Positions 1 through 64,000 of a DNA stretch of 64,000 nucleotides are shown here, piece by piece. The stretch covers positions 1 to 64,000 of the forward strand of contig JAFYAQ010000017.1 in assembly GCA_017540645.1 (NCBI GenBank), in the 5' to 3' direction. Source of the DNA: Oscillospiraceae bacterium. Its GTDB lineage: Bacteria > Bacillota > Clostridia > Oscillospirales > Oscillospiraceae. How positions within the stretch are numbered: the stretch's first letter is position 1; the number at the start of each line of letters is the position of its first letter. Made by a program: the position numbers and the translations under genes. The notes below the pieces were generated by a model, which ran no database searches, was not told the DNA's origin, and worked only from the letters and a program-made list of their open reading frames with translations.

Positions 1-312
1 ATGGGAATGAAGATTCGTAAAGATGACAAGGTAGTCGTCCTGTCCGGCCGCGACAAGGGCAAGGAGGGCAAGGTCCTCTCCGCCGACCCCAAGAACGGCA
101 AGCTCATCGTGGAAGGCGTGCTGGTGGCCTCCCGTCACCAGAAGCCCCGCCGTCAGGGCGAGGAGGGCGGTATCATCAAGCGTGAGACCCCCATCTACGC
201 CAGCAAGGTCATGCTGATCTGCCCCAAGTGCGGCAAGCCCACCCGCGTGGGCCACGCCTTTGCGGACGGCAAGAAACTGCGCGCCTGCAAAAAGTGCGGC
301 GCCAGCTTTTGA
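1..312 (+). CDS. rplX: 50S ribosomal protein L24 (uL24)
   Basis: Large-subunit protein uL24, an early 23S rRNA assembly initiator. A KOW motif covers about residues 8-34 (VVVLSGRDKGKEGKV). The C-terminus has two CxxC pairs (C74/C77 and C96/C99) that would form a zinc ribbon. The 103-aa length is normal. The window opens exactly on the first ATG; a second in-frame ATG lies six bases later and cannot be excluded, because any ribosome binding site is outside the window. This is the first visible gene of an spc-type ribosomal operon, 22 bases ahead of rplE. The rest of the S10/spc cluster is presumably upstream. Confidence 0.95.
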   Translation: MGMKIRKDDKVVVLSGRDKGKEGKVLSADPKNGKLIVEGVLVASRHQKPRRQGEEGGIIKRETPIYASKVMLICPKCGKPTRVGHAFADGKKLRACKKCGASF

Positions 313-334
313 GAGAGGAGAGTGACAGATCATT

Positions 335-886
335 ATGGCATACGTTGCAAGTCTGAAGAAGCAGTATAATGAGCAGGTCGCTCCCGCTCTGATGAAGAAG
401 TTCCAGTACAAGTCCACCATGCAGATCCCCCGCCTGGACAAGATCGTTGTGTCCGTGGGCTGCGGCGACTGCAAGGACAACGCCAAGATGCTGGAGTCCG
501 TGATCAAGGACATCAGCGCCATCACCGGTCAGCACGCGGTGGCCACCGTGGCCCGCAAGAGCGTGGCCAACTTCAAGCTCCGCGAGGGCATGAAGGTCGG
601 CGTGAAGGTCACCCTCCGGCAGGACCGGATGTGGGAGTTCCTGGACCGCCTGTTCAACGTGGCGCTCCCCCGTGTGCGCGACTTCCGCGGCATTTCCGCC
701 GACGCCTTCGACGGCCGGGGCAACTACTCCCTGGGCCTGAAGGAGCAGATCATCTTCCCCGAGATCGAGTACGACAAGATCGAAAAGCTCCGGGGCATGA
801 ACATCGCCATCTGCACCACCGCCAAGACCGATGAGGAGGCCCGCGAGCTGCTGCGCGCGCTGGGCGCTCCCTTCGCCAACGACTAA
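335..886 (+). CDS. rplE: 50S ribosomal protein L5 (uL5)
   Basis: uL5 binds 5S rRNA in the central protuberance of the large subunit. The 183-aa product has the family signature [14 protein letters not shown] near residue 130, then the [11 protein letters not shown] segment. The length is a few residues above the usual 179. A purine-rich AGAGGAGAG precedes the ATG. It sits between rplX and rpsN as in the standard spc operon. Nothing in it is unusual. Confidence 0.97.
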
Positions 887-900
887 GGAGGAGAAAGAAA

Positions 901-1086
901 ATGGCTAAACTTTCCATGAAGCTCAAGCAGGCGCGCGAGCCCAAGTTCTCCACCCGTCGCTACAACCGCTGCAAGATCTGCGGCCGCCCCCACGCCTATC
1001 TCCGGGACTACGGCATCTGCCGTATCTGCTTCCGTGAGCTGGCCTACAAGGGCCAGATCCCCGGCGTAAAGAAGTCTTCCTGGTAA
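901..1086 (+). CDS. rpsN: 30S ribosomal protein S14 type Z (uS14)
   Basis: uS14 of the short zinc-binding form (61 aa), which assembles into the head of the 30S subunit. The four zinc cysteines are present as C24-x2-C27 and C40-x2-C43. This form is known from Firmicutes and can be swapped in some species for a zinc-free paralogue under zinc limitation; no paralogue is visible here. GGAGG lies about ten bases before the ATG. A long gap of 172 bases follows before rpsH, unusual inside this tightly packed operon. Confidence 0.97.
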
Positions 1087-1258
1087 GACTTCACCCCGCC
1101 CGCCCCGCCTCCGGAAATGCCCGGGGGCGGGGGAGGGCGTCGATTCATGTTTAAAAGGATGACGAAAGGCCGCGGTCAATCAGGTATTGACGCGGAACCT
1201 CGCCGCCTGAACCGGAAGCCGAAAGCTCCGGTAACTCTAATAAGGAGGAAAAGACCCC
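1087..1258 (+). other. Structured gap inside the spc operon (rpsN-rpsH)
   Basis: Most neighbouring gaps are 1-22 bases. This one holds a GC-rich stem formed by about 1097-1109 and 1126-1139, and a second hairpin, 1170-1180 pairing with 1185-1195 around a CAGG loop with one bulge. The rpsH ribosome binding site (AAGGAGG) follows. No T-run supports a terminator. It may be an internal regulatory or processing element for rpsH; S8 is a known autoregulator in E. coli, but I cannot show an S8 site here. Confidence 0.4.
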
Positions 1259-1657
1259 ATGCAAATCACCGACCCCATTGCCGACATGCTGACCCGGATC
1301 CGGAACGCCGGAGTGGCCAAGCATGAAACCGTGGACGTGCCCTCTTCCAAGATGAAGAAGGCCATCGCCGACATCCTGCTGAGCGAGGGCTACATCAAGT
1401 CCTATCAGCTGGTGGACGACGGGACCCAGGGCATCATCCGCATCACTCTCAAGTATCTCCCCGGCAAGGAGAAGGCCATCCAGGGCCTGAAGAGAGTTTC
1501 CAAGCCCGGCCTGCGTGTGTACGCCGGCGCCGACGAGCTGCCCCGCGTCCTGAAGGGACTGGGCATCGCCATCATCTCCACCTCCAAGGGCATCATGACC
1601 GACAAGCAGGCTCGCGCCCAGCACGTCGGCGGCGAAGTCCTGGCGTTCGTGTGGTAA
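1259..1657 (+). CDS. rpsH: 30S ribosomal protein S8 (uS8)
   Basis: uS8 binds the central domain of 16S rRNA and is needed for platform assembly. The 132-aa product opens with the typical [17 protein letters not shown] and ends in the conserved region [13 protein letters not shown] followed by [16 protein letters not shown] precedes the ATG. In E. coli this protein represses the spc operon by binding its own mRNA, which makes the structured gap just upstream of interest. Length and sequence are ordinary. Confidence 0.97.
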
Positions 1658-1672
1658 GGGAGGAGAGAGAAC

Positions 1673-2215
1673 ATGTCACGAATCGGTAGAACTCCCATCG
1701 CGATTCCCGCCGGCGTGGAAGTCACCCTCGGCGAGAATAATCACGTCACTGTCAAAGGCCCCAAGGGCACGGTGGAGCGCACGCTCAACCCCCACATGAC
1801 CCTGGAGCTGGAGAACGGACACCTTCTTGTCAAGCGCCCCAACGATGAGCAGGAGATGCGCGCCATGCACGGCCTGACCCGCGCTCTGCTCCACGACATG
1901 GTGGTGGGCGTGTCCGAGGGCTTCTCCAAGACGCTGGAGATCCAGGGCATCGGCTACCGCGCCGCCAAGGAAGGCAACAATCTGGTGATGAACCTGGGCT
2001 TCAGCCATCAGGTCATCGTCCCCGAGATCGAGGGCATCACCATTGAGGTGCCCGACGCCAACCATGTGGTCATCAAGGGCATCGACAAGCAGAAGGTCGG
2101 CCAGTTTGCTGCTGACACCCGCAAGAAGCGTCCCCCCGAGCCCTACAAGGGCAAGGGCATCCGCTATCAGGGCGAGGTTGTCCGCATCAAAGAAGGCAAG
2201 ACCGGTGCGAAATAA
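1673..2215 (+). CDS. rplF: 50S ribosomal protein L6 (uL6)
   Basis: uL6 lies near the factor-binding site of the large subunit. The 180-aa product begins MSRIGRTPIAIPAGVEV and contains the signature PPEPYKGKGIRY near residue 150, both diagnostic. GGGAGGAG precedes the ATG. It is two tandem repeats of the L6 fold, with normal length. It is followed after 14 bases by rplR. Confidence 0.97.
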   Translation: MSRIGRTPIAIPAGVEVTLGENNHVTVKGPKGTVERTLNPHMTLELENGHLLVKRPNDEQEMRAMHGLTRALLHDMVVGVSEGFSKTLEIQGIGYRAAKEGNNLVMNLGFSHQVIVPEIEGITIEVPDANHVVIKGIDKQKVGQFAADTRKKRPPEPYKGKGIRYQGEVVRIKEGKTGAK

Positions 2216-2229
2216 GGAGGTACGTCTGA

Positions 2230-2589
2230 ATGGTTAACAGACCGAATACCGCTGCCCAGCGCAAAATGCGCCACGCCCGTGTCCGCGGCAAGATCTCCGG
2301 CACCCCGGAGCGTCCCCGGCTGTGCGTATTCCGCAGCGAGTGCAATATCTATGCCCAGATCATCGACGATGTGGCCGGCAACACCCTGGTGTCCGCCTCT
2401 ACCGTTGAGAAGGCTTTCGAGGGCAAGGGCGGCAACGTGGAAGCCGCCAAGAAGATCGGCGCTCTGATCGCTGAGCGCGCCGTGGAGAAGGGCATCAAGG
2501 ACGTGGTCTTCGACCGCGGCGGCTATATCTACCACGGACGCGTCAAGGCTCTGGCCGAGGCTGCCCGCGAGGGCGGTCTGCAGTTCTAA
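2230..2589 (+). CDS. rplR: 50S ribosomal protein L18 (uL18)
   Basis: uL18 binds 5S rRNA together with uL5. The 119-aa product has the basic N-terminus and the conserved [20 protein letters not shown] segment around residue 35, and ends with [20 protein letters not shown] lies upstream of the ATG, starting in the last base of the rplF stop codon. Its place between rplF and rpsE is canonical. Confidence 0.97.
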
Positions 2590-2609
2590 GCGGGAGGAGG
2601 AAACGAATT

Positions 2610-3140
2610 ATGGCTTACAACAATGATCGCCGCGACAATCGCCGCGGCCGTGAAGAGGGCAGCGAGCTGATCGAGAAGGTCGTTTCTCTCAACCGCGTCA
2701 GCAAGACCGTCAAGGGCGGCCGTGTCATGAAGTTCTCCGCGCTCATGGTCGTCGGTGACGGCAAGGGCAAGGTCGGCTTCGGCATGGGCAAGGCCGGCGA
2801 AGTCAGCGAAGCGATCCGCAAGGGCATCGAGGATGCCAAGAAGCACATGGAGACCATCACCCTCAGCGGCACCACCATTCCCCACGAGGTCATGGGCGCT
2901 TTCGGCGCCGGCCGCGTGCTGCTCAAGCCTGCCGCTCCCGGTACCGGCATCATCGCCGGCGGCGCCGTGCGTGCCGTGATGGAGGCCGCGGGCATCCGGG
3001 ATATCCGTGCCAAGTCCCTGCGCTCCAACAACCCCAATAACGTCGTCTCCGCCACCATGCAGGGCCTGCGTTCTCTGCGTGACGCCGAGCAGGTTTCCGT
3101 TTACCGGGGCAAGCCGGCGGACGAGCTGACGAAGGCGTAA
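2610..3140 (+). CDS. rpsE: 30S ribosomal protein S5 (uS5)
   Basis: uS5 contributes to decoding accuracy and mRNA entry. The product (176 aa) shows the N-terminal double-stranded RNA-binding domain ([19 protein letters not shown]) and the C-terminal S5 domain with [17 protein letters not shown] and the [14 protein letters not shown] loop. A GGGAGGAGG site precedes the ATG. It is followed by rpmD after 13 bases. Confidence 0.97.
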
Positions 3141-3153
3141 GGAGGAAACAAAG

Positions 3154-3333
3154 ATGGCAAATCTGAAGATCAAGCTCGTCAAGAGCCTGAACGGCAGACT
3201 GGATAAACACATTGCCACTGCCAACTCCCTGGGTCTGTACAAGATCGGCAACGAGACGACCCAGCCCGACAATCCCCAGACCCGCGGCAAGATCGCCAAG
3301 ATCGGCTACCTGCTGCAGGTGACGGAAGAATAA
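3154..3333 (+). CDS. rpmD: 50S ribosomal protein L30 (uL30)
   Basis: A 59-aa reading frame begins MANLKIKLVKSLNGR, contains HIATANSLGLYKIG, and ends GYLLQVTEE, matching the short bacterial uL30. AAGGAGG sits about eight bases before the ATG. It occupies the standard slot between rpsE and rplO. uL30 is non-essential in some bacteria and absent from others; here it looks intact. Confidence 0.95.
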   Translation: MANLKIKLVKSLNGRLDKHIATANSLGLYKIGNETTQPDNPQTRGKIAKIGYLLQVTEE

Positions 3334-3345
3334 GGAGGCCCGAAC

Positions 3346-3786
3346 ATGTTTATGAACGAACTGTCCCCCGCTGAGGGCAGCACCCATGTTGCCAAGCGCA
3401 AGGGAAGAGGCATCGGCACCGGCAACGGCAAGACCGGCGGCCGCGGCCACAAGGGCCAGAAAGCCCGCTCCGGCGGCGGCGTCCGCATCGGATTTGAGGG
3501 CGGCCAGATGCCTCTGGCCCGCCGCATCCCCAAGCGCGGCTTCCACAATATCTTTGCCAAGCCCCTGACGAGCGTGAACGTCTCCGAACTGAACATCTTC
3601 GAGGACGGCGCGGTGGTGGACGCCAATGTGCTCCTGGCCGAGGGCGTGCTCTCCAAGTGCGCCAACGGCGTCAAGATCCTCGGCAACGGCGAACTCACCC
3701 GCAAGCTGACCGTGAAGGCAGCCGCTTTCTCGGAGAGCGCCAAGGAGAAGATCGAAGCTGCCGGAGGAAAGGCCGAGGTGGTGTAA
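3346..3786 (+). CDS. rplO: 50S ribosomal protein L15 (uL15)
   Basis: uL15 is a late-assembling protein that stabilises 23S rRNA. The 146-aa product has the glycine- and lysine-rich N-terminal extension typical of the family ([18 protein letters not shown]) and the RIPKRGFHN motif. Its TAA ends one base before the secY start, so translation is probably coupled. Confidence 0.96.
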
Positions 3787-3787
3787 G

Positions 3788-5074
3788 GTGTTCCAGACTT
3801 TCCGTAACGCATGGAAGATCGACGAACTGCGGCGGAAGATCCTTTTCACCCTGTTCATCATCCTCCTGTACCGGCTCGGCAACGCCGTGCCCGTGCCTTA
3901 TGTGAACACGACCGCTCTTTCTCAGTATTTCCTGACACTGCAGAACACGGTCCTGGGCCTGTATAACACCATGTCCGGCGGAGCCTTCTCCGTCGCAACG
4001 ATCTTTGCGCTGAGCATCCAGCCCTATATCAACGCCTCCATCATCATCCAGCTCCTGTGCGTGGCCATCCCCGCCCTGGAGCGGCTGAGCAAGGAAGGCG
4101 GCGAGGAGGGCCGGAAGAAGATCGCCTCCATCACCCGGTATTCCACCGTGGCCATCGGCCTGCTGCAGGGCTTCGGCTACTTCATGCTGATGAGGAACAA
4201 CGGCCTTCTGGCCGCCGACGCCCCCGCGGTCTGGGCGGGCATCGTCATCGTGATGACCTTCACCGCCGGCTCCGCCCTGGTCATGTGGCTGGGCGAGCAG
4301 ATCAATGAATTCGGCATCGGCAACGGTATCTCCATCATCCTGTTTGCCAGTATCGTCAGCCGCTTCCCCACGGGCGTGGGCAACCTGATCAACAAGGCCA
4401 TCCAGGGAAATCTCTCCTGGATCGCCACGATCCTGATGCTTCTGGGCGCCCTGTGCATGATCGTGCTGATCGTGCTGGTGAACGACGCGGAGCGCCGCAT
4501 CCCGGTGCAGTACGCCAAGCGCGTGGTGGGCCGTAAGATGTACGGCGGCCAGGCTACCCACCTTCCCATGAAGGTGAACATGTCCGGCGTCATGCCCATC
4601 ATCTTCGCCCAGTCCATCGCCTCCCTGCCGGCCACCATCATCGCGCTGGCCGGCGGCAGTCAGGACGGATGGTTCCTGCGGAACTTCAACTCCGGCACCA
4701 TCCCCTACGCCATCGTTTACTTCCTGCTGATCCTCTTCTTCGCGTACTTCTACGCCACCATCCAGTTCAACCCCGTGGAGGTGGCCAACAACCTGAAGAA
4801 GAACGGCGGATTTATCCCGGGCTACCGTCCCGGCAAGCCCACCAGTGACTTCATCCAGAAGGTCCTGAACAAGATCACCCTCTTCGGCGCCGTTTATCTT
4901 GGCATCATCGCCTGCGTGCCCATCATCATCAGCGCCTGCTCCAAGGCCGCTGCCAATACGGGCATCTCTCTGGGCGGCACCTCCATCATCATCGTGATCG
5001 GCGTTGCCATCGAGACCGTGCAGGCGCTGGAGAACCAGATGCTCATGCGCCACTATAAGGGCTTCCTGGAATAA
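3788..5074 (+). CDS. secY: Preprotein translocase subunit SecY
   Basis: SecY forms the protein-conducting channel of the Sec translocon in the cytoplasmic membrane. The 428-aa product begins with [18 protein letters not shown], has ten predicted membrane segments, the plug-region sequence [25 protein letters not shown], split here by TM2, and the cytoplasmic [15 protein letters not shown] loop. Translation appears to start at GTG one base after rplO. The nearest GGAGG is about 20 bases away inside rplO, so coupling to rplO is likely. The spc-operon position is canonical. Confidence 0.96.
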
Positions 5075-5087
5075 GGAGGAAAAGGCT

Positions 5088-5726
5088 GTGAAAATGATTC
5101 TTCTCGGCGCCCCCGGCGCCGGAAAAGGAACTCAGGCCGAGGTCCTCTCCAAGAAGCTGGGTATTCCCACCATCTCCACCGGCAACATGCTCCGCGCCGC
5201 CATCAGCAACGGCAGCGCCGTGGGCCTGGCCGCCAAGTCCTTTATGGACAAGGGCCAGCTGGTGCCGGACAGCGTGATCATTGACATCGTAAAAGAGCGC
5301 CTTGCCCAGCCGGACTGCCAGAAGGGCTTCATCCTGGACGGCATGCCCCGCACCATCCCCCAGGCCCAGGCACTGGAGGATGGGGGCGTGGAGCTTACCA
5401 CCGTGCTGTCCCTGGAGGTCTCCGACGAGGAGATCGTGGACCGTATGAGCGGGCGGCGGGTCTGCCCCAAGTGCGGCGCCACCTTCCATGTGGTCAGCCA
5501 TCCCCCCAAGACCGAGGGTGTGTGCGACAACTGCGGCGAAGGACTGATCATCCGCAAGGACGACGCCAAAGAAACCGTACTGGATCGCTTGAACGTCTAC
5601 CACAGCCAGACCGAGCCCCTGAAGGACTTCTACGCCCGGCGGGGACTGCTGATCTCCGTGGAAAACCAGGGATCCATTGAGGCTACCAGCCGCGCCATCT
5701 TCCGGGCCCTGGGAATCGGCGAATGA
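5088..5726 (+). CDS. adk: Adenylate kinase
   Basis: Adenylate kinase interconverts ATP + AMP and 2 ADP in the cytoplasm. The P-loop GAPGAGKGT lies at residues 7-15, and DGMPRT marks the AMP/ATP site. The LID domain is the long zinc-binding form with C126/C129 and C146/C149. I chose the GTG at 5088 because GGAGG lies eight bases upstream; the ATG six bases later is an alternative. The product is 212 aa. Its TGA overlaps the map ATG. Confidence 0.95.
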
Positions 5727-6490
5727 TGATTACGATCAAGTCCAGCAGAGAGATCGAGCTGATGCGCCAGACGTGCAGGATTGCCGCCGGCGCACGGAGC
5801 GTTGGCCGCCAGGCCATACGCGACGGACTGACCACCAAAGAGATCAATCGGGCCGCCCATGAGTATATCGTGAAATCCGGCGCTGTCCCGACCCAGATCG
5901 GGTTTGAGGGATATCCCGCGGCGACCTGCATTTCCGTCAATGACGAGGTCATCCACGGCATTCCGGGCAAGAGAGTCGTCCGCAACGGGGACATCGTCTC
6001 CGTGGACCTGTGTACTACCTGGAAAGGTTTTGTGGGAGACTGCGCGGGCACCTTCCCCTGCGGGGAGGTGAGTCCGGAGGCCCGGCGGCTGATGGACACG
6101 GCGCGCAAGGCCTTTTTCGAGGGCCTGAAGTACGCCAGACCCGGATATCGGATTTACGATATCAGCGGCGCGGTCCAGGACTGCGTAGAGAGCGAAGGCT
6201 TCAGCGTGGTGCGCGCCTTTGTGGGCCACGGGATCGGACGGAGCATGCATGAGGACCCGGAGGTCCCCAACTACCGTCCGGACCGCCGCTCCGGCGGCAA
6301 CCCCAGACTGGTGAAGGGCATGACGATCTGCATCGAGCCCATGATCACCGCCGGGGACTACGACGTACGCATCCTGAACGACGGATGGACCGTAGTGACG
6401 ACGGACCACTCCCTGGCCGCCCACTACGAAAACACGGTCCTGATCACGGACGGGGAACCCGAAATTCTGACTATGTCAGACGATATCTGA
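5723..6490 (+). CDS. map: Methionine aminopeptidase, type I
   Basis: Removes the initiator methionine from nascent proteins. The metal ligands of type I enzymes are visible: Asp in SVDL, Asp in GDCAGTF, His in GHGIG, Glu in CIEPM and Glu in YENTV. The substrate His lies in [11 protein letters not shown]. The 255-aa product lacks the N-terminal zinc-finger extension of some type Ic enzymes. The ATG overlaps the adk stop (ATGA), so the two are translationally coupled. The adk-map-infA order is typical. Confidence 0.96.
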
Positions 6491-6504
6491 AGGAGGGGAC
6501 AGTT

Positions 6505-6723
6505 TTGGCGAAAGACGATATGATCGAGCTGGAGGGGACAGTGGTTGAGTCCCTGCCCAACACCATGTTCCAGGTGGACATTGGCAACGGGCATACCATC
6601 CTGGCCCACATTTCCGGAAAGCTCCGCATGAATTTTATCCGCATCCTGCCCGGCGACAAGGTGACGGTTCAGATGAGTCCTTACGATCTGACCCGGGGCC
6701 GCATCACCTGGCGATCCAAGTAA
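6505..6723 (+). CDS. infA: Translation initiation factor IF-1
   Basis: IF-1 binds the A site of the 30S subunit during initiation. The 72-aa product matches the family almost end to end, with [19 protein letters not shown] and the terminal [15 protein letters not shown]. Translation starts at a TTG ([10 protein letters not shown] follows), supported by AGGAGGGG about nine bases upstream. The upstream extension of this frame overlaps map and is not needed. A rare start codon on such an essential gene is common in this operon in Firmicutes. Confidence 0.95.
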
Positions 6724-6752
6724 AGCGCCTATTTAATTAAGGAGGGCCAACC

Positions 6753-6866
6753 ATGAAAGTGCGTCCCAGTGTGAAGCCCATGTGCGAGAAGTGCAAGATC
6801 ATCAAGCGCAAGGGCAAAGTCATGTGCATCTGCGAGAACCCCAAGCACAAGCAGCGTCAGGGCTGA
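6753..6866 (+). CDS. rpmJ: 50S ribosomal protein L36 (bL36), zinc type
   Basis: A 37-aa frame begins [15 protein letters not shown] and ends NPKHKQRQG, the typical size and sequence of bL36. The zinc ligands C11, C14, C27 and H32 are present, so this is the zinc-binding form. AAGGAGGG precedes the ATG. It lies between infA and rpsM, as in most Firmicutes. Confidence 0.96.
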
Positions 6867-6985
6867 GCGCAGAATTTATTCAAAATTTGTAATAAGGGCA
6901 TACGCTTTAGGGCGAGCCTTATCTATGCCAAAGGCTCTCGACATGCCCCAAATGGCATAAGATCATTGAAAGGAATGATTTAGAC
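6867..6985 (+). other. 119-base gap ahead of rpsM, possible leader
   Basis: The gap between rpmJ and rpsM contains a possible long-range pairing of GGCATA (6898-6903) with TATGCC (6924-6929), and a short hairpin ATGCC/GGCAT at 6943-6958. The rpsM ribosome binding site (AAAGGAATG) follows. No clear promoter or T-run is visible. It may be an internal regulatory or RNA-processing site for the alpha part of the operon, but I have no specific assignment. Confidence 0.3.
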
Positions 6986-7354
6986 ATGGCACGAATTGCC
7001 GGCGTTGACCTGCCCAGAGATAAGAGAATCGAGATCGGTCTCACTTATGTTTTCGGTATCGGCAGAACAAGCGCAAAGAAGATCCTGGAGGAGACCGGGA
7101 TCAATCCCGACACCCGCGTCCGCGACCTCACCGATGAGGAAGAGGCCAAGATCCGTGAGTGCATCGACAAGGAGTTCATCGTGGAAGGCGATCTGCGCCG
7201 CCAGGTGGCTCTGAACATCAAGAACCTGACCGAGATCGGTTCCTACCGTGGCCAGCGGCACCGCAAGGGCCTTCCCGTCCGCGGCCAGCGGAGCAAGACC
7301 AACGCCCGTACCCGCAAGGGTCCGAAGCACACCATCGCCAATAAGAAGAAGTAA
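6986..7354 (+). CDS. rpsM: 30S ribosomal protein S13 (uS13)
   Basis: uS13 sits at the head of the 30S subunit and contacts the P-site tRNA and the 50S subunit. The 122-aa product begins [21 protein letters not shown], carries the helix-hairpin-helix [16 protein letters not shown], and ends with the basic tail [19 protein letters not shown]. The sequence is complete and ordinary. rpsK follows after 16 bases. Confidence 0.97.
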
Positions 7355-7370
7355 GGGAGGGATTTGAACA

Positions 7371-7778
7371 ATGGCTGCTAACAACGCCCAGAAGGGCAAA
7401 AAGGTTCGTACCCGCCGCAGAGAGCGGAAAAATATTGAGAAGGGCCAGGTTCATATCAGCTCTTCCTTCAACAACACCATGGTGACCATTACCGATACCC
7501 AGGGCAACGCCATCTCCTGGGCCTCCGCCGGCGGCATGGGCTTCCGCGGAAGCCGGAAGAGCACCCCGTTTGCCGCTCAGACCGCCTCCGAGACTGCGGC
7601 CCGCGCCGCCATGGAGCACGGCCTGAAGAGCGTGGAAGTCTTCGTCAAGGGCCCCGGCTCCGGACGTGAGGCTGCCATCCGCGCCCTGCAGACCGCCGGT
7701 CTGGAAGTCACGATGATCAAGGACGTTACGCCCATCCCCCACAACGGATGCCGTCCTCCGAAGCGTCGTCGCGTATAA
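7371..7778 (+). CDS. rpsK: 30S ribosomal protein S11 (uS11)
   Basis: uS11 forms part of the platform near the mRNA exit. The 135-aa product contains the conserved [16 protein letters not shown] and [19 protein letters not shown] segments and ends [12 protein letters not shown], which is the diagnostic C-terminus. GGGAGGG precedes the ATG. It is followed by rpsD after 19 bases. Confidence 0.97.
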
Positions 7779-7797
7779 TTGAAGGAGGTAGAGTGTA

Positions 7798-8397
7798 ATG
7801 GCTAAGAACAGACAGCCCGTAGCAAAGCGCTGCAAGGCGCTGGGCATCAGCCCCGCCGCCATGGGCTATTACAAGAAAGAGACCACCCGCAACGCCCAGA
7901 ACCAGTCCCGGAAGAAGAAGTCCGAGTACGCCATGCAGCTGCAGGAAAAGCAGAAGGTCAAGTTCGTCTACGGCGTGCTGGAGAAGCAGTTCCGCGGCTA
8001 CTATGAGAAGGCCGAACGCATGTCCGGCAAGACCGGCGACAACCTGCTGATCCTGCTGGAGCGCCGGCTGGACAACGTGGTCTTCCGCATGGGCTACGCC
8101 GCCACCCGCCGCGAGGCCCGCCAGATGGTCACCCACGGCCACTTCACCGTGGACGGCAAGAATGTCAACATCCCCAGCTACCAGGTGAAGCCCGGCATGG
8201 TCATCGCTCTCAAGGAGAGCAGCCGCAGCATCGAGCGGTTCAAGACCAACGTCGAGGAGAACGCCTATCACACCATGCCCCGCTGGATGGAGTTCGACGC
8301 CGCCAACATGGTCGGTAAGATCGTCGCCATCCCCACCCGTGAGGACGTGGATCTGCCCATCGAGGAGCACCTGATCGTCGAGCTGTATTCTAAGTAA
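7798..8397 (+). CDS. rpsD: 30S ribosomal protein S4 (uS4)
   Basis: uS4 initiates 16S rRNA assembly and is a known translational repressor of its own operon in several bacteria. The 199-aa product has the S4 RNA-binding domain at about residues 90-150 (RLDNVVFRMGYAATRREARQ and VTHGHFTVDGKNVNIPSY). The N-terminus lacks the cysteine zinc motif (KRCKALGIS only), so it is the zinc-free type. AAGGAGG lies upstream. An 82-base gap with one small stem (8439-8444 with 8454-8459) separates it from rpoA. Confidence 0.96.
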   Translation: MAKNRQPVAKRCKALGISPAAMGYYKKETTRNAQNQSRKKKSEYAMQLQEKQKVKFVYGVLEKQFRGYYEKAERMSGKTGDNLLILLERRLDNVVFRMGYAATRREARQMVTHGHFTVDGKNVNIPSYQVKPGMVIALKESSRSIERFKTNVEENAYHTMPRWMEFDAANMVGKIVAIPTREDVDLPIEEHLIVELYSK

Positions 8398-8479
8398 TAC
8401 CCCGCCTGATTGGTAAGCTGATCCATTGCGCACTGCGGCGTCCCTCTCTATGACGCCGACATTTTAAGGAGGGTACTAC

Positions 8480-9436
8480 ATGATCGAAATTGAGAAGCCG
8501 CGTATCGAGTGCATTGAATCTCCTGCGGAAGAATCCTACGGCAGATTCATTGTGGAGCCTCTGGAGCGCGGCTACGGCACGACACTGGGCAATTCCCTGC
8601 GGCGTGTGCTTCTCTCCTCTCTTCCCGGCACAGCCGTTACCCGGATCAAGATCGCCGGGGTCCAGCATGAATTCACCACTATCCCCGGCATCACCGAGGA
8701 TGTGACGGAGATCGTCCTCAATGTGAAGGGCATCATCGCCCGCCTCTACAGCGAGGGCGCCAAGACGGTCTATATCGAGGCCTCCGGCGAGGGCGAAGTC
8801 ACCGCCGGCGACATCAAGGCTGACAGCGAGGTGGAGATCCTCAATCCGGAGCACCACATCGCCACCCTGGGCCCCAACGCTTCTCTGTCCATGGAGCTGA
8901 CGGTGGACCACGGCCGGGGCTATGTGACTGCCGAGCACAACAAACTTACCACCCCCGTGCTGGGCACCATCCCCGTGGATTCCATCTATTCCCCCATCCT
9001 CAAGGTCAACTACACCGTGGAGAACACCCGTGTGGGCAACCAGACGGACTACGACAAGCTGACCATCGAGGTTTGGACGGACAAGACCATCACCGCTCGG
9101 GATGCCCTTTCTCTGGGCGCCAAGATCCTGGTGGACCACTTCACCCTCTTCACCGACCTCTCGGATGCCGCCGGCAGCCAGAGCGTGGTGGTGGAGCGGC
9201 AGGAGCAGCCCCGGGACCAGGTGCTGGAGATGACCATTGAGGAGCTGGATCTGTCGGTCCGCAGCTTCAACTGCCTGAAGCGCGCCAACATCAACACGGT
9301 GGAGGATCTGATTTCCAAGACCGAAGAAGAGATGATCAAGGTCCGCAACCTGGGCCGCAAGTCCCTGGAAGAAGTGGAGCACAAGCTGGCCATGATGGGC
9401 CTGTCCCTGGCCAGCGACGACAACAATAACCAGTAA
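8480..9436 (+). CDS. rpoA: DNA-directed RNA polymerase subunit alpha
   Basis: The alpha dimer is the assembly scaffold of RNA polymerase. The 318-aa product has the N-terminal assembly domain ([20 protein letters not shown] near residue 25) and the C-terminal DNA- and activator-binding domain from about residue 250 ([19 protein letters not shown], then [11 protein letters not shown]). AAGGAGGG precedes the ATG. Its place between rpsD and rplQ is the canonical end of the alpha operon. Confidence 0.97.
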
Positions 9437-9453
9437 TTAGGAGGACTACACCA

Positions 9454-9795
9454 ATGCCTGCTTATAGAAAACTCGGTAAGACTACCGATCAGCGCATGGC
9501 AATGCTCCGCCAGCAGGTCACGGACCTCCTGGACAAGGGGCGCATGGAGACCACCGTCACCCGCGCCAAGGAGATCGCCCCCCTGGCGGAGGACATGATC
9601 ACCCTGGCCAAGAAGGGCGGCCTTGCCAACTACCGCGAGGCGCTGGCCTTCATCACCCGCGAGGACGTAGCCAAGCGTACCTTTGATGAGCTTTCCAAGA
9701 AGTATGCCGACCGGAACGGCGGCTACACCCGCATCACCCGCATCGGGGCCCGTCGGGGCGACAGTGCGGAGATGGCGGTCATCGAGCTTCTGTAA
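9454..9795 (+). CDS. rplQ: 50S ribosomal protein L17 (bL17)
   Basis: bL17 lies at the bottom of the large subunit near the tunnel exit. The 113-aa product begins MPAYRKLGKTTDQRMAMLR and ends with the typical YTRITRIGARRGDSAEMAVIELL. It is the last gene of the operon; a strong terminator follows at once. The energy-coupling-factor and truA genes that often follow rplQ in Firmicutes are not here. Confidence 0.97.
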   Translation: MPAYRKLGKTTDQRMAMLRQQVTDLLDKGRMETTVTRAKEIAPLAEDMITLAKKGGLANYREALAFITREDVAKRTFDELSKKYADRNGGYTRITRIGARRGDSAEMAVIELL

Positions 9796-9801
9796 AGAAA
9801 A

Positions 9802-9838
9802 AGAGACCCCGGAGCAGTTGCTCCGGGGCTCTTTTTTG
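9802..9838 (+). terminator. Terminator of the ribosomal operon
   Basis: An 8-bp GC stem (CCCCGGAG / CTCCGGGG) extended by AGAG/CTCT with one bulged A, six-base loop, then CTCTTTTTT. It starts seven bases after the rplQ stop and has the classic intrinsic-terminator shape. Confidence 0.92.
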
Positions 9839-9847
9839 TTCCGGGTC

Positions 9848-10042
9848 TCAATCCTCCCAGAACAGTTCGTCCAGGGTCTTGTGCAGTACTTTGCAGATTT
9901 TCAGGCACAGGGAGATGGTGGGGTTATAATCTCCCTTTTCTACCGCGTTGATGGTCTGTCGGCTGACGCCGCAGAGCTCCGCCAGATCCTGCTGACTCAG
10001 ATCCAGTCCCGCACGGGCGGCTTTCATCCGGAGATTCTTCAT
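9848..10042 (-). CDS. XRE-family HTH regulator (64 aa)
   Basis: A short Cro/CI-type DNA-binding protein made almost wholly of the helix-turn-helix: LSQQDLAELCGVSRQTINAVEKGDYNP at about residues 16-41, split by the turn, then the family-typical tail KTLDELFWED. The ATG overlaps the stop of the upstream membrane-protein gene (ATGA), so the two are co-translated. Small regulators of this class commonly pair with a multi-pass membrane protein in Firmicutes. The regulated target is unknown; autoregulation is a fair guess. Confidence 0.88.
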   Translation of the reverse strand: MKNLRMKAARAGLDLSQQDLAELCGVSRQTINAVEKGDYNPTISLCLKICKVLHKTLDELFWED

Positions 10043-10569
10043 TCCTGATCCTCCCGGGCATTCTGCCCGCGGCGGATCATCAGAGCCGCCAGGATCACCA
10101 GCCAAAGCACCGCAATGCCCGGAGAGATGCACTTGCCCGTGAGCTGCCCGTTGACCACCATCTCGCCGCTCCGGATGGACCCTACCGTGCTCATACCCTC
10201 GATGAGACAGAGGAAAAGACCCAGGGCCAGGAAGTTTTTCCATTTGGCGTGAATGCCCAGATAGGCGTCATGGAACACGCAGTACACCGCGTAGAACCCG
10301 ATGGGGATCAGCAGGGTCAGCACATAGAGCGCGCCGCTGGTGAAGGGGACCCACAGCTTCAGGCCCTCCAGGAACATCAGCACGGCCAGCTCCGCCATGT
10401 AGAGGAAGAAGCCGATCTGATAGGCCTTCCCCCGTACCAGAAGCTGCCGCTCGTCCGCGTCGCCCTTGCCCTGATGCCGCAGCTTGCCCCGGAACAGGAA
10501 CCAGGCCAGCAGGCCCACCGCGATCCCGGCTGCCAGCCCCAGCAGATACGCATTGCTTTTACCTTCCAT
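10039..10569 (-). CDS. Five-pass membrane protein of unknown function
   Basis: A 176-aa integral membrane protein with about five hydrophobic segments (for example LLGLAAGIAVGLLAWFLF near the N-terminus and IAVLWLVILAALMI near the C-terminus) and a basic, charged linker after the first (KLRHQGKGDADERQLL). I chose the ATG giving MEGKSNAYLL because GGAGGG lies seven bases upstream; the frame is open 11 codons further. It is first in a two-gene operon with the XRE regulator. I do not recognise a specific family function. Confidence 0.8.
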   Translation of the reverse strand: MEGKSNAYLLGLAAGIAVGLLAWFLFRGKLRHQGKGDADERQLLVRGKAYQIGFFLYMAELAVLMFLEGLKLWVPFTSGALYVLTLLIPIGFYAVYCVFHDAYLGIHAKWKNFLALGLFLCLIEGMSTVGSIRSGEMVVNGQLTGKCISPGIAVLWLVILAALMIRRGQNAREDQE

Positions 10570-10602
10570 CGTTATGCCCTCCTTGTTTTTGCTTGCATAC
10601 AA

Positions 10603-10631
10603 AGAGTAGCATATAGATGTTAAAGTGTCAA
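10603..10631 (-). promoter_or_regulatory. Promoter of the membrane-protein/XRE operon
   Basis: On the minus strand, TTGACA, a 17-base spacer, then TACTCT, about 34 bases ahead of the chosen start codon. This is a strong sigma-A-type match. Confidence 0.75.
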
Positions 10632-10661
10632 GTATAAATTACATAAAATTAGATAAATTTT

Positions 10662-11105
10662 TCATAATGCCTTCAGCAGCACCAGCACCAGACCGTAGAC
10701 GACGCTGCTGCCCACGCCGTAGACGATCACCGGCCCGGCAATGACGAACATCTTGGCGCAGGTGCCGCCCACCAGCCCCTCCCGCTTGAACTCCAGCGCC
10801 GGGGCCACCACGGAGTTGGCAAAGCCGGTGATGGGCACCAGCGTCCCGGCCCCGGCGAAGCGGGCGATGTCGTCGTAAATGCCGCTGCCGGTCAGCACCG
10901 CACCCAGGAACACCAGGGTGACGGATACGGCCGTGCCGGCGGTTTCCGCACCGAGACCCGCGTTTTGGAAAAGAAGGCTCAGCCCCTGGCCCAGAGTACA
11001 GATCAGGCCGCCCACCAGAAAGGCGCGGAGCATATCCCGACCCAGCGGGGAGCGGGGCTGCCGGTCCTTGAGATATTTTCCGTATTCCTCCTTGGTCATG
11101 TCCAT
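10662..11105 (-). CDS. spoVAC: Stage V sporulation protein AC
   Basis: SpoVAC is an inner-membrane channel component for dipicolinic acid uptake and release in spores. The 147-aa product has the family segments RAFLVGGLICTLGQ, VFLGAVLTGSGIYDDIARFAGAGT, divided by the membrane turn, and PITGFANSVVAPALEFKREG. In most spore formers it is followed by spoVAD and spoVAE; neither is next to it here. The GGAGG that fits its ATG lies inside the terminator hairpin of the upstream gene. The start could also be the ATG two codons later. Confidence 0.9.
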   Translation of the reverse strand: MDMTKEEYGKYLKDRQPRSPLGRDMLRAFLVGGLICTLGQGLSLLFQNAGLGAETAGTAVSVTLVFLGAVLTGSGIYDDIARFAGAGTLVPITGFANSVVAPALEFKREGLVGGTCAKMFVIAGPVIVYGVGSSVVYGLVLVLLKAL

Positions 11106-11143
11106 AAAAAATCGCCTCCCGGGGCAGTATACCCCGGGAGGCG
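11105..11143 (-). terminator. Terminator hairpin that also carries the spoVAC ribosome binding site
   Basis: A perfect 12-bp stem (11113-11124 with 11132-11143) around a seven-base loop, followed on the minus strand by a run of six T. It ends the gene whose stop is at 11159. The GGAGG used by spoVAC is in the 3' arm, and the T-run abuts the spoVAC ATG. Confidence 0.85.
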
Positions 11144-11158
11144 GTGTTTATACGGGAT

Positions 11159-11566
11159 TCACGGCTCCACCTTCACGTTTTCGATGCCGTTTTTCTCAAA
11201 CTCGCTGTAGTATTCGTCCATCCGCTCGTTCAGCTCGTCCATGTCCTCCTGGGGGACGGAATCATTGTCCATATCTCTTCTCGCCAGTTCCTCGGCCAGG
11301 ATATCATAGAACACCGCGTCCTCATAATCGGCGATGGCTTCGTGGATGCCGCCCTCGGTATAGGCCCGGGAAGGGTAGGCGTGGCCCTCCCAATACTCGG
11401 TCAGCGCCTCCATGCCCTGCTCAGGGCACAGGGCAAAGAGCTTTTCCTCCACGTCGTCGTAATCCTGAAAGCGGTCGTTCTCCCGGCAGGAGTTCAGGAT
11501 CCAGTTTCCGATATACACCATGTCCAACAATCGGCGAAACTCTTTGTTCGTCAGTTCGATCTGCAT
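11159..11566 (-). CDS. Acidic protein of unknown function (135 aa)
   Basis: Translation is placed at the ATG giving MQIELTNKEF because GGAGG lies eight bases upstream; an ATG two codons earlier would be too close to it. The product is acidic and mostly helical by composition, with no signal peptide or membrane segment, and ends EFEKNGIENVKVEP. Conserved-looking stretches include RRLLDMVYIGNWILNSCR and GGIHEAIADYEDAVFYD. I do not recognise the family. It is a single gene with its own terminator. Confidence 0.75.
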   Translation of the reverse strand: MQIELTNKEFRRLLDMVYIGNWILNSCRENDRFQDYDDVEEKLFALCPEQGMEALTEYWEGHAYPSRAYTEGGIHEAIADYEDAVFYDILAEELARRDMDNDSVPQEDMDELNERMDEYYSEFEKNGIENVKVEP

Positions 11567-11658
11567 GAGCATCCCCTCCGATCCGCCGTGATAAAGAAGT
11601 ATATCATACAATATATTATTATAGCGCCGAAAGCAAGAGTCATTCACAGATTTTTTTC

Positions 11659-11687
11659 TTGTCAAAACCGCAGCGCCAGCATATAAT
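11659..11687 (+). promoter_or_regulatory. Promoter of the DUF1934 gene
   Basis: TTGTCA, 17-base spacer, TATAAT, about 30 bases ahead of the start codon. The 150-base divergent region around it is AT-rich and also contains minus-strand TATAAT/TATACT matches that could serve the opposite gene. Confidence 0.8.
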
Positions 11688-11716
11688 AAATAGCCCAAGG
11701 AAAGGAGGGGAAGGGC

Positions 11717-12175
11717 ATGCAGATGAAAGATGTGATCATTTCCGTCACCGGTATCCAGCAGGGGGCGGATGGACCGGACGCGCTGGAGCTGGTCACCGCG
11801 GGCCGCTACGGCGTCTCGCCGGACGAGATCCTCCTGACCTGGGAGGAGAGCGAGCTGACCGGCATGCAGGGGACCCATACCTCTCTCTCCGTCCACCCCC
11901 GGAGCGTGGTCCTGTCCCGGGAGGGGGCCATGAACTCCCAGATGGAGTTTGAAGAGGGGAAGAAGCACTATTTTCTCTACGAGACCCCCTTCGGCTCCGC
12001 CACCATGGGCCTGAACACCAACCGGATCCGCAACAGCCTGGGACACCACGGCGGGGACATCGAGATCGACTATGTGGTGGACATCGACCAGTCCGTGGTG
12101 GGGCGCAACCGCTTCTTCATCCAGGTCCGGGAACCAAAGGAGAGCCATGCCAACGACATCCGCTGGCCGAACTAA
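11717..12175 (+). CDS. DUF1934 family beta-barrel protein
   Basis: A 152-aa protein of the DUF1934 (YwiB-like) family, which adopts a lipocalin-like barrel of unknown role. Support comes from the N-terminus VIISVTGIQ, the segment ESELTGMQGTHTSLSV, the central YFLYETPFGSATMGLNT, and the IDYVVDIDQ strand. AGGAGGGG precedes the ATG by about eight bases. It is a single gene followed by the repeat element and, convergently, the spmAB pair. Function is unknown. Confidence 0.85.
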   Translation: MQMKDVIISVTGIQQGADGPDALELVTAGRYGVSPDEILLTWEESELTGMQGTHTSLSVHPRSVVLSREGAMNSQMEFEEGKKHYFLYETPFGSATMGLNTNRIRNSLGHHGGDIEIDYVVDIDQSVVGRNRFFIQVREPKESHANDIRWPN

Positions 12176-12191
12176 AGGACAGGAAAGAAAA

Positions 12192-12317
12192 CCTCGCAGA
12201 GTTTGCGCCCGCGGGCGCAAAAATACAGGATCATTTTCGCCGGCGGCATGTACGTCGGCGAAAATTCATATCCGGGCGCAAACGTGCGAGTAAAACGAGT
12301 GCGCTGCAGCGCCCCGC
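12192..12317. repeat. Structured intergenic repeat, copy 1
   Basis: Shares with 17091-17217 a 21-base identical start, a conserved hairpin with an invariant 13-base loop, and a conserved tail. Helices seen: 12193-12210 with 12274-12290 (outer), 12202-12210 with 12213-12221 (local alternative), 12233-12242 with 12256-12265 (loop 12243-12255), and 12274-12279 with 12309-12314. The strand that matters, if it is transcribed, cannot be decided. It lies between two converging genes. Confidence 0.8.
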
Positions 12318-12327
12318 GCTCTCCCAT

Positions 12328-12360
12328 CCCATGAGAACCCGGCGAAGCGATTCTCATGGG
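12328..12360 (-). terminator. Hairpin overlapping the 3' end of spmB
   Basis: A perfect 10-bp inverted repeat (12328-12337 with 12351-12360) around a 13-base loop. It includes the last two spmB codons and its TGA. No T-run follows, so it may be an mRNA-stabilising structure rather than a true terminator. Confidence 0.5.
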
Positions 12361-12875
12361 AAGAACAGCCGCACGCTCCAGGCAGCGGAGAGAAAGCCCA
12401 CCAGATCGGCGCACAGGGCGGCGGCGACCACCCGGCGGGACACCCCCGCGCCCGCCCCGCCGAAATAGACGCTGATCACATAAAAGGTGGTCTCCGTGGA
12501 GCCCAGCATCACCGCCGCCGTCCGCCCCACCGGGGAATCCGGCCCGAAGCGGGCCATCAGCTCGATCCCCAGGGCCAGGGCGGCGCTGCCGCTCAGGGGC
12601 CGGATCAGCAGCAGCGGCACGGTTTCCGGCGGGACACCGACCCGGGAGAAAAGAGGGGAGAGGAGATCCGCCGCGGCCTCCAGCGCCCCGGAGGCGCGGA
12701 GCATGTACACCGCCGGCAGCAGGGCCGCCAGGGAGGTCAGCACCCGCCCCAGCACCGGCAGGGCGTCCGCGGCGCCCCGGGTGAAGGCGGCATACACGTC
12801 TGTTTTCTTCCCCAGCCCCCAGAGCCCGGCCAGGGTCAGCAGCAGGGCCGGCAGCAGGGCGAGGACCGCCTTCAC
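12354..12875 (-). CDS. spmB: Spore maturation protein B
   Basis: SpmB acts with SpmA in spore core dehydration. The 173-aa membrane protein starts at a GTG overlapping the spmA stop (GTGA), which implies translational coupling; the frame is open 20 codons further upstream inside spmA, but that part has no family character. Typical segments are GSAALALGIELM and GSTETTFYVISVYFG. Both proteins belong to the nucleoside-recognition (Gate) domain family. Expression in the forespore or mother cell cannot be judged from sequence. Confidence 0.9.
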   Translation of the reverse strand: MKAVLALLPALLLTLAGLWGLGKKTDVYAAFTRGAADALPVLGRVLTSLAALLPAVYMLRASGALEAAADLLSPLFSRVGVPPETVPLLLIRPLSGSAALALGIELMARFGPDSPVGRTAAVMLGSTETTFYVISVYFGGAGAGVSRRVVAAALCADLVGFLSAAWSVRLFFP

Positions 12876-13435
12876 GGCCGCAGCAGCCCTTCGGCCAGCA
12901 GCCCCGCCGTCACGGACAGGAGCGAGACGATCCACACCGCCGGTAGGATGTCAAAAGGGGACGCCGCGCCCAGGGACTGGCGCACAGCCCCCACCGTGGC
13001 GGGGATGAGCTGCAGCGAGGCGGTGTTCATCACCACCAACCGGCACAGTTCTCCCCGGTCCGGGCTGCCCCGGGCCTGCAGCAGGGAGGCGGCCCGGATC
13101 CCCGCCGGAGTGGCGGCGTTGCCCAACCCCAGCAGATTGGCGCTCAGATTCGCCCCCAGGGCGGCCGACAGCTCTTCATCCTCCCGGCAGCTGGGGAAGA
13201 GCCTGACCAGCAGCGGGGAGAGCCGACGGCCCAGGGCACCGGCGATCCCGGAGCGGGCGAGCAGCTCCTGCAGCCCGGACCAGAACAGCAGCGGACCGGC
13301 CAGAGTCAGCAGCAGCTCCACCGCCGCATTCGCCCCCTCCAGAGCTGCGGCCCCCACCGCCGCGGCGTTCCCGCAGCCGAGACCGCAGGCAAGGGACAGC
13401 AGCAGCATCACCGTCCATATCCCGGAGAGCAGCAT
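12872..13435 (-). CDS. spmA: Spore maturation protein A
   Basis: The 187-aa membrane protein has the SpmA hallmarks LLFWSGLQELLARSGI, ANLLGLGNAATPAGIRA and VMNTASLQLIPATV, all in the Gate domain. It begins just before SpmB and shares the GTGA junction with it. The region upstream of its ATG contains GAGGGG very close to the start, so the initiation signal is somewhat poor. With spoVAC nearby it supports an endospore-forming host. Confidence 0.92.
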   Translation of the reverse strand: MLLSGIWTVMLLLSLACGLGCGNAAAVGAAALEGANAAVELLLTLAGPLLFWSGLQELLARSGIAGALGRRLSPLLVRLFPSCREDEELSAALGANLSANLLGLGNAATPAGIRAASLLQARGSPDRGELCRLVVMNTASLQLIPATVGAVRQSLGAASPFDILPAVWIVSLLSVTAGLLAEGLLRP

Positions 13436-13576
13436 TTCCCCTCACATCCTTTCACGGGGAGTATATGCGCGGAAAAAACGGAATATAAGGAGGAAAAATT
13501 CTTGCTTTTTCCCAGGGGCTGGTTTACAATAATAGCTGCGCTGGCGGGTGCAAAGATGGCGGTGGGGTGAGAGAGT

Positions 13577-13819
13577 ATGAAAGCGACCGGGATCGTCCGG
13601 AAAATCGACGAGCTGGGGAGAGTGGTCCTTCCCATTGAGCTGCGGCGGACAATGAACCTGAACGAACGGGACCCGGTGGAGATCTTCCTGGACGGGGACT
13701 CCATCATTCTCCGGAAGTATGAAGCGGCATGTCTGTTCTGCGGCGGGACCCATGGTTTGGCCAGCTTCAGGGGCAAGCAGATCTGCAGGGCCTGCCTGGA
13801 TCAGCTCAGAGAAAAGTGA
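13577..13819 (+). CDS. AbrB/SpoVT-type regulator with C-terminal zinc ribbon
   Basis: An 80-aa swapped-hairpin AbrB DNA-binding domain occupies residues 1-48 (ATGIVRKIDELGRVVLPIEL is the signature). The tail has two CxxC pairs (CLFC and CRAC), predicted to bind zinc. Clostridia often have several such small regulators of transition-state and sporulation genes; which role this one has cannot be told. It is a single gene between spmA, divergently placed, and a strong terminator. Confidence 0.9.
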   Translation: MKATGIVRKIDELGRVVLPIELRRTMNLNERDPVEIFLDGDSIILRKYEAACLFCGGTHGLASFRGKQICRACLDQLREK

Positions 13820-13829
13820 AAAACGGACA

Positions 13830-13869
13830 GGCGAAGACCCCCGGAACCGTTGTTCCGGGGGTCTTCGCC
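13830..13869. terminator. Bidirectional terminator between abrB-like and EamA genes
   Basis: An 18-bp perfect stem (13830-13847 with 13852-13869) and a four-base loop, placed between two converging stop codons. There is little T after it on either strand, but the stem strength and location fit a shared terminator. Confidence 0.8.
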
Positions 13870-13882
13870 TTGGATCGGGCGC

Positions 13883-14788
13883 TCAAAGGGGCGCTTTTTT
13901 CTTTTTTTCCGGCAGGGAGTTGAGAGCGACGCTGACGATGATGATGGCGCTGCCGAGCAGGAAGCTTGCGGTCATCTCCTCGTGGAGCAGCAGGAAGCCG
14001 AAGATCATGCTCACCATGGGCTGGATGGGGTAAAAGGAGGCGCAGCGGCTGGCATCCTCGTGGGCCATGCACAGGTTCCAGAGCATATGGCTCAGGGCGG
14101 TACAGAACAGGGAGATGAAAAGGATATTAAAGACGATCACCGCCGAGAAGTGCATTTCCTGGCCGGAGGCCAGCTGGATGCCGCCGCCGATGAGACTGGC
14201 GATGCCCGCGATGCCCTGGCCGTAGGCCGTGATCACCATGGGGTGATATTTTTTTGACAGGCGCTTCATCAGAATGGAAGCCACGCTCCAAAAGCAGATG
14301 CTTCCCAGGGCACAGAGGATGCCCAGCAGGTTGATGTTGGCTCCGGGGGCGCCGATGATGATGGCCGCGCCGAGGATAGCCAGCACGATCAGGGCGATGC
14401 GCCGGGGGGTGATCTTCTCCCCCAGGATCAGGTAGGCGAAGAGCATGATGAACAGGGGGTTCATGGAGTTGAGCAGACTGCTGAGGGAGGCACTGGTCAG
14501 CTTGGTGCATACGGTCAGCAGCGCGTTGGAGAGGAAATAGCCGATCAGACCCAGGAAGAGCATCAAAGGCAGATCTTCTCTATGGATCATTTCCAGGTGC
14601 AGGGCCTTGGACACGGCCAGCAGGACCAGTCCGCCGAAGAAAAAGCGAAAGAACAGCACCACCAGGACCGGCATGGCGGCCAGCAGCACCCGGTTGGAGA
14701 TGTACAGGGAGCCCCAGAAGGTCATCACGATCAGCAGGAGCACCGTGTAAAAGCCGTGGGACTGGGTGGGCAGTTGGAACTTCTTCAT
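13883..14788 (-). CDS. EamA/DMT-family transporter
   Basis: A 301-aa inner-membrane protein with ten hydrophobic segments arranged as two EamA repeats. The N-terminal repeat starts with FYTVLLLIVMTFWGSLYISN and contains FFFGGLVLLAVS; the second contains GSICFWSVASILMKRLS and ends with FLLLHEEMTASFLLGSAIII. DMT exporters carry metabolites or drugs, and the substrate cannot be predicted. It is on the minus strand downstream of the kinase-like gene, 28 bases apart, so they may be one transcript. Confidence 0.9.
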   Translation of the reverse strand: MKKFQLPTQSHGFYTVLLLIVMTFWGSLYISNRVLLAAMPVLVVLFFRFFFGGLVLLAVSKALHLEMIHREDLPLMLFLGLIGYFLSNALLTVCTKLTSASLSSLLNSMNPLFIMLFAYLILGEKITPRRIALIVLAILGAAIIIGAPGANINLLGILCALGSICFWSVASILMKRLSKKYHPMVITAYGQGIAGIASLIGGGIQLASGQEMHFSAVIVFNILFISLFCTALSHMLWNLCMAHEDASRCASFYPIQPMVSMIFGFLLLHEEMTASFLLGSAIIIVSVALNSLPEKKKKAPL

Positions 14789-14816
14789 GAGAAAGGTTTA
14801 TCCTTTGTTTATCACT

Positions 14817-15404
14817 TTAATACAGGGAGCAGATGATGTCCGCGCATTTTTCCAGACCCAGGACGCCGCTGTCCAGGATCACATGGTAGTGATCCATCTT
14901 GCCCCACTCCAGATCGGTGTAGAACTGATAGTACAGGGCCCGGCGCTTGTCCTTTTCCCGCAGGCGCTTTTCCGTGGGGACCTCGGTCTCGCCGTATTTT
15001 TCCACGATGCGGGCGGCCCGGTGTTCAAAGTCGGCGTGGATGAACACCTTCAGCAGGTCCGCCGTGTCCTCCAGGATGGCGTCGGCGCAGCGGCCTACGA
15101 TGACGCAGTTTTCCTTTTCCCCCAGCTGGAGGATGATCTTCCGCTGGATGGCCCAGAGGTAATCCTGGTTGGAGGGCACGCCCATGGAGCGCACCGAGGA
15201 GAAAGCCACCGCCGTCCAGCTGCTGTGGGAGGCGTACTCGCTCTCGTCCCGGATGTAGTCCTTCGAGAGACCGCTCTCCTCCGCCAGCTTTTCGATCAGC
15301 TCCTGGTCATAGCAGGGGATGCCCAGCCGCTCGGACACCATCTTGCCGATGGTGCGTCCGCCGCTGCCGAATTCACGTCCGATGGTGATGATTCGTTTTT
15401 TCAT
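14817..15404 (-). CDS. Cytidylate-kinase-like protein
   Basis: A 195-aa P-loop protein of the cytidylate kinase-like (AAA_26) family, found widely in Clostridia. The N-terminus IITIGREFGSGGRTIGK holds the P-loop variant GREFGSGG, and the middle has CVIVGRCADAIL. It is related to, but shorter and more divergent than, Cmk, so nucleotide kinase activity is uncertain. The ATG was chosen because GGAGG is ten bases upstream; the TTG three codons earlier is too close to it. A TATAGT box lies about 40 bases upstream, inside the end of rsmI. Confidence 0.87.
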   Translation of the reverse strand: MKKRIITIGREFGSGGRTIGKMVSERLGIPCYDQELIEKLAEESGLSKDYIRDESEYASHSSWTAVAFSSVRSMGVPSNQDYLWAIQRKIILQLGEKENCVIVGRCADAILEDTADLLKVFIHADFEHRAARIVEKYGETEVPTEKRLREKDKRRALYYQFYTDLEWGKMDHYHVILDSGVLGLEKCADIICSLY

Positions 15405-15449
15405 GGATTGCAAGCCTCCTGTCAGCGTATTTTTTACAAGAACACTATA

Positions 15450-16313
15450 TCATATTTCTTCCCCGGTGGGAAGAGTTTCTTCTTTGCTGCGGATCAAAGA
15501 GGCGTGGTACAGGTCGTTGCGGCTCCGGCCGGTCTCCCCGGCGGCCTTTTTCGCGGCCTCCTTCAGGGAAAGACCCGAGGCGCGGTAACTCTCCACCAGG
15601 GCCAGAGCCTCCTCCAGACTCTGACGGGGACCCTTTTCCTCCGGCGCGCCCCGGATCACCAGCACGAACTCCCCCCGGGGGGCCACGCTCCGGTAATGCT
15701 CCAGCGCCTGAGCCAGGGTGGCGCGCCGCACCTCCTCATGGAGCTTGGTCAGCTCCCGGCACAGGGCCACGTCCCGGTCTCCCAGGGTCTCCAGCAGGTC
15801 CTCCAGGGTGGCGACCAGTTTGTGGGGGGCCTCATAGAGCACCATGGTCCGATGCTCGTTTTTCAGGCTTTCCAGATGTTCCCGCCGGTTTTTTCCGGCG
15901 TTGGAGAGAAAGCCCTCAAAGGTGAAGCGCTGGGTGGGCAGGCCGGACAGGGCGATGGCGGTGATCACCGCGCTGGGCCCGGGAGCGGTGGACACCGGGA
16001 TGCCCTGCTCGGCGCACAGCCGTACCAGCTGCTCCCCCGGGTCGGAGATGGCGGGCATGCCCGCGTCGGACACCAGGGCGCAGCTCTCCCCGGCAAGGAG
16101 CCGGGGCAGGATCACCGCGGCGCTCTCCACCTTGTTGTGTTCGTAATAGCTCAGCAGGGGCTTTTTGATGCCGAAGTGGTTCAAAAGCTTCAGGGTCACC
16201 CGGGTGTCCTCCGCCGCGATAAAGTCCACGTCGGACAAAATCTCCCGGGCCCTGGGGCTCAGATCTCCCAGGTTCCCGATGGGTGTGCCCACCAAATACA
16301 GCGTTCCGGCCAT
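15450..16313 (-). CDS. rsmI: 16S rRNA (cytidine(1402)-2'-O)-methyltransferase
   Basis: RsmI methylates the ribose of C1402 in the decoding centre using SAM. The 287-aa product begins LYLVGTPIGNLGDLSPRA, and has AEDTRVTLKLLNHFGI, SDAGMPAISDPG and the tetrapyrrole-methylase fold. The C-terminal part includes GEFVLVIRG. It follows trmN6 directly (three bases apart), so the two nucleic-acid methyltransferases are probably co-expressed; this pairing is common in Firmicutes. Confidence 0.94.
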   Translation of the reverse strand: MAGTLYLVGTPIGNLGDLSPRAREILSDVDFIAAEDTRVTLKLLNHFGIKKPLLSYYEHNKVESAAVILPRLLAGESCALVSDAGMPAISDPGEQLVRLCAEQGIPVSTAPGPSAVITAIALSGLPTQRFTFEGFLSNAGKNRREHLESLKNEHRTMVLYEAPHKLVATLEDLLETLGDRDVALCRELTKLHEEVRRATLAQALEHYRSVAPRGEFVLVIRGAPEEKGPRQSLEEALALVESYRASGLSLKEAAKKAAGETGRSRNDLYHASLIRSKEETLPTGEEI

Positions 16314-16316
16314 GGC

Positions 16317-17015
16317 CTACGCCTCCCAATGACAGATTTTACGGTATTCTGCCGTCTCCGTGCCGTCCGGCCCATACTGGCAGAGAGGCGGCTCCTCCCG
16401 CAGAGGGGAACTCTCGCCCTTCCGGGCCTCCAGAAGGAAGACCCGGCCCGGCCTCTCCTGCCGGGACCGCAGCTCCCGGAACCGTACCGGAGAGAGACCG
16501 GCCTTCTCCAGGGCACGAAAAAGCTCCGCCTTCCGCTCCATACGGTGGACCAGGCAGAAGCGCCCGCCCGGGATCAGGAGCGCCGCCGCGGCGGCGGAAA
16601 GCTCGGCGAGAGTCGCGGTCTCGGTGCGCATCCGGGCCCGCTCCCCGTCCGGGGAGACTCGGCCCCTCCCCGGGGCAAAATAGGGGGGATTGGTCACCAC
16701 CAGCTCATAGCTCTCCGAGGGCAGCGCCCCTGCCCGGAGATCGGCCCGGACCACGGTGCAGCGATCGGTCAGAGCGTTTATCTCCAGATTTCTTTGGCAC
16801 TGGGCCGCCGCGCCCGGGCGGATCTCCACCCCGTCCACGGCGATCGACCGCTGCCCGGCAGTCAGCAGCAGTATCAGTATGCCGCAGCCGCAGCCCAGGT
16901 CGGCGGCGCGCCGGACAGCATTCGCCCGGGCGAAGTCCGCCAGGGCCAGGGAGTCCGCGCTCACCGCGTCTCCCTCATAGACCGGTCCACCCGGCCAAAG
17001 AGCATGTTCGTTCAT
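16317..17015 (-). CDS. tRNA1(Val) (adenine-N6)-methyltransferase family protein
   Basis: A class I SAM-dependent methyltransferase of the TrmN6/YfiC family, acting on adenine in tRNA or another RNA. Motif I is ADLGCGCGILILLL, and the catalytic NPPY motif (VTNPPYFAPGRGR) is typical of N6-adenine enzymes. The ATG giving MNEHALWPGG was chosen; a TTG six codons upstream lies against the hairpin repeat and is less likely. The product is 232 aa. It is the first gene of a pair with rsmI. Confidence 0.87.
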   Translation of the reverse strand: MNEHALWPGGPVYEGDAVSADSLALADFARANAVRRAADLGCGCGILILLLTAGQRSIAVDGVEIRPGAAAQCQRNLEINALTDRCTVVRADLRAGALPSESYELVVTNPPYFAPGRGRVSPDGERARMRTETATLAELSAAAAALLIPGGRFCLVHRMERKAELFRALEKAGLSPVRFRELRSRQERPGRVFLLEARKGESSPLREEPPLCQYGPDGTETAEYRKICHWEA

Positions 17016-17031
17016 AGCCTCATCATAAAAC

Positions 17032-17069
17032 AAAATCGCTGTCCATGCAAGCGCACAGACAGCGATTTT
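17032..17069. repeat. Hairpin repeat A (terminator-like)
   Basis: A perfect 12-bp stem (AAAATCGCTGTC / GACAGCGATTTT) with a 14-base loop. It differs from 17264-17301 at a single loop base. The T-run at both ends makes it terminator-like on either strand. Confidence 0.85.
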
Positions 17070-17090
17070 ACATTCCGCTTACCCAAAAGG

Positions 17091-17217
17091 CCTCGCAGAG
17101 TTTGCGCCCGCCGGCACAAATCCGCCCGGATCGTTTTCTCCGGCGGCATGTACGTCGGAGAAAACACTTTGCGGTCCGCAAATGTGCGAGCGTAAGCGAG
17201 TGCGCTGCCGCGGACCG
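17091..17217. repeat. Structured intergenic repeat, copy 2
   Basis: Aligns to 12192-12317 over its full length. The main hairpin (17133-17142 with 17156-17165) keeps the identical 13-base loop while two base pairs changed together. A second helix, 17172-17179 with 17210-17217, corresponds to 12274-12279 with 12309-12314, with two more compensated pairs. It lies between the ferredoxin and trmN6 genes. Confidence 0.8.
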
Positions 17218-17227
17218 TAGTCTTCTC

Positions 17228-17252
17228 AAAAAAGCGGCGGCGCCGCTTTTTT
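17228..17252. terminator. Palindromic terminator-like hairpin
   Basis: An 11-bp perfect stem (AAAAAAGCGGC / GCCGCTTTTTT) with a three-base loop. It is A/T-tailed on both sides, so it can act in either direction. It may end ferredoxin transcription on the minus strand. Confidence 0.75.
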
Positions 17253-17263
17253 GAAGCCTAAAC

Positions 17264-17301
17264 AAAATCGCTGTCCATGCAAGCGCACGGACAGCGATTT
17301 T
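17264..17301. repeat. Hairpin repeat B (terminator-like, 13 bases after ferredoxin)
   Basis: Same 12-bp stem and nearly the same loop as 17032-17069, 232 bases away in direct orientation. It is the first structure downstream of the ferredoxin gene and likely its terminator. Confidence 0.85.
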
Positions 17302-17313
17302 GCTTTTGGCTTC

Positions 17314-17481
17314 TTACTGCTCCTCGATGGCTCCGGTGGGGCAGGCGGCAACGCAGGTGCCGCACTGCAGGCACATGTCCTGGTTGATCTCGTAGTGCTC
17401 TTCGCCCTCGGAAATGGCCTCGACGGGGCACTCGCCGGCGCAGGTGCCGCAGGAAACGCAAGCATCGGTGATAACAAACAT
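17314..17481 (-). CDS. 2[4Fe-4S] ferredoxin
   Basis: A 55-aa clostridial ferredoxin, a low-potential electron carrier in the cytoplasm. It has two CxxCxxCxxxCP motifs: CVSCGTCAGECP and CLQCGTCVAACP, which bind two [4Fe-4S] clusters. GGAGG lies eight bases before the ATG. It is a single-gene unit with terminators downstream. Confidence 0.96.
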   Translation of the reverse strand: MFVITDACVSCGTCAGECPVEAISEGEEHYEINQDMCLQCGTCVAACPTGAIEEQ

Positions 17482-17620
17482 GGGTATGACCTCCTCATTT
17501 TTAAGGGTTTCCTGTATTGTACCATAGAATCAGCAAAATGCAACAGGGAATCCGGGGAAAAAGCCAATTTCTCTGTGCCGGGGCCCTCCGAGTTCGACGC
17601 TTGAGGCGGAGGGGAGCGGG

Positions 17621-17626
17621 TATAAT
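17621..17626 (+). promoter_or_regulatory. Possible clpC promoter -10 box
   Basis: TATAAT lies 30 bases before the clpC start. No good -35 at 16-18 bases is visible (TTGAGG is 14 bases away), and I see no CtsR heptad repeat nearby, so regulation may differ from that of Bacillus clpC. Confidence 0.4.
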
Positions 17627-17655
17627 GATAGGAAAACAGCAGGGAGCAAGGAAAA

Positions 17656-20082
17656 ATGAACGAACGATTCACCGAGCGGGCCAAAAAGGCCATTGAAAAC
17701 GCGCAGTCGGCGGCGGCGGAGCTTGGCCACAGTTATGTGGGCACGGAGCATCTGCTGCTGGGCATCGCCAGGGAGACGGAGGGTCTGGGCAGCCGGGTGC
17801 TGCGGCAAAACGGCTTTGACCCTCCGGCGGTGGAAGCGCAGCTGTTGGCCGATCGGGGCCGGGGAGCGCCCGGACTCCCGGTCCAGGGCCTGACGCCCCG
17901 CTTCCGCCGGGTGCTGGAGAACGCCGCCGCCGACGCACAGCGCCTTGGCCACAGCTTTGTGGGCACAGAGCACCTGCTGATGGGAATCCTCCGGGAGACG
18001 GAGTGCAGCGCCGCCCGGATGCTGGAGGAGGCGGGCGGGGATCTGAACAAGCTCTATACCCAGGTCCTGGACTGCTTTGCCGCCCCCGGGCGGCATCCAC
18101 CGGTTCCCGGGTCCCGTCCCGCCCGCAGAGGCGACACCAAGACCCTGGACCAGTTCAGCCGGGACATGACAGAGCTGGCCCGCCGGGGGGAGCTGGACCC
18201 GGTGATCGGTCGGGAGAGGGAACTGGAGCGGGTGATGGAGATTCTCTCCCGCCGGACGAAAAACAATCCCCTGCTGCTGGGAGAGCCCGGAGTGGGCAAG
18301 ACCGCCGTGGCGGAGGCCCTGGCGGAGCGCATCGCCGCGGGGACGGCGGGCGGGGAGCTGGGAGGCATGCGCCTTGTGTCCCTGGACCTGACCGCCATGC
18401 TGGCGGGGACCAAGTACCGGGGAGATTTTGAGGACCGGATGAAAAACGTCCTCCGGGAAGTGGTGAAGGCCGGGGACGTACTGCTGTTCATCGATGAGCT
18501 GCACACCATCGTGGGAGCCGGAGCCGCAGAGGGTGCCATCGACGCGGCCAACATCCTCAAGCCGGCCCTCTCCCGGGGGGAGATCCAGATCATCGGCGCC
18601 ACCACCCTGGAGGAATACCGGCGGCACATCGAAAAGGACGCGGCTCTGGAGCGGCGCTTCCAGAGCGTGACGGTCAGCGAGCCCAGCGCCGGAGAGTGCG
18701 TGCAGATCCTGGAGGGCCTGCGGGAGCGTTACGAGCGCCACCACCGGCTGACGATCCGTCCGGAGGCTATACGGGCGGCGGTGGAGCTGTCCGGCCGCTA
18801 TCTCCCGGACCGCTTCTGGCCGGACAAGGCCATCGACCTGATGGACGAGGCCTGCTCTCTGGTGCGGCTCCGGGGCCGGAAGACCCCGGAAGGGATGCTC
18901 TCCCTGGAGGGGGAGCTGCAGAGCCTGCGCACGGAAAAGGCCCAGGCCCTCCAGTGCGAAAACTACGAGGAGGCCGCCCGGCTCCGGGACCGGGAGGGCA
19001 GCACTCGCACGGCCCTGGCCGATGCTAGACGGGAGTGGGAGAGCCGGGGAGCGGGGATCGGCGTGGGGGCGGAGGATGTGGCGGCGGTGCTGAGCGCCTG
19101 GACCGGCATCCCCGCCCAGCGCCTGACGGAGAGCCAGCGCTCCCGGCTGCTGGGCCTGGAGCAGGTCCTGCGCCGCCGGGTGATCGGCCAGGAGGAGGCG
19201 GTGGCCGCCGTGGCCCGGGCCATCCGCCGCAGCCGCGCCGGCATCCGGGACCCCCGGCGGCCGGTGGGCAGCTTTCTTTTTCTGGGCCCCACCGGTGTGG
19301 GCAAAACGGAGCTTTGCAAGGCCCTGGCCCTGGCTCTGTTCGGCCGGGAAGACGCCATGATCTGCCTGGACATGTCCGAGTATATGGAGAAGCACAGCGT
19401 CTCCCGCTTTCTGGGCTCGCCCCCTGGTTATGTGGGCTACGAGGAGGGAGGGCAGCTCACCGAGAAGGTCCGCCGCCGTCCCTACAGCGTGGTGCTGCTG
19501 GACGAGATCGAAAAGGCCCACGAGGATATATACAATCTGCTGCTCCAGCTTTTGGACGAGGGGCGGCTGACCGACGGCAGGGGCCGGACCGTCAGCTTTC
19601 GCAGTACCGTGGTGGTCATGACCTCCAACGTGGGCGCCCGCGCGCTCACCCGGCGCCGGGCCGCCCTGGGCTTTGCCAACCCGGAAGGGGAGACCGGGGA
19701 CCGGGAGCGGGTGCGCGCCCAGGTGATGGAGGAGGTGAAAAGGCTTTTCCGGCCGGAGCTTGTCCATCGGATCGACGAGATCATCGTTTTTGACCCCCTG
19801 GGCCCGGCGGAGCTTCGCGCGGTGGCCGAGAAAATGCTTGCGGAGCTGGGCGCGCGGATGGAGGACCTGGGCATCGGCCTGCGCTATGGAGCCGAGACCC
19901 TGGCCCTCCTGGCGGAGACCTCCGGAGATCCGGACTCCGGCGGCGCCCGCCCCCTGGCCCGGGCCATCCGGGAGAAAGTGGAGGACCGTCTGGCAGAGGC
20001 CCTGCTGGCCGGGAAGCTCCGCCGGGGCGACACCGCCTGTCTGAGCGTGGAAAACGGCGTGTTGGAGCTGCGAAAGGAGTAA
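17656..20082 (+). CDS. clpC: ATP-dependent Clp protease ATPase subunit ClpC
   Basis: ClpC unfolds substrates and feeds them to ClpP. The 808-aa product has the N-terminal double Clp-N repeat (residues 3-140), Walker A GEPGVGKT near residue 209 with Walker B LLFIDE, a UVR/middle-domain stretch around residue 430 (ENYEEAARLRDREG), and the second ATPase with GPTGVGKT near residue 545 and VVLLDE. The ClpP-binding region is not obvious by eye. It stands alone: ctsR, mcsA and mcsB, its usual partners in Bacillus, are not next to it. Confidence 0.93.
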   Translation: MNERFTERAKKAIENAQSAAAELGHSYVGTEHLLLGIARETEGLGSRVLRQNGFDPPAVEAQLLADRGRGAPGLPVQGLTPRFRRVLENAAADAQRLGHSFVGTEHLLMGILRETECSAARMLEEAGGDLNKLYTQVLDCFAAPGRHPPVPGSRPARRGDTKTLDQFSRDMTELARRGELDPVIGRERELERVMEILSRRTKNNPLLLGEPGVGKTAVAEALAERIAAGTAGGELGGMRLVSLDLTAMLAGTKYRGDFEDRMKNVLREVVKAGDVLLFIDELHTIVGAGAAEGAIDAANILKPALSRGEIQIIGATTLEEYRRHIEKDAALERRFQSVTVSEPSAGECVQILEGLRERYERHHRLTIRPEAIRAAVELSGRYLPDRFWPDKAIDLMDEACSLVRLRGRKTPEGMLSLEGELQSLRTEKAQALQCENYEEAARLRDREGSTRTALADARREWESRGAGIGVGAEDVAAVLSAWTGIPAQRLTESQRSRLLGLEQVLRRRVIGQEEAVAAVARAIRRSRAGIRDPRRPVGSFLFLGPTGVGKTELCKALALALFGREDAMICLDMSEYMEKHSVSRFLGSPPGYVGYEEGGQLTEKVRRRPYSVVLLDEIEKAHEDIYNLLLQLLDEGRLTDGRGRTVSFRSTVVVMTSNVGARALTRRRAALGFANPEGETGDRERVRAQVMEEVKRLFRPELVHRIDEIIVFDPLGPAELRAVAEKMLAELGARMEDLGIGLRYGAETLALLAETSGDPDSGGARPLARAIREKVEDRLAEALLAGKLRRGDTACLSVENGVLELRKE

Positions 20083-20205
20083 GGGATGCGTCCCTCCGGG
20101 GACGGCGCGGAAGTGTCGGCTCCCTGAGAATACGAGCGCCTCACCGGCGGTCTTGTCCCCCGCACTCCGCGCGCAGTAGGGGACCGGACAGCAACTTTTG
20201 CACAC

Positions 20206-20234
20206 TTGCTATTTTCCCTGACACATGATATGGT
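20206..20234 (+). promoter_or_regulatory. Promoter of nrdG
   Basis: TTGCTA, a 17-base spacer, TATGGT, about 28 bases ahead of the nrdG ATG. The 120 bases between clpC and here are GC-rich with a small hairpin just after the clpC stop. Confidence 0.65.
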
Positions 20235-20262
20235 AGTGGCGTATGCAAAGGAGGGACAATAT

Positions 20263-20961
20263 ATGGTGATCAGCGGTCTTATGAAGCTGACCCTGCTGGA
20301 CTATCCGGGTCATACGGCCTGCACGGTGTTCACGCCCGGCTGCAACTGGCGCTGCCCCTTCTGCCACAACGCGGCCCTGGTGCTGCGGCCCGGGGAGCAG
20401 CCCGCGCTGGATACGGAGGAATTCTTTGCCTTTCTGCGGAAGCGCCGGGGCCTTCTGGACGGGGTGGCCGTCACCGGCGGCGAGCCCACGCTCCACGCCG
20501 ACCTGCCCGATTTCCTCCGGCGGGTACGCGCCGAGGGCTTCCAGACAAAGCTGGACACCAACGGCACCAACCCCGCCATGCTGCGGCGGATCCTGGAGGA
20601 GGGCCTGGTCGATTACGTGGCCATGGACATCAAGGCCGGACGGGACAATTATCCCGCCGTCACCGGCACCCTCCGGCCCGGTCTGGACGCGGTGGAGGAG
20701 AGCGCCGCGATGCTGATGGCGGGGGACACGCCCTTTGAATTTCGCACCACCGTGGTCAGGGAGCTGCACACGGCGGAGGACTTTGAGGATATCGCCCGCT
20801 GGCTTGCCGGCAGCGAGCCCTATTTTCTCCAGGGCTTCAAGGATTCCGGGGATAATATCTCCGGGGGCTATTCCGCGTATTCCCGTCAGGAAATGGAGGC
20901 TTTTCGCACGATCCAGCTGCCTTTTATCCCTTTGACGGAGATCCGGGGCATGGACCTGTGA
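20263..20961 (+). CDS. nrdG: Anaerobic ribonucleotide reductase activating protein (radical SAM)
   Basis: NrdG uses SAM and a [4Fe-4S] cluster to make the glycyl radical on NrdD. The cluster motif CNWRCPFCHN (CxxxCxxC) lies near residue 25 and VTGGEPTLH follows, as in radical SAM activases. The ATG was chosen because GGAGG is eight bases upstream; the product is 232 aa. It precedes nrdD, the opposite of the order seen in many bacteria, and nrdD has its own promoter. Confidence 0.93.
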   Translation: MVISGLMKLTLLDYPGHTACTVFTPGCNWRCPFCHNAALVLRPGEQPALDTEEFFAFLRKRRGLLDGVAVTGGEPTLHADLPDFLRRVRAEGFQTKLDTNGTNPAMLRRILEEGLVDYVAMDIKAGRDNYPAVTGTLRPGLDAVEESAAMLMAGDTPFEFRTTVVRELHTAEDFEDIARWLAGSEPYFLQGFKDSGDNISGGYSAYSRQEMEAFRTIQLPFIPLTEIRGMDL

Positions 20962-20970
20962 ACAGACAGA

Positions 20971-20986
20971 GCACAACATATTGCGG
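20971..20986 (+). promoter_or_regulatory. Possible NrdR box upstream of nrdD
   Basis: A 16-base site matches 12 positions of the NrdR consensus (ACACAATATATTGTGT-like). It sits about 36 bases upstream of the nrdD -35 box. A second box at the usual spacing is not clear, so this is tentative. Confidence 0.35.
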
Positions 20987-21021
20987 TAAAGCAACAAATT
21001 ATTAAAAACACATACAAGATA

Positions 21022-21050
21022 TTGACGCGCGGGATACATCGTGTTAATAT
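21022..21050 (+). promoter_or_regulatory. Promoter of nrdD
   Basis: TTGACG, 17-base spacer, TAATAT. It gives a leader of about 60 bases before the nrdD ATG. Confidence 0.75.
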
Positions 21051-21053
21051 ATG

Positions 21054-21081
21054 ACACAGCGCCGCGAGAGCGGCGCTGTGT
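21054..21081 (+). other. 5' leader hairpin of nrdD
   Basis: A perfect 12-bp stem (21054-21065 with 21070-21081) and a GAGA loop, starting within a few bases of the expected transcript start. It could protect the mRNA 5' end. No terminator T-run follows. Confidence 0.6.
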
Positions 21082-21119
21082 TGACAAAAGCAAAACCGAT
21101 ACCTCAGGGGGAAAGAAAA

Positions 21120-23531
21120 ATGTACAGAGTAGTGAAGCGTGACGGACGTGTGGTAGACTTTGAACTGCCCAAGATCGCCAATGCCATGAAGCGGGCGTTC
21201 GAAGCCACCGACACCAATTATAATGAGAGCGTGATCGATTTCCTGGCCGTGATGGTCACCGCCGATTTCCAGCGGAAGATCAAGGACGGTCTGATCGCCA
21301 TCGAGGACATCCAGGACAGCGTGGAGAGCGTCCTCTCCCGGGGCGGCTATGAGAACGTGGCCAAGGCCTACATCCTCTACCGCAAGCAGCATGAGAATCT
21401 GCGCAACGTCAGCGGCACCATTCTTGACTACAAAAAGACGGTAGACAACTATCTGAAGATCAACGACTGGCGCGTGAAGGAAAACAGCACCGTCACCTAT
21501 TCCGTAGGCGGCCTGATCCTCTCCAACTCCGGCGCCATCACCGCCAACTACTGGCTCTCCGAGGTTTACGACAAGGAGATCTCCGAGGCCCACCGGAACG
21601 CGGACATCCACCTGCACGATCTGAGCATGCTGACCGGCTACTGCGCTGGCTGGAGCCTGAAGCAGCTGATCCAGCAGGGACTGGGCATCCCCGGCAAGAT
21701 CAACTCCTCTCCGGCCAGCCACCTGTCCACCCTCTGCAACCAGATGGTCAACTTCCTGGGCATCATGCAGAACGAGTGGGCCGGAGCCCAGGCCTTCTCC
21801 AGCTTTGACACCTACCTGGCCCCCTTCGTCAAGGTGGACAACCTGAGCCAGAAGGAAGTCAAGCAGTGCGTCCAGTCCTTCATCTTCGGCGTGAACACCC
21901 CCTCCCGCTGGGGCACCCAGGCCCCCTTCTCCAACATCACGCTGGACTGGACCGTGCCCGCGGACCTGCGGGACCAGCCGGCCATCGTGGGCGGCAAGGA
22001 GATGGATTTCACCTACGGCGACTGCAAGCGGGAAATGGACATGGTGAACAAGGCCTTCATCGAGATCATGACCGAGGGCGACGCCAACGGCCGCGGCTTC
22101 CAGTACCCCATCCCCACCTACTCCATCACCAAGGACTTTGACTGGAGCGAGACGGAGAACAACCGCCTGCTCTTCGGTATGACCGCCAAGTACGGCACCC
22201 CCTATTTCTCCAACTACATCAACTCCGACATGGAGCCCAACGACGTGCGCAGCATGTGCTGCCGCCTGCGTCTGGACCTGCGGGAGCTGCGCAAAAAGTC
22301 CGGCGGCTTCTTCGGCTCCGGCGAGAGCACCGGCAGCGTGGGCGTTGTCACCATCAACATGCCCCGGATCGCCTACCTGGCCAAGGATGAGCAGGACTTC
22401 TACCAGCGGCTGGACCACCTGATGGACGTGGCCGCCCGCTCCCTGAAGACCAAGCGGAAAGTGATCACCCAGCTGATGGAGGCGGGTCTCTACCCCTACA
22501 CCAAGTACTATCTGGGCACCTTTGAAAACCATTTCTCCACCATCGGCCTGGTGGGCATGAACGAGGCCTGCCTGAACGCCAAGTGGATCGGCAAGGACCT
22601 GACCGAGCCCGAGGCCCAGGAGTTCACCAAGGACGTGCTCAACCACATGCGCGAGCGCCTGAAGGACTACCAGGAGCAGTACGGTGACCTTTACAACCTG
22701 GAGGCCACCCCCGCAGAGAGCACCTGCTTTCGCCTGGCCAAGCACGATGTGGAGCGCTATCCCGACATCATCACCGCCAACCGGAACGGCACTCCCTACT
22801 ACACCAACAGCTCCCACCTGCCCGTGGGCTACACCGAGGATATCTTCACCGCTCTGGACATCCAGGACGATCTCCAGACCCTCTACACCTCCGGCACCGT
22901 GTTCCACGCCTTCCTGGGCGAGAAGCTGCCTGACTGGCGGGCCGCGGCGGATCTGGTGCGGAAGATCGCCGAGAACTACAAGCTGCCCTATTACACCATG
23001 AGCCCCACCTATTCCGTGTGCCAGGAACACGGCTATCTGAGCGGCGAGCAGGGAGTGTGCCCCATCTGCGGCGCCAAGACCGAGGTATGGAGCCGGATCA
23101 CCGGCTACTACCGCCCGGTGCAGAACTGGAACGACGGCAAGGTGCAGGAGTACAAGGACCGTAAGGAGTACGATCTGGGCCTCTCCCACTTCCACGGCAG
23201 CCATGTGGCGGTGACGGAGGACACCTGCGCCTGCGACGATACCGTGGGCGGCGTGCAGCCCGAGGACCTGGGCAGCGTGCGCGGCCAGCGGAAGGCCACC
23301 CTCTTCACCCGCACCACCTGCCCCAACTGCCGGGTGGCGGAAAAGATCCTGGACAAGGCGGGCTTCGACTACGAGAATCTGACCGCCGAGGAGTACCCGG
23401 AGCTCTGCCGCCAGTACGGCATCAAGGGCGCCCCCACCATGATCATCACGGACGGGGAGCACTTTGAAAAGTACTACGGCGTGGCCGAAATCAAAAAGCT
23501 GGTGCAGGATGCCGGCCAGAAGGTGAGCTGA
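21120..23531 (+). CDS. nrdD: Anaerobic ribonucleoside-triphosphate reductase with fused glutaredoxin-like domain
   Basis: Class III ribonucleotide reductase, which makes dNTPs in the absence of oxygen. The 803-aa product has an N-terminal ATP-cone (residues 1-90) and the glycyl-radical barrel with SSFDTYLAPFVK. A C-terminal zinc site has paired CxxH/C and CPIC motifs near residue 640, and the glycyl-radical loop RITGYYRPVQNWN lies near residue 660. The last 80 residues form a glutaredoxin-like domain with a CPNC active site near residue 734, probably the electron donor. It follows nrdG. Confidence 0.93.
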   Translation: MYRVVKRDGRVVDFELPKIANAMKRAFEATDTNYNESVIDFLAVMVTADFQRKIKDGLIAIEDIQDSVESVLSRGGYENVAKAYILYRKQHENLRNVSGTILDYKKTVDNYLKINDWRVKENSTVTYSVGGLILSNSGAITANYWLSEVYDKEISEAHRNADIHLHDLSMLTGYCAGWSLKQLIQQGLGIPGKINSSPASHLSTLCNQMVNFLGIMQNEWAGAQAFSSFDTYLAPFVKVDNLSQKEVKQCVQSFIFGVNTPSRWGTQAPFSNITLDWTVPADLRDQPAIVGGKEMDFTYGDCKREMDMVNKAFIEIMTEGDANGRGFQYPIPTYSITKDFDWSETENNRLLFGMTAKYGTPYFSNYINSDMEPNDVRSMCCRLRLDLRELRKKSGGFFGSGESTGSVGVVTINMPRIAYLAKDEQDFYQRLDHLMDVAARSLKTKRKVITQLMEAGLYPYTKYYLGTFENHFSTIGLVGMNEACLNAKWIGKDLTEPEAQEFTKDVLNHMRERLKDYQEQYGDLYNLEATPAESTCFRLAKHDVERYPDIITANRNGTPYYTNSSHLPVGYTEDIFTALDIQDDLQTLYTSGTVFHAFLGEKLPDWRAAADLVRKIAENYKLPYYTMSPTYSVCQEHGYLSGEQGVCPICGAKTEVWSRITGYYRPVQNWNDGKVQEYKDRKEYDLGLSHFHGSHVAVTEDTCACDDTVGGVQPEDLGSVRGQRKATLFTRTTCPNCRVAEKILDKAGFDYENLTAEEYPELCRQYGIKGAPTMIITDGEHFEKYYGVAEIKKLVQDAGQKVS

Positions 23532-23599
23532 CGTCGGCGATACCTCAAAGGGAAAAGAAACCCGGCCGTATGGCAATATGAGAGAAGAGAGGCGAAGAC

Positions 23600-24535
23600 A
23601 TGAAAGCAAAAAAACGCGTCTGTTCCCTGTTGATCATGGTGATCCTGACAATTTCCCTTCTCCCTATGACCGGCAAGGCGTACAGCAACGACTTCCAGAG
23701 ACAGCTGACCGAAGCTGCGGTGGATGTGTATTTCGCGAGAAAAGAAGCCACCCATGTGGCAGACAGCAGCAAGATCCTCACGTACGCGATCCCCTTCAAC
23801 GTGGAGAACGAGCAGTATTATTTCACCCCGGACATTACCCTGGCCTCCAATGAAAATGAATTTTTCCTGAACGACGGCAGCAACAACTACGATATGCACC
23901 GGAAGGGATACATCCACAACGGGCATATCTATACCAGCCGCCTCGTCAGCGAGAACGCATTGCAGACCGAGTGCCCGCACCTGAACGATTACGTCACCGT
24001 CGTCTACTCGATCGAAGGGGACGCCGAGCCCTTTGAGCGTATGTCCAGAGGCAGGGTGGGTGAGTGGTACATGCGCGATGGCGACGCCCACTTCCTCAGT
24101 CTGGATATGGACGAAAAGGTCTCGGAAGACAGGAACTCCTGGGGATTTGTTTTCCTGGACGACGGGAACTTCGCGGGCTGGTATTTCAACTCCGGCAACT
24201 CCCTGCATGACGGATTTGTCGGTCTCAGATGGTACGATCAGACGACCCACCACATCCTGAGGAACAATCCCACCCCCAGCCCTGAACCCGAGGCCGTTTC
24301 CACGCCGGCGCCGGAGGAAGAGTCGGAAACCTCTCCCGAGACTGCCGTCGACGGGGAACCTGCGAAAAACACCGAGACGGAGGCAGAAAACACCGAGACG
24401 GAGGCTGCTCCCACGGCCACGCCGGAAACTTCCGTGAAGAACGAAAACAAGGGCGGGAGAACGATGGGGATCAGCACCGTCATCCTGCTGATTCTCGGCA
24501 TTGCCGGTCTGCTGGTATTCTATAAAGCCCGGTAA
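23600..24535 (+). CDS. Membrane-anchored secreted protein of unknown function
   Basis: A 311-aa exported protein. Residues 1-26 form a signal peptide (LLIMVILTISLLPMTGKAYS). Residues 30-215 are a soluble domain rich in Tyr, Asp and Asn (for example EQYYFTPDITLASNENEFF). A Pro/Thr/Glu-rich linker follows (residues 225-285), then one C-terminal membrane helix (GISTVILLILGIAGLLVFYK) with a short basic end. This is the layout of a protein displayed outside the cell. I do not recognise the soluble domain. It is read with its own terminator ahead of trxB. Confidence 0.8.
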   Translation: MKAKKRVCSLLIMVILTISLLPMTGKAYSNDFQRQLTEAAVDVYFARKEATHVADSSKILTYAIPFNVENEQYYFTPDITLASNENEFFLNDGSNNYDMHRKGYIHNGHIYTSRLVSENALQTECPHLNDYVTVVYSIEGDAEPFERMSRGRVGEWYMRDGDAHFLSLDMDEKVSEDRNSWGFVFLDDGNFAGWYFNSGNSLHDGFVGLRWYDQTTHHILRNNPTPSPEPEAVSTPAPEEESETSPETAVDGEPAKNTETEAENTETEAAPTATPETSVKNENKGGRTMGISTVILLILGIAGLLVFYKAR

Positions 24536-24662
24536 AAAAGACCGGCGTCCCCAACCCGGAGAGTCCTCAAGCCCGATGATCCTGTTTATATCGCCGCGAG
24601 GGAGAACGAGATCATCCCGACAGTCGATCCGAAACACCCCGCGGGGACCCATATACAAAGCA

Positions 24663-24696
24663 GGAAAAGAGAGGGGTCGCAGCCCCTCTCTTTTCC
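24663..24696 (+). terminator. Terminator after the secreted-protein gene
   Basis: A 14-bp perfect stem (24663-24676 with 24683-24696) around a six-base loop; the 3' arm includes TTTT. It lies 25 bases before the trxB start, so trxB must use a promoter inside or after it, or readthrough. Confidence 0.8.
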
Positions 24697-24720
24697 TTCA
24701 GACAAAAAGGAGAGGACAGC

Positions 24721-25635
24721 ATGTATGATATCATCATCGTCGGGGCGGGTCCGGCGGGACTGACCGCCGCCCTCTACGCCCGGCGCAACGGGAAGAGAGT
24801 CCTTCTGCTGGAAAAAGAGGGCTTCGGCGGGCAGATCGCCCTGGCCCCTCTGGTGGAGAATTACCCCGGCATCCCCTCTATCCGGGGGGAGGCCCTGGCC
24901 GAACAGATGGCCGCCCAGGTCATGGACCTGGACACGGAGGTGGAGTTCGGCACCGCCGTATCCGTGGAGACCCGGGGCGACGTGAAGCTGGTTGCCACCG
25001 AGGAAGGGGAGGTTTACCAGGGCAGGGCCGTGATCCTGGCCCTGGGCGCCCGGCACCGGGCTCTGGGGCTCCCCGGGGAGGCGGAGCTGCTGGGCCGGGG
25101 ACTGAGCTGCTGCGCGGTGTGCGACGGGGCCTTTTACGCCGACCAGGACGTGGCCGTGGTAGGCGGCGGGGACAGCGCCCTGCAGGAGGCCCTGCTGCTG
25201 GCCGGGATCTGCCGCCGGGTGTATGTGATCCACCGGCGGGAGCAGTTCCGGGGGGACCGGACCAAGCAGCAGGCCCTCCGGGAAAAGGAGAACGTGGAGA
25301 TCCTCACACCCATGGAGGTGCAGGGCTTTGAAACCCGGGAGGGAGAGCTTTCGGCCCTGCAGCTCCGAGACCGGACGGACGGCCAGACCCGGCGATTGGA
25401 GGTCCGGGCCCTGTTCGTCTCCGTGGGCCGGGAGCCGGCGCTCTCCGGCTTTGCCAATGTGCTGCATCTGAGCCGGAGCGGCTACGCCCTGGCGGGGGAG
25501 AACGGAGAGAGCGGGGACGGCATTTTCGTGGCCGGGGACTGCCGGGAAAAAACCGTGCGGCAGCTGGCCACCGCCGTGGGAGACGGAGCCGCCGCCGCTT
25601 TGGCTGCCTGCCGATATCTGGAGAAGGCGACATAA
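24721..25635 (+). CDS. trxB: Thioredoxin reductase family FAD/NAD(P) oxidoreductase
   Basis: Reduces thioredoxin or a related redoxin with NAD(P)H. The 304-aa protein has the N-terminal FAD motif VGAGPAGLTAALYA, the redox pair in CAVCDGAFY near residue 135, the NAD(P) motif VVGGGDSALQEALLL and the FAD-binding tail GIFVAGDCREK. The second nucleotide motif reads HRREQFR, the NADPH-type basic pattern. The length is typical of low-Mr reductases. It could serve the glutaredoxin domain of NrdD, but no linkage beyond proximity is seen. Confidence 0.93.
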   Translation: MYDIIIVGAGPAGLTAALYARRNGKRVLLLEKEGFGGQIALAPLVENYPGIPSIRGEALAEQMAAQVMDLDTEVEFGTAVSVETRGDVKLVATEEGEVYQGRAVILALGARHRALGLPGEAELLGRGLSCCAVCDGAFYADQDVAVVGGGDSALQEALLLAGICRRVYVIHRREQFRGDRTKQQALREKENVEILTPMEVQGFETREGELSALQLRDRTDGQTRRLEVRALFVSVGREPALSGFANVLHLSRSGYALAGENGESGDGIFVAGDCREKTVRQLATAVGDGAAAALAACRYLEKAT

Positions 25636-25666
25636 TTTTCGTGAAATAATTTTGAATTATGGATTA

Positions 25667-25697
25667 TGGTCCGCGCCTGTCGGCGCGGACCATTTTT
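25667..25697 (+). terminator. Terminator of trxB
   Basis: An 11-bp stem (25667-25677 with 25682-25692), four-base loop, then TTTTT. Confidence 0.92.
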
Positions 25698-25890
25698 CTG
25701 CCATTTTCTCTATCTTGGGCAAAGTTTTGGCTGAAACCACCGTAAATTGTGGCAGCCTTGGAGAAAATTGGAAAAAAATAATGTAAAATGTTGCCAATTA
25801 GTAACGATTTATGGAAAATCGTGTGCTATGTTACAATTACATTATGTTAATTTCGTTAACTGATTATGGTAACGAAACGAGGGATGACGG
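25698..25890 (+). promoter_or_regulatory. AT-rich structured upstream region of the SLH-protein gene
   Basis: Contains a hairpin with GGCTG..CCAC / GTGG..CAGCC (about 25729-25757) nested in a longer weak pairing of 25701-25710 with 25761-25771. The candidate promoter TTATGG-17-TACAAT (25809-25837) has its -35 overlapped by an inverted repeat (25804-25810 with 25816-25822). A second 8-bp inverted repeat, 25851-25858 with 25870-25877, lies just before the ribosome binding site. The regulator is unknown. Confidence 0.5.
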
Positions 25891-27753
25891 ATGGCAGGGA
25901 GAGAAAAAAGAGGACTCCGGATCCTGGCGGCAGCGCTGTGTGTGCTGCTGCTCTGCTCCGCGCTGCCTGTCAAAGCTTCTGCCGCCAACCAGAACGGCCT
26001 GGTGGTGGACAAGCTGAGCTTCCGGGACATTCTGCGGCTGTACACCGCGGACCGGGCCCACTTCGGCACCGATGCCCTGACCACGGATGAAAACGGCGTG
26101 AGCAACGCGGCCAAGAACCTGGCGGAGATGTTTGCCTACACCGTAGGCCTGAACTACACCGGAGAGGGCTACAACTACAATTACTTCGGCAAGGACATCA
26201 GCAAAAAGATGGGCTCCGAGCCCTATACGGAGGCCAATCTCCTGGCCACCTACTCCGTGGAGATCCTCCCCGTCCGTTCCCGCGCCCAGGCGCTGCCGGA
26301 GGGGGAGACCACCCGCATCCGGGTATATCTGGCCGGATATAAAAACGCCGCCAACGGGGTGGAGCCCGTGCTGCACTACGCCTGGCAGGAAAACGGCAGC
26401 TGGCTGGCGGTGAAGGATGACAACCCCTATTACCGGGTAAGCTATAACGGACAGAGCGCGGCGGAGTGCCCCTATACCCTGGTCCGGTGCCACAGCCAGA
26501 GCGGGACTGCCGCCCTGGGTTCCTGGGAGAGACTTGCCGGGACCACGGACGGGACCGTGGTGCAGCTCTCCGGCAGCACTCTGGTGGCCGGGACGGGAGG
26601 GGCCAGCGTGTTTGCCCTGACCGCCGACTGGAACGGCCTGCAGAATAACGGCGGGCTCAGCTCGCTGATGGCCGTCAGCGACTATGTGCGGGGCGACACC
26701 ACCTATCAGACCGGCCCGCTGATCTATTCCCGGGACTGCGTGGAGAGCGGCACCAGCCATGTGCTGGCCACCGGGGAGACCCTGCGCCGGGGCGTCAGCT
26801 ACCGCTTCCGCGTGGTGTTTGACGAGGCCCTGGTCCAGACCGGGGGGACGCCTCAGGCCCTGGTCCATTCCCAGGTCAACGGCCGGGAGAGCGCGGCGGA
26901 GAGCTTTGTATGGTACGGCGCCTCCGAATACCTGACCAGCGATAAGTACAATCCCCACACAGTGGAGTTCAGCTTTACCCCCAACGGTGAGGGACAGGGC
27001 GTCTGCAGCTTCTCCCTCCAGGGCCTGGCAGGCAGCGAATCCCGCCTGACGCCGGCCCAGTTCCACATCTGCGTAGACGCGGGGAACGAACCGGCCATCG
27101 CCCCGACGGCTACCCCCGCTCCGGCTGCGGAGGCCCCGGCCACGGAGGCACCGGCGGAAGAGATCCCGGCGGCGGAGACCACGGCGGCGCCTACGGCTGC
27201 CCCCACACCCGCTCCCACACAGGTCCCGACCCCGGCATCTACCCCGGCGCCGGCCGCCACTCCCTCGGCCATGACGGAGGCCACCACCCTCCCGCTGCTC
27301 ACGGCGGGCGGCAGCGGCGCGCCCGTCACCAGAGGGATGCTGGCCCAGTCCCTGTGGGTCCTCAGCGGACGCCAGGTGACCGGCCTTCCCGGCGGCTTTA
27401 CGGACATGTCCGGCAGCTCGGAGATGGACCAGGCGGTGATCTGGGCCGCCGCCACCGGACTGATCTCCGGCCGGGCGGACGGCAGCTTCGGCGTGAACAG
27501 TACCGTCACCCGGGAGGAGGCCGCCTGTATCCTCTGGCGCTATGCGGCGCTGAAGGGCCTGAACATCGCCTCCGGAGGCGATCTCAGCCCCTGGGCGGAC
27601 GGAGGACAGGTCAGTGGCGAAAACCGGACAGCGGTGCGCTGGGCGGTGGAAAACGGGCTGCTGCCTCTCCGGGACGGCAACAGCATCGCCCCCGGATCTC
27701 CCGCCCTGTGCGGCGAGGTCACCGGCATGATCTACCGGCTGCAGAGAATGTAA
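25891..27753 (+). CDS. SLH-domain surface protein
   Basis: A 620-aa exported protein, likely held to the cell wall by its C-terminal S-layer homology region. The signal peptide covers residues 1-31 (RILAAALCVLLLCSA, cleavage near KASA). A globular region spans residues 32-400, and a Thr/Ala/Pro-rich linker lies at 405-465. The SLH-like repeats at 470-620 are GGFTDMSGSSEMDQAVIWAA, split by the loop, ISGRADGSFGVNSTVTREEA, and a weaker third. The globular part has no recognised domain. Upstream inverted repeats suggest regulated expression. Confidence 0.88.
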   Translation: MAGREKRGLRILAAALCVLLLCSALPVKASAANQNGLVVDKLSFRDILRLYTADRAHFGTDALTTDENGVSNAAKNLAEMFAYTVGLNYTGEGYNYNYFGKDISKKMGSEPYTEANLLATYSVEILPVRSRAQALPEGETTRIRVYLAGYKNAANGVEPVLHYAWQENGSWLAVKDDNPYYRVSYNGQSAAECPYTLVRCHSQSGTAALGSWERLAGTTDGTVVQLSGSTLVAGTGGASVFALTADWNGLQNNGGLSSLMAVSDYVRGDTTYQTGPLIYSRDCVESGTSHVLATGETLRRGVSYRFRVVFDEALVQTGGTPQALVHSQVNGRESAAESFVWYGASEYLTSDKYNPHTVEFSFTPNGEGQGVCSFSLQGLAGSESRLTPAQFHICVDAGNEPAIAPTATPAPAAEAPATEAPAEEIPAAETTAAPTAAPTPAPTQVPTPASTPAPAATPSAMTEATTLPLLTAGGSGAPVTRGMLAQSLWVLSGRQVTGLPGGFTDMSGSSEMDQAVIWAAATGLISGRADGSFGVNSTVTREEAACILWRYAALKGLNIASGGDLSPWADGGQVSGENRTAVRWAVENGLLPLRDGNSIAPGSPALCGEVTGMIYRLQRM

Positions 27754-27771
27754 AACGAGGAAAAGGAAAGA

Positions 27772-27802
27772 GGCCCGCGTTTTCATAACGCGGGCCGTTT
27801 TT
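27772..27802 (+). terminator. Terminator of the SLH-protein gene
   Basis: A 10-bp stem (27772-27781 with 27787-27796), five-base loop, then GTTTTT. Confidence 0.92.
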
Positions 27803-27822
27803 GCCGAAAGGACGGAGAAGCA

Positions 27823-28341
27823 ATGCCTGAAAACGCCCGGGGTGAGCCCCTGGAGATCGAGAGAAAATTCCTGATCCGGCGCCCTCCGGAGGAGCTGCTG
27901 CGCGCCGAGAGCCTGCGATGCATCCGGATCCGGCAGACCTATCTGCTGCCCGGACCCCAGGGGGAGAACCGGCGGGTACGCTGCAGCCGCTTTGAGGGGC
28001 AGGAGCACTGGTACTACACCGAAAAGCTCCGGCTCGACGATCTCACGCGGATCGAGCGGGAGAGGGAGATCACGCCCTGCGAGGCGCAGGAGCTGCTGCG
28101 TGAAGCGGACGGGAAACGGCAGAGCATCGAAAAGACCCGCTGGTGTGTCCCTTACGGCGGACACACCCTGGAGATCGACCTGTTCCCCTTCTGGGAGCGC
28201 CAGGCCTTCTGCGAGGTGGAGATGGGCTCGGCGGAAGAGGAGACGCCCCTGCCTCCCTGGATGGAGCTGATCCGGGAGGTCACGGCGGACCGGAACTACA
28301 CCAACAGCGCCCTGGCCCTGAATATCCCGCCGGAGGATTGA
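27823..28341 (+). CDS. CYTH domain protein
   Basis: A 172-aa protein of the CYTH superfamily (triphosphate tunnel enzymes such as thiamine-triphosphatase and inorganic tripolyphosphatase). The ExExK signature is EIERKF at residues 10-15; further tunnel residues are basic (RIRQTY, RRVRCSRF) and acidic (LEIDLFPF, CEVEMG). Substrate is unknown; tripolyphosphate or an adenylate are possibilities. It is a single gene just after a terminator, with GGAG upstream of the ATG. Confidence 0.88.
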   Translation: MPENARGEPLEIERKFLIRRPPEELLRAESLRCIRIRQTYLLPGPQGENRRVRCSRFEGQEHWYYTEKLRLDDLTRIEREREITPCEAQELLREADGKRQSIEKTRWCVPYGGHTLEIDLFPFWERQAFCEVEMGSAEEETPLPPWMELIREVTADRNYTNSALALNIPPED

Positions 28342-28366
28342 ATTTCACGGAAGGATATGATATAAT
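28338..28366 (+). promoter_or_regulatory. Promoter of greA
   Basis: TTGAAT (overlapping the CYTH stop codon), 17-base spacer, TATAAT, 38 bases ahead of the greA start. Confidence 0.8.
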
Positions 28367-28403
28367 ATTCAATTAGCAGAAAAAAGGGAGAAGTGGACAG
28401 AAA

Positions 28404-28907
28404 ATGCATGACGAGCTGACGGCGGTGGATATGGAAAAAATGCGCCAGGAGCTGGAGATGCGGGAAACCGTGCTGATGCCCAAGATACTGGAAGACGTGA
28501 AAACGGCCCGGGGCTTCGGCGACCTGAGCGAAAACTTTGAGTATAAATCCGCCAAGGCGGAGCAGCGCAAGAACATGAGCCGCATCCGCTATCTCAAGCA
28601 GATGCTCGCCTCCGCCGTGGTCATCGACGCCCGTTCGGCCGACGATGTGGTGGGGCTGTTTGACAAGGTGACGCTCTTCGTGGAGGACGAGGAGGAAGAG
28701 ATGATCGTGCAGTTCGTCACCACTCTGCGGCAGAACCCCCTGGAGAACCGGATCAGCAAGGAATCCCCCCTGGGTCAGGCGGTGATGGGCCGCCGGGCGG
28801 GGGAACGGGTGTATGTCCGCGTCAGCGAGGACTACGGCTACTGGGCCCAGATCCGCGCCATCGAAAAGGGCCGGGACGACGAGGGCATGGAGATCAGCGC
28901 GTATTAA
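28404..28907 (+). CDS. greA: GreA-family transcription elongation factor
   Basis: Rescues stalled RNA polymerase by stimulating transcript cleavage. The 167-aa product has the N-terminal coiled coil with the acidic tip at GDLSENFEYKSAKAEQ and the C-terminal FKBP-like domain (KESPLGQAVMGRRAGERV). A GGAG lies somewhat far (12 bases) from the ATG. It is slightly longer than typical GreA (about 158 aa) and diverged in the middle, so it could be a second Gre-type factor rather than the main one. Confidence 0.87.
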   Translation: MHDELTAVDMEKMRQELEMRETVLMPKILEDVKTARGFGDLSENFEYKSAKAEQRKNMSRIRYLKQMLASAVVIDARSADDVVGLFDKVTLFVEDEEEEMIVQFVTTLRQNPLENRISKESPLGQAVMGRRAGERVYVRVSEDYGYWAQIRAIEKGRDDEGMEISAY

Positions 28908-28955
28908 AATGAAAACGAATTGTCCCCCCAAAAGGGGGCGAAAGGAGATAGGAAT

Positions 28956-29858
28956 ATGGCAACAACCATGGTAGTTATGGCGGCGGGACTGGCCTCCCGC
29001 TACGGCAGCGCCAAGCAAATCGAAAAGGTGGGTCCCACCGGGGAGATCCTGATGGAGTACACCATCCACGACGCCATGGCGGCGGGCTTTGACCGTTTTG
29101 TCATCGTGCTGCAGCCGGAGATGCTCGCCGACTTCAAGGAGGTCTGCGGCGACCGGCTGGAGAAGAAGACCAGCGTGTCCTACGCCTTCCAGAGCTTTGA
29201 CTCCCTGCCCGACTGGTACACCATGCCCGATGGCCGGAAAAAGCCCTACGGCACCGTGCCCGCCGTGCTGGCCTGCAAGGACCTGATCCAAGGCCGCTTC
29301 GCCGTGGTGAATGCGGACGACTACTACGGCCCCGGCGCCTACAAAGAGATGATGCGGCTCCTGAACGCGCTGCCGGAGCGGGGCGAAGCCTGCATGGTGG
29401 CCTACAAGCTGAAAAACACCGTCAGTGACTACGGCACCGTCACCCGGGGCGTCTGCTCCCTCGGCGGCGGAAAGATGACCTCCGTGGAAGAGACCTATGA
29501 GATCGGCTTGGCCGCCGACGGCTCCATCCGCTCCTTCCACACCGATAAGGCGGGAGTCCCGCTGGACAGCGAGAGCCCGGTGAGCATGAACTTCTGGGGC
29601 TTCACCCCCTGGGCACTGGAGGAGATGGAGACGTATTTCCACGATTTCCTCCGCTCCGACAAAGGCCGGGAGCTGAAGAGCGAGTGCCTGCTGCCCACCA
29701 TGGTGGGAGACATGATCGCCGCCGGCACACTGAGCGTGGACGCCGCCACCACCGATGAGGTCTGGTTCGGCATGACCTACAAAGAGGACCGGGCCTACAC
29801 CGCCGCCGCGCTCCACCGTCTGACAGAGCAGGGCGTCTATCCCGAAGTGCTGTTTTGA
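28956..29858 (+). CDS. Sugar-nucleotide/NTP-type nucleotidyltransferase
   Basis: A 300-aa protein of the nucleotidyltransferase (GT-A-like) fold. The N-terminus MVVMAAGLASRYGSAKQ is the NTP-binding motif, and VVNADDYYG carries the metal-binding Asp. The protein is annotated in relatives as a sugar-phosphate nucleotidyltransferase, but the sugar is not predicted. The ATG was chosen because AGGAGA lies just upstream; an upstream extension of 12 codons overlaps a C/G-rich hairpin. It is probably co-transcribed with the kinase gene downstream. Confidence 0.85.
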   Translation: MATTMVVMAAGLASRYGSAKQIEKVGPTGEILMEYTIHDAMAAGFDRFVIVLQPEMLADFKEVCGDRLEKKTSVSYAFQSFDSLPDWYTMPDGRKKPYGTVPAVLACKDLIQGRFAVVNADDYYGPGAYKEMMRLLNALPERGEACMVAYKLKNTVSDYGTVTRGVCSLGGGKMTSVEETYEIGLAADGSIRSFHTDKAGVPLDSESPVSMNFWGFTPWALEEMETYFHDFLRSDKGRELKSECLLPTMVGDMIAAGTLSVDAATTDEVWFGMTYKEDRAYTAAALHRLTEQGVYPEVLF

Positions 29859-29893
29859 CCCATACCCGCTGTTTCCCGGAGAAAGGATTTCCA

Positions 29894-30718
29894 ATGAAAA
29901 GAATCGTTACCATGCAAGATGTGTCCTGCGTAGGCAAATGCTCCCTCACCGTGGCCCTGCCGGTGATCTCCGCCATGGGCGTGGAGTGCGGCGTGATCCC
30001 CACCGCGGTACTGTCCACCCACACCATGTTCCGGGGCTTCACCTTCCATGACCTGACCGGGGAGATCAACCCCATCATGGACCACTGGAAAAAAGAGGGC
30101 TTTGCCTTTGACGGGGTATACACAGGCTACCTGGGCTCCTTTGAGCAGCTGGGCCTGGCCAAGGCTCTGTTCCGGGAGTTCGGAGAGGGCAAGCTGGTGG
30201 TGGTAGACCCCTGTATGGCCGATAACGGCAAGCTCTATCCCGGCTTCACCCAGGAGTTCGCGGACGAAATGCGCTCTGTCTGCGCCATGGCCGATGTGAT
30301 CGTGCCCAATCTGACGGAGGCGTCCTTCCTGCTCCGGGAGCCCTACCGGACGGAGTACGACGAGGCCTATGTGCGCGAGACCCTCCAAAAGCTCTGCGCC
30401 CTGGGCTGCCGAAAGGCGGTGCTGACCGGCATCTCCCTGGAAAAGGGGAAGCTGGGGGCCTACGCCCTGGACAGCGCCACCGGAGAGTATTTCCAGACCT
30501 ACAAGACCGAACAGCCGGCCAAATTCCACGGCACCGGCGATCTCTGGGCCAGCACCTTCTTTGCCGCCCTGGTGCTGGGGAAGAGCTTTCTGCAGGCGCT
30601 GGATATCGCCTGCGACTACACCACGGAGACCATCCGCGTCACCCTGGCCGACCCGGAGCATGTGGACTACGGCGTGGAATTCGAAAAAACGATCCCGTAT
30701 CTGCTGGGCCTGCTGTAA
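29894..30718 (+). CDS. Pyridoxamine/pyridoxal kinase family protein
   Basis: A 274-aa PfkB/PdxK-type kinase that phosphorylates vitamin B6 forms, most like the PdxY/PdxK group. It starts MKRIVTMQDVSCVGKCSLT, contains YTGYLGSFEQ and VVDPCMADNGKLY, and ends with the anion-hole region FHGTGDLWASTFFAALV, in which GTGD is the catalytic motif. GAAAGGA precedes the ATG. It lies 35 bases after the nucleotidyltransferase gene, and a strong terminator follows. Confidence 0.9.
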   Translation: MKRIVTMQDVSCVGKCSLTVALPVISAMGVECGVIPTAVLSTHTMFRGFTFHDLTGEINPIMDHWKKEGFAFDGVYTGYLGSFEQLGLAKALFREFGEGKLVVVDPCMADNGKLYPGFTQEFADEMRSVCAMADVIVPNLTEASFLLREPYRTEYDEAYVRETLQKLCALGCRKAVLTGISLEKGKLGAYALDSATGEYFQTYKTEQPAKFHGTGDLWASTFFAALVLGKSFLQALDIACDYTTETIRVTLADPEHVDYGVEFEKTIPYLLGLL

Positions 30719-30724
30719 ATCCAT

Positions 30725-30772
30725 AAAAAAACGGACCTCGGGAAGCATTTTGTTTCCCGAGGTCCGTTTTTT
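30725..30772. terminator. Bidirectional terminator between two converging genes
   Basis: A long stem of about 19 bp (30725-30744 with 30753-30772) with A and T runs at both ends. It lies seven bases after one stop codon and eight bases from the other. Confidence 0.92.
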
Positions 30773-30780
30773 GCTGTCTT

Positions 30781-33255
30781 TTACTGCACCCAGGCGGGGG
30801 TCCAGTAGTGGTTGTTGTAAATATCCGTCAGACGATAAGTGACGCTCACGGTCTCGTCCAGATGTTCATAGCTCAGATCCAGACCCTTCGCGCCCACGGT
30901 CAGGACGGTGCCGATCTTGTAGGTGCCGCCGTAGCTGCCGTCGTAGAGGTAGTAGTCCGCCAGGAACTCCAGCTTGTCGCCCTGCTCCAGGGCCAGCTCG
31001 CCCTTGGCCAGGACCTGGATCTCCCCGTCGTCGTACATGGGCTGCACGCCGGTGACCGCGCCGGTGGGATTCTCGTCGTCGAACACCACCTGGAGATTCA
31101 CCAGCTCCCCGTTCAGCAGGGCCGGGATATGGCCCCGGACGGTGTAGCCCGCCTCGTCGTCGGTCTCGCTGTCCAGATAATAGGCCACCGGCACGCCGTT
31201 CAGGCACATCCAGTCGCCGGAGTATTTCATCACCAAGTCGTCGCCCTCAAAGTCGAAGTCCACGTTGTCCAGACCCATATCCAGATAGCCCTCGCCGTCG
31301 TCCACGAAGACGTTCAGCTCCACGGTCTGGATCAGGTCCCACTGCTCGGCGGTCAGGCTCAGCACCCGGCTGCCGTCGTTCCGGACGGTCAGCACCAGAT
31401 CGGCGGGGTCGATCAGGTTCTCGGCCACGAATTCGGCGCTCCGGGCCATCAACTCCGTGTCGGCCCAGTCCATTTCACTGGGCATGCTGCGGCCGGAGAA
31501 GGCGCTCAGCAGCGACATGATGGCGGTGGGGTCGATGCCGGCGCTGCTCGGGGGCTGGGTGCTGCCGGAGGCGGCGCCCAGCAGGGCGCCCAGGGGATTG
31601 GTGCTGCCGTAGGCGCTGCTGCCGGCGGAGTAGGAGCTGCCGGAGGGGTAGCTGCTGCCCAGGTAGGAGTTCAGCAGGCCGGTCAGATCCAGACCGTAGC
31701 CGCCGCTGCCGCCGCCGTAGGAGGAAGAGGAGGCCGCCACCTGGCCGGAGGACAGCAGGGAGGCAAAGCTGGTGATGCACTTGGTGTACTCGGCGTCCAT
31801 GCCCACGCTGTTGAAGGTGCTCACAGCGGCCTTCACGCTGTTCATGCTCTCATAGGGGAAGTAGACGGACAGGCCGTAGGCGTGGGAGATATTGGTGTTG
31901 TTCACCTTCACGCAGCCCAGGATGGCCTGGGAGAGGGCCTTGGCGTCGGCCGTGCCGATGCGGTTGGCAAAGTCCACCAGGTCGATCTGGTTGATGCGGC
32001 TGCTCTGGGCAAACTGGCGGGCGCCGGCCCGGGCGTTGGAGACGGTGCCGTATTCCTTGTTCTGGATCATCCGGTTGGTGGAGGTGGAGAAAGCCCGCAG
32101 AGGCGCGGGCACCGCGGCCTGCAGCTGGGCCAGGTCGACCAACGACAGGGACACCTTGGCGCTGGCGCTGGCCTTGGTGCTGGTGGAGATGAAGTCGTCC
32201 ACGATCTGCTTGCCCAGGGTCACGGTATCCAGGGAGGTGTTGTTGGACAGGGAGGTCAGCCAGTTGGTGTAATACCAGCCGGTGCCGGGCTCGCTCTCCT
32301 CGGAGGCGATCATATAGTCGGCGTAGTCGGCGCAGACCATGCCGGTCTCCAGCGTGGCCATCAGACAGGCGTCAAAGCCGATCCAGTCAAAGGTGGTCCC
32401 CGCGGCCTTCAAAGCCTGGCCGATCTCCGCCAGGTCCATGGAGCCGGAGGCTTTGTACAGCTCATCGTAGCCGTAGCCGGAGACGGAGCCGCCGCCGTGA
32501 TCCCAGAAGATCAGGATCCGCCGGTTCGCCGGGTAGTTCTTGTTGCAGAACTGGATGAACTCAACAAGGGTGTCGGGCTTCACCATGGCCTTGGAGCCGA
32601 TGGCGTCCTTCACCAGACGTACGCCGCCGCTCTCCACCTTGTAGATCTGGTTGGTGGAGTTGGAGACGATCTTGTTTTTCCACAGCTTGCAGCCGCCGGT
32701 CTCCACCAGGACGTTCACGTTGCTGCCGATCCTGGCGCTGACCATCTCCTGCAGATCGCTGGTGGCCATGCCGTAGCTGGATTCCAGGTCCGTGCCGCAC
32801 ATATACACCATGACGGTCACGGTGTCGCGGCCGCCGCCCAGGGGGGTGTAGAAGCGGCTGCGCTGGGAGGCGCTGGCGACCGGCGCGGCCGTGGGGGCCT
32901 GGGTGACCACAGGGGCCTGGGTAGGCGCGGCGGTGACCACGGGGGCCTGGGTGACTACGGTCTGAGAGGGCGTGTTGTAATAGCTCTGCTGGGAGCTGCC
33001 GAAGCTGCCGCAGCCCCTGAGCAGGAGGAAGGCCAGGATCAGCAGAATGGGGGAGGAGATCAGTCCGCCCCGGGCCGCCCGGCTGGGTCCCGGACGGGAG
33101 GAGCCGCCCGGACGGGACGAGTTGTAGGAGCCGCCGCTGCCGGGACGCCCGCCGGCGCCTACCGGTCCGTGGGGGGTGTCCACCCGGTCGGTCTTGTTCA
33201 CATGGACGGACTGACCGTAGGATTTCTTTTCATGTGTGCGCGGTTTTCTGTCCAT
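30781..33255 (-). CDS. Clostripain-type (C11) cysteine peptidase, membrane-anchored
   Basis: An 824-aa single-pass membrane protein. Residues 1-64 are basic and Gly/Ser/Pro-rich (cytoplasmic), and the membrane helix covers about 65-80 (ISSPILLILAFLLLRG). A Thr/Ala/Pro-rich linker leads to a C11 peptidase domain at 145-500, with predicted catalytic H253 in FWDHGGG and C297 in FDACLMAT. A low-complexity Gly/Ser/Tyr/Leu region (about 515-590) and a C-terminal beta-rich domain follow. Such peptidases cut after Arg or Lys. It is 9 bases after the LLG-repeat gene and is probably co-transcribed. Confidence 0.88.
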   Translation of the reverse strand: MDRKPRTHEKKSYGQSVHVNKTDRVDTPHGPVGAGGRPGSGGSYNSSRPGGSSRPGPSRAARGGLISSPILLILAFLLLRGCGSFGSSQQSYYNTPSQTVVTQAPVVTAAPTQAPVVTQAPTAAPVASASQRSRFYTPLGGGRDTVTVMVYMCGTDLESSYGMATSDLQEMVSARIGSNVNVLVETGGCKLWKNKIVSNSTNQIYKVESGGVRLVKDAIGSKAMVKPDTLVEFIQFCNKNYPANRRILIFWDHGGGSVSGYGYDELYKASGSMDLAEIGQALKAAGTTFDWIGFDACLMATLETGMVCADYADYMIASEESEPGTGWYYTNWLTSLSNNTSLDTVTLGKQIVDDFISTSTKASASAKVSLSLVDLAQLQAAVPAPLRAFSTSTNRMIQNKEYGTVSNARAGARQFAQSSRINQIDLVDFANRIGTADAKALSQAILGCVKVNNTNISHAYGLSVYFPYESMNSVKAAVSTFNSVGMDAEYTKCITSFASLLSSGQVAASSSSYGGGSGGYGLDLTGLLNSYLGSSYPSGSSYSAGSSAYGSTNPLGALLGAASGSTQPPSSAGIDPTAIMSLLSAFSGRSMPSEMDWADTELMARSAEFVAENLIDPADLVLTVRNDGSRVLSLTAEQWDLIQTVELNVFVDDGEGYLDMGLDNVDFDFEGDDLVMKYSGDWMCLNGVPVAYYLDSETDDEAGYTVRGHIPALLNGELVNLQVVFDDENPTGAVTGVQPMYDDGEIQVLAKGELALEQGDKLEFLADYYLYDGSYGGTYKIGTVLTVGAKGLDLSYEHLDETVSVTYRLTDIYNNHYWTPAWVQ

Positions 33256-33264
33256 GGCGGCGCC

Positions 33265-33966
33265 TCACTTGCCGGTGTCGCCCAGAAGGTTGAAGAGCAT
33301 GTTCATCAGCCCGCCGCCGCTCTGCTGGGTCTGCTGGGGCTGGGCCGCGCCGCCCATCAGATTCATGAGAGAGCTCAGATCCATCCCCTGGTTCTGCTGC
33401 CCCAGGGACTGGAGCGGCTGGGGCTGCTGCTGGGCCAGAAGGGAGTTGAGAAGAGCGGAGGTATTGTTGTTGCTGTAGTACTGGGGTTGCTGCTGTCCGC
33501 CCAGCAGGGAGCCCAGGAGAGAGTTGTTCTGGCTGTACTGGGGTTGGGACATGCCGCCCATCAGGTTCATGAGAGAGCCCAGGCCACCCAGGCCCTGGTT
33601 CTGCTGCTGGACGCTCTGACCGCCGCCCAGGAGCGCGCTCAGAAGGGAGCCGCTGTTGCTGCTCTGGGAGTTGCCGGAGAAGAGGTACTTGAGGATAAAG
33701 GGAGCGGCCAGCAGCAGGATGCTGTTCACCTTGCCCCGCTCCACACCGGTGGCGTCGGCGATCTCCTGAGAGGAGAGGTCCTGGTCCTCGCCCAGGAGAC
33801 TGACCAGCTCGCCCTCCGTGCTGGCGCCGCGGGTGGGGACGGCCTTGCCGCCGTTGGGAATGGTCTGGAGTACTTTTTCCACATCCTTGGCGTCAATGCC
33901 GGAGTCCTTGGCGTCGGCCAGAATGGCGTCCAGGGTCTTTTTGTCAAACAGTTCGTTGATATCCAT
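33265..33966 (-). CDS. Gln/Asn/Gly/Leu-rich LLG-repeat protein
   Basis: A 233-aa protein. The N-terminal 100 residues are acidic and helical (DINELFDKKTLDAILADA) with one hydrophobic stretch ILLLAAPFILKYLF. The rest is low complexity with repeated modules such as LLSALLGGG, SLMNLMGGM, LLGSLLGGQ, LLNSLL, SLMNLMGGA and LMNMLFNLLG, separated by Gln/Asn-rich segments. The ATG was chosen because AAGGAGA lies eight bases upstream. I do not recognise the family; the N-terminus recalls DUF937. It is first in an operon with the C11 peptidase. Confidence 0.78.
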   Translation of the reverse strand: MDINELFDKKTLDAILADAKDSGIDAKDVEKVLQTIPNGGKAVPTRGASTEGELVSLLGEDQDLSSQEIADATGVERGKVNSILLLAAPFILKYLFSGNSQSSNSGSLLSALLGGGQSVQQQNQGLGGLGSLMNLMGGMSQPQYSQNNSLLGSLLGGQQQPQYYSNNNTSALLNSLLAQQQPQPLQSLGQQNQGMDLSSLMNLMGGAAQPQQTQQSGGGLMNMLFNLLGDTGK

Positions 33967-34017
33967 TATGCATTCTCCTTTTCTTGGCGGAAAAAATATT
34001 TCTCCTTGATACCACAT

Positions 34018-34046
34018 ATATTACTCTCTTCTTTGTCTTTTTTCAA
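34018..34046 (-). promoter_or_regulatory. Promoter of the LLG-repeat/peptidase operon
   Basis: On the minus strand TTGAAA, 17-base spacer, TAATAT, about 50 bases ahead of the start codon. Confidence 0.7.
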
Positions 34047-34064
34047 TAAAGAGTTTTCCCGCGA

Positions 34065-34093
34065 TTGAATTTTTCTCAAAGCTCTGCTATAAT
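34065..34093 (+). promoter_or_regulatory. Promoter of the four-pass membrane-protein gene
   Basis: TTGAAT, 17-base spacer, TATAAT, about 43 bases ahead of the start codon; divergent to the neighbouring operon's promoter. Confidence 0.8.
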
Positions 34094-34135
34094 CATCGAA
34101 AAGGCCGTGAGGGGCCAAAACAGGAGGTATGAGAA

Positions 34136-34954
34136 ATGGCGGAGAACAAACCCACCCCCCAGACCGGGGCCAAGCGCAAGCCCACCGCGGCGGATCTGAA
34201 GGCGGCCGCGGCGCAGCTGGAGGAACAGGAAACCGGCGTTAAGAAAAACACAGTCATCCTGCGCGTCATCGCCTTTGTGCTGTGGGCACTGGCGGCGGTG
34301 GCCATGTACCTGCCCCAGATCGGGGAGTTGAACCTGCCCTTCGGCGCCGTCCGGATGCTCTTCATGAACAATGTGGTCGAGTGCATCGTGGACATCGTGG
34401 TAGCCGGCGTGCTGTGCGTGATCGCCGCCCGGCTGTGGGTGAAGGCCAACCATATCCACCCCACCAAATCCCACAACAAGATCATCCAGTTTTTGTGGAA
34501 CCAGCTGGGCGTTGTGATGGCGGGCATCATCTTTGCTCCCCTGGTCATCATCCTGCTGCAGAAGAACGATAAGATCGACGAGAAGACCAAAAAGCTGGTG
34601 ACCGCCGTTCTGGCGGTGGTGTTCCTGGCGGCCTCCGCGGCCTCTGCGGACTACCACCCCACCACCCAGGACGCGGTGAACGAGGTGCTGGAAGAGAGCG
34701 AGGACTTCGGCATCCACTCCGATTCCGAGGTATATTTCACCAAGTACGGCTATAAGCATCACTACTACCGGGACTGCCAGGCCATCCGCAACTCCAACAA
34801 TGTGGAGTCCGGCACCCTGCAGGACGCGGTGGAGACCCACCACTCTGACGTCTGCTCCTTCTGCGCCACCCGCGCGGCCAAAGAGGCCGGTGTGACCGAC
34901 AAAGCGGAGGAGACCCTGGAAGACGTGGCGGAGGCCCTGACCCCCGCCGCCTGA
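34136..34954 (+). CDS. Membrane protein with C-terminal Cys/His motif
   Basis: A 272-aa protein with a basic, Ala/Lys-rich N-terminal 40 residues and four hydrophobic segments (for example VILRVIAFVLWALAAVAMYL and GVVMAGIIFAPLVIILL). A C-terminal soluble tail carries YFTKYGYKHHYYRDCQAI, then CSFC 30 residues later. This Y-x-H-x-x-x-C ... C-x-x-C pattern recurs at the C-termini of otherwise unrelated bacterial proteins and may bind a metal. Function is unknown. AGGAGG precedes the ATG. It is a single gene. Confidence 0.8.
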   Translation: MAENKPTPQTGAKRKPTAADLKAAAAQLEEQETGVKKNTVILRVIAFVLWALAAVAMYLPQIGELNLPFGAVRMLFMNNVVECIVDIVVAGVLCVIAARLWVKANHIHPTKSHNKIIQFLWNQLGVVMAGIIFAPLVIILLQKNDKIDEKTKKLVTAVLAVVFLAASAASADYHPTTQDAVNEVLEESEDFGIHSDSEVYFTKYGYKHHYYRDCQAIRNSNNVESGTLQDAVETHHSDVCSFCATRAAKEAGVTDKAEETLEDVAEALTPAA

Positions 34955-35026
34955 CGAATCGCTGATTTTCATCCACGGCATAGGCTCCTATGCCGTGGTG
35001 TTTTTCCTTACAAGGAGGCATTTTCC

Positions 35027-36514
35027 ATGAAGATGAAGAAGCTGCACGCCCTGGCGGCGCTGGCTCTGAGCCTGATCCTGATGCTCGGCTTCGCCTCCGC
35101 CGCCCTGGCGGCGGATACGGCAAGGCCCGTGATCCTCACCGTCAGCCCCGGCACCGCCGACGAAGAGGCTCTGGAGCAGACCGTGGCGGCGGTGGATAAG
35201 GCCCTGCTGCGGGCCCACCCCCGCTACGAGATCCGCCGGGCCTTCCTCTCCGAAACCGCCGCCCGGGCCGCCGGAGAGGACACCCTGGCCCAGGCGCTGG
35301 ACCGGCTGGCGGACGATGGGGTGACGGACCTGACCATTTCGCCGCTGCTGCTGACCCGGGGAGAGGAGTACCGCGCCCTGGCGGAGACCGCAGCGGAAAA
35401 GGCGGGAGAGTTTGCCTCCGTGCGTATCGCCCCGCCCCTGATCGGGGAAGAGGACGGCTCGTCCCTGGTCACCGCTCTGATGCGCACCGAGCTGCGCAGC
35501 CGGATGCGCCGGGACGCGGCGATGGTATTCGTGGCCGGAGAGGGGGAGGACCCGGAGCAGCTGGAGCTGTTCCAGACGGCCCTCGGGGCCGACCGGGAAC
35601 TGCCGCTCTTCGTGGGCCGGGAGGAGGAGCGGGAGGACATTCTCTCCCGGATCGCCGGGGCCGATATCAAGCGCCTGGCCCTGGTGCCCTTGAGCCTGAC
35701 CGCCGATGAGGACGTGCTGAAGGGGCTGGAACCCTGGCAGGCCGCGGCGGAGGCCGCCGGGCTGGAGGTGGAGATCGTCTCCCACGGCCTGGGCGAGTAC
35801 AGCGGCGTCCGGGAGCTGTTCATCACCGGACTGAAGAAAGCCCAGAGCCTGGACGAAGTCCTGGCGGTGTGGACAGGGCCCGCGGAAGAGGCGGAGTCCG
35901 CGGAAGAGGCGGAACCCGCGGAAGAGGCGGAGCCCGCGGAAGAGGCGGAGCCTGCGGAAGAGGCGGAGCCCGCGGAAGAGGCGGAGCCCGCGGAAGAGGC
36001 GGAGCCCGCGGAAGAGGCGGAGCCCGCGGAAGAGACGGAACCCGCGGAAGAGGCGGAACCCGCCGAAGAGACAGAGCCTGCGGAAGAAGCGGAGCCCGCG
36101 GAAGAGACCGAACCCGCGGAAGAGGCGGAGCCCGCGGAGACCGGGGAGAGCCGGCAGCCCGCCCTGATAGCCGGGACTTATCCCATCCGCGTGCTGTCCA
36201 GCTCCTCCCGCTTTACCGTGAAGAGCGCGGAACTCTTCGTGGCCGACGGACAGATGATCGCGGTGCTGACCATGGAGGGCCGGGATTGCGGCGAGCTGTA
36301 CGCCGGCACCGCCGCCCAAGCCCTGGAAGCTCCCGAGGAGGAGCTGATCCCCTTCCAGTGGAACGAGGAAGGAGACATGTGCTTTACCGTGCCGGTGGAG
36401 AGCCTGGATACGGAGCTGGAGCTGGCGGCCTGGAGTATCCGCCGGGGCTGCTGGCTGGACCGGCTGCTGATCTTTGACGCAGCGTCTCTCCCGGCAAACG
36501 CCTTCGCCGGCTGA
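35027..36514 (+). CDS. Exported CbiK-like protein with Ala-Glu-Pro repeats and a C-terminal ligand-binding-like domain
   Basis: A 495-aa secreted protein. The signal peptide covers residues 1-29 (cleavage after ALAA). Residues 33-275 resemble anaerobic cobaltochelatase CbiK (VILTVSPGTADEEALEQT, ISPLLLTRGEEY, HGLGEYSGVRELFI). However, the family His motifs are replaced: residues 169-175 read VAGEGED and 224-230 read LTADEDV, so chelatase activity is doubtful. A hexapeptide repeat tract (285-370) leads to a C-terminal domain (TYPIRVLSSSSRFTVKSAEL) like those of extracellular metal- or heme-related Clostridial proteins. Its role may be tetrapyrrole or metal binding outside the cell. Confidence 0.8.
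   Translation: MKMKKLHALAALALSLILMLGFASAALAADTARPVILTVSPGTADEEALEQTVAAVDKALLRAHPRYEIRRAFLSETAARAAGEDTLAQALDRLADDGVTDLTISPLLLTRGEEYRALAETAAEKAGEFASVRIAPPLIGEEDGSSLVTALMRTELRSRMRRDAAMVFVAGEGEDPEQLELFQTALGADRELPLFVGREEEREDILSRIAGADIKRLALVPLSLTADEDVLKGLEPWQAAAEAAGLEVEIVSHGLGEYSGVRELFITGLKKAQSLDEVLAVWTGPAEEAESAEEAEPAEEAEPAEEAEPAEEAEPAEEAEPAEEAEPAEEAEPAEETEPAEEAEPAEETEPAEEAEPAEETEPAEEAEPAETGESRQPALIAGTYPIRVLSSSSRFTVKSAELFVADGQMIAVLTMEGRDCGELYAGTAAQALEAPEEELIPFQWNEEGDMCFTVPVESLDTELELAAWSIRRGCWLDRLLIFDAASLPANAFAG
35882..36133 (+). repeat. 18-bp tandem repeat inside the CbiK-like gene
   Basis: Fourteen contiguous 18-base units coding AEEAEP or AEETEP (first unit AEEAES). Several central units are identical at DNA level, which suggests recent expansion; the later units are more diverged. 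Confidence 0.95.
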
Positions 36515-36526
36515 AAAACAAATCAA

Positions 36527-36553
36527 ATGGCCGACCCCACCGGGGCCGGCCAT
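36527..36553. terminator. Hairpin between converging genes
   Basis: A 12-bp stem with one mismatch (36527-36538 with 36542-36553) lies 12 bases after the plus-strand stop and ten before the minus-strand stop. It is a likely shared terminator. Confidence 0.7.
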
Positions 36554-36563
36554 CCTGCTTTTC

Positions 36564-36731
36564 TTATTTTCCGATGACGGTGGAAACCTCGTCGATCACA
36601 TCTCCCATGCTCCGCAGGGCCCGGCTGACCATGTGTTTGCCGGGGTTTTGCTTTCGGGGGAGCATGCGTCCCACCGCGCCGCCGGCCAGCATGCCCAGGC
36701 CCATTCCCATCAAAAACTGCTTGCTGTCCAA
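36564..36731 (-). CDS. Small glycine-zipper protein of unknown function (55 aa)
   Basis: Begins at TTG giving LDSKQFLMGMGLGMLAGGAVG, split here after the zipper. GGAGG lies about nine bases upstream. The N-terminal half is one glycine-zipper-like hydrophobic helix; the C-terminal half is basic then acidic (VIDEVSTVIGK). It starts 23 bases after prmA ends, so it is probably part of that transcript. Function is unknown; such small proteins are common in related Clostridia. Confidence 0.6.
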   Translation of the reverse strand: MDSKQFLMGMGLGMLAGGAVGRMLPRKQNPGKHMVSRALRSMGDVIDEVSTVIGK

Positions 36732-36754
36732 AAGGACCACCTCCGTAAAAAAGT

Positions 36755-37687
36755 TTACAGGGGTAGTATGCCCGCCTCGCAGACAAAACAATGCCAATCC
36801 TCCTGACAAAAATGCCCTGTAATGGCATAGCCCGCCGAGCGCAGAGCGGCGGCGACCTCGTCCTGCCGCCCTTCGATGATGCCGGAGGTGACGAACACGC
36901 CGCCGCCGGAGAGAAAACGACGGGAGATGGGGGCCAGAGGAATGATCACGTCCGCCACGATGTTGGCCAGGACGATGGGGTAATCCCGGCCCAAAGAGCG
37001 GCGCATGCCCTCGTCGGTGAGCACGTCCCCGGCGTATACCCGGTAGCGGTCCGGGCCGATGCCGTTGAGCGCGGCGTTTTCCATGGCAATGTCCGGGGCC
37101 TTGGGGTCGATATCGCAGCCCACGGCCTCCCGGCAGCCCAGTACCAGCGCCCCGATGGAGAGGATGCCGCTGCCGCAGCCCAGGTCCAGTACCCGGGCCT
37201 CCGGCGTTACCAGGGATTCCAGCGCCTCCAGACACATGCGGGTGGTGGGATGGCTGCCCGTGCCGAAGATCAGGCCCGGGTCCAGCCGCAGGGGGATGCG
37301 CCCCTCCGGAGAGACCTCCTCCCAGGCGGGGACCACCAGCAGCCGCTCCCCGATGGGCAGGGGCTTGTAGTATTGCTTCCAGTTATTCTCCCAGTCCTCA
37401 TCCGCGATCAGGGAGATCTCCGGGGCAAAGCCGGCGTTCCGGACCGCGGCGAGGACGGCAGCGCCCTCCTCGTCGCTGCTGAGCCAGAACTTGACCCGGG
37501 ACAGCCCGGCAAAGCGCTGCTCCAGCTCCCGGTCCACATAGTCCCAGTACGCCCGGTTCTGCTCCAGAAAGTCCCGGAACTCCCGCTCATCCTCCACCGA
37601 CATGCCGCCCACGCCGCACGTAGCGAGCCTGTCGCAGACGCTCTCCGGGTCCTGACCTGCCGGAACGGTGCACTCCATCCACTGCAT
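36755..37687 (-). CDS. prmA: Ribosomal protein L11 methyltransferase
   Basis: Methylates lysines of ribosomal protein L11 with SAM. The 310-aa product has the N-terminal substrate domain beginning MQWMECTVPAGQDPESV and the class I methyltransferase domain with motif I LDLGCGSGILSIGAL near residue 170, plus the PrmA-specific LANIVADVIIPLAP. FGTGSHPTTRMCLEAL is a family signature. It is first in a short minus-strand unit, divergent from recJ. Confidence 0.94.
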   Translation of the reverse strand: MQWMECTVPAGQDPESVCDRLATCGVGGMSVEDEREFRDFLEQNRAYWDYVDRELEQRFAGLSRVKFWLSSDEEGAAVLAAVRNAGFAPEISLIADEDWENNWKQYYKPLPIGERLLVVPAWEEVSPEGRIPLRLDPGLIFGTGSHPTTRMCLEALESLVTPEARVLDLGCGSGILSIGALVLGCREAVGCDIDPKAPDIAMENAALNGIGPDRYRVYAGDVLTDEGMRRSLGRDYPIVLANIVADVIIPLAPISRRFLSGGGVFVTSGIIEGRQDEVAAALRSAGYAITGHFCQEDWHCFVCEAGILPL

Positions 37688-37726
37688 TATAAAACGCCTC
37701 CCTTGCTACCGGTCGATTTTTCCCCA

Positions 37727-37755
37727 AGTTTACTTTTATTTTTCGCCCCTGTCAA
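37727..37755 (-). promoter_or_regulatory. Promoter of prmA
   Basis: On the minus strand TTGACA, 17-base spacer, TAAACT, about 40 bases ahead of the start codon. Confidence 0.75.
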
Positions 37756-37764
37756 GGAAACGCC

Positions 37765-37793
37765 TTGCGCATCGCCTGCCTTTCTGCTAAAAT
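37765..37793 (+). promoter_or_regulatory. Promoter of recJ
   Basis: TTGCGC, 17-base spacer, TAAAAT, 32 bases ahead of recJ. It is divergent to the prmA promoter, with only nine bases between the two -35 elements. Confidence 0.7.
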
Positions 37794-37824
37794 TCAAGGT
37801 TAGTAAGAAAAAGAGGGAAAGCAG

Positions 37825-39507
37825 ATGAAATACGCAAACTGGAAAACGCCCTCCCGCGGCCCGGTGATCGCCCCCGGACTGCGCGCCTCCGGCTGCCCGC
37901 CCCTGCTGGCGGCCATACTGACCTTGCGGGGCATGGAGTCGGAGACAGAGGCAAAGGCCTTCCTGGGCGGCGGGGCGGAGCTGCTGGAAGATCCCCTGGC
38001 GCTGACGGATATGGTCAGCGCCGTGCAGCGGCTCAGCCGGGCGGTGGCCATGGGGGAGCATGTGGCGGTCTACGGCGATTATGACGTGGACGGCATCACC
38101 GCCGGCTGCCTGATGGCGGACTATCTCCGCCGGCAGGGGCTGCGCTGTGAGCTTTATATCCCCAACCGGCTCACCGAGGGCTACGGCATGAACACCGATG
38201 CCATCGACGCGCTCTACCAAAAGGGCGTCAGCCTGATCATCACGGTAGACTGCGGCGTGACCAATGTCCGGGAGGTGGAGTACGCCGCCTCTCTGGGCGT
38301 GGATATGATCATCACCGACCACCACGAGTGCCAGGACGAGCTGCCCGCCGCGGAGGCGGTGGTGGACCCCAAGCGGCCGGACAACGGCCCGGCGGGGACC
38401 ATGCTGGCCGGCGTGGGCGTGGCCTTCAAGCTGTGCTGCGCCATGGACGGGGATTCCCGCCGGATGCTGGAGCGCTACGCGGACCTGGTGGCGGTGGGCA
38501 CGGTGGCGGACGTGATGCCCATGCTGGGGGAAAACCGCTTTATCACCCGCTACGGCCTGCGGCAGATCAGCACCCGGCGCTGCCGCCCGGGCTTTCTGGC
38601 GCTGCTGGAGGAGGCGGGGGCGGCGGACAAGCGCCTGACCGCCTCGGTGGTGGGCTATACCCTGGCCCCCCGGATCAACGCCGCCGGACGCCTGGGCCAG
38701 GCCAAGCTGGCGGTGGACCTGCTGGAGGCCACGGACCGGCGGCAGGCTTCGGAATTGGCCTTTGAGCTGTGCCGGAAAAACCGGGAGCGGCAGGCTCTGG
38801 AGCAGGAGATCTGGCAGGACGCCCTGGGAATGCTCCGGGGCGAGCGGCCCAGAGGCCCCATCGTGCTGGCCGCGGAGGGCTGGCACCCGGGGGTGATCGG
38901 CATCGTGGCGTCCCGGCTGTCGGACGCCTACGGCGTGCCCACCGTCATGATCTGCCTGGACGGGGACATGGGCAAGGGCTCCTGCCGAAGCACCGGTTCC
39001 TTCAATCTCTTTGAGGCCCTGGGAGACTGCGCGGACTGCCTGAGCGGCTTCGGCGGCCACGCCATGGCTGCGGGGGTCACCCTGCGCAGGGAGAAGGTGG
39101 ACGAACTCCGGGAGCGGCTGGGGGAGTACTATCGGCTCCATCCCGACGAGAGCGACAGCGCGCTGGAAGCGGAGCTCCTGATCGACGGCCCGGAGTATCT
39201 GAGCATGGAGGGCGTGGAGTCCCTGGACCGGCTGGAGCCCTGCGGCAACGGCAATCCCCGGCCTCTGCTGTACATGGACGATGTGAGCGTGGACGCCGTG
39301 ACGCCCATCGGCGCGGGCAAGCATCTGCGCCTGCGCCTGGGGAAGTTCGGCCAGAGCTATGACTGCGTGTTCTTTTCCCAAACCGAGGCCGGACTGGCGG
39401 TGCGGGCGGGGGACAGGGCGGATATCCTGTTCCAGCCCCAGATCAACGAGTTCCGCTCCAGAAGAAGCGTACAGCTGGTGATCACGGATCTGCGGCCCCA
39501 CAGATAA
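37825..39507 (+). CDS. recJ: Single-stranded-DNA-specific exonuclease RecJ
   Basis: A 5'-to-3' single-strand exonuclease of recombination and repair. The DHH domain shows YGDYDVDGITAGCLMADYL, the DHH motif in ITDHHECQ, and a DHHA1 domain with GFGGHAMAAGV. At 560 aa it lacks the longer C-terminal extensions of some Firmicutes RecJ. It is the first gene of a recJ-relA-dtd-MBL series on the plus strand, a grouping seen in many Firmicutes. Confidence 0.95.
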   Translation: MKYANWKTPSRGPVIAPGLRASGCPPLLAAILTLRGMESETEAKAFLGGGAELLEDPLALTDMVSAVQRLSRAVAMGEHVAVYGDYDVDGITAGCLMADYLRRQGLRCELYIPNRLTEGYGMNTDAIDALYQKGVSLIITVDCGVTNVREVEYAASLGVDMIITDHHECQDELPAAEAVVDPKRPDNGPAGTMLAGVGVAFKLCCAMDGDSRRMLERYADLVAVGTVADVMPMLGENRFITRYGLRQISTRRCRPGFLALLEEAGAADKRLTASVVGYTLAPRINAAGRLGQAKLAVDLLEATDRRQASELAFELCRKNRERQALEQEIWQDALGMLRGERPRGPIVLAAEGWHPGVIGIVASRLSDAYGVPTVMICLDGDMGKGSCRSTGSFNLFEALGDCADCLSGFGGHAMAAGVTLRREKVDELRERLGEYYRLHPDESDSALEAELLIDGPEYLSMEGVESLDRLEPCGNGNPRPLLYMDDVSVDAVTPIGAGKHLRLRLGKFGQSYDCVFFSQTEAGLAVRAGDRADILFQPQINEFRSRRSVQLVITDLRPHR

Positions 39508-39561
39508 TAGACCGAGAAGAAGAGACGGGCGGAGCGTGTCTGCCCGGAGAGAGGTAGAAGG

Positions 39562-41766
39562 ATGGCGGAAGAGATCGTAGAGCTGGAATATCGACAGCTT
39601 GCCCGCACCATATTGGAGCATAACCCGGGGGTGGACCTGGGTCGGATCCGCGCGGCCTTTGAGGTGGCGGATCTGGCCCACAGCGGCCAGCGGCGCAAAG
39701 CGGGGACGCCCTATGTGACCCATGTGGTCGCCGCTGCCCAGATCTGTGCGGAGATGGGCCTGGATGAGGACAGCATCGTAGCTGCCCTGCTCCACGATAC
39801 CATCGAAGACACTTCCCTGACCTACGCGGATATTGCCCGACAGTTCGGCACAGAGGTGGCGGACATCGTGGAGGGCGTCACCAAGCTGACCCGGGTGCAG
39901 TTCACCAGCCGGGAAGACGAGCAGATGGAAAATCTGCGCAAGATGCTCATGGCCATGGCCAAGGATATCCGGGTCATCCTCATCAAGATCGCCGACCGGC
40001 TGCACAACATGCGCACCATGGAGTACATGGCCGCCCACAAGCAGGTGGAGAAGTCCACCGAGACCATGGAGATCTACGCGCCCATCGCCCACCGGCTGGG
40101 CCTGCAGAAGTACAAATGGGAGCTGGAGGACCTGTCCCTGAAGTATCTGGACCCGGAGGGCTACCAGGAGATCATGACCTACCTGGACAGCAAGCGGGAG
40201 GAACTGGACCGCTTCATGAACAGTGTGGAGACAAAGATCACCAAGCGCCTGGAAGTCCAGAACATCCGGGGCAAGGTCTACGGCCGGATCAAGCACATAT
40301 ACAGCATCTACCGGAAAATGTACAATCAGAAGCGCTCCATGGACGAGATCTTTGATCTGTGCGCTTTCCGGGTGATCGTGGACAGCATTGCCGACTGCTA
40401 CAACGTCCTGGGCCAGATCCATGACATGTTCACCCCGGTCCCCGGGCGCTTCAAGGACTATATCGCCACTCCCAAGCCCAACGGCTACCAGAGCGTCCAC
40501 ACCACCGTCATCGGGGAGGAGGGCATCATGTTCGAGGTGCAGATCCGCACCTGGACCATGCACCGCACCGCCGAGTACGGCATCGCCGCCCACTGGAAGT
40601 ACAAGTCCGGCGAGGCCGGCGTCCGGGCGGGGGACGAGGAGAAATTTGCCTGGGTCCGCCGGCTGCTGGAGTCTCAGCAGGACAGCGACGCCGGGGACTT
40701 TGTCCACGATCTGAAGATGGACATGTTCAACGACGAGGTGTTCGTCTTCACCCCCCAGGGGGACGTGATCAACCTGCCCGCCGGGGCCTGCCCCATCGAC
40801 TTTGCCTATATCATCCACTCCGCCGTGGGCAACCACATGATCGGCGCCAAGGTGAACGGGCGGATCGTGTCCTTTGACTACACGCTGCAAAACGGGGATA
40901 TCGTGGATATCCTGACCTCCAAATCCGCCCCCGGCCCCAGCCGGGACTGGCTGAATCTCTGCAAATCCAACGCCGCCCGCTCCAAGATCCGCCAGTGGCT
41001 GAAAAAAGAGCGGCGGGAGGAGAACATCCTCCGGGGCCGGGAGATGTTCGACGCGGAATACCACCGGGCCGGACTGGCGCCGGGCTTCCTCAATGACGAC
41101 GAGCTGGTGGAGACCTGTACCCAAAAGCTCTCCGTCACCTCCCTGGACGATCTGTACGCCGCCATCGGCTACGGCGGCATGACCGCCACCCGGGCGGTGA
41201 ACCGCTTCAAGGACGAGATCGCCAGGAACGCCAAGCTCCAGAACGCCCGGAATGCCCTGGACAAGCTGAACGATGCCGCCGAGCGCCGGAACGAAAAGCC
41301 CGTCAAGGCGGTGCAGGGCGTCCTGGTGGAGGGGATCGGCAACTGCCTGATCAAGTTTTCCCGCTGCTGCACACCGGTGCCCGGGGACCCCATCGTGGGC
41401 TTCATCACCCGGGGCAACGGCGTGTCCATCCACCGGGCGGACTGTCCCAACTATCTGAGCTCTCTCCAGGAGGAGGAAAAGTCCGGGCGCTGGCTGCGGG
41501 TCTCCTGGGCGGATAATACCGACGGCGCCTATCTGACCTCCCTGCGGATCCTCTGCACGGACCGGAACGGACTGATCCTGGATATCGCCGGGGTGCTGAA
41601 CGCCCTGAACTCCAAGGTCCGCTCCCTGAACGCCCGGAGCCTGCCGGAGGGCAAGGCCATGGTGTATGTGGCCATCGAGGTGCCGGATCTGGAGGCGCTG
41701 AAAATCATCATCGGACGCATCCGCGCCGTGCGGGGCGTGCGGGAAATCCACAGGGGGAACGGCTGA
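39562..41766 (+). CDS. relA: Bifunctional (p)ppGpp synthetase/hydrolase (RelA/SpoT)
   Basis: Makes and degrades the stringent-response alarmone. The 734-aa product has the HD hydrolase domain with HDTIEDT near residue 80, the synthetase domain with GRIKHIYSIYRKM and PNGYQSVHTTV, the TGS domain near residue 400 (VFVFTPQGDVINLPAG), the zinc-finger/RIS region, and a C-terminal ACT domain. HD metal residues appear intact, so both activities are likely. GAGGTAGAAGG precedes the ATG. The last base of its TGA is the first of dtd. Confidence 0.95.
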   Translation: MAEEIVELEYRQLARTILEHNPGVDLGRIRAAFEVADLAHSGQRRKAGTPYVTHVVAAAQICAEMGLDEDSIVAALLHDTIEDTSLTYADIARQFGTEVADIVEGVTKLTRVQFTSREDEQMENLRKMLMAMAKDIRVILIKIADRLHNMRTMEYMAAHKQVEKSTETMEIYAPIAHRLGLQKYKWELEDLSLKYLDPEGYQEIMTYLDSKREELDRFMNSVETKITKRLEVQNIRGKVYGRIKHIYSIYRKMYNQKRSMDEIFDLCAFRVIVDSIADCYNVLGQIHDMFTPVPGRFKDYIATPKPNGYQSVHTTVIGEEGIMFEVQIRTWTMHRTAEYGIAAHWKYKSGEAGVRAGDEEKFAWVRRLLESQQDSDAGDFVHDLKMDMFNDEVFVFTPQGDVINLPAGACPIDFAYIIHSAVGNHMIGAKVNGRIVSFDYTLQNGDIVDILTSKSAPGPSRDWLNLCKSNAARSKIRQWLKKERREENILRGREMFDAEYHRAGLAPGFLNDDELVETCTQKLSVTSLDDLYAAIGYGGMTATRAVNRFKDEIARNAKLQNARNALDKLNDAAERRNEKPVKAVQGVLVEGIGNCLIKFSRCCTPVPGDPIVGFITRGNGVSIHRADCPNYLSSLQEEEKSGRWLRVSWADNTDGAYLTSLRILCTDRNGLILDIAGVLNALNSKVRSLNARSLPEGKAMVYVAIEVPDLEALKIIIGRIRAVRGVREIHRGNG

Positions 41767-42215
41767 TGCGGGCAGTTTTGACAAGAGTGAAGAGCGCTTC
41801 CGTGACTCGAACCGGCACGGGGGAGATCCTGGGAGCCATCGATAAGGGCTTTCTGGTGCTGCTGGGAATCCACATCGAAGACACGGAGAAGGAAGCGGAC
41901 AAGATCGCGGATAAGATCTGCGGCCTGCGGATCTTTGAGGACGAAAACGGCAAGATGAACATCCGCCCCGCCGACGCGGGGGCGGAGATCCTGATCGTCA
42001 GCCAGTTTACCCTCTGGGCGGACTGCCGCTCCCGCCGGCCCGGCTTTACGGCCGCCGCCCGGCCGGACACAGCCATCCCCCTCTACGAGCGGGTCGTGGC
42101 CAGGTGCCGGGAGGCGGGCTTTACCGTTGCGACCGGCGAATTCGGAGCGGATATGCAAGTCACGTCCCAAAACGACGGGCCGGTGACCATTATTTTGGAT
42201 ACAAGGGAGCTGTAA
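41766..42215 (+). CDS. dtd: D-aminoacyl-tRNA deacylase
   Basis: Hydrolyses D-aminoacyl-tRNA, preventing D-amino acid misincorporation. The 149-aa product begins MRAVLTRVKSASVTRTG, has SQFTLWADCRSRRPGF as the active-site motif, and ends in the GPVTIILDTREL signature. Its ATG overlaps the relA stop (TGATG). The relA-dtd pair is conserved in Firmicutes. Confidence 0.95.
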   Translation: MRAVLTRVKSASVTRTGTGEILGAIDKGFLVLLGIHIEDTEKEADKIADKICGLRIFEDENGKMNIRPADAGAEILIVSQFTLWADCRSRRPGFTAAARPDTAIPLYERVVARCREAGFTVATGEFGADMQVTSQNDGPVTIILDTREL

Positions 42216-42217
42216 AC

Positions 42218-42841
42218 ATGCACATCAAAGCCTTAGAGGTAGGATATTTTCAGACCAACTGCTATGTGGCCTTTGACGAGGAGACCCTGGACACCGCCGT
42301 GATCGATCCCGGCGCGGACTCCAACAAGATCCTCAATTTCCTGGAGGAGCATCACTGCAAGGTGCGCGCCATTCTGCTGACCCATGCCCATTTTGACCAC
42401 TGCATGGGACTGGAGGAGGTCTATGAGGCCACCCACGCCCCGGTGTATATGTCCCATCGGGACCTGGAAGCGGACATCGGCAACCTGTATTTCGGCATAG
42501 ATTGGGCCCTGGACCCGCCGGAGGACACCCATTTCGTGTCCGAGGGCGACGTGATCGAGGCCGGCGTGCTGCGCTTTGAGGTGCTGGAGACCCCGGGCCA
42601 CACCCCCGGCGGTCTGAGCTTTATCTGCCAGAACGCCCTGTTCACCGGGGACACCCTGTTCCGCCGGAGCATCGGGCGCTATGATCTGCCCGCCAGCGAC
42701 GCGCTGGAGCTGGGCCACTCCCTGGAAAAGCTCCGGGACCTGCCCGGGGATTACGAGGTCTTCCCCGGCCATGAGAGCGCCACGGAACTGGATTACGAGC
42801 GCCGCTTCAACCACTATATGAACGCGCCCTGGGAGCTGTAA
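42218..42841 (+). CDS. MBL-fold metallo-hydrolase (glyoxalase II-like)
   Basis: A 207-aa metallo-beta-lactamase-fold hydrolase. The metal motif HxHxDH is in LLTHAHFDHC near residue 50, with further ligands in LETPGHTPGG, FTGDTLF and VFPGHES. Relatives next to dtd and relA are annotated as glyoxalase II-type hydrolases, but the substrate is unproved. The ATG lies three bases after the dtd stop. Confidence 0.9.
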   Translation: MHIKALEVGYFQTNCYVAFDEETLDTAVIDPGADSNKILNFLEEHHCKVRAILLTHAHFDHCMGLEEVYEATHAPVYMSHRDLEADIGNLYFGIDWALDPPEDTHFVSEGDVIEAGVLRFEVLETPGHTPGGLSFICQNALFTGDTLFRRSIGRYDLPASDALELGHSLEKLRDLPGDYEVFPGHESATELDYERRFNHYMNAPWEL

Positions 42842-42859
42842 GCACCGCAAGGAGAGAGC

Positions 42860-44110
42860 ATGAGAAAGAAAACGCTGAGGCTTCTGGCCTTGCTGCTGTG
42901 TCTGCTGCTGTTCTCCGGCAGCGCGGCGGGGGATGTGACCACTGTCGCTACCGGCTATGTTGCCGAGACGGTGCTCTACGGCCAGGCCATGTGCCCGACC
43001 CTCCTGCCGGGCAGCGAGGACGGAAGCGTGGTCGTCCGCTGGGCCGCCATGAACAACCGGCCCGTGGTGATCCACTACGGCGCGGACGACGGAAGCGGCG
43101 TACTGGGAGAGGATCACCGGACGGAGAAAGCCCAGAGCGCCTATTCCGCCATGCTGGGGCTGCACGTTTACAGCGCGAAGATCCAACTGGAGCCGGGGGA
43201 CTATATCTACGGCCTTGCGGAAGAGGGCGCAGACATGCCGGAGCGGTTCTATCATCTCCACTGGCGGACCGGGGAGAGCTTCCGGGTGGTCATGTCCTCG
43301 GACTCCCACATGTACAACTGGAAGGAAGCCGCCCTCTATGACAATGCGATCATCTCTGGCAGCGGCGCCCGGGACGCGGATATGATCATCCACACCGGCG
43401 ACTTGAACGACAACACAAAAGCGCCGCCCTATGTGCTCAGCGTCTGCTCCGCCCACACCCGGGTCGTGCCCACCCTTGCCATCTGCGGCAACCACGATGT
43501 GCCGGAAATCATATACGCCTTTTTTACTCCCCCCAACCTGGATCGACAGACCAAGGATTTCTGGACAGTGCAGAACAACATCCTCTTCTTGGGCATCAAT
43601 ATCAATGAGCGGAATATGGAGGAGCATCGGCGCTATCTGACCCAGGCGATTACCGAGCATCGGGAGGGCTGCGACTGGACGGTGCTGCTCATCCACTATT
43701 CCATGATGTCCAACGGCGTCCACGGCAAAGACCAGCCGGTGTACAATTTTCGGGAGGGCCTGCGGGACCTGATCGCGGAATATGACGTGGATCTGGTCCT
43801 CTCCGGCCACGACCACGAGTATGACCGCTCCTATCTCATCGGGGCAACGGATATGGTAGAGGGCTCCGGCGGAAGCGTCGTGAAAAAGCGCCCCGGGGAG
43901 ACCTTGTATCTCTCCCTTCCCACGGCGGTGGGCAACAAGCTCTATTCCGACAGCCGGGAGCCTGTGTACCCTCTGGCTGTGGAGGGGCCCCAGACGGAGC
44001 GGGGCTATGTGACGGCGGACTTTTCCAGCGACGGCATCACCTTCACCGCCTGGTGCGCGGGGGAGGATACCGATTTTATCGTGGACCGATTTGTCCTGCG
44101 GCGGGCGTAA
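42860..44110 (+). CDS. Exported metallophosphoesterase (purple-acid-phosphatase-like)
   Basis: A 416-aa secreted phosphoesterase. The signal peptide covers residues 1-24 (LALLLCLLLFSGSAA). An N-terminal fibronectin-like region precedes the calcineurin-type metal motifs: SSDSHM (DxH), HTGDLND, CGNHDVP, LLIHYSMM and SGHDHEYD. No membrane anchor follows. The substrate is unknown. GGAGAG precedes the ATG. The next gene, an LRR protein, may share the transcript (15-base gap). Confidence 0.9.
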   Translation: MRKKTLRLLALLLCLLLFSGSAAGDVTTVATGYVAETVLYGQAMCPTLLPGSEDGSVVVRWAAMNNRPVVIHYGADDGSGVLGEDHRTEKAQSAYSAMLGLHVYSAKIQLEPGDYIYGLAEEGADMPERFYHLHWRTGESFRVVMSSDSHMYNWKEAALYDNAIISGSGARDADMIIHTGDLNDNTKAPPYVLSVCSAHTRVVPTLAICGNHDVPEIIYAFFTPPNLDRQTKDFWTVQNNILFLGININERNMEEHRRYLTQAITEHREGCDWTVLLIHYSMMSNGVHGKDQPVYNFREGLRDLIAEYDVDLVLSGHDHEYDRSYLIGATDMVEGSGGSVVKKRPGETLYLSLPTAVGNKLYSDSREPVYPLAVEGPQTERGYVTADFSSDGITFTAWCAGEDTDFIVDRFVLRRA

Positions 44111-44125
44111 GCGAGAGGTACAGCA

Positions 44126-45583
44126 ATGGAGACGGATCAGAAAAAACAGAAGATCTTTCTCGTCCTGGCGGCCGCCGTGTTTTTGCTCATGGCCATGACC
44201 ATCGCCGTTCTGCTGGTGGACCGGGGCCGCACCGCGGCCGCCCCCACCCCCAGCCCCACGGCGGCGCCTACCAACACCCCCACTCCTGCGGGAGTCACCG
44301 TCGCCGGCAAGTTCATCCTCGCCGGGGCGCAGAGCTTTGATCTCACGGGGAAAATGCTCAGCGGGGAGGATATGGCAGCCATCGCCTCCCTCCGGCAGCT
44401 GCAGACTCTCTCCCTGAGCAACTGCGGAGTGTCGGACCTGGGCTTTCTCTCGGGCATGAGCACGCTGCGCACGATCTACCTGCCGGGGAACGCCGTCCGG
44501 GATCTGCGCCCCCTCGGCGGTCTGACGGAGCTGAAGACCCTGTACCTGGACGGCAACCCCCTGGAGGGCCAGGACCTTACGCCGCTCCAGAGTCTGACCG
44601 GGCTCCAGACCCTGTCCCTCCAGGGGATCGTCCTGACGAATTACGCCCTGGAGGACCTGCGGGCCGCCATGCCCGGCTGCCGGATCTTCTGCGACAGCGC
44701 GGTGGACGAGCCCCGGCCTCTCAGCCTGGGCGGCGTGGACTTTACCGAGGAGACGGAGGAGCTGGACCTCTCCAACCGGGATATCCGGGATATCTCCGTG
44801 CTGCGCTATTGCAGCAATCTCCGCTCGCTGAACCTGTCCGGCGATCCGGTGGAGGATCTGACGGTCCTCCAGAGCCTGCACAGTCTCATCTCCCTGAATC
44901 TCAGCGGCACCGGCCGCACGGACGGGGATCTGGACTTTCTCAAAACGCTGCAGCGCCTGGCCTATCTCAATGTGGACGGCAACGAGGCGCTGAGCGACGA
45001 GGCGCTGACCGCGCTGGACCAGGCTCTGCCCAACTGCCAGGTGGTGCATAAGGTGATCGTCTATACCCTGGAACTGGGCGGCGAGAGCCTTCGCACCGAT
45101 CTGACCGCCCTGGATCTCCGGGGCCGGGGCATCCAGAATCTGGCGGGACTGGAAAAATTCAGCGAGCTCCAGAGCCTGTGGCTGGACGACAACGCCATCG
45201 CCGACCTCTCCCCTCTGGGTGAGCTGGGAGCGCTGACGGAGCTGACTCTCAGCGCCAACGCCCTGACGGAGATCGGCCCCCTGGCCGGACACCGGACGCT
45301 GCGGCGGCTGGATCTGAGCCGGAACCTGATCCAGGACATCACCGCCCTCCGGGGCCTGGTGTGGCTGGAGGAACTGTCCCTGGCCCAGGATCCGATCCGG
45401 GATCTGGAGGTGCTGACCACCTGCGTCCGGCTGCGGGAGCTGGATCTGAGCGGCTGCCCGCTGAGCGCCGACCAGATCCGTTCGCTCCAGATGCAGCTCC
45501 CGGGCTGCCACATCGTGACGGATATCGATCTTTCCATGCCCGAGCCCACGCCGGAGCCTCCTCCGGAGACGGCGGAGGGATAA
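44126..45583 (+). CDS. Membrane-anchored leucine-rich-repeat protein
   Basis: A 485-aa protein with one N-terminal membrane helix (residues 9-31) and a Pro/Thr linker, then about 17 leucine-rich repeats in internalin-like form (for example LQTLSLSNCGVSDLGFLSG, LKTLYLDGNPLEG, LRSLNLSGDPVEDLTVLQS). The C-terminal end is Pro/Glu-rich. It is probably displayed outside the membrane and used for protein binding. It has no LPXTG or SLH anchor. Function is unknown. Confidence 0.87.
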   Translation: METDQKKQKIFLVLAAAVFLLMAMTIAVLLVDRGRTAAAPTPSPTAAPTNTPTPAGVTVAGKFILAGAQSFDLTGKMLSGEDMAAIASLRQLQTLSLSNCGVSDLGFLSGMSTLRTIYLPGNAVRDLRPLGGLTELKTLYLDGNPLEGQDLTPLQSLTGLQTLSLQGIVLTNYALEDLRAAMPGCRIFCDSAVDEPRPLSLGGVDFTEETEELDLSNRDIRDISVLRYCSNLRSLNLSGDPVEDLTVLQSLHSLISLNLSGTGRTDGDLDFLKTLQRLAYLNVDGNEALSDEALTALDQALPNCQVVHKVIVYTLELGGESLRTDLTALDLRGRGIQNLAGLEKFSELQSLWLDDNAIADLSPLGELGALTELTLSANALTEIGPLAGHRTLRRLDLSRNLIQDITALRGLVWLEELSLAQDPIRDLEVLTTCVRLRELDLSGCPLSADQIRSLQMQLPGCHIVTDIDLSMPEPTPEPPPETAEG

Positions 45584-45637
45584 ACGCCGCCGCCCCGTAG
45601 GACAGGGACGGCACGGGAAAACAGAACAGACAGCAGA

Positions 45638-45679
45638 ACACCGCAGAGAGCCGTTGGAAAGCTCTCTGCGGTGTTTTTG
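45638..45679 (+). terminator. Terminator of the LRR-protein gene
   Basis: A 14-bp perfect stem (45638-45651 with 45661-45674), nine-base loop, then TTTT. Confidence 0.93.
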
Positions 45680-45731
45680 AGCAGAAATTATGTAAACCAT
45701 CATACAGGCCGGAAGCGGAACGCCCAGGCCC

Positions 45732-46487
45732 TCACTTTCGCGCCGCGACGATCGGCTGATAAAAGCCCGTTTCCTCCGGGAATTTCCACGCGGCCGCGGA
45801 GCAGCCGTTGTCGAGCAGCAGCTTCGTCAGCTCCTCCCGGCGGGTCGCCCGGTATTCGCAGGCAAAGCGGCTGATGCGAAGGGTTTCCTCGTCCTCAATG
45901 ATATATTGGGTCAGCCGGTAGTTTTCCTCCTGCCAGTCCCAGGTCTGGAAGGAGAGGCGCTGCCCCTTGTCGGTCTTGTGGATATAGGGCGGGGAATAGG
46001 GCGGCCTGGTCGTCAGCAGGCTGTCGTAGTCCCGGATGCTGGCTACAAAGAGACCGCCTTCCCGCAGTTGTCCGAGGATGCTTTTCACGGCGGCGGCCAG
46101 CGCCCGGCCGGTGAGCATGTGCGGCAGGGCATTATCCATGGCGATCACGATGTCAAAGGGCTCTGTGAACGTATCGGACAAGCGGCAGAAATCGGCATGT
46201 TCAAAACGGATCTGCACGCCGTTTTTTGCCGCCCGGTCTCTCGCCTGGGCCAATTCCCCGTCGCTGATGTCCGAGGCCGTGACCGCATATCCCAGCGCCG
46301 CCAGCCCGATGGCCTGGGTCCCGATCCCGCAGGCGCAGTCCAGCACGCGGGCCGTACGGTCATATCCGTATTCCCGGAAGAGCCTGTCCAGGATCCCGGC
46401 CTGCTCCCGTGTTGCCGCCTGCCAATCCTGGAAGAGCTTGTCATACTGCGCCGCCATAGAATCATAAAAGGTCTGCGTGATATTCAT
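45732..46487 (-). CDS. Class I SAM-dependent methyltransferase
   Basis: A 251-aa methyltransferase of the small-molecule (UbiE/glycine N-methyltransferase-like) type. Motif I is VLDCACGIGTQAIGLAALG near residue 50, motif post-I gives TASDISDGELAQA, and ADFCRL and IVIAMDNALPHM follow. The substrate is unknown. It is the second gene of a minus-strand pair; its GAGGTAG overlaps the end of the upstream gene. Confidence 0.88.
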   Translation of the reverse strand: MNITQTFYDSMAAQYDKLFQDWQAATREQAGILDRLFREYGYDRTARVLDCACGIGTQAIGLAALGYAVTASDISDGELAQARDRAAKNGVQIRFEHADFCRLSDTFTEPFDIVIAMDNALPHMLTGRALAAAVKSILGQLREGGLFVASIRDYDSLLTTRPPYSPPYIHKTDKGQRLSFQTWDWQEENYRLTQYIIEDEETLRISRFACEYRATRREELTKLLLDNGCSAAAWKFPEETGFYQPIVAARK

Positions 46488-46496
46488 TTTTCTACC

Positions 46497-46937
46497 TCAA
46501 CACCCGGGAACGGCCCCGTTTTGGGCTTCCTGCTCTTCCGGCTGCCAGACAAACAGCCCCTCTCCGGCCGCTATGGTTTTTACCAGTGCCAACAGTTCTT
46601 CATCCGGATGATACAGGGTCATATAGGTGCTGTCCGGCTCGGAGACGATCATGGAATCGCCGAACAGGATGCTGACATACTGCCGGAGCATTTTCCCGGC
46701 GATCTCCTCCGGGGGTGGGTTGACGGAAGCCTCTTCGTCAAGCGAAAGCGCCCGGTAGCAGTTCAGCTTCAGGACGGTGTCGATATGCTTTCCCTTGATC
46801 TCCGAAAGCCGGGGCTCGGTCAGATAGTACTGCTCGATGGAGAAATACTGTCCGGGGGCGTCCCGGGGGACCTGCCCGGGCAGGATGTCGATGATCCAAT
46901 AGGGCATCATCAGCAGTTTTTCGATTTTCTCTTCCAT
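46497..46937 (-). CDS. Unknown 146-aa protein
   Basis: A soluble protein beginning MEEKIEKLLMMPYWIIDILP, with the middle segment LSEIKGKHIDTVLKLNCYRAL and end LFVWQPEEQE. No signal peptide, membrane segment or recognised motif is seen. It lies upstream of the methyltransferase gene, nine bases apart, and probably shares its transcript. Its codon and base use fit the less GC-rich accessory patch. I do not recognise it. Confidence 0.72.
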   Translation of the reverse strand: MEEKIEKLLMMPYWIIDILPGQVPRDAPGQYFSIEQYYLTEPRLSEIKGKHIDTVLKLNCYRALSLDEEASVNPPPEEIAGKMLRQYVSILFGDSMIVSEPDSTYMTLYHPDEELLALVKTIAAGEGLFVWQPEEQEAQNGAVPGC

Positions 46938-46975
46938 TCGCCGATACCTTCTTCCGCAATGCTTCTATGAATCTT

Positions 46976-47004
46976 ATTATACTCCTGCCGGGGCTTCCTG
47001 TCAC
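46976..47004 (-). promoter_or_regulatory. Promoter of the unknown/methyltransferase pair
   Basis: On the minus strand GTGACA, 17-base spacer, TATAAT, about 39 bases ahead of the start codon. Confidence 0.65.
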
Positions 47005-47054
47005 GGGGTCGCAGGGGAAGAAAATCGGAAACGAGCCCGCCGACCCGGCCGTAC

Positions 47055-47083
47055 TTGCAAAGACCGGGGCACGGTGGTATAAT
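47055..47083 (+). promoter_or_regulatory. Promoter of the lipoprotein gene
   Basis: TTGCAA, 17-base spacer, TATAAT, about 69 bases ahead of the start codon. Confidence 0.75.
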
Positions 47084-47151
47084 CCAAAGCCGCCGTGGGC
47101 ACATTGCAAACAGGACCAACGGATTTACAATAATCAATATCGGAGGACAAT

Positions 47152-48012
47152 ATGAAAAAGACAATCATCGCATTCGTACTATCCGCAGCGCTGGTGTTCT
47201 CGCTGGCCGCCTGCGGGAGCGCTCCTGCCGTCGAGCCGCAGGCCCCGGAGACCGAGGAGACTCCCGCGGAAGACGGGCAGAATCCCGTGATGAACTTTGT
47301 CGGTGTCTACCATGGGGAGGGCAGCACGGAAGCGCTGGTCGAGGCCGAGGGGATGGAAAACGCGAAGATCACCGTTACCCGGGCGGACAGCCCCTGGTTC
47401 CACACGCAGACGGTCATGAGCGGCCCCTTCGATTCGGAGACCCTCACCATGACCTTCAACGGCGCCGCGCTGACGGAGTACAGCTACAAGAGCGACGGCA
47501 GCGTAGACGAAGAAAAAAGCAGCCCGGCAGAAAACAGCGGCAAGGCCGTTTTCAGCCTGGAGGCCAACACCATGACCATCACGGAGGATGGTGTGGACAC
47601 CGTATTTCAGTGGGGGCCCGCCGAGGACATGAAGTATGTGAGCGACCCGGAGCACTATAACGGCGTCACGGCCATGGACAAGGCGGAAATCGAGACCGTG
47701 GTCGCTTTCAATGTCCGCAGCGCCTATCTGAGCGAAAACTGGTTTGCCCTGGCGGACATGATCCGCTACCCCATCACGATCAACGGCACCGAGCTGGCCG
47801 ACGCCGATGCTTTCCTGGGCTACATGATGGATAAAACCGTGGACGAGAGCGACCGCAGCGTCATGCTGGACGAGAACCTGTTCGATATGTTCGTCAACGG
47901 CCAGGGGATCTGCATGGGCAGCGGACAGATCTGGCTCAACGACCCCGGTTATATGACCGACAAGGAGCCCACGCTGCAGATCATCGCCATCAGCGGGATC
48001 GTGGACAGATAA
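47152..48012 (+). CDS. Lipoprotein of unknown function
   Basis: A 286-aa exported lipoprotein. The signal peptide ends in the lipobox LAAC at C21 (ALVFSLAAC), followed by a Pro/Glu-rich linker and a soluble domain rich in Asp, Glu and Thr (for example NAKITVTRADSPWFHTQT). The C-terminal half resembles NTF2-like folds only loosely (VVAFNVRSAYLSENWFALA). CGGAGG precedes the ATG. It is a single gene with promoter and terminator. Function is unknown. Confidence 0.85.
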   Translation: MKKTIIAFVLSAALVFSLAACGSAPAVEPQAPETEETPAEDGQNPVMNFVGVYHGEGSTEALVEAEGMENAKITVTRADSPWFHTQTVMSGPFDSETLTMTFNGAALTEYSYKSDGSVDEEKSSPAENSGKAVFSLEANTMTITEDGVDTVFQWGPAEDMKYVSDPEHYNGVTAMDKAEIETVVAFNVRSAYLSENWFALADMIRYPITINGTELADADAFLGYMMDKTVDESDRSVMLDENLFDMFVNGQGICMGSGQIWLNDPGYMTDKEPTLQIIAISGIVDR

Positions 48013-48028
48013 GAAGAAAAGAGAAAAG

Positions 48029-48057
48029 CAGCCCGGCCGCCGGCCGGGCTGTTTTTT
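48029..48057 (+). terminator. Terminator of the lipoprotein gene
   Basis: A 10-bp stem (48029-48038 with 48042-48051), three-base loop, then TTTTTT. Confidence 0.93.
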
Positions 48058-48064
48058 CATAGAA

Positions 48065-48229
48065 TCAATCTGACCGTTTCTCCTGCAGCGACTTTCCGTA
48101 AAGATACCTTCCCGTCAAGAATACGCCCAGTCCGAAAACAGAGGACAGCAGCATAACGACATAACCTGTTCTTGTTATTTTTCCCTCTTCTGTTCGCAAA
48201 TCGTTGTTTTTCCCGAAGAATCGAATCAT
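48065..48229 (-). CDS. Small single-pass membrane protein (54 aa)
   Basis: Begins MIRFFGKNNDLRTEEGK, carries one hydrophobic helix (TGYVVMLLSSVFGLGVFLTG) and ends in a basic tail (YGKSLQEKRSD). GGGAGG lies about eight bases before the ATG, which decides the start; the frame is open 23 codons further without a site. It may be read from the promoter at 48263-48292. The family is unknown. Confidence 0.72.
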   Translation of the reverse strand: MIRFFGKNNDLRTEEGKITRTGYVVMLLSSVFGLGVFLTGRYLYGKSLQEKRSD

Positions 48230-48262
48230 ACTTTCGCCTCCCGACCCTGTTTTATCGAATGG

Positions 48263-48292
48263 AGTATATATACCATACGCCGATCGCCGCAA
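48263..48292 (-). promoter_or_regulatory. Promoter of the small membrane-protein gene
   Basis: On the minus strand TTGCGG, 18-base spacer, TATACT. It shares the spacer string ATCGGCGTATGGTATA with the spacers at 48989-49005 and 50596-50612. Confidence 0.6.
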
Positions 48293-48307
48293 CAGCAAAA
48301 GGACGTG

Positions 48308-48928
48308 CTATCTTTCCAATACCACCCCGCCGGCTTCTGTTGGATGATCCATATACGTTATCTCCCCGGCCTTGCTCTTATAGCTCAGGAGCCTGCGAAT
48401 GATCAGCATATCTCCTGCCGCGGCGTCGGTCATAACGATCCCCAAAAACAGGATATTTGTGTTTTTGACCGCGATTCCGAGTATCATCGGCAGGATCCCC
48501 AGGAGGATAAGCGGCATAACGGCGCCGATAAAATACTGCATTTTCTTCAGGGGGACAAGACAGGTGCAGTAAGGATTATACGACGGTCTCATGACCCCGA
48601 ACTCGATATCTTTGAAATGATGCGGCGTGAAAATACTCCAGGACAATCCATGGATCAGCTCATGGACGACGATAAGCACGATGTAGCCGACAACAAAGAA
48701 CCAAATGTTAAACCCGCCAAAACCGATCAGGCGGTTAACATAATAATATGCCCCGTACCCGATGATGAACAGCGGGATCAGCAGCAGGATGGCAAAGAGA
48801 TTTGCCTTCTTCATGTTGATCGTCAGATCATGACGCGCGTACCCCTGGGCCTCCATCTCCCGGACAATGCTTTGAAAATGCTCAAGCCGGTTCTGCTCGG
48901 CCTTTGATAAAATTCTTTTTTCTTTCAT
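48308..48928 (-). CDS. DUF3267-type membrane zinc metallopeptidase-like protein
   Basis: A 206-aa membrane protein with four or five hydrophobic segments. The zincin motif HELIH is in VVHELIHGLSW near residue 90, and a third ligand may be in MTDAAAGDM, a DUF3267 hallmark. Such proteins are site-2-like or CAAX-like membrane proteases of unknown substrate. The N-terminal 40 residues are basic and cytoplasmic. It is read from the module promoter at 48983-49011. Confidence 0.83.
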   Translation of the reverse strand: MKEKRILSKAEQNRLEHFQSIVREMEAQGYARHDLTINMKKANLFAILLLIPLFIIGYGAYYYVNRLIGFGGFNIWFFVVGYIVLIVVHELIHGLSWSIFTPHHFKDIEFGVMRPSYNPYCTCLVPLKKMQYFIGAVMPLILLGILPMILGIAVKNTNILFLGIVMTDAAAGDMLIIRRLLSYKSKAGEITYMDHPTEAGGVVLER

Positions 48929-48975
48929 TTGTCTGCTCTCCCAAAGCGTCTCCTATCCCATAAACGCCGATTTAC

Positions 48976-49050
48976 CGAGCCGAGTATACCACACGCCGAC
49001 GGGGATAACAATATGAAAGCTCTTTTGCCCCGACGGACAAAAGAGCTTTC
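48976..49050 (-). repeat. 75-bp terminator-plus-promoter module, copy 1
   Basis: Differs from 50583-50657 at about ten of 75 positions. On the minus strand the hairpin (49015-49026 with 49039-49050) comes first and would end the gene stopping at 49122. It is followed by the promoter TTGTTA-17-TATACT (48983-49011), which would start the DUF3267 gene. Confidence 0.85.
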
Positions 49051-49121
49051 TTTCCCGTGCAAGTACGTCTGTAAGGTACATGGACGAAACGCGCCGACCA
49101 ACCGGAAGCGGCTGAGACCGC

Positions 49122-49493
49122 TTATTCTTCGCTGACCAGGCTGATCCGCTTAACGGAGCCGACGCGGATGAGCTTTTCCTTGCTGCCTTTCGCGGAATCG
49201 ATGCGGATCAGGAGCCAGTCACCGTCTGCATCGAGGATCGTATTCGTCCCGTGTTTTGTGTTGCCGTACATTACGATATCAACGTCTTCACAGTCTTCTT
49301 TCAGCTCCAGCTTCACCGGTTTGCCTTTATACGCTTCCAGCGCATCCCGCAAGGCCCTCCGTTCTTCAAAGGAGGAGGTCCCTGCGATGCCGGCCAGCTC
49401 CTCTTCCAGGGCGACGACTCTTTTCTTAAGGGAAGAGAGCTGGACATAAGCAAGAAGTCCGAAAATCCCGAATATGAAACCTGCATACTCCAT
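49122..49493 (-). CDS. Small membrane protein sharing a domain with the adjacent regulator
   Basis: A 123-aa protein with one N-terminal membrane helix (AGFIFGIFGLLAYVQL), a short coiled-coil-like stretch (SSLKKRVVALEEELAGI), and a C-terminal domain of about 65 residues. That domain aligns to the end of the upstream HTH protein: GKPVKLELKED, DVDIVMYG, ILDADGDWLLI, KEKLIRVGSV. The ATG overlaps the upstream stop (ATGA), so they are co-translated. Function is unknown. Confidence 0.8.
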   Translation of the reverse strand: MEYAGFIFGIFGLLAYVQLSSLKKRVVALEEELAGIAGTSSFEERRALRDALEAYKGKPVKLELKEDCEDVDIVMYGNTKHGTNTILDADGDWLLIRIDSAKGSKEKLIRVGSVKRISLVSEE

Positions 49494-49939
49494 CAGTCCC
49501 GCTCCTTTACAATCTCCATGGAGAGTACGGAAGAAATCGGAATGAGCTTTTCGATCCTTCCTTTTTTCGCTTCTGCGGCGACCCGCATCCAGTTTCCTTC
49601 AAAATCCAGAATGCGGCAGGGCGTGTTGAAAAGATCAACATCGGCTTCCTCGTCAAAAAATTGAAGCTGTACGGTTTTCCCCGCCAGGCTTTTCAAAAGC
49701 TTCCCGACGCCTTTTGCCTGTGCCGCACCGGATTCGACCGACTCGTCTTTCAGCAGATAATCACAGCTCACCCCGAGAATGTCGGCGATCTCTCCGATTT
49801 TGTCGATATCGGGCAGCGCGGTACCCGCTTCCCACCGGCTGACGGTTTGCCGGGTAACATGCATCCTCTCGGCAAGCTCTATCTGGGTCATCCCCAGGCC
49901 CTTTCTTTTTTCGGCGATCTTGATTCCAAGTTTGTCCAT
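49493..49939 (-). CDS. XRE-family HTH regulator with C-terminal shared domain
   Basis: A 148-aa protein. Residues 5-62 are a Cro/CI-type helix-turn-helix (MTQIELAERMHVTRQTVSRW). After a linker with AQAKGVGKLLKSL, a 65-residue C-terminal domain begins GKTVQLQFFDEEADVD and contains ILDFEGNWMRV and EKLIPISSV, related to the downstream protein. The overlap with that gene suggests they act together. Ligand and target are unknown. Confidence 0.88.
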   Translation of the reverse strand: MDKLGIKIAEKRKGLGMTQIELAERMHVTRQTVSRWEAGTALPDIDKIGEIADILGVSCDYLLKDESVESGAAQAKGVGKLLKSLAGKTVQLQFFDEEADVDLFNTPCRILDFEGNWMRVAAEAKKGRIEKLIPISSVLSMEIVKERD

Positions 49940-49971
49940 AAATCCATTCCCCTATCTGATTTGGTGTCTTT

Positions 49972-50000
49972 AGGATAGACCTTCCCGTGGCTCACGACAA
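49972..50000 (-). promoter_or_regulatory. Promoter of the HTH/membrane-protein pair
   Basis: On the minus strand TTGTCG, 17-base spacer, TATCCT. The 170-base gap around it has no other clear gene. Confidence 0.5.
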
Positions 50001-50109
50001 GAAAACAGCACGCGCAAAATGTAACACGGCGGTTTACATTCTTGCCTTCCCCGGGGATTTTCCTTCCATCGTGATCGGCCTCCCGATAAAGCCAGATCTT
50101 GGGAAGCGG

Positions 50110-50556
50110 CTATTCGATCGTCAGAACCAGTTCCGCCTCATCGTCATACTCAGCGCCGGTAGCGGAAAAGCCCATGCTCTCATACAGCTTTCTGGCTATG
50201 GAATTGGTTTTGTTGCAGGTCAACGCGATCCTGCCCGAGTTGCCGAACGGTTTCGTCCGGATAAACACGACGACCTGGTGCAAGGCTTCCCGGCCATATC
50301 CGTGACCCTGCATCGATTCGTCGATCATCATGTGCCAGATATCATACTCCGGGACATCATAATCGTAGATCACCATGACATACCCGACCATCCGTCCCTC
50401 GGCATAGATTCCGAACGGTTGGCACTGGCCTCTGTATACATATGCCTGGGCAAGGCTCCGGATCGGATGAGACACAAAACGCTCCTGCCCGGCTGCCAGT
50501 TTCAGGTTGAACGCGTCAATGAAATTGTCTTCCGTTATCGCTCTCAGTTCTACCAT
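50110..50556 (-). CDS. GNAT-family N-acetyltransferase
   Basis: A 148-aa acetyltransferase of the GNAT fold. The acetyl-CoA motif A is at MQGHGYGREALHQVV (Q/RxxGxG/A) near residue 85, preceded by IWHMMID and followed by the C-terminal CNKTNSIARKLYESMGF. It resembles the spermidine/BltD-like group, but the substrate is not predictable. It is a single gene read from module copy 2. Confidence 0.88.
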   Translation of the reverse strand: MVELRAITEDNFIDAFNLKLAAGQERFVSHPIRSLAQAYVYRGQCQPFGIYAEGRMVGYVMVIYDYDVPEYDIWHMMIDESMQGHGYGREALHQVVVFIRTKPFGNSGRIALTCNKTNSIARKLYESMGFSATGAEYDDEAELVLTIE

Positions 50557-50582
50557 GTGTTGCCCTTTTTATCCCGATGTAT

Positions 50583-50657
50583 CGAGCCGAGTATACCATA
50601 TGCCGATGGTGATAACAACAAGAAAGCTCTTTTGCCCCGGAAGGCAAAAGAGCTTTC
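50583..50657 (-). repeat. 75-bp terminator-plus-promoter module, copy 2
   Basis: On the minus strand the hairpin (50622-50633 with 50646-50657) is followed by TTGTTA-17-TATACT (50590-50618). It would end the gene stopping at 50741 and start the acetyltransferase gene. Confidence 0.85.
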
Positions 50658-50740
50658 TTGGTTGTGAAAGAGCACGCAAAAGGACACCAAACAATAGAAA
50701 GACCGCCTAATAGTATACCCGGCAGGGACATATGCAATCC

Positions 50741-51172
50741 TTACGCTTTCCAGCAATATTCTATCGTTGCAGGTGTAATTCTTAACTCCGCATTACGATG
50801 TTTTTTCCCTTTCCAAATATTGAAATGTAATGTCATTTCACCCCACAGATCAATATCATGTTTGAACATAATCATATTCCATGCATTCAATCCGTTGACT
50901 TTTTGTGGATCATTCATTGTATAGTCAACTTTTGTGCCTTGGCTGGTCAGTTGAATAATGCTGAGAGAATAGTCGCTTTCTACAGTATCGAACGTATACG
51001 TAATGGTAACGCTGCTGTATGGCTTCCAGAAAGCGTTCTCGCCAATTTTGCTGTACTCAATTGTAAGACCGCTTTCAGTGATCTCAATATGCGTCATGCG
51101 TTCATCATGCATAGCTCTGGCTGTATCAAATAAAAAGTTCTTATCATGAAGGTCGAACAATTCTTTCTTCAA
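50741..51172 (-). CDS. Unknown 143-aa protein
   Basis: A soluble protein starting at TTG (LKKELFDLHDKNF), preferred because GAGGTG lies six bases upstream; a GTG three codons earlier is the alternative. It contains MTHIEITESGLTIEYSKIG, WKPYSSVTITYTFD and WNMIMFKHDIDLWGEMTL, suggesting a beta-rich fold. No signal peptide or known motif is seen. It is a single gene with a strong promoter. I do not recognise it. Confidence 0.72.
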   Translation of the reverse strand: MKKELFDLHDKNFLFDTARAMHDERMTHIEITESGLTIEYSKIGENAFWKPYSSVTITYTFDTVESDYSLSIIQLTSQGTKVDYTMNDPQKVNGLNAWNMIMFKHDIDLWGEMTLHFNIWKGKKHRNAELRITPATIEYCWKA

Positions 51173-51199
51173 TGTTTCCACCTCTTCTCAGTAACGCGA

Positions 51200-51228
51200 A
51201 TTATATCATTTTTCTTCCTTGACTTCAA
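51200..51228 (-). promoter_or_regulatory. Promoter of the 143-aa protein gene
   Basis: On the minus strand TTGAAG, 17-base spacer, TATAAT, about 28 bases ahead of the start codon. Confidence 0.8.
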
Positions 51229-51249
51229 TCGAATTCTATGTATAAACAA

Positions 51250-51285
51250 GAAACCTCTTTTGCCCTGGTAGACAAAAGAGGTTTC
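51250..51285. terminator. Hairpin related to the module terminators
   Basis: A 12-bp stem GAAACCTCTTTT / AAAAGAGGTTTC and a 12-base loop. It matches the hairpins at 49015-49050 and 50622-50657 except for a paired G-C to C-G swap in the stem. It has no associated copy of the module's promoter half. Confidence 0.85.
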
Positions 51286-51312
51286 TTTCATGGCAGCGGG
51301 AGAAGGATTCGA
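51286..51312 (-). repeat. Copy of the tRNA-Gln 3' end
   Basis: 27 bases identical to 51434-51460, covering CCA, acceptor 3' strand and part of the T arm plus a few bases past the tRNA. The sequence then diverges, so there is no second functional tRNA. Confidence 0.85.
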
Positions 51313-51399
51313 CCTCCGCTGCGGCGGAGGCCACCTCGGGTTGCAAGGCGCCCCCGGCGCCTTGCCAAGCGCCTTCGGGTTCGAATCCTTCTCAGTAAT

Positions 51400-51436
51400 G
51401 AAAAAGACAGCCCGACCGTTGGCCGAGCTGCTTTTT
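51400..51436 (-). terminator. Terminator of tRNA-Gln
   Basis: A stem of about 15 pairs with two mismatches and a bulge around a GTT loop, starting three bases after the tRNA CCA on the minus strand and ending in T. Confidence 0.75.
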
Positions 51437-51438
51437 CA

Positions 51439-51512
51439 TGGCAGCGGGAGAAGGATTCGAACCCTCACATACAGAGTCAGAGTCTGCTGTGCTACCCTTA
51501 CACAATCCCGCT
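51439..51512 (-). tRNA. tRNA-Gln (anticodon CUG)
   Basis: Cloverleaf on the minus strand: acceptor AGCGGGA/TCCCGCT, D stem GTGT/GCAC, anticodon arm GCAGA-CTCTGAC-TCTGT with anticodon CTG, and T arm GAGGG-TTCGAAT-CCTTC with one G-T pair. The CCA end is encoded. It is 74 bases long. It has a promoter at 51533-51560 and a terminator immediately downstream. Confidence 0.93.
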
Positions 51513-51532
51513 ATTTCATACGCGCAAGTGGT

Positions 51533-51560
51533 ATTATACCCAATACGCGAAAAAAGTCAA
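51533..51560 (-). promoter_or_regulatory. Promoter of tRNA-Gln
   Basis: On the minus strand TTGACT, 16-base spacer, TATAAT, about 20 bases ahead of the mature tRNA 5' end. Confidence 0.8.
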
Positions 51561-51649
51561 GAATTATTTGCAATTTTCTTTTCTGTCCTTTCCCTCCGCC
51601 TCCCGGTGTGCTACAATGAAGCAACAGAAGATCGAAGGGAGGACTTCCC

Positions 51650-52795
51650 ATGGAAGATATGCGTTCCCCCCGCCGGGTCGTGATCGTGGGCGGCGGCGCG
51701 GGCGGACTGGCGGCGGCGGTGGCCGCGGGACGGCTGGGCGCCCGGGTGAGCATCCTGGAAAAGGCGAATCGGGTGGGGAAGAAGCTGCTGAAGACCGGCA
51801 ACGGCCGCTGCAACCTCTCCAACCGGAACATCAGCCCCGAGGGCTACAACTGCCCGGAATTCGTGGCAACCCTGCTCTCCCGGATCGGGCCCCGGGAGCT
51901 GCTGGAGTGGTTTGCCGAGCTGGGCCTCTGGCCCTGCGAGGACGAGGAGGGCCGCGTCTACCCCCGCAGCGATACCGCCTCCTCCGTGCTGGACGTGCTG
52001 CGCCTGGGCTGCGCCGACGTGGAGGCGGAGGAGATCTGCTCCACGGAGGTCACCGCCATCCTGCCCCGGAGCGAAGGGGGCTTTCGTCTCCTGACCCGGG
52101 AGAGCGGGGAGTTCACGGCGGACCGGGTGATCGTCTCCGCCGGGGGCGGCACGGCGCTGCTCCGGCCTCTGGGCCACCGGTATGTGCCCTTCACTCCGGC
52201 CCTGTGCCCGCTTAAAACCGATACCGATCCCATCCGGGGGCTGTCCGGCCTCCGGGTGAAATGCGCCGCCCGGCTCACCCGCGGGGGAGAGGAGATCGCC
52301 GCCGAACAGGGCGAGCTGCTGTTCCGGGACCACGGGGTCAGCGGCATCATGGCGCTGGATCTCAGCCGTGTCGCCCGGCCGGGGGACCGGCTCTCCCTGG
52401 ACCTGCTGCCGGAGGCGGATCTCCACAGCCTGCGGACCTGGATCCGCTCCCGCCGGGGCCTGGTGAACGAGGAGCGGGAAGTGCTGACGGGCCTGTTCCA
52501 CCGCCGGGTGGGGGAGGCGCTGCTGCGCCGCGCCGGCGGCGACGGAGAGAAGCTCTGCGAGCTGATCAAGGACTTTCCCCTGACGGTGGAGGGTCTGGCG
52601 GACACCGCCAACGCCCAGGTGACCCGGGGCGGGGCGGAGCTGTCGGCTTTCGATCCCCTGACTCTGGAGAGCCGGCTGATCCCCGGCCTCTACTGCGTGG
52701 GAGAGGCTCTGGACGTGGACGGGCGCTGCGGCGGCTTTAACCTCCACTGGGCCTTCGCCTCGGGCATGGCCGCGGGAAGGAGCGCCGCCCGGTGA
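51650..52795 (+). CDS. BaiN/HI0933-family FAD oxidoreductase
   Basis: A 381-aa flavoprotein of the HI0933 (aminoacetone oxidase/BaiN) family. The N-terminal FAD motif VIVGGGAGGLAAAVAAG is followed by KLLKTGNGRCNLSN, a family signature. The C-terminus has YCVGEALDVDGRCGGFNLHWAFASG. Members are linked to bile-acid or other reductions in gut bacteria, but activity here is unproved. GGGAGG is seven bases before the ATG; a TACAAT box about 38 bases upstream may be its promoter. It overlaps the next gene by GTGA. Confidence 0.9.
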   Translation: MEDMRSPRRVVIVGGGAGGLAAAVAAGRLGARVSILEKANRVGKKLLKTGNGRCNLSNRNISPEGYNCPEFVATLLSRIGPRELLEWFAELGLWPCEDEEGRVYPRSDTASSVLDVLRLGCADVEAEEICSTEVTAILPRSEGGFRLLTRESGEFTADRVIVSAGGGTALLRPLGHRYVPFTPALCPLKTDTDPIRGLSGLRVKCAARLTRGGEEIAAEQGELLFRDHGVSGIMALDLSRVARPGDRLSLDLLPEADLHSLRTWIRSRRGLVNEEREVLTGLFHRRVGEALLRRAGGDGEKLCELIKDFPLTVEGLADTANAQVTRGGAELSAFDPLTLESRLIPGLYCVGEALDVDGRCGGFNLHWAFASGMAAGRSAAR

Positions 52796-54360
52796 TCCAG
52801 GTCACGGACATCTCCCTGCCGCTGGACGGGGATCTGAAGACCGCCGCGGCCAAAAAGCTGGGCGTGAAGCCCGGCCTGGTGACGGAGGCAAAGCTCCTGC
52901 GCCGGAGCGTGGACGCTCGGCATAAAAACGACGTGCGCTTCATCGCCGCGGCGGCGGTGACATTGAAAAAAGGGGAGGAGGCCTATTCTCCCTATATCCC
53001 CTGGACGCCCCCGGAGGTCACGGTGCTGCGGCGCCGGCCCCGGCTGCGCCCGGTGGTGTGCGGCGCAGGGCCCGCGGGCCTTTTCGCGGCGCTGACCCTG
53101 GCCCGGGCCGGGGCGGAGCCCATCGTGCTGGAGCGGGGCGGCGCCGTGGAGGAGCGCGCCCGGGACGTGGAGCGCTTTCGCGCCACCGGCGTGCTGGATA
53201 CGGAGTCCAACGTCCAGTTCGGCGAGGGGGGCGCGGGGGCTTTCTCCGACGGCAAACTCACCAGCGGCACCCACGATCCCCGGGGCCGCCTGGTCCTCCA
53301 TGAGCTGGTCCGGGCCGGAGCGCCGGAGGATATCCTGTGGCTCAACAAGCCTCATATCGGCACGGACCGCCTGCCCCAGGCGGTGCGGGGCCTCCGGGAG
53401 GCCATCCTGGCCGCCGGGGGAGAGGTCCGCTTCCGTACCCGGCTGACGGATATAGAGCTGCAAAACGGCGCGATCCGCTCCCTGACCGTCGTGAAAGACG
53501 GATTCCAGGAGCGGATCGAGACGGATATTCTGCTGCTCTGCGCCGGGCACAGCGCCCGGGATCTCTTTGCCCTTTTGCAGGCCCGGGGAGCGGAGCTGGA
53601 ACAAAAGCCCTTTTCCATGGGCTTTCGCTGCGAGCATCCCCAGGAGCTGATCGACCGCATCCAGTACGGCGCCTTTGCCGGGCATCCGGCCCTGGGGGCG
53701 GCGGACTACAAGCTGGCGGTCCACCTGCCCGACGGCCGGGGGGTCTACAGCTTCTGCATGTGCCCCGGGGGCACCGTGGTGGCCGCGGCCAGCGAGGAGA
53801 GAGGCCTGGTGGTCAACGGCATGAGCGTCTATGCCCGGGACGGGGTGAACGCCAACGCCGCCCTGCTGTGCGAGATTCGGCCCGGGGACTTCGGCTCTCC
53901 CGACCCTCTGGCCGGAGTGGAGCTGCAGCGCCGCTGGGAGCGGGCCGCGTATCAGGCGGGCGGCGGGGGCTACCGGGCCCCGGCCCAGCTGCTGGGGGAT
54001 TTCCTCCGGGGCGTGGCCTCCACAGGCCCGGGGCAGGTGAGCCCCAGCTATCCCCTGGGGGTGCGCTGGGGGAGTCTGGACAGCTGCCTGCCGGACTTCG
54101 CGCTGGCCTCTCTGCGGCAGGCGCTGCCCCTGTTCGACCGGAAAATGAAGGGCTACGCCCTGCCGGACGCGGTGCTCACCGGCATCGAGAGCCGCTCCTC
54201 CTCCCCGGTGCGGGTGCTGCGCCGGGAGGACGGGCAGAGCAATCTCAAAGGGCTTTACCCCTGCGGCGAGGGCGCGGGCTACGCCGGCGGCATCCTCTCC
54301 GCCGCCGTGGACGGCATCCGCCAGGCGGAAAAGGTCCTGGCGGCCCTGGAAGACCGATAA
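52792..54360 (+). CDS. FAD-dependent dehydrogenase-like protein
   Basis: A 522-aa flavoprotein starting at GTG (IQVTDISLPLDGDLKTAAAKK), overlapping the previous stop. An N-terminal domain of about 75 residues precedes the FAD motif VVCGAGPAGLFAALTLARAG. Further conserved parts are ESNVQFGEGGAGAFSDGKL and GVYSFCMCPGGTVVAA, and the end CGEGAGYAGGILSAAVDGI. Relatives are annotated as uncharacterised FAD-dependent dehydrogenases. It is probably translated together with the BaiN-like gene. Confidence 0.9.
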   Translation: MIQVTDISLPLDGDLKTAAAKKLGVKPGLVTEAKLLRRSVDARHKNDVRFIAAAAVTLKKGEEAYSPYIPWTPPEVTVLRRRPRLRPVVCGAGPAGLFAALTLARAGAEPIVLERGGAVEERARDVERFRATGVLDTESNVQFGEGGAGAFSDGKLTSGTHDPRGRLVLHELVRAGAPEDILWLNKPHIGTDRLPQAVRGLREAILAAGGEVRFRTRLTDIELQNGAIRSLTVVKDGFQERIETDILLLCAGHSARDLFALLQARGAELEQKPFSMGFRCEHPQELIDRIQYGAFAGHPALGAADYKLAVHLPDGRGVYSFCMCPGGTVVAAASEERGLVVNGMSVYARDGVNANAALLCEIRPGDFGSPDPLAGVELQRRWERAAYQAGGGGYRAPAQLLGDFLRGVASTGPGQVSPSYPLGVRWGSLDSCLPDFALASLRQALPLFDRKMKGYALPDAVLTGIESRSSSPVRVLRREDGQSNLKGLYPCGEGAGYAGGILSAAVDGIRQAEKVLAALEDR

Positions 54361-54376
54361 GGGACGCCGCCCCGGT

Positions 54377-54928
54377 TTACTCGGTCAATTGCCGGATAAA
54401 CCGCACTTTGCGCAGCCGCCGGGACAGCAGCAGCGCCAGGGAGATCTTCACCAGATCGGGGATGACAAAGGGCAGCACGCACAGGCCCAGCGCCGTGCCC
54501 AGGCCGATGGGCCCCTTTGCCCGGGTGTAGACCACCATAAACCAGGCCGTGCCGAAGGCATAGCACACCGCCAGCGCCAGCACCATGCCCAGAAGCTGTA
54601 CCCAGGGGCTGTTCCCGGCCCGGGCGGTGACGGCCCAGATCACCAGCACCGAGAGGATAAAGCCCAGAATGTAGCCGCCGGTGGGTCCCAGCAGAGCGCC
54701 GAAGCCGCCCCGGAAGCCGGAGAACACCGGCAGTCCCACCGCGCCCAGAAAGATGTAGAGCACCACCGCCCACAGACCCCGGCGGCCGCCCAGCAGCAGC
54801 GCTGCGGTGAAAACGGCGAAGGTCTGGAGCGTGAAGGGCACGGCGGCGGGGACGGAGATCCAGGAGCAGACGGTGATCACCGCCGCAAACAAAGCGATCA
54901 GAGCCATATCTTTCGGCGAGAGCTTCAT
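54377..54928 (-). CDS. bioY: Biotin transporter BioY (ECF S component)
   Basis: BioY is the substrate-binding membrane component of biotin uptake. The 183-aa product has six hydrophobic segments, the N-terminal DMALIALFAAVITVCSWISV, the signature FSGFRGGFGALLGPTGGYILGF, divided by membrane helices, and ends with RRLRKVRFIRQLTE. It is divergent from birA and its promoter and ribosome binding site overlap BirA boxes, so it is repressed by biotin-loaded BirA. Confidence 0.94.
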   Translation of the reverse strand: MKLSPKDMALIALFAAVITVCSWISVPAAVPFTLQTFAVFTAALLLGGRRGLWAVVLYIFLGAVGLPVFSGFRGGFGALLGPTGGYILGFILSVLVIWAVTARAGNSPWVQLLGMVLALAVCYAFGTAWFMVVYTRAKGPIGLGTALGLCVLPFVIPDLVKISLALLLSRRLRKVRFIRQLTE

Positions 54929-54930
54929 AA

Positions 54931-54961
54931 TTGTAAACCTCCGATTATTAGTGCTTTACAA
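54931..54961 (-). promoter_or_regulatory. BirA box 1, over the bioY start region
   Basis: Inverted half-sites TTGTAAACC (54931-54939) and GCTTTACAA (54953-54961), 31 bases overall. It covers the bioY leader and the bioY ribosome binding site, and touches the -10 box. Confidence 0.85.
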
Positions 54962-54989
54962 TTATAGGGCTCTCGCCTTGAATTGTCAA
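54961..54989 (-). promoter_or_regulatory. Promoter of bioY
   Basis: On the minus strand TTGACA, 17-base spacer, TATAAT: a consensus sigma-A promoter between the two BirA boxes. Confidence 0.9.
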
Positions 54990-55013
54990 CACGGATATAA
55001 AAAAGGTTTACAA
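54983..55013 (+). promoter_or_regulatory. BirA box 2, ahead of birA
   Basis: Half-sites TTGTCAAC (54983-54990) and GGTTTACAA (55005-55013), again 31 bases overall. It overlaps the bioY -35 and lies 47 bases ahead of the birA start, so it may also control birA. Confidence 0.82.
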
Positions 55014-55060
55014 TCCGCTCCCAACCTGCTAAGGTGGGGGAGAAAGGGGAGATGAACGCC

Positions 55061-56023
55061 ATGACAAAGGATGAGGTGCTTTCCATCCTGCTGGGTTCCG
55101 AGGGAGATATCTCCGGGGAGGAGATCAGCGCCCGCCTGCACATCAGCCGGGCCGCCGTGAACAACGCGGTGCGCGCCCTCCGGGACGAGGGGTACGCCAT
55201 CGACTCCGCAACCAGGAAGGGCTACCGCCTGATCGCCGGCCCGGACCGACTGTGCCCGGGGGAGCTTTTGTACCGGCTGGGCCGGGAGCGGATGGAGCGG
55301 GTGATCGTGCTGGACAGTGTGGACTCCACCAACACCTACTTAAAAAAACACGCCCGGGAGCTGCCGGACGGGACGGTGTGCATGGCCAACGAGCAGACCG
55401 GCGGGCGCGGGCGCATGGGCCGGAGCTTCCACTCCCCCATGAACGAGGGGGTGTACATCTCCTGTCTGATGAAGCCGAACTGCGCCCCGGCGGAGACCAT
55501 GGGCATCACCGCCATGGCCGCGGTGGAGACCGGCCGGGCGCTGGAGACAGTGACGGGGCTCCGTCCGGGGATCAAATGGGTCAACGATCTGGAGTTGGAC
55601 GGGAAAAAGCTGGTGGGCATCCTGACCGAGCTGGGCATGGAGGCGGAGAGCGGCCGCATCCAGTATCTCATCGTGGGCGTGGGCATCAACGTGAAGGAGC
55701 GGGCCTTTCCCCCGGAGCTGCGGGACATCGCCACCTCTCTGGCCCTTTCCGGTGCGGATGAGGTCTCCCGCTGCGACATCGCCGCGGAGATGGTCCGGCG
55801 GCTGGACGCGCTGCGCCGGGATTTCCTCACCCGGCGGGAGAGGTATCTCTCGGAGTTTCGCGCCAACTGCACCACTCTGGGCCGGGAGATCAGCTACTGG
55901 CGCGACGACCGGAAGATCATCGCCCGGGCGGAGGACGTGGACGAGAGCTTCGGGCTGATCGTCTCCAATGAGGAGGGACGGAGCGTCCTCCGGGCCGGAG
56001 AGGTCAGCGTGCGAAAAGTATAA
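55061..56023 (+). CDS. birA: Bifunctional biotin operon repressor / biotin-protein ligase
   Basis: BirA makes biotinyl-AMP, attaches biotin to acyl carboxylases, and when idle represses biotin genes. The product (320 aa from the chosen ATG) has an N-terminal winged helix (residues 1-60, SGEEISARLHISRAAVNNAV), the biotin loop GGRGRMGRSFHSP near residue 110, KWVNDLELDGKKLVGIL, and an SH3-like C-terminal domain. An ATG three codons earlier has no proper spacing; GGGGA favours the one used. Confidence 0.92.
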   Translation: MTKDEVLSILLGSEGDISGEEISARLHISRAAVNNAVRALRDEGYAIDSATRKGYRLIAGPDRLCPGELLYRLGRERMERVIVLDSVDSTNTYLKKHARELPDGTVCMANEQTGGRGRMGRSFHSPMNEGVYISCLMKPNCAPAETMGITAMAAVETGRALETVTGLRPGIKWVNDLELDGKKLVGILTELGMEAESGRIQYLIVGVGINVKERAFPPELRDIATSLALSGADEVSRCDIAAEMVRRLDALRRDFLTRRERYLSEFRANCTTLGREISYWRDDRKIIARAEDVDESFGLIVSNEEGRSVLRAGEVSVRKV

Positions 56024-56026
56024 AAT

Positions 56027-56060
56027 CATGGCCGGACGGCGTGATCGCCGTCCGGCCATG
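56027..56060. terminator. Hairpin between birA and a converging gene
   Basis: A perfect 14-bp stem (56027-56040 with 56047-56060), six-base loop, no T-run. It is likely a shared terminator or stabiliser for both converging transcripts. Confidence 0.75.
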
Positions 56061-56063
56061 TTG

Positions 56064-56654
56064 TCACAGCTCCAGAAACTGATATCCGTAAGCGTTGATG
56101 ATCTCGGTATCGCCCAGACGGCTTCGCCGGGGGATCTTGTAGCCGTAGTTCAGGTGCACGTGCCCGTGGACAAAGTAACGGGGATGCCACCGCTCCACCA
56201 GCCCCCGGAAGCTGTCAAAGCCCCGGTGGGCCGGGTCGTCCTGGTCCCCCAGGCCCCGGATGGGGGCGTGGGCCAGCACGATGTCCACCCCTCCGCCCAG
56301 CCAGAGGGCGGGGGCCTTTTTTCGGATACGGCGGCGCATCTGCCCTTCGCTGTACTGGTAGGGCCCGCCGTTATACCAGCTGCTGCCCCCCAGACCCAGG
56401 ATGCGCAGGCCTTCCACCGTCACAAGCCGGCCGTCCACGCACTCGCAGCCCTCCGGCGGCTGGGTCTCGTAGATCCCGTCGTGGTTGCCGGGGACATAGA
56501 GCAGCCGGGCGTGGCTCATGGTGACCAGAAAGGAAAGGTATTCCGGCTTCAGATCGCCGCAGGACAAGATCAGATCCACGTCGTCCAGGCGTCCGGGGAC
56601 AAAGTGATCCCAGAGGAGCGGACTCTCTATATCGGATATCAGCAGCAGTTTCAT
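56064..56654 (-). CDS. Calcineurin-like metallophosphoesterase
   Basis: A 196-aa cytoplasmic phosphoesterase. Metal motifs are LLLISDIES (D), LSCGDLKPE, VPGNHDGIYE, VLAHAPI and FVHGHVHLNYGY. The DxH motif reads DIE, so the usual His is Glu. It is related to YfcE-like phosphodiesterases. The ATG overlaps the upstream stop (ATGA), which couples it to the BMP-domain gene. The substrate is unknown. Confidence 0.88.
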   Translation of the reverse strand: MKLLLISDIESPLLWDHFVPGRLDDVDLILSCGDLKPEYLSFLVTMSHARLLYVPGNHDGIYETQPPEGCECVDGRLVTVEGLRILGLGGSSWYNGGPYQYSEGQMRRRIRKKAPALWLGGGVDIVLAHAPIRGLGDQDDPAHRGFDSFRGLVERWHPRYFVHGHVHLNYGYKIPRRSRLGDTEIINAYGYQFLEL

Positions 56655-58600
56655 AGCTGTTTGTCCGTCTCCTTCTCCGGGGGCAGATACTCCCGGTACA
56701 GCCCCAGATGCCGCACCAGGTGCCGGGACTCGGGTCGCAGCTCGTCAAAGCCGGGGATGTACCCGTCCACCGCGTCCAGCAGATAGTCCATGCGCATGAT
56801 CTCCTCCGCCGTCAGGCCCCGGGAGCCGTCGTTCCGGATCTTTCCGGTCTGATCCCGCAGAAGGCAGCGGAAGGGCTCCAGATGCCCGTCGGTGATGTCG
56901 CACTGGAGCGTGGTCACCAGACGGCGCAGACCGTCCGGCAGGCTGTCGGACAGATTCAGCGTGATCACCCGGCTGCGCAGGCCCCACCAGTAGTTGATGG
57001 CGGCGTAGCCCTTGTCACTGCCGTAACTGCCGTCCAGGATGGAGCGGATCACCCGGGTGTAATACCGGCCCCAGGCCCAGCCGGTGGAGGCCAGAGGCTG
57101 GAGGCTGTTGTCGTGCCGGAGACGGTACAATGACCAGTCCTGGTCTTCCCGGGGCTCGTCGATGGCCTCCTGCCGGGAGATCACGCGGCAGCCCGCCTGC
57201 CGGAGGAGGTCCTCCGGCCGGTCGTCGATACAGGACCAGCGCAGCAGCACATGGGCTTCCGGGTCCACACAGCGGGCGCCCAGCACGAAGGCGTTGATGG
57301 CCGCCGGGACGCCGTAGATGGGATAGTCCGCCACATAGCCGATGGAGCCGCCCCGGCACATGGCGCCGGCCACCGCCCCGGCCAGGAACTTGGTCTCATA
57401 CATGCGGCTGTAGTAGCAGCGCACCCCCGGATAGGAGCCGGACAGGGAACAGTTGAGGATCTTCACCCCGGGATGGAGGGCCGCGGTTTTGCGGCAGACG
57501 TCCATCAGTGTGGGAGTGACGGCAAAGATCACGTCGCAGCCGTCCTTTACGGCGGTCTCCATGGTCTCCTGGGCGCTCTCCAGACTGGTGATGTAGGTGC
57601 GGGTGGAGACGGCGTCGCCCATGACCCGCTCCAGGTGGAGACGGCCGTTCTCATGGGCGGTGATCCAGCGGCTGTTCTCCGGCCGGGCCGGATAGATGAA
57701 GGCCGCGTTGACATGATCCGCCCGGACAAAGCCCAGCAGGGTGGAGGAGAGGGACTTCTCCGCCTTGGGAGGCTCGGTGCTGACCTGGATGGGCTTGTCG
57801 TGGGCCAGGGATTCCACATTTTTCTGCAGAGTGTCCAGGGCCTTGCCGATCTCCGGCAGGGTCTTTTTCGTCAGGTCGGAGAAGGGATAGATCCCCAGCC
57901 AGGAGAGCAGGATATCCCCCGCCGTAACTCCCTCGGGGAGGGGCTCCTTTTTGGCCAGGGCGTCCCGGAGCCGGACATAACCGCTGGTGAAGCGGCGGCG
58001 CTCCTCCTCCGTCCACACATGGTCCGGCTCCATGCCCAGGGCGGCCTGGAGCTTGGCATAGCTGCCCAGACGGGAAAAACGGGGCAGATAAAGCTTGCTC
58101 AGAGGGTAAAAGCGCATGAATTCGTAGTAGATCTGCACGCTCAGATCTTCGGAGTAGGCGGGCACGAAGCGCACCACGTTGCCCATCACGTCCGGGCAGT
58201 CCAGGCTCTTCAGGACGCTGACCCGCTTGTTGCCCTCCTGGACGTAAAACCGGCCCATGTACTCAAAGCAGCGGATGGGATCCCGGATGCCCTCGTCCAG
58301 ATGGGAGGCGCACAGGCTGATCCACTTGCTGCCGAACTCGGTGTTGGCCTCCAGCAGCGGCATGAAGTTCCCGGCAAAGGCCTCCCGTCGGCCCGCCGCC
58401 TTGGTCCCCACGATCAGCTCCGTGGGGATTTCCATCAGGCCCAGATCCTGCCGTCCGGCGATCTGGCTCTCCTCCACCATGTCGTCCAGCACCGGGGGAT
58501 AGGGGTAGCGCCCCCGGGCCACCGCGGCGCGGTAGTATTTCAAGGCCGCCTTCTGGGCCTTTTCATATTGTGTTCTCCCTTGCAGGATCTGTTCCGACAT
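56651..58600 (-). CDS. BMP-domain protein with a ParB-like N-terminal motif
   Basis: A 649-aa protein without a signal peptide when started at the ATG giving MSEQILQGRTQYEKAQKAA; the frame is open 34 codons further but GAGGTGAT favours this start. Residues 1-280 include FYVQEGNKRVSVLKSL, similar to the ParB/Srx-type EGNxR motif. The C-terminal part, residues 310-560, resembles BMP-type periplasmic binding proteins (GCDVIFAVTPTLMDV, FLAGAVAGAMCRGGSIGYV). A substrate-binding protein without export is odd; a cytoplasmic sensor is possible. It is coupled to the phosphoesterase gene. Confidence 0.82.
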   Translation of the reverse strand: MSEQILQGRTQYEKAQKAALKYYRAAVARGRYPYPPVLDDMVEESQIAGRQDLGLMEIPTELIVGTKAAGRREAFAGNFMPLLEANTEFGSKWISLCASHLDEGIRDPIRCFEYMGRFYVQEGNKRVSVLKSLDCPDVMGNVVRFVPAYSEDLSVQIYYEFMRFYPLSKLYLPRFSRLGSYAKLQAALGMEPDHVWTEEERRRFTSGYVRLRDALAKKEPLPEGVTAGDILLSWLGIYPFSDLTKKTLPEIGKALDTLQKNVESLAHDKPIQVSTEPPKAEKSLSSTLLGFVRADHVNAAFIYPARPENSRWITAHENGRLHLERVMGDAVSTRTYITSLESAQETMETAVKDGCDVIFAVTPTLMDVCRKTAALHPGVKILNCSLSGSYPGVRCYYSRMYETKFLAGAVAGAMCRGGSIGYVADYPIYGVPAAINAFVLGARCVDPEAHVLLRWSCIDDRPEDLLRQAGCRVISRQEAIDEPREDQDWSLYRLRHDNSLQPLASTGWAWGRYYTRVIRSILDGSYGSDKGYAAINYWWGLRSRVITLNLSDSLPDGLRRLVTTLQCDITDGHLEPFRCLLRDQTGKIRNDGSRGLTAEEIMRMDYLLDAVDGYIPGFDELRPESRHLVRHLGLYREYLPPEKETDKQL

Positions 58601-58667
58601 ATCTATCACCTCATGTTCTTTCGCGGCCTTTATACCCCATAACGCCCAAAAAAGCAAGAGCCCGGGA

Positions 58668-58699
58668 GAAAAAACCGGAGGCTCGGTGCGAGCCTCCGG
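58668..58699 (-). terminator. Terminator of the GntR-ABC operon
   Basis: A 10-bp stem (58675-58684 with 58690-58699) with a five-base loop, followed on the minus strand by a T-run. Confidence 0.9.
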
Positions 58700-58726
58700 C
58701 AACTTCCGGCGATCCGATACATTTTT

Positions 58727-59344
58727 TTACAGTTCCCGGCTCTCGTAAACCCGGAGGGAGATCCGCCAGGAGAGGGCAAAGAGCGCGGCGGCGATGGGGA
58801 GAATGGTCCACATACCCGGACCGGCAATCTCTGCGCGCTGCTGGGTGATCCAAGTGCCGTCGATCTGGCTCATGACCGCGGTTGCGATGCCGATGATGGC
58901 AAAGTAAACCAGACGGCCCTTTTCCATGCCCCACTTTAGGGTGACGGGGATCATCAGCGCCGGAGCCGCCAGTCCGACCCCCGGCAGCAGACAGGCAAGC
59001 CGCCCCAGCACCTCCGCCCTTCCCTTTGGGAGGAGCAGCGGCGCGTGAATGCCCAGCGTGATCAGATAGAGGGCCAGGAAACAGAGCAGCGTCATCAAAT
59101 AGCGCTCATTCACCACGGTTTTGCGGGATACGGGCATGGTGTCGCACAGTGCGTTCCAGCCGTCCCTCTCCTCATAGGAGATCAGATTCACCGGCAGCAC
59201 ACCACCGAACAGCACGGGGTAGAGGATAAAAAAGGCGTTTCCCCCCGAAATGGCCCCCAGCACCAGAAACAGCGCGCTGATCAGCAGCAGAAGCCGCCCG
59301 TAGCGCCATATCATGTAGAGGTCCTTGCGCAGCAGTCCTTTCAT
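58727..59344 (-). CDS. ABC-2 type transporter permease
   Basis: A 205-aa membrane protein with six hydrophobic segments, of the ABC-2 permease type (DLYMIWRYGRLLLLISALFL near the N-terminus and IAAALFALSWRISLRVYESREL near the C-terminus). The ATG overlaps the ATPase gene's stop (ATGA). It forms an exporter with the ATPase upstream; together with a GntR regulator this is the YtrA-type arrangement, associated in Firmicutes with cell-envelope stress or antibiotic exclusion. Its substrate is unknown. Confidence 0.87.
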   Translation of the reverse strand: MKGLLRKDLYMIWRYGRLLLLISALFLVLGAISGGNAFFILYPVLFGGVLPVNLISYEERDGWNALCDTMPVSRKTVVNERYLMTLLCFLALYLITLGIHAPLLLPKGRAEVLGRLACLLPGVGLAAPALMIPVTLKWGMEKGRLVYFAIIGIATAVMSQIDGTWITQQRAEIAGPGMWTILPIAAALFALSWRISLRVYESREL

Positions 59345-60183
59345 CCTTCTTCCTCCCTCACCATCAGAATAAACAGGTCTTCGATGCTCACCGGCTCCAG
59401 CGCCAGGCCCATCGGCGCTTTGCTGCGCTCCACGATGGCGGAGACTCCATAGGGGCTGGAGCGGTGGCCAAGGACCGCCTCCGGGTCCAGCGCGTCAAAA
59501 TCGCGTTTGGAGAGCTGGGCCAGACCGAAGCGCTGGCGCAGCGCGTCCATATCCTCGCACAGCAGCAGCCGGCCCCGGTGCAGGAAGGCCACATAGTCGC
59601 AGAGCTTCTCCAGATCGCTGACGATGTGGGAGGAGATGAGGATCGAGTGGGTCTCATCCCGGGTAAAGTCCGAGAAAAGCTCCACCACCTCGTCTCGCAC
59701 CACCGGGTCCAGCCCCGAGGTGGGCTCGTCCAGCACCAGCAGTCTGGGGCGGTGGCTCAGGGCCACGGCGATGGCCTGCTTCATCTTCATGCCCCGGGAA
59801 TAGTTGCCGCAGGGCTTGTCGGCGGGCAGGGAGAGCTTTGCAAGATAGCTGCGGTAGGCTTCCGCGTCCCAGTTTTTGTAGATGCCGGCCATGACCTTGC
59901 CCAGCTGAGCCGCGGTCAGACTCCCAGGCAGACAGCCCTCGGTGAGCACCACCCCGATGTCCTCCCGCACGGGCGCAAAATCCTTGTCCACGCGGTGGCC
60001 GAGGACGGAGATTTCCCCCGCGTCCGGGCGGATCATGCCGAGAAGGGCTTTGATGACGGTGGTTTTGCCCGCCCCGTTTTCGCCGATCATGCCCAGGATA
60101 TAGCCCTGGGGCAGCTTCAGATCCAGCTGCAGCTCAAATCCCGGGTAGCGCTTTTCAAGTCCCCGGATCTCAATGGCGTTCAT
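59341..60183 (-). CDS. ABC transporter ATP-binding protein
   Basis: A 280-aa ATPase. Walker A is GENGAGKTTVIKALLG near residue 38, the signature is NYSRGMKMKQAIAVAL (a degenerate LSGGQ), and Walker B plus catalytic Glu is LLVLDEPTSGLD. An H-loop follows in SSHIVSDLEKL. The start was set at the ATG overlapping the GntR stop (ATGA). It energises the permease encoded next. Confidence 0.92.
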   Translation of the reverse strand: MNAIEIRGLEKRYPGFELQLDLKLPQGYILGMIGENGAGKTTVIKALLGMIRPDAGEISVLGHRVDKDFAPVREDIGVVLTEGCLPGSLTAAQLGKVMAGIYKNWDAEAYRSYLAKLSLPADKPCGNYSRGMKMKQAIAVALSHRPRLLVLDEPTSGLDPVVRDEVVELFSDFTRDETHSILISSHIVSDLEKLCDYVAFLHRGRLLLCEDMDALRQRFGLAQLSKRDFDALDPEAVLGHRSSPYGVSAIVERSKAPMGLALEPVSIEDLFILMVREEEG

Positions 60184-60554
60184 AGGTCGTCCTCCCATGT
60201 GTCATACAGCGTCCAAAGCTCCTCCCGGCTGATGCCGCAGAGCCTGGCCAGTCGCCGCAGCTCCTGCAGATGCTCCTCCAGCTGCCGCAGGTGTTCCTCC
60301 CGCAGCAGCGCCTCATTCCGCGCCGCCACAAAGCTGCCCTTGCCGGGGAGCGTATAGATGAAGCCCGCGTTCTCCAGCTCCTCGTAAGCCCGCTTGGTGG
60401 TGATCACGCTGATCCGCAGGTCCTTGGCCAGCGTGCGGATGGAGGGCAGCGCCGTATCCTCCGGCAGAGTCCCCGCAAAGATCTGATCCCGGATCTGGGT
60501 GAAGATCTGCTCATAGATCGGCGCGCCGGAACGATTGTCGATCAGAATGGTCAT
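60180..60554 (-). CDS. GntR-family regulator (YtrA-type)
   Basis: A 124-aa regulator with the winged helix at residues 10-75 (SGAPIYEQIFTQIRDQIFAG, ALPSIRTLAKDLRISVITTKR) and a short helical tail with a leucine-rich arm (EEHLRQLEEHLQELRRLARL), as in the YtrA subfamily. It heads a three-gene operon with the ATPase and permease, joined by ATGA overlaps. It probably represses its own promoter through the inverted repeat at 60575-60593. Confidence 0.92.
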   Translation of the reverse strand: MTILIDNRSGAPIYEQIFTQIRDQIFAGTLPEDTALPSIRTLAKDLRISVITTKRAYEELENAGFIYTLPGKGSFVAARNEALLREEHLRQLEEHLQELRRLARLCGISREELWTLYDTWEDDL

Positions 60555-60574
60555 GACTTCTCTCCGTTCATTCT

Positions 60575-60593
60575 GTATATACTCAATATATAC
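60575..60593 (-). promoter_or_regulatory. Candidate GntR operator
   Basis: A perfect inverted repeat GTATATA-N5-TATATAC, as in YtrA-type operators. It covers the -10 box (60587-60592) of the promoter whose -35 (TTGACA on the minus strand) is at 60610-60615, spacer 17. Confidence 0.8.
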
Positions 60594-60615
60594 ACTATAA
60601 CCATCAAGCTGTCAA
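60587..60615 (-). promoter_or_regulatory. Promoter of the GntR-ABC operon
   Basis: On the minus strand TTGACA, 17-base spacer, TATATA, with the operator overlapping the -10. Confidence 0.88.
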
Positions 60616-60624
60616 GCAGAATAA

Positions 60625-60657
60625 GAAAAAACCGGAGGCTTGTCATTCGCCTCCGGT
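60625..60657 (-). terminator. Terminator of htpG
   Basis: A 9-bp stem (60631-60639 with 60649-60657) followed on the minus strand by a T-run. It lies just 10 bases upstream of the next operon's -35 box. Confidence 0.88.
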
Positions 60658-60687
60658 AAACATATAAAACTGGCTATCCCGGCGGGA

Positions 60688-62598
60688 TCACACCATAAGA
60701 TTTGCCACCAGGCGGGAGAAGCGGGCAGGATCCTCCAGAGGCAGGTCGGCGATCAGCAGAGCCTGGTCGTAGAGCAGCTCGGCGTAATCGGCGGCCTTGT
60801 CCGGGTCGGAGTCCACCGCAGCGCGCAGCGCGATGAAGGCGGGGGCCTCCGCGTTCAGTTCCAGAACACGCTCGGCCTTCATATACTCCAGCATCTCCGG
60901 ATTCTGGCGTTTCAGGGTCTTCTCCATCTCCAGGGAAATGGGTCCGTCCGCGGTGAGGCAGGCGGCGTTCTCCCCCAGGATCTGGGACAGGCGGACCTCC
61001 TTCACCTTGTCGCCCAGGCTCTTCTTCACAAAGTCCAGCACAGGGCGGTTGGCCTCCGTGTCCTCCTTGGCCTTCTGCTTGCTCTCCTCGCTGACGGGCA
61101 GGGCGTCCTCGGCGGTGACGCTCTTGATGGTCTTGCCGTCATAGCTCACCAGAGCCTGGAGGCAGAACTCATCCACATCCTCGGTCAGATACAGCACCTC
61201 ATAGCCGGCTTCCCGGACCCGCTGGGTCTGGGGCAGGGCGGCGGCCCGCTGCAGGGACTCGCCCCCGGCGTAGTAGATGAACTCCTGGCTCTCACCCATG
61301 CGGGAGCGGTACTCCTTCAGGGTCGTGCCTTTTTCCTCGATGGAGGAGGGGAAGAGCAGCAGATCCTGGAGCTTGTCCTTGTCCGCGCCGTAATCGGCCA
61401 TGACGCCGTACTTGATCTGGGGGCCGAAGGCCTTCCAGAAGCTCTCGTACTTCTCCCGGTCCTCGCTCAGCATTTTGGAAAGCTCGGCGCGGATCTTTTT
61501 GTCCAGACTGCGGGCGATCACCTTCAGCTCCCGGGTGTGCTGGAGCATCTCCCGGCTGATGTTCAGACTCACGTCCGGCGTGTCCACCACGCCCTTGACA
61601 AAGCGCAGATACTCCGGCAGCAGGTCGCCGCATTTGTCCATGATCAGCACTCCGTTGGAGTAGAGCTGCAGGCCCTTTTCATACTCCCGGGTGTAGTAGT
61701 CGTAGGGGGTCCTGGCGGGGATGAAGAGCAGGGCTTCGTAGCTGACGGTGCCCTCCGCCGCCACCCGCAGGGTGCGCAGGGGAGCGGTGTAGTCGCCGAA
61801 CTTGTCCTGATAGAAGGAGGCGTACTCCTCCTCGGTCACGTCCTCGCTCTTCCGGTGCCAGATGGGCACCATGGAGTTGAGGGTCTCCCACTCCGTGTAG
61901 TCCTCCCACTCGGGCTTGTAGTCCTCGGGCGCGTCCTCGGGGCGGGGCTTCTGGCGGGAGCGCTTCATCTCCATGCGGATGGGATAGTGGATATAGTCGC
62001 TGTACTTCTTCACCAGCTCCTGCAGCCGGTACTGGTCCAGGAACTCGCTGTACTTCTCGTCCTCCGTGTCCGGCTTCAGGTGGATGATCACATCCGTGCC
62101 CACACTCTCCTTCTTGTCCTGGGTGATGGTGTAGCCGTCTTCCCCGTTGGATTGCCAGCGCCAGGCCACCTCGCTGCCGGCGGGACGGCTCAGCACCGTC
62201 ACCTCGTCCGCCACCATGAAGGCGGAATAAAAGCCCACGCCGAACTGACCGATCACGTCGATGTCGGGATTCTCTCCATCCAGGGCATTCTTGAAGTCCA
62301 GAGAGCCGGAGCGGCAGATGGTGCCCAGATTGTCGTCCAGGGCCTTGTCGTCCATGCCGATGCCGTTGTCGGAGACCGTCAGGGTCCCGGCCTCCTTGTC
62401 CGCCCGAAGGACGATCTTCAGGTCGTTCCGGTCCACCTGCAGACTGTCGTCCGTCAGCGCCCGGTAGGCCAGCTTGTCCTCGGCGTCAGAGGCGTTGGAG
62501 ATCAGCTCCCGGAGAAAGATCTCCTTGTGGGTGTAGATGGAGTTGATCATCAGATCCAGCAGCCGCCGGCTCTCCGCCTTGAATTGCATTTTTTCCAT
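60688..62598 (-). CDS. htpG: Molecular chaperone HtpG (Hsp90)
   Basis: The bacterial Hsp90 chaperone. The 636-aa product starts at MEKMQFKAESRRLLDLMI and has the GHKL ATPase motifs RELISNASDAEDKL, SDNGIGM and GQFGVGFYSAFMVAD. The middle domain (VDTPDVSLNISREMLQ) and C-terminal domain follow. AGGAGG is about 13 bases from the ATG, a longer spacing than usual. It has its own promoter overlapped by a CIRCE element, so HrcA probably controls it. Confidence 0.94.
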   Translation of the reverse strand: MEKMQFKAESRRLLDLMINSIYTHKEIFLRELISNASDAEDKLAYRALTDDSLQVDRNDLKIVLRADKEAGTLTVSDNGIGMDDKALDDNLGTICRSGSLDFKNALDGENPDIDVIGQFGVGFYSAFMVADEVTVLSRPAGSEVAWRWQSNGEDGYTITQDKKESVGTDVIIHLKPDTEDEKYSEFLDQYRLQELVKKYSDYIHYPIRMEMKRSRQKPRPEDAPEDYKPEWEDYTEWETLNSMVPIWHRKSEDVTEEEYASFYQDKFGDYTAPLRTLRVAAEGTVSYEALLFIPARTPYDYYTREYEKGLQLYSNGVLIMDKCGDLLPEYLRFVKGVVDTPDVSLNISREMLQHTRELKVIARSLDKKIRAELSKMLSEDREKYESFWKAFGPQIKYGVMADYGADKDKLQDLLLFPSSIEEKGTTLKEYRSRMGESQEFIYYAGGESLQRAAALPQTQRVREAGYEVLYLTEDVDEFCLQALVSYDGKTIKSVTAEDALPVSEESKQKAKEDTEANRPVLDFVKKSLGDKVKEVRLSQILGENAACLTADGPISLEMEKTLKRQNPEMLEYMKAERVLELNAEAPAFIALRAAVDSDPDKAADYAELLYDQALLIADLPLEDPARFSRLVANLMV

Positions 62599-62643
62599 AA
62601 TATAGATAAAGCCTCCTTTGTGGTTTTCCTTTGTCAGGCTCCT

Positions 62644-62671
62644 ATTATAGCACGGAATTGGCACTCGTCAA
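62644..62671 (-). promoter_or_regulatory. Promoter of htpG
   Basis: On the minus strand TTGACG, 16-base spacer, TATAAT, 46 bases ahead of the start codon. Confidence 0.85.
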
Positions 62672-62684
62672 GAGAGAGCGCTAA
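62658..62684. promoter_or_regulatory. CIRCE element (HrcA operator) over the htpG promoter
   Basis: TTGGCACTC, nine-base spacer, GAGCGCTAA. The consensus is TTAGCACTC-N9-GAGTGCTAA, so only two of 18 positions differ. It covers the -35 box of the htpG promoter. Confidence 0.88.
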
Positions 62685-62725
62685 AAAGCATGTAAAGCTT
62701 TTGTGAACATTCGCGTCAAAACAGC

Positions 62726-62754
62726 TTGCACATGCCGAAGTGAGCTGATATAAT
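62726..62754 (+). promoter_or_regulatory. Promoter of the YdcF-like gene
   Basis: TTGCAC, 17-base spacer, TATAAT, 33 bases ahead of the ATG. Divergent from htpG. Confidence 0.85.
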
Positions 62755-62787
62755 ACAGCAAATCGAAAAAGTGCAGGGGGGATCGAC

Positions 62788-63852
62788 ATGGAAATGTACC
62801 TGGCCGACACCAGACTGACCCTTTGCACGGCGCTGCTGTTCTGGGCGATCCTGGCCGCCTTCATGCACGTGGAGCGCCGCCGCTTCCGCAACTGCTTTCT
62901 GCTGCTGGTGGCGCTGGGGGCCACGGTGCCCTTCCTCTGCTCCCTGGCCGGGGACAACGCCTTTACGGCGCTGGTGGCGGTGGCCTTCGCCGTGGGCCTG
63001 GTACTGCTGATCGTGCCCTTTTTCCTGATGGTCAACGGCATCATCGTCCTGCGCCGGGAGGGGCTGAGCCTGGCCCACTGTCTCCCTTTGTTTTTCGGGC
63101 TCTTTATCCTGGCCGGGGAAGTGGCCTGCTTCGGAGCGCTGTGGAATTTTGTGCGGTATTATACCTCGCTTCGATGGCAGCAGCTGACGCTGACCGGGCT
63201 GCTGCTGGCCTTCGGGCTCAGCGTGTTCTATGTGTCCCTGGTGTTCGTCAGCTTTATGCTGTACAACGGCCTGATCCAGATCATCCCCCGGACCCGGGAC
63301 TTTGACTATGTGATCATCCACGGCGCGGGCCTGCTCCACGGGAAAGAGGTCTCGCCCCTGCTGCGCAGCCGGATCGACAAGGCCATCCGGGTCTACCGCA
63401 AGGACCCCACGCCCCCCGTTCTGGTGCCCTCCGGGGGCAAGGGCGGGGACGAGACCGTGTCCGAGGCCCGGGCCATCGCGGATTACCTGCTCTCCCAGGG
63501 CATCCCGCCCGAGAAGATCCTGCTGGAGGACCGCTCCACCACCACCATGGAGAACCTGGAGCTCTCCGCCAAGCTGATCCAGGCCCGACCGGGACGGCAC
63601 TTCACTGCTCTGGTCACCAGCAACTACCATGTCTACCGGGCCCTTTCCTACACCCGGGAGCTGGGCTTTCCCTGTACGGGCATCGGCAGCCACACTGCCT
63701 TCTATTACTGGCCCAGCGCCCTGATCCGGGAGTTCGCGGCCATTGTGTGGGAGAAGCGGAACCGCCGGCGCTTTCTGCTGGGCTGGGCGCTGCTGATGGG
63801 GGGCATGGCGCTGCTGATGCTGCTGCAGTATGCTCTTTATTATTACAGGTAA
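62788..63852 (+). CDS. YdcF-family (DUF218) membrane protein
   Basis: A 354-aa protein. Four or five hydrophobic segments cover residues 1-165, the soluble DUF218 domain lies at about 170-320, and a final hydrophobic stretch is GWALLMGGMALLMLLQYAL. Family motifs are VIIHGAGLLHGKEVSPLL, VPSGGKGGDETVSEARAI and LLEDRSTTTMENL. Related proteins (for example SanA, ElyC) affect envelope homeostasis; the reaction is unknown. It is transcribed away from htpG. Confidence 0.9.
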   Translation: MEMYLADTRLTLCTALLFWAILAAFMHVERRRFRNCFLLLVALGATVPFLCSLAGDNAFTALVAVAFAVGLVLLIVPFFLMVNGIIVLRREGLSLAHCLPLFFGLFILAGEVACFGALWNFVRYYTSLRWQQLTLTGLLLAFGLSVFYVSLVFVSFMLYNGLIQIIPRTRDFDYVIIHGAGLLHGKEVSPLLRSRIDKAIRVYRKDPTPPVLVPSGGKGGDETVSEARAIADYLLSQGIPPEKILLEDRSTTTMENLELSAKLIQARPGRHFTALVTSNYHVYRALSYTRELGFPCTGIGSHTAFYYWPSALIREFAAIVWEKRNRRRFLLGWALLMGGMALLMLLQYALYYYR

Positions 63853-63896
63853 AACAGTTTAAATATCAAAAAAATATGAAACAGGGAGGAAACAAA

Positions 63897-64000
63897 ATGA
63901 AAAAAGAAGCTGTATTCCGCGGCGCGGCCACCGCGCTGATCACCCCCCTGAATGAAAAGGGGATCGACTTTGAGGCTTACGGCCGTCTGATTGACTGGCA
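63897..64000 (+). CDS. dapA: 4-hydroxy-tetrahydrodipicolinate synthase (5' part)
   Basis: Only 34 codons are in the window. They read MKKEAVFRGAATALITPLNE then GIDFEAYGRLIDW, matching the N-terminus of DapA, which condenses pyruvate with aspartate semialdehyde in lysine and diaminopimelate synthesis. GGAGG lies seven bases before the ATG. The frame runs off the window end. In spore formers the product also feeds dipicolinate. N-acetylneuraminate lyase relatives share this start pattern, so the call is probable, not certain. Confidence 0.8.
   Translation, partial: MKKEAVFRGAATALITPLNEKGIDFEAYGRLIDW

What the first reader, a model, noticed from the sequence alone, without database searches (positions are those of the whole stretch)
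12192..12317. Structured intergenic repeat with compensatory base changes and an invariant 13-base loop
The sequence at 12192-12317 aligns to 17091-17217. Both have a hairpin with an identical loop GCGGCATGTACGT. Outside the loop the stem changes in pairs: A-T became G-C and G-C became T-A between copies. The helix 12274-12279/12309-12314 corresponds to 17172-17179/17210-17217, where two more pairs change together (G-C to C-G, G-C to T-A). In copy 1 the segment 12202-12210 can pair either locally (12213-12221) or distally (12274-12282), as a switch might. Covariation suggests selection on structure, so this may be an undescribed RNA element or structured mobile repeat. I know of no named family that it matches.
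Basis: seen in the sequence. Interest (0 to 1): 0.75.

Follow-up and report, generated by a model that had tools for sequence, protein, structure and literature searches.

The report
Terminator-jumping mini-transposon with conserved hairpins
The repeat is a short mobile DNA element, common in gut bacteria of the Oscillospiraceae, that jumps into the hairpins ending genes and either doubles or replaces them, probably carried by an IS1182-type transposase; its matching stem changes are real but look more like paired DNA palindromes than proof of a new RNA.

Summary
The two copies are real, fold, and change in matching pairs. They belong to a large family: 13 strong copies in this 2.34 Mb genome, and hits in 107 of 200 genomes of its family but only 2 of 398 in a phylum draw, both of that family. 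The element is ~180-230 bp with four hairpins (P1-P4) and no gene. It is mobile. About a fifth of copies sit between two copies of a whole host terminator hairpin, at a constant offset. Both window insertions have related genomes with an empty site holding one terminator: copy 2 (17091) sits between duplicated terminators, copy 1 (12192) has taken the terminator's place. In the same bacterial family I found IS1182-family insertion sequences with the same terminal repeats (CAGnnTGTCRAAaAA); two complete ones are flanked by hairpin copies. I therefore read the repeat as a MITE-like element mobilised by hairpin-targeting IS1182-type transposases. Covariation is very strong, but G·T and A·C mismatches are equally common in P1/P2 (22:21, one fixed G·T pair aside; tRNA control 15:0). 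Stem maintenance therefore looks like DNA palindromes, and an RNA role is unproven. The '13-base loop' is not invariant and the 'switch' is not conserved.

The parts
12193..12201 (+). Copy 1: conserved 5' motif CTCGCAGAG
12202..12221 (+). Copy 1: hairpin P1
12234..12264 (+). Copy 1: hairpin P2 with loop GCGGCATGTACGT
12274..12314 (+).
12327..12361 (+). Copy 1: hairpin P4, 3' end of the element; no other terminator hairpin seen between the two genes
12192..12362 (+). Copy 1: whole element, lying where related genomes G121 and G122 have a single terminator hairpin (hairpin replaced)
17027..17069 (.). Copy 2: left copy of the duplicated host terminator hairpin
17092..17100 (+). Copy 2: conserved 5' motif CTCGCAGAG
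17101..17120 (+). Copy 2: hairpin P1 (one mismatch)
17133..17165 (+). Copy 2: hairpin P2
17172..17217 (+). Copy 2: hairpin P3
17226..17254 (+). Copy 2: hairpin P4 (TCAAAAAAGCGGC/GCCGCTTTTTTGA), overlaps the 3' terminal inverted repeat
17260..17301 (.). Copy 2: right copy of the duplicated host terminator hairpin

Best explanation
The repeat is a short non-autonomous transposable element (MITE-like, ~180-230 bp, no gene) of the Oscillospiraceae. Its ends are the inverted repeats CAGnnTGTCRAAAAAG...CTTTTTYGACAnnCTG, the 3' one lying in hairpin P4. A DDE transposase of the IS1182 family, supplied in trans, recognises these ends and inserts the element at the feet of a DNA hairpin, usually a gene's intrinsic terminator. 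[quoted passage not shown] If they join at the 3' feet, the hairpin is lost and replaced (window copy 1). SHOWN by sequence: the family, the hairpin duplications, empty orthologous sites, shared ends with IS1182-type ISs, and the same hairpin duplication around those ISs. INFERRED: that this transposase moves the element, the strand chemistry, and that P1-P3 stay paired because palindromes are favoured or corrected at DNA level.
For: Many dispersed copies: 13 strong in the own genome; 107/200 family genomes, many at or above the 22 scored. Flanking direct repeats: 24 of ~110 score at least 14 against a control maximum of 12.5; most are whole hairpins, with the left copy ending ~16-18 nt before CTCG and the right one starting near +184-187. 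In 1.2 Mb of loci nearly all exact hairpin direct repeats are spaced 207-242 bp and enclose an element. Empty sites: copy 1, G121 and G122; copy 2, G124 and G126, with G121 compatible and G084 carrying a separate insertion of a diverged copy at the same place. Partner ISs: P0001 passes NCBIfam IS1182 (388.6 bits, cut-off 270) and has PF13751, PF05598 and PF01609. Their ends CAGnnTGTCRAA match the element; L248 and L249 are complete and flanked on both sides by the same 32/31-nt hairpin; 10 of 12 IS ends abut a hairpin scoring at least 9 (null 95% = 6, 99% = 11). In genome G066, element L246 and IS L248 share the 16-mer CAGACTGTCGAAAAAC. Published precedent: IS1272 of the IS1182 family targets hairpins and terminators, and duplication of a whole stem-loop is pathway b of the proposed model (PMC5678879, PMC4923244).
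Against: The own genome has no PF13751 transposase. The IS subgroup occurs in only 12 of 200 family genomes, and its association with the element is not significant (9 of 12 positive, p 0.11). About 80% of copies show no hairpin duplication, and many lack a clear 5' inverted repeat. The internal hairpins P1-P3 were not seen in the ISs, so the element is not a simple internal deletion, and a MITE does not need them. IS L248 and element L132 have flanking hairpins with inverted loops, which plain target duplication does not give.
Confidence: 0.82

Rival explanations
1. A functional structured RNA (regulator or sRNA) encoded by the + strand, which happens to lie in a mobile element or is spread by it.
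For: Very strong covariation in two helices. A G·U pair near the P2 loop is kept in 53 of 65 copies while its neighbours change in pairs. Wobbles lean to G·T in P4 (16 to 2 cells, 9 to 2 distinct contexts). The core is kept while the ends decay.
Against: Outside the fixed pair, G·T and A·C are equal in P1/P2 (22:21), while tRNA stems give 15:0. No orientation bias to genes. The loop is not invariant. No Rfam match. Presence is patchy even within a genus.
Confidence: 0.12
2. Stems look covarying mainly because DNA replication corrects imperfect palindromes by template switching; there is no selection on the structure at all. (This concerns the cause of the covariation and is compatible with the element being mobile.)
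For: Strand-symmetric mismatches. Some flanking hairpins have inverted loops (L248, L132), which template switching can make. The process is published (PMC8794818, abstract only).
Against: The fixed G·T pair and the conserved loop-side motif in many copies would be erased by such correction. The CTCGCAGAG motif and the linkers are kept across genera.
Confidence: 0.3
3. A retro-element or group IIC-intron-like RNA inserted at terminators by target-primed reverse transcription.
For: Terminator targeting and variable-length target duplications would fit.
Against: Inverted repeats at both ends are shared with DDE-transposase ISs that show the same hairpin duplication. Replacement of the hairpin at copy 1 is the published IS1272 outcome. 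No reverse transcriptase was sought here.
Confidence: 0.04

Closest known systems
IS1272 / TnSha1 (IS1182 family, staphylococci)
   Same: IS1182-family transposase, inverted repeats, insertion at hairpins and terminators without sequence specificity; the hairpin-replacing outcome matches window copy 1 (PMC5678879, PMC4923244).
   Different: There the hairpin is removed and no duplication was seen; here whole-hairpin duplication is common. IS1272 carries its transposase; this element carries none and has three extra conserved hairpins.
Bacterial MITEs
   Same: Short, multicopy, no gene, ends shared with an autonomous IS in the same bacterial family, target duplications.
   Different: The interior is not derived from the IS, holds conserved covarying palindromes, and the target duplication is a whole terminator hairpin of variable length.
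REP/REPIN-type palindromic repeats
   Same: Dispersed intergenic palindromes with a conserved motif beside the hairpin.
   Different: Here there are inverted repeats of an IS1182 kind and target duplications; no RAYT link was found or searched for.

Membership tests
IS1182 family (the partner ISs L151, L248, L249) | Transposase scores above the curated IS1182 model | tested here: met
   P0001 (from L151): NF033551 388.6 bits, cut-off 270
IS1182 family (the partner ISs L151, L248, L249) | Terminal inverted repeats | tested here: met
   CAGnnTGTCRAA at both ends of L151, L248, L249
IS1182 family (the partner ISs L151, L248, L249) | Insertion at palindromes (some members) | tested here: met
   10 of 12 ends abut a hairpin
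MITE (the repeat itself) | Short, no transposase gene | tested here: met
   No autonomous copy among 120 loci out to 7 kb; length ~180-230 bp
MITE (the repeat itself) | Inverted repeats shared with an autonomous IS | tested here: met
   Element L246 and IS L248 of one genome share CAGACTGTCGAAAAAC; the full 5' end pattern occurs in 29 of 200 genomes; many other copies lack a clear 5' repeat
MITE (the repeat itself) | Target site duplication | tested here: met
   About a fifth of copies, 24 of ~110
MITE (the repeat itself) | Moved in trans by the IS transposase | not testable with these tools
   Needs a transposition assay; co-occurrence is not significant
Any Rfam RNA family | Match at or above gathering score | tested here: not met
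   best sub-threshold hit 15.5 bits against 70
Functional RNA | Wobble excess (G·U over A·C) in stems | tested here: inconclusive
   22:21 in P1/P2 outside one fixed G·U column; P4 16:2 cells; tRNA control 15:0
REP/RAYT | Associated Y1 transposase gene | not tested
   not searched

The most novel reading that the evidence does not exclude
A hairpin-targeting DDE transposon system in which the passenger carries a conserved strand-specific structured core that works as an RNA or as folded DNA in transposition, so that both target and cargo are read by structure rather than sequence.
Probability: 0.15. Interest if true: 0.75.

Novelty: new variant of a known kind. Interest (0 to 1): 0.52.

Why it matters
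It supplies many natural examples of whole-hairpin duplication, the outcome proposed as 'pathway b' but not seen for IS1272, alongside hairpin replacement by the same element family. That makes structure-guided target choice by IS1182-type transposases directly testable. It also shows a mobile element that edits gene ends in a major gut bacterial family, and warns that strong covariation of a repeat is not by itself proof of an RNA.

Tried and rejected
(1) Known RNA family: none in Rfam. (2) Cis-regulatory leader or terminator cassette: orientation to neighbouring genes is random. (3) A general strand bias of wobbles: first counts suggested one, but in P2 they were driven by a single fixed G·T column; without it the P1/P2 ratio is 22:21. 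(4) Any PF13751 gene as partner: no co-occurrence (18/17/45/40, p 1.0); only the subgroup with CAGnnTGTCRAA ends fits, and its association is weak (p 0.11). (5) An autonomous copy with P1-P4 ends: none within 7 kb. (8) A report of the core 15-mers in open papers: none.

Full report
WHAT WAS CLAIMED.

The copies align at 80% identity (E 1.2e-22), share the loop, and fold far better than shuffles. Sixty-five copies from this genome and from public genomes give 98.2% paired cells, 17 of 21 pairs with double changes, and a covariation score of 0.50 against at most 0.17 for slid partners. A second set found by the covariance model gives the same picture (97.8%, 20 of 20 pairs).

ANATOMY. The element is larger than described: a conserved CTCGCAGAG; hairpin P1; a linker; hairpin P2 with a loop that varies in the family; a linker; a long hairpin P3 with variable insertions; and hairpin P4 at the 3' end. 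In many copies the 5' end reads CAGnnTGTCRAAAAAG and the 3' arm of P4 reads CTTTTTYGACAnnCTG, so the ends form inverted repeats. There is no orientation preference relative to neighbouring genes (26/23/23/23).

DISTRIBUTION. Own genome: 13 strong copies. Bacterial family: 107 of 200 genomes, many with 22 or more copies, patchy even within a genus. Phylum draw: 2 of 398, both of the same family. One genome of another family of the order also has hits.

IT MOVES, INTO TERMINATOR HAIRPINS. Comparing left and right flanks, 24 of about 110 copies have direct repeats scoring at least 14 (control maximum 12.5). Nearly all are whole terminator hairpins, at a constant offset from the element. Scanning 1.2 Mb for exact hairpin direct repeats 150-6000 bp apart gives almost only spacings of 207-242 bp, each enclosing an element. 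In the window, copy 2 lies between two copies of AAACAAAATCGCTGTCCATGCAAGCGCAC(A/G)GACAGCGATTTT (17027-17069, 17260-17301). Genomes G124 and G126 have a single hairpin at this place and no element; G121 also lacks the element and has one strong hairpin there; G084 has an independent insertion of a diverged copy flanked by its own terminator copies. Copy 1 has no other terminator: G121 and G122 have stop codon, one terminator hairpin and the next gene, where this genome has the element. So the two window copies show two outcomes, duplication and replacement. The relatives are 75-82% identical across the flanking gene, so loss of a hairpin after insertion cannot be fully excluded for copy 1.

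THE LIKELY MOTOR. The IS1182 family (IS1272) is published to target hairpins and terminators and to replace them; a model in which joining at the 5' feet duplicates the whole stem-loop was proposed as pathway b (PMC5678879, PMC4923244). Among PF13751 genes of the bacterial family, a subgroup has the element's ends. L151, L248 and L249 are intact ISs with CAGnnTGTCRAA inverted repeats; L248 and L249 are flanked on both sides by the same 32- and 31-nt hairpin; 10 of 12 IS ends examined abut a hairpin scoring at least 9 (null 95% = 6, 99% = 11). The L151 protein passes NCBI's IS1182 model and carries PF13751, PF05598 and PF01609. In genome G066 an element (L246) and the intact IS (L248) share 16 terminal bases. 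Other IS1182-type ISs in the family have different ends (GGGGCTGTTGACAAA, GGACCTGTTGACAAA). Weak points: the own genome lacks such a gene, and co-occurrence of the subgroup with the element is only a trend (9 of 12, p 0.11).

RNA OR DNA STRUCTURE? An RNA stem under selection tolerates G·U far more than A·C (general knowledge). In P1 and P2 the counts are 22 G·T to 21 A·C once a single fixed G·T pair is set aside, while tRNA stems of the same loci give 15 to 0 (only 14 tRNAs). This points to strand-symmetric upkeep of palindromes: template-switch correction (PMC8794818, of which only the abstract was seen) or recognition of extruded DNA. Against a purely mutational cause stand the fixed G·T pair and the conserved linkers; P4 leans to G·T (16 to 2 cells). 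An RNA role is therefore open, not shown.

VERDICT. A real, widespread, mobile, non-autonomous element; a new variant of a known kind (IS1182-type hairpin-targeting transposition plus MITE-like passengers). The RNA interpretation is not established.

Noticed in passing
L026:1619ff, L084:4446, L093:5322, L108:5854, L132:4653: A second ~46-bp palindromic mini-repeat (GGTGAATTGCCCCGAAGGGGCAAGAGAG core) sits in the P2 loop of five element copies from different contigs, in both orientations; all five occurrences in 1.2 Mb are there.
   Followed up: partly
L107:496-757: A different structured interior with the same inverted repeats and the same terminator-hairpin duplication, so the class is wider than this one family.
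   Followed up: no
L248:951-2540; L132:4600-4960: Flanking hairpin copies with inverted loops (AAGATT/AATCTT; GTCA/TGAC), not expected from simple duplication.
   Followed up: no
L113:7407-7970: A stretch with what looks by eye like two small ORFs lies between direct repeats of a terminator hairpin 536 bp apart; not searched against families.
   Followed up: no
genome G208 (and G036), e.g. L336, L337: Ten copies in G208 and five in G036 start with the identical 26-mer CAGATTGTCAAAAAAGCATCGCAGAT, which suggests a recent burst.
   Followed up: no
L046:4809-5032: Tandem triplication of the P1-P2 part of the element.
   Followed up: no
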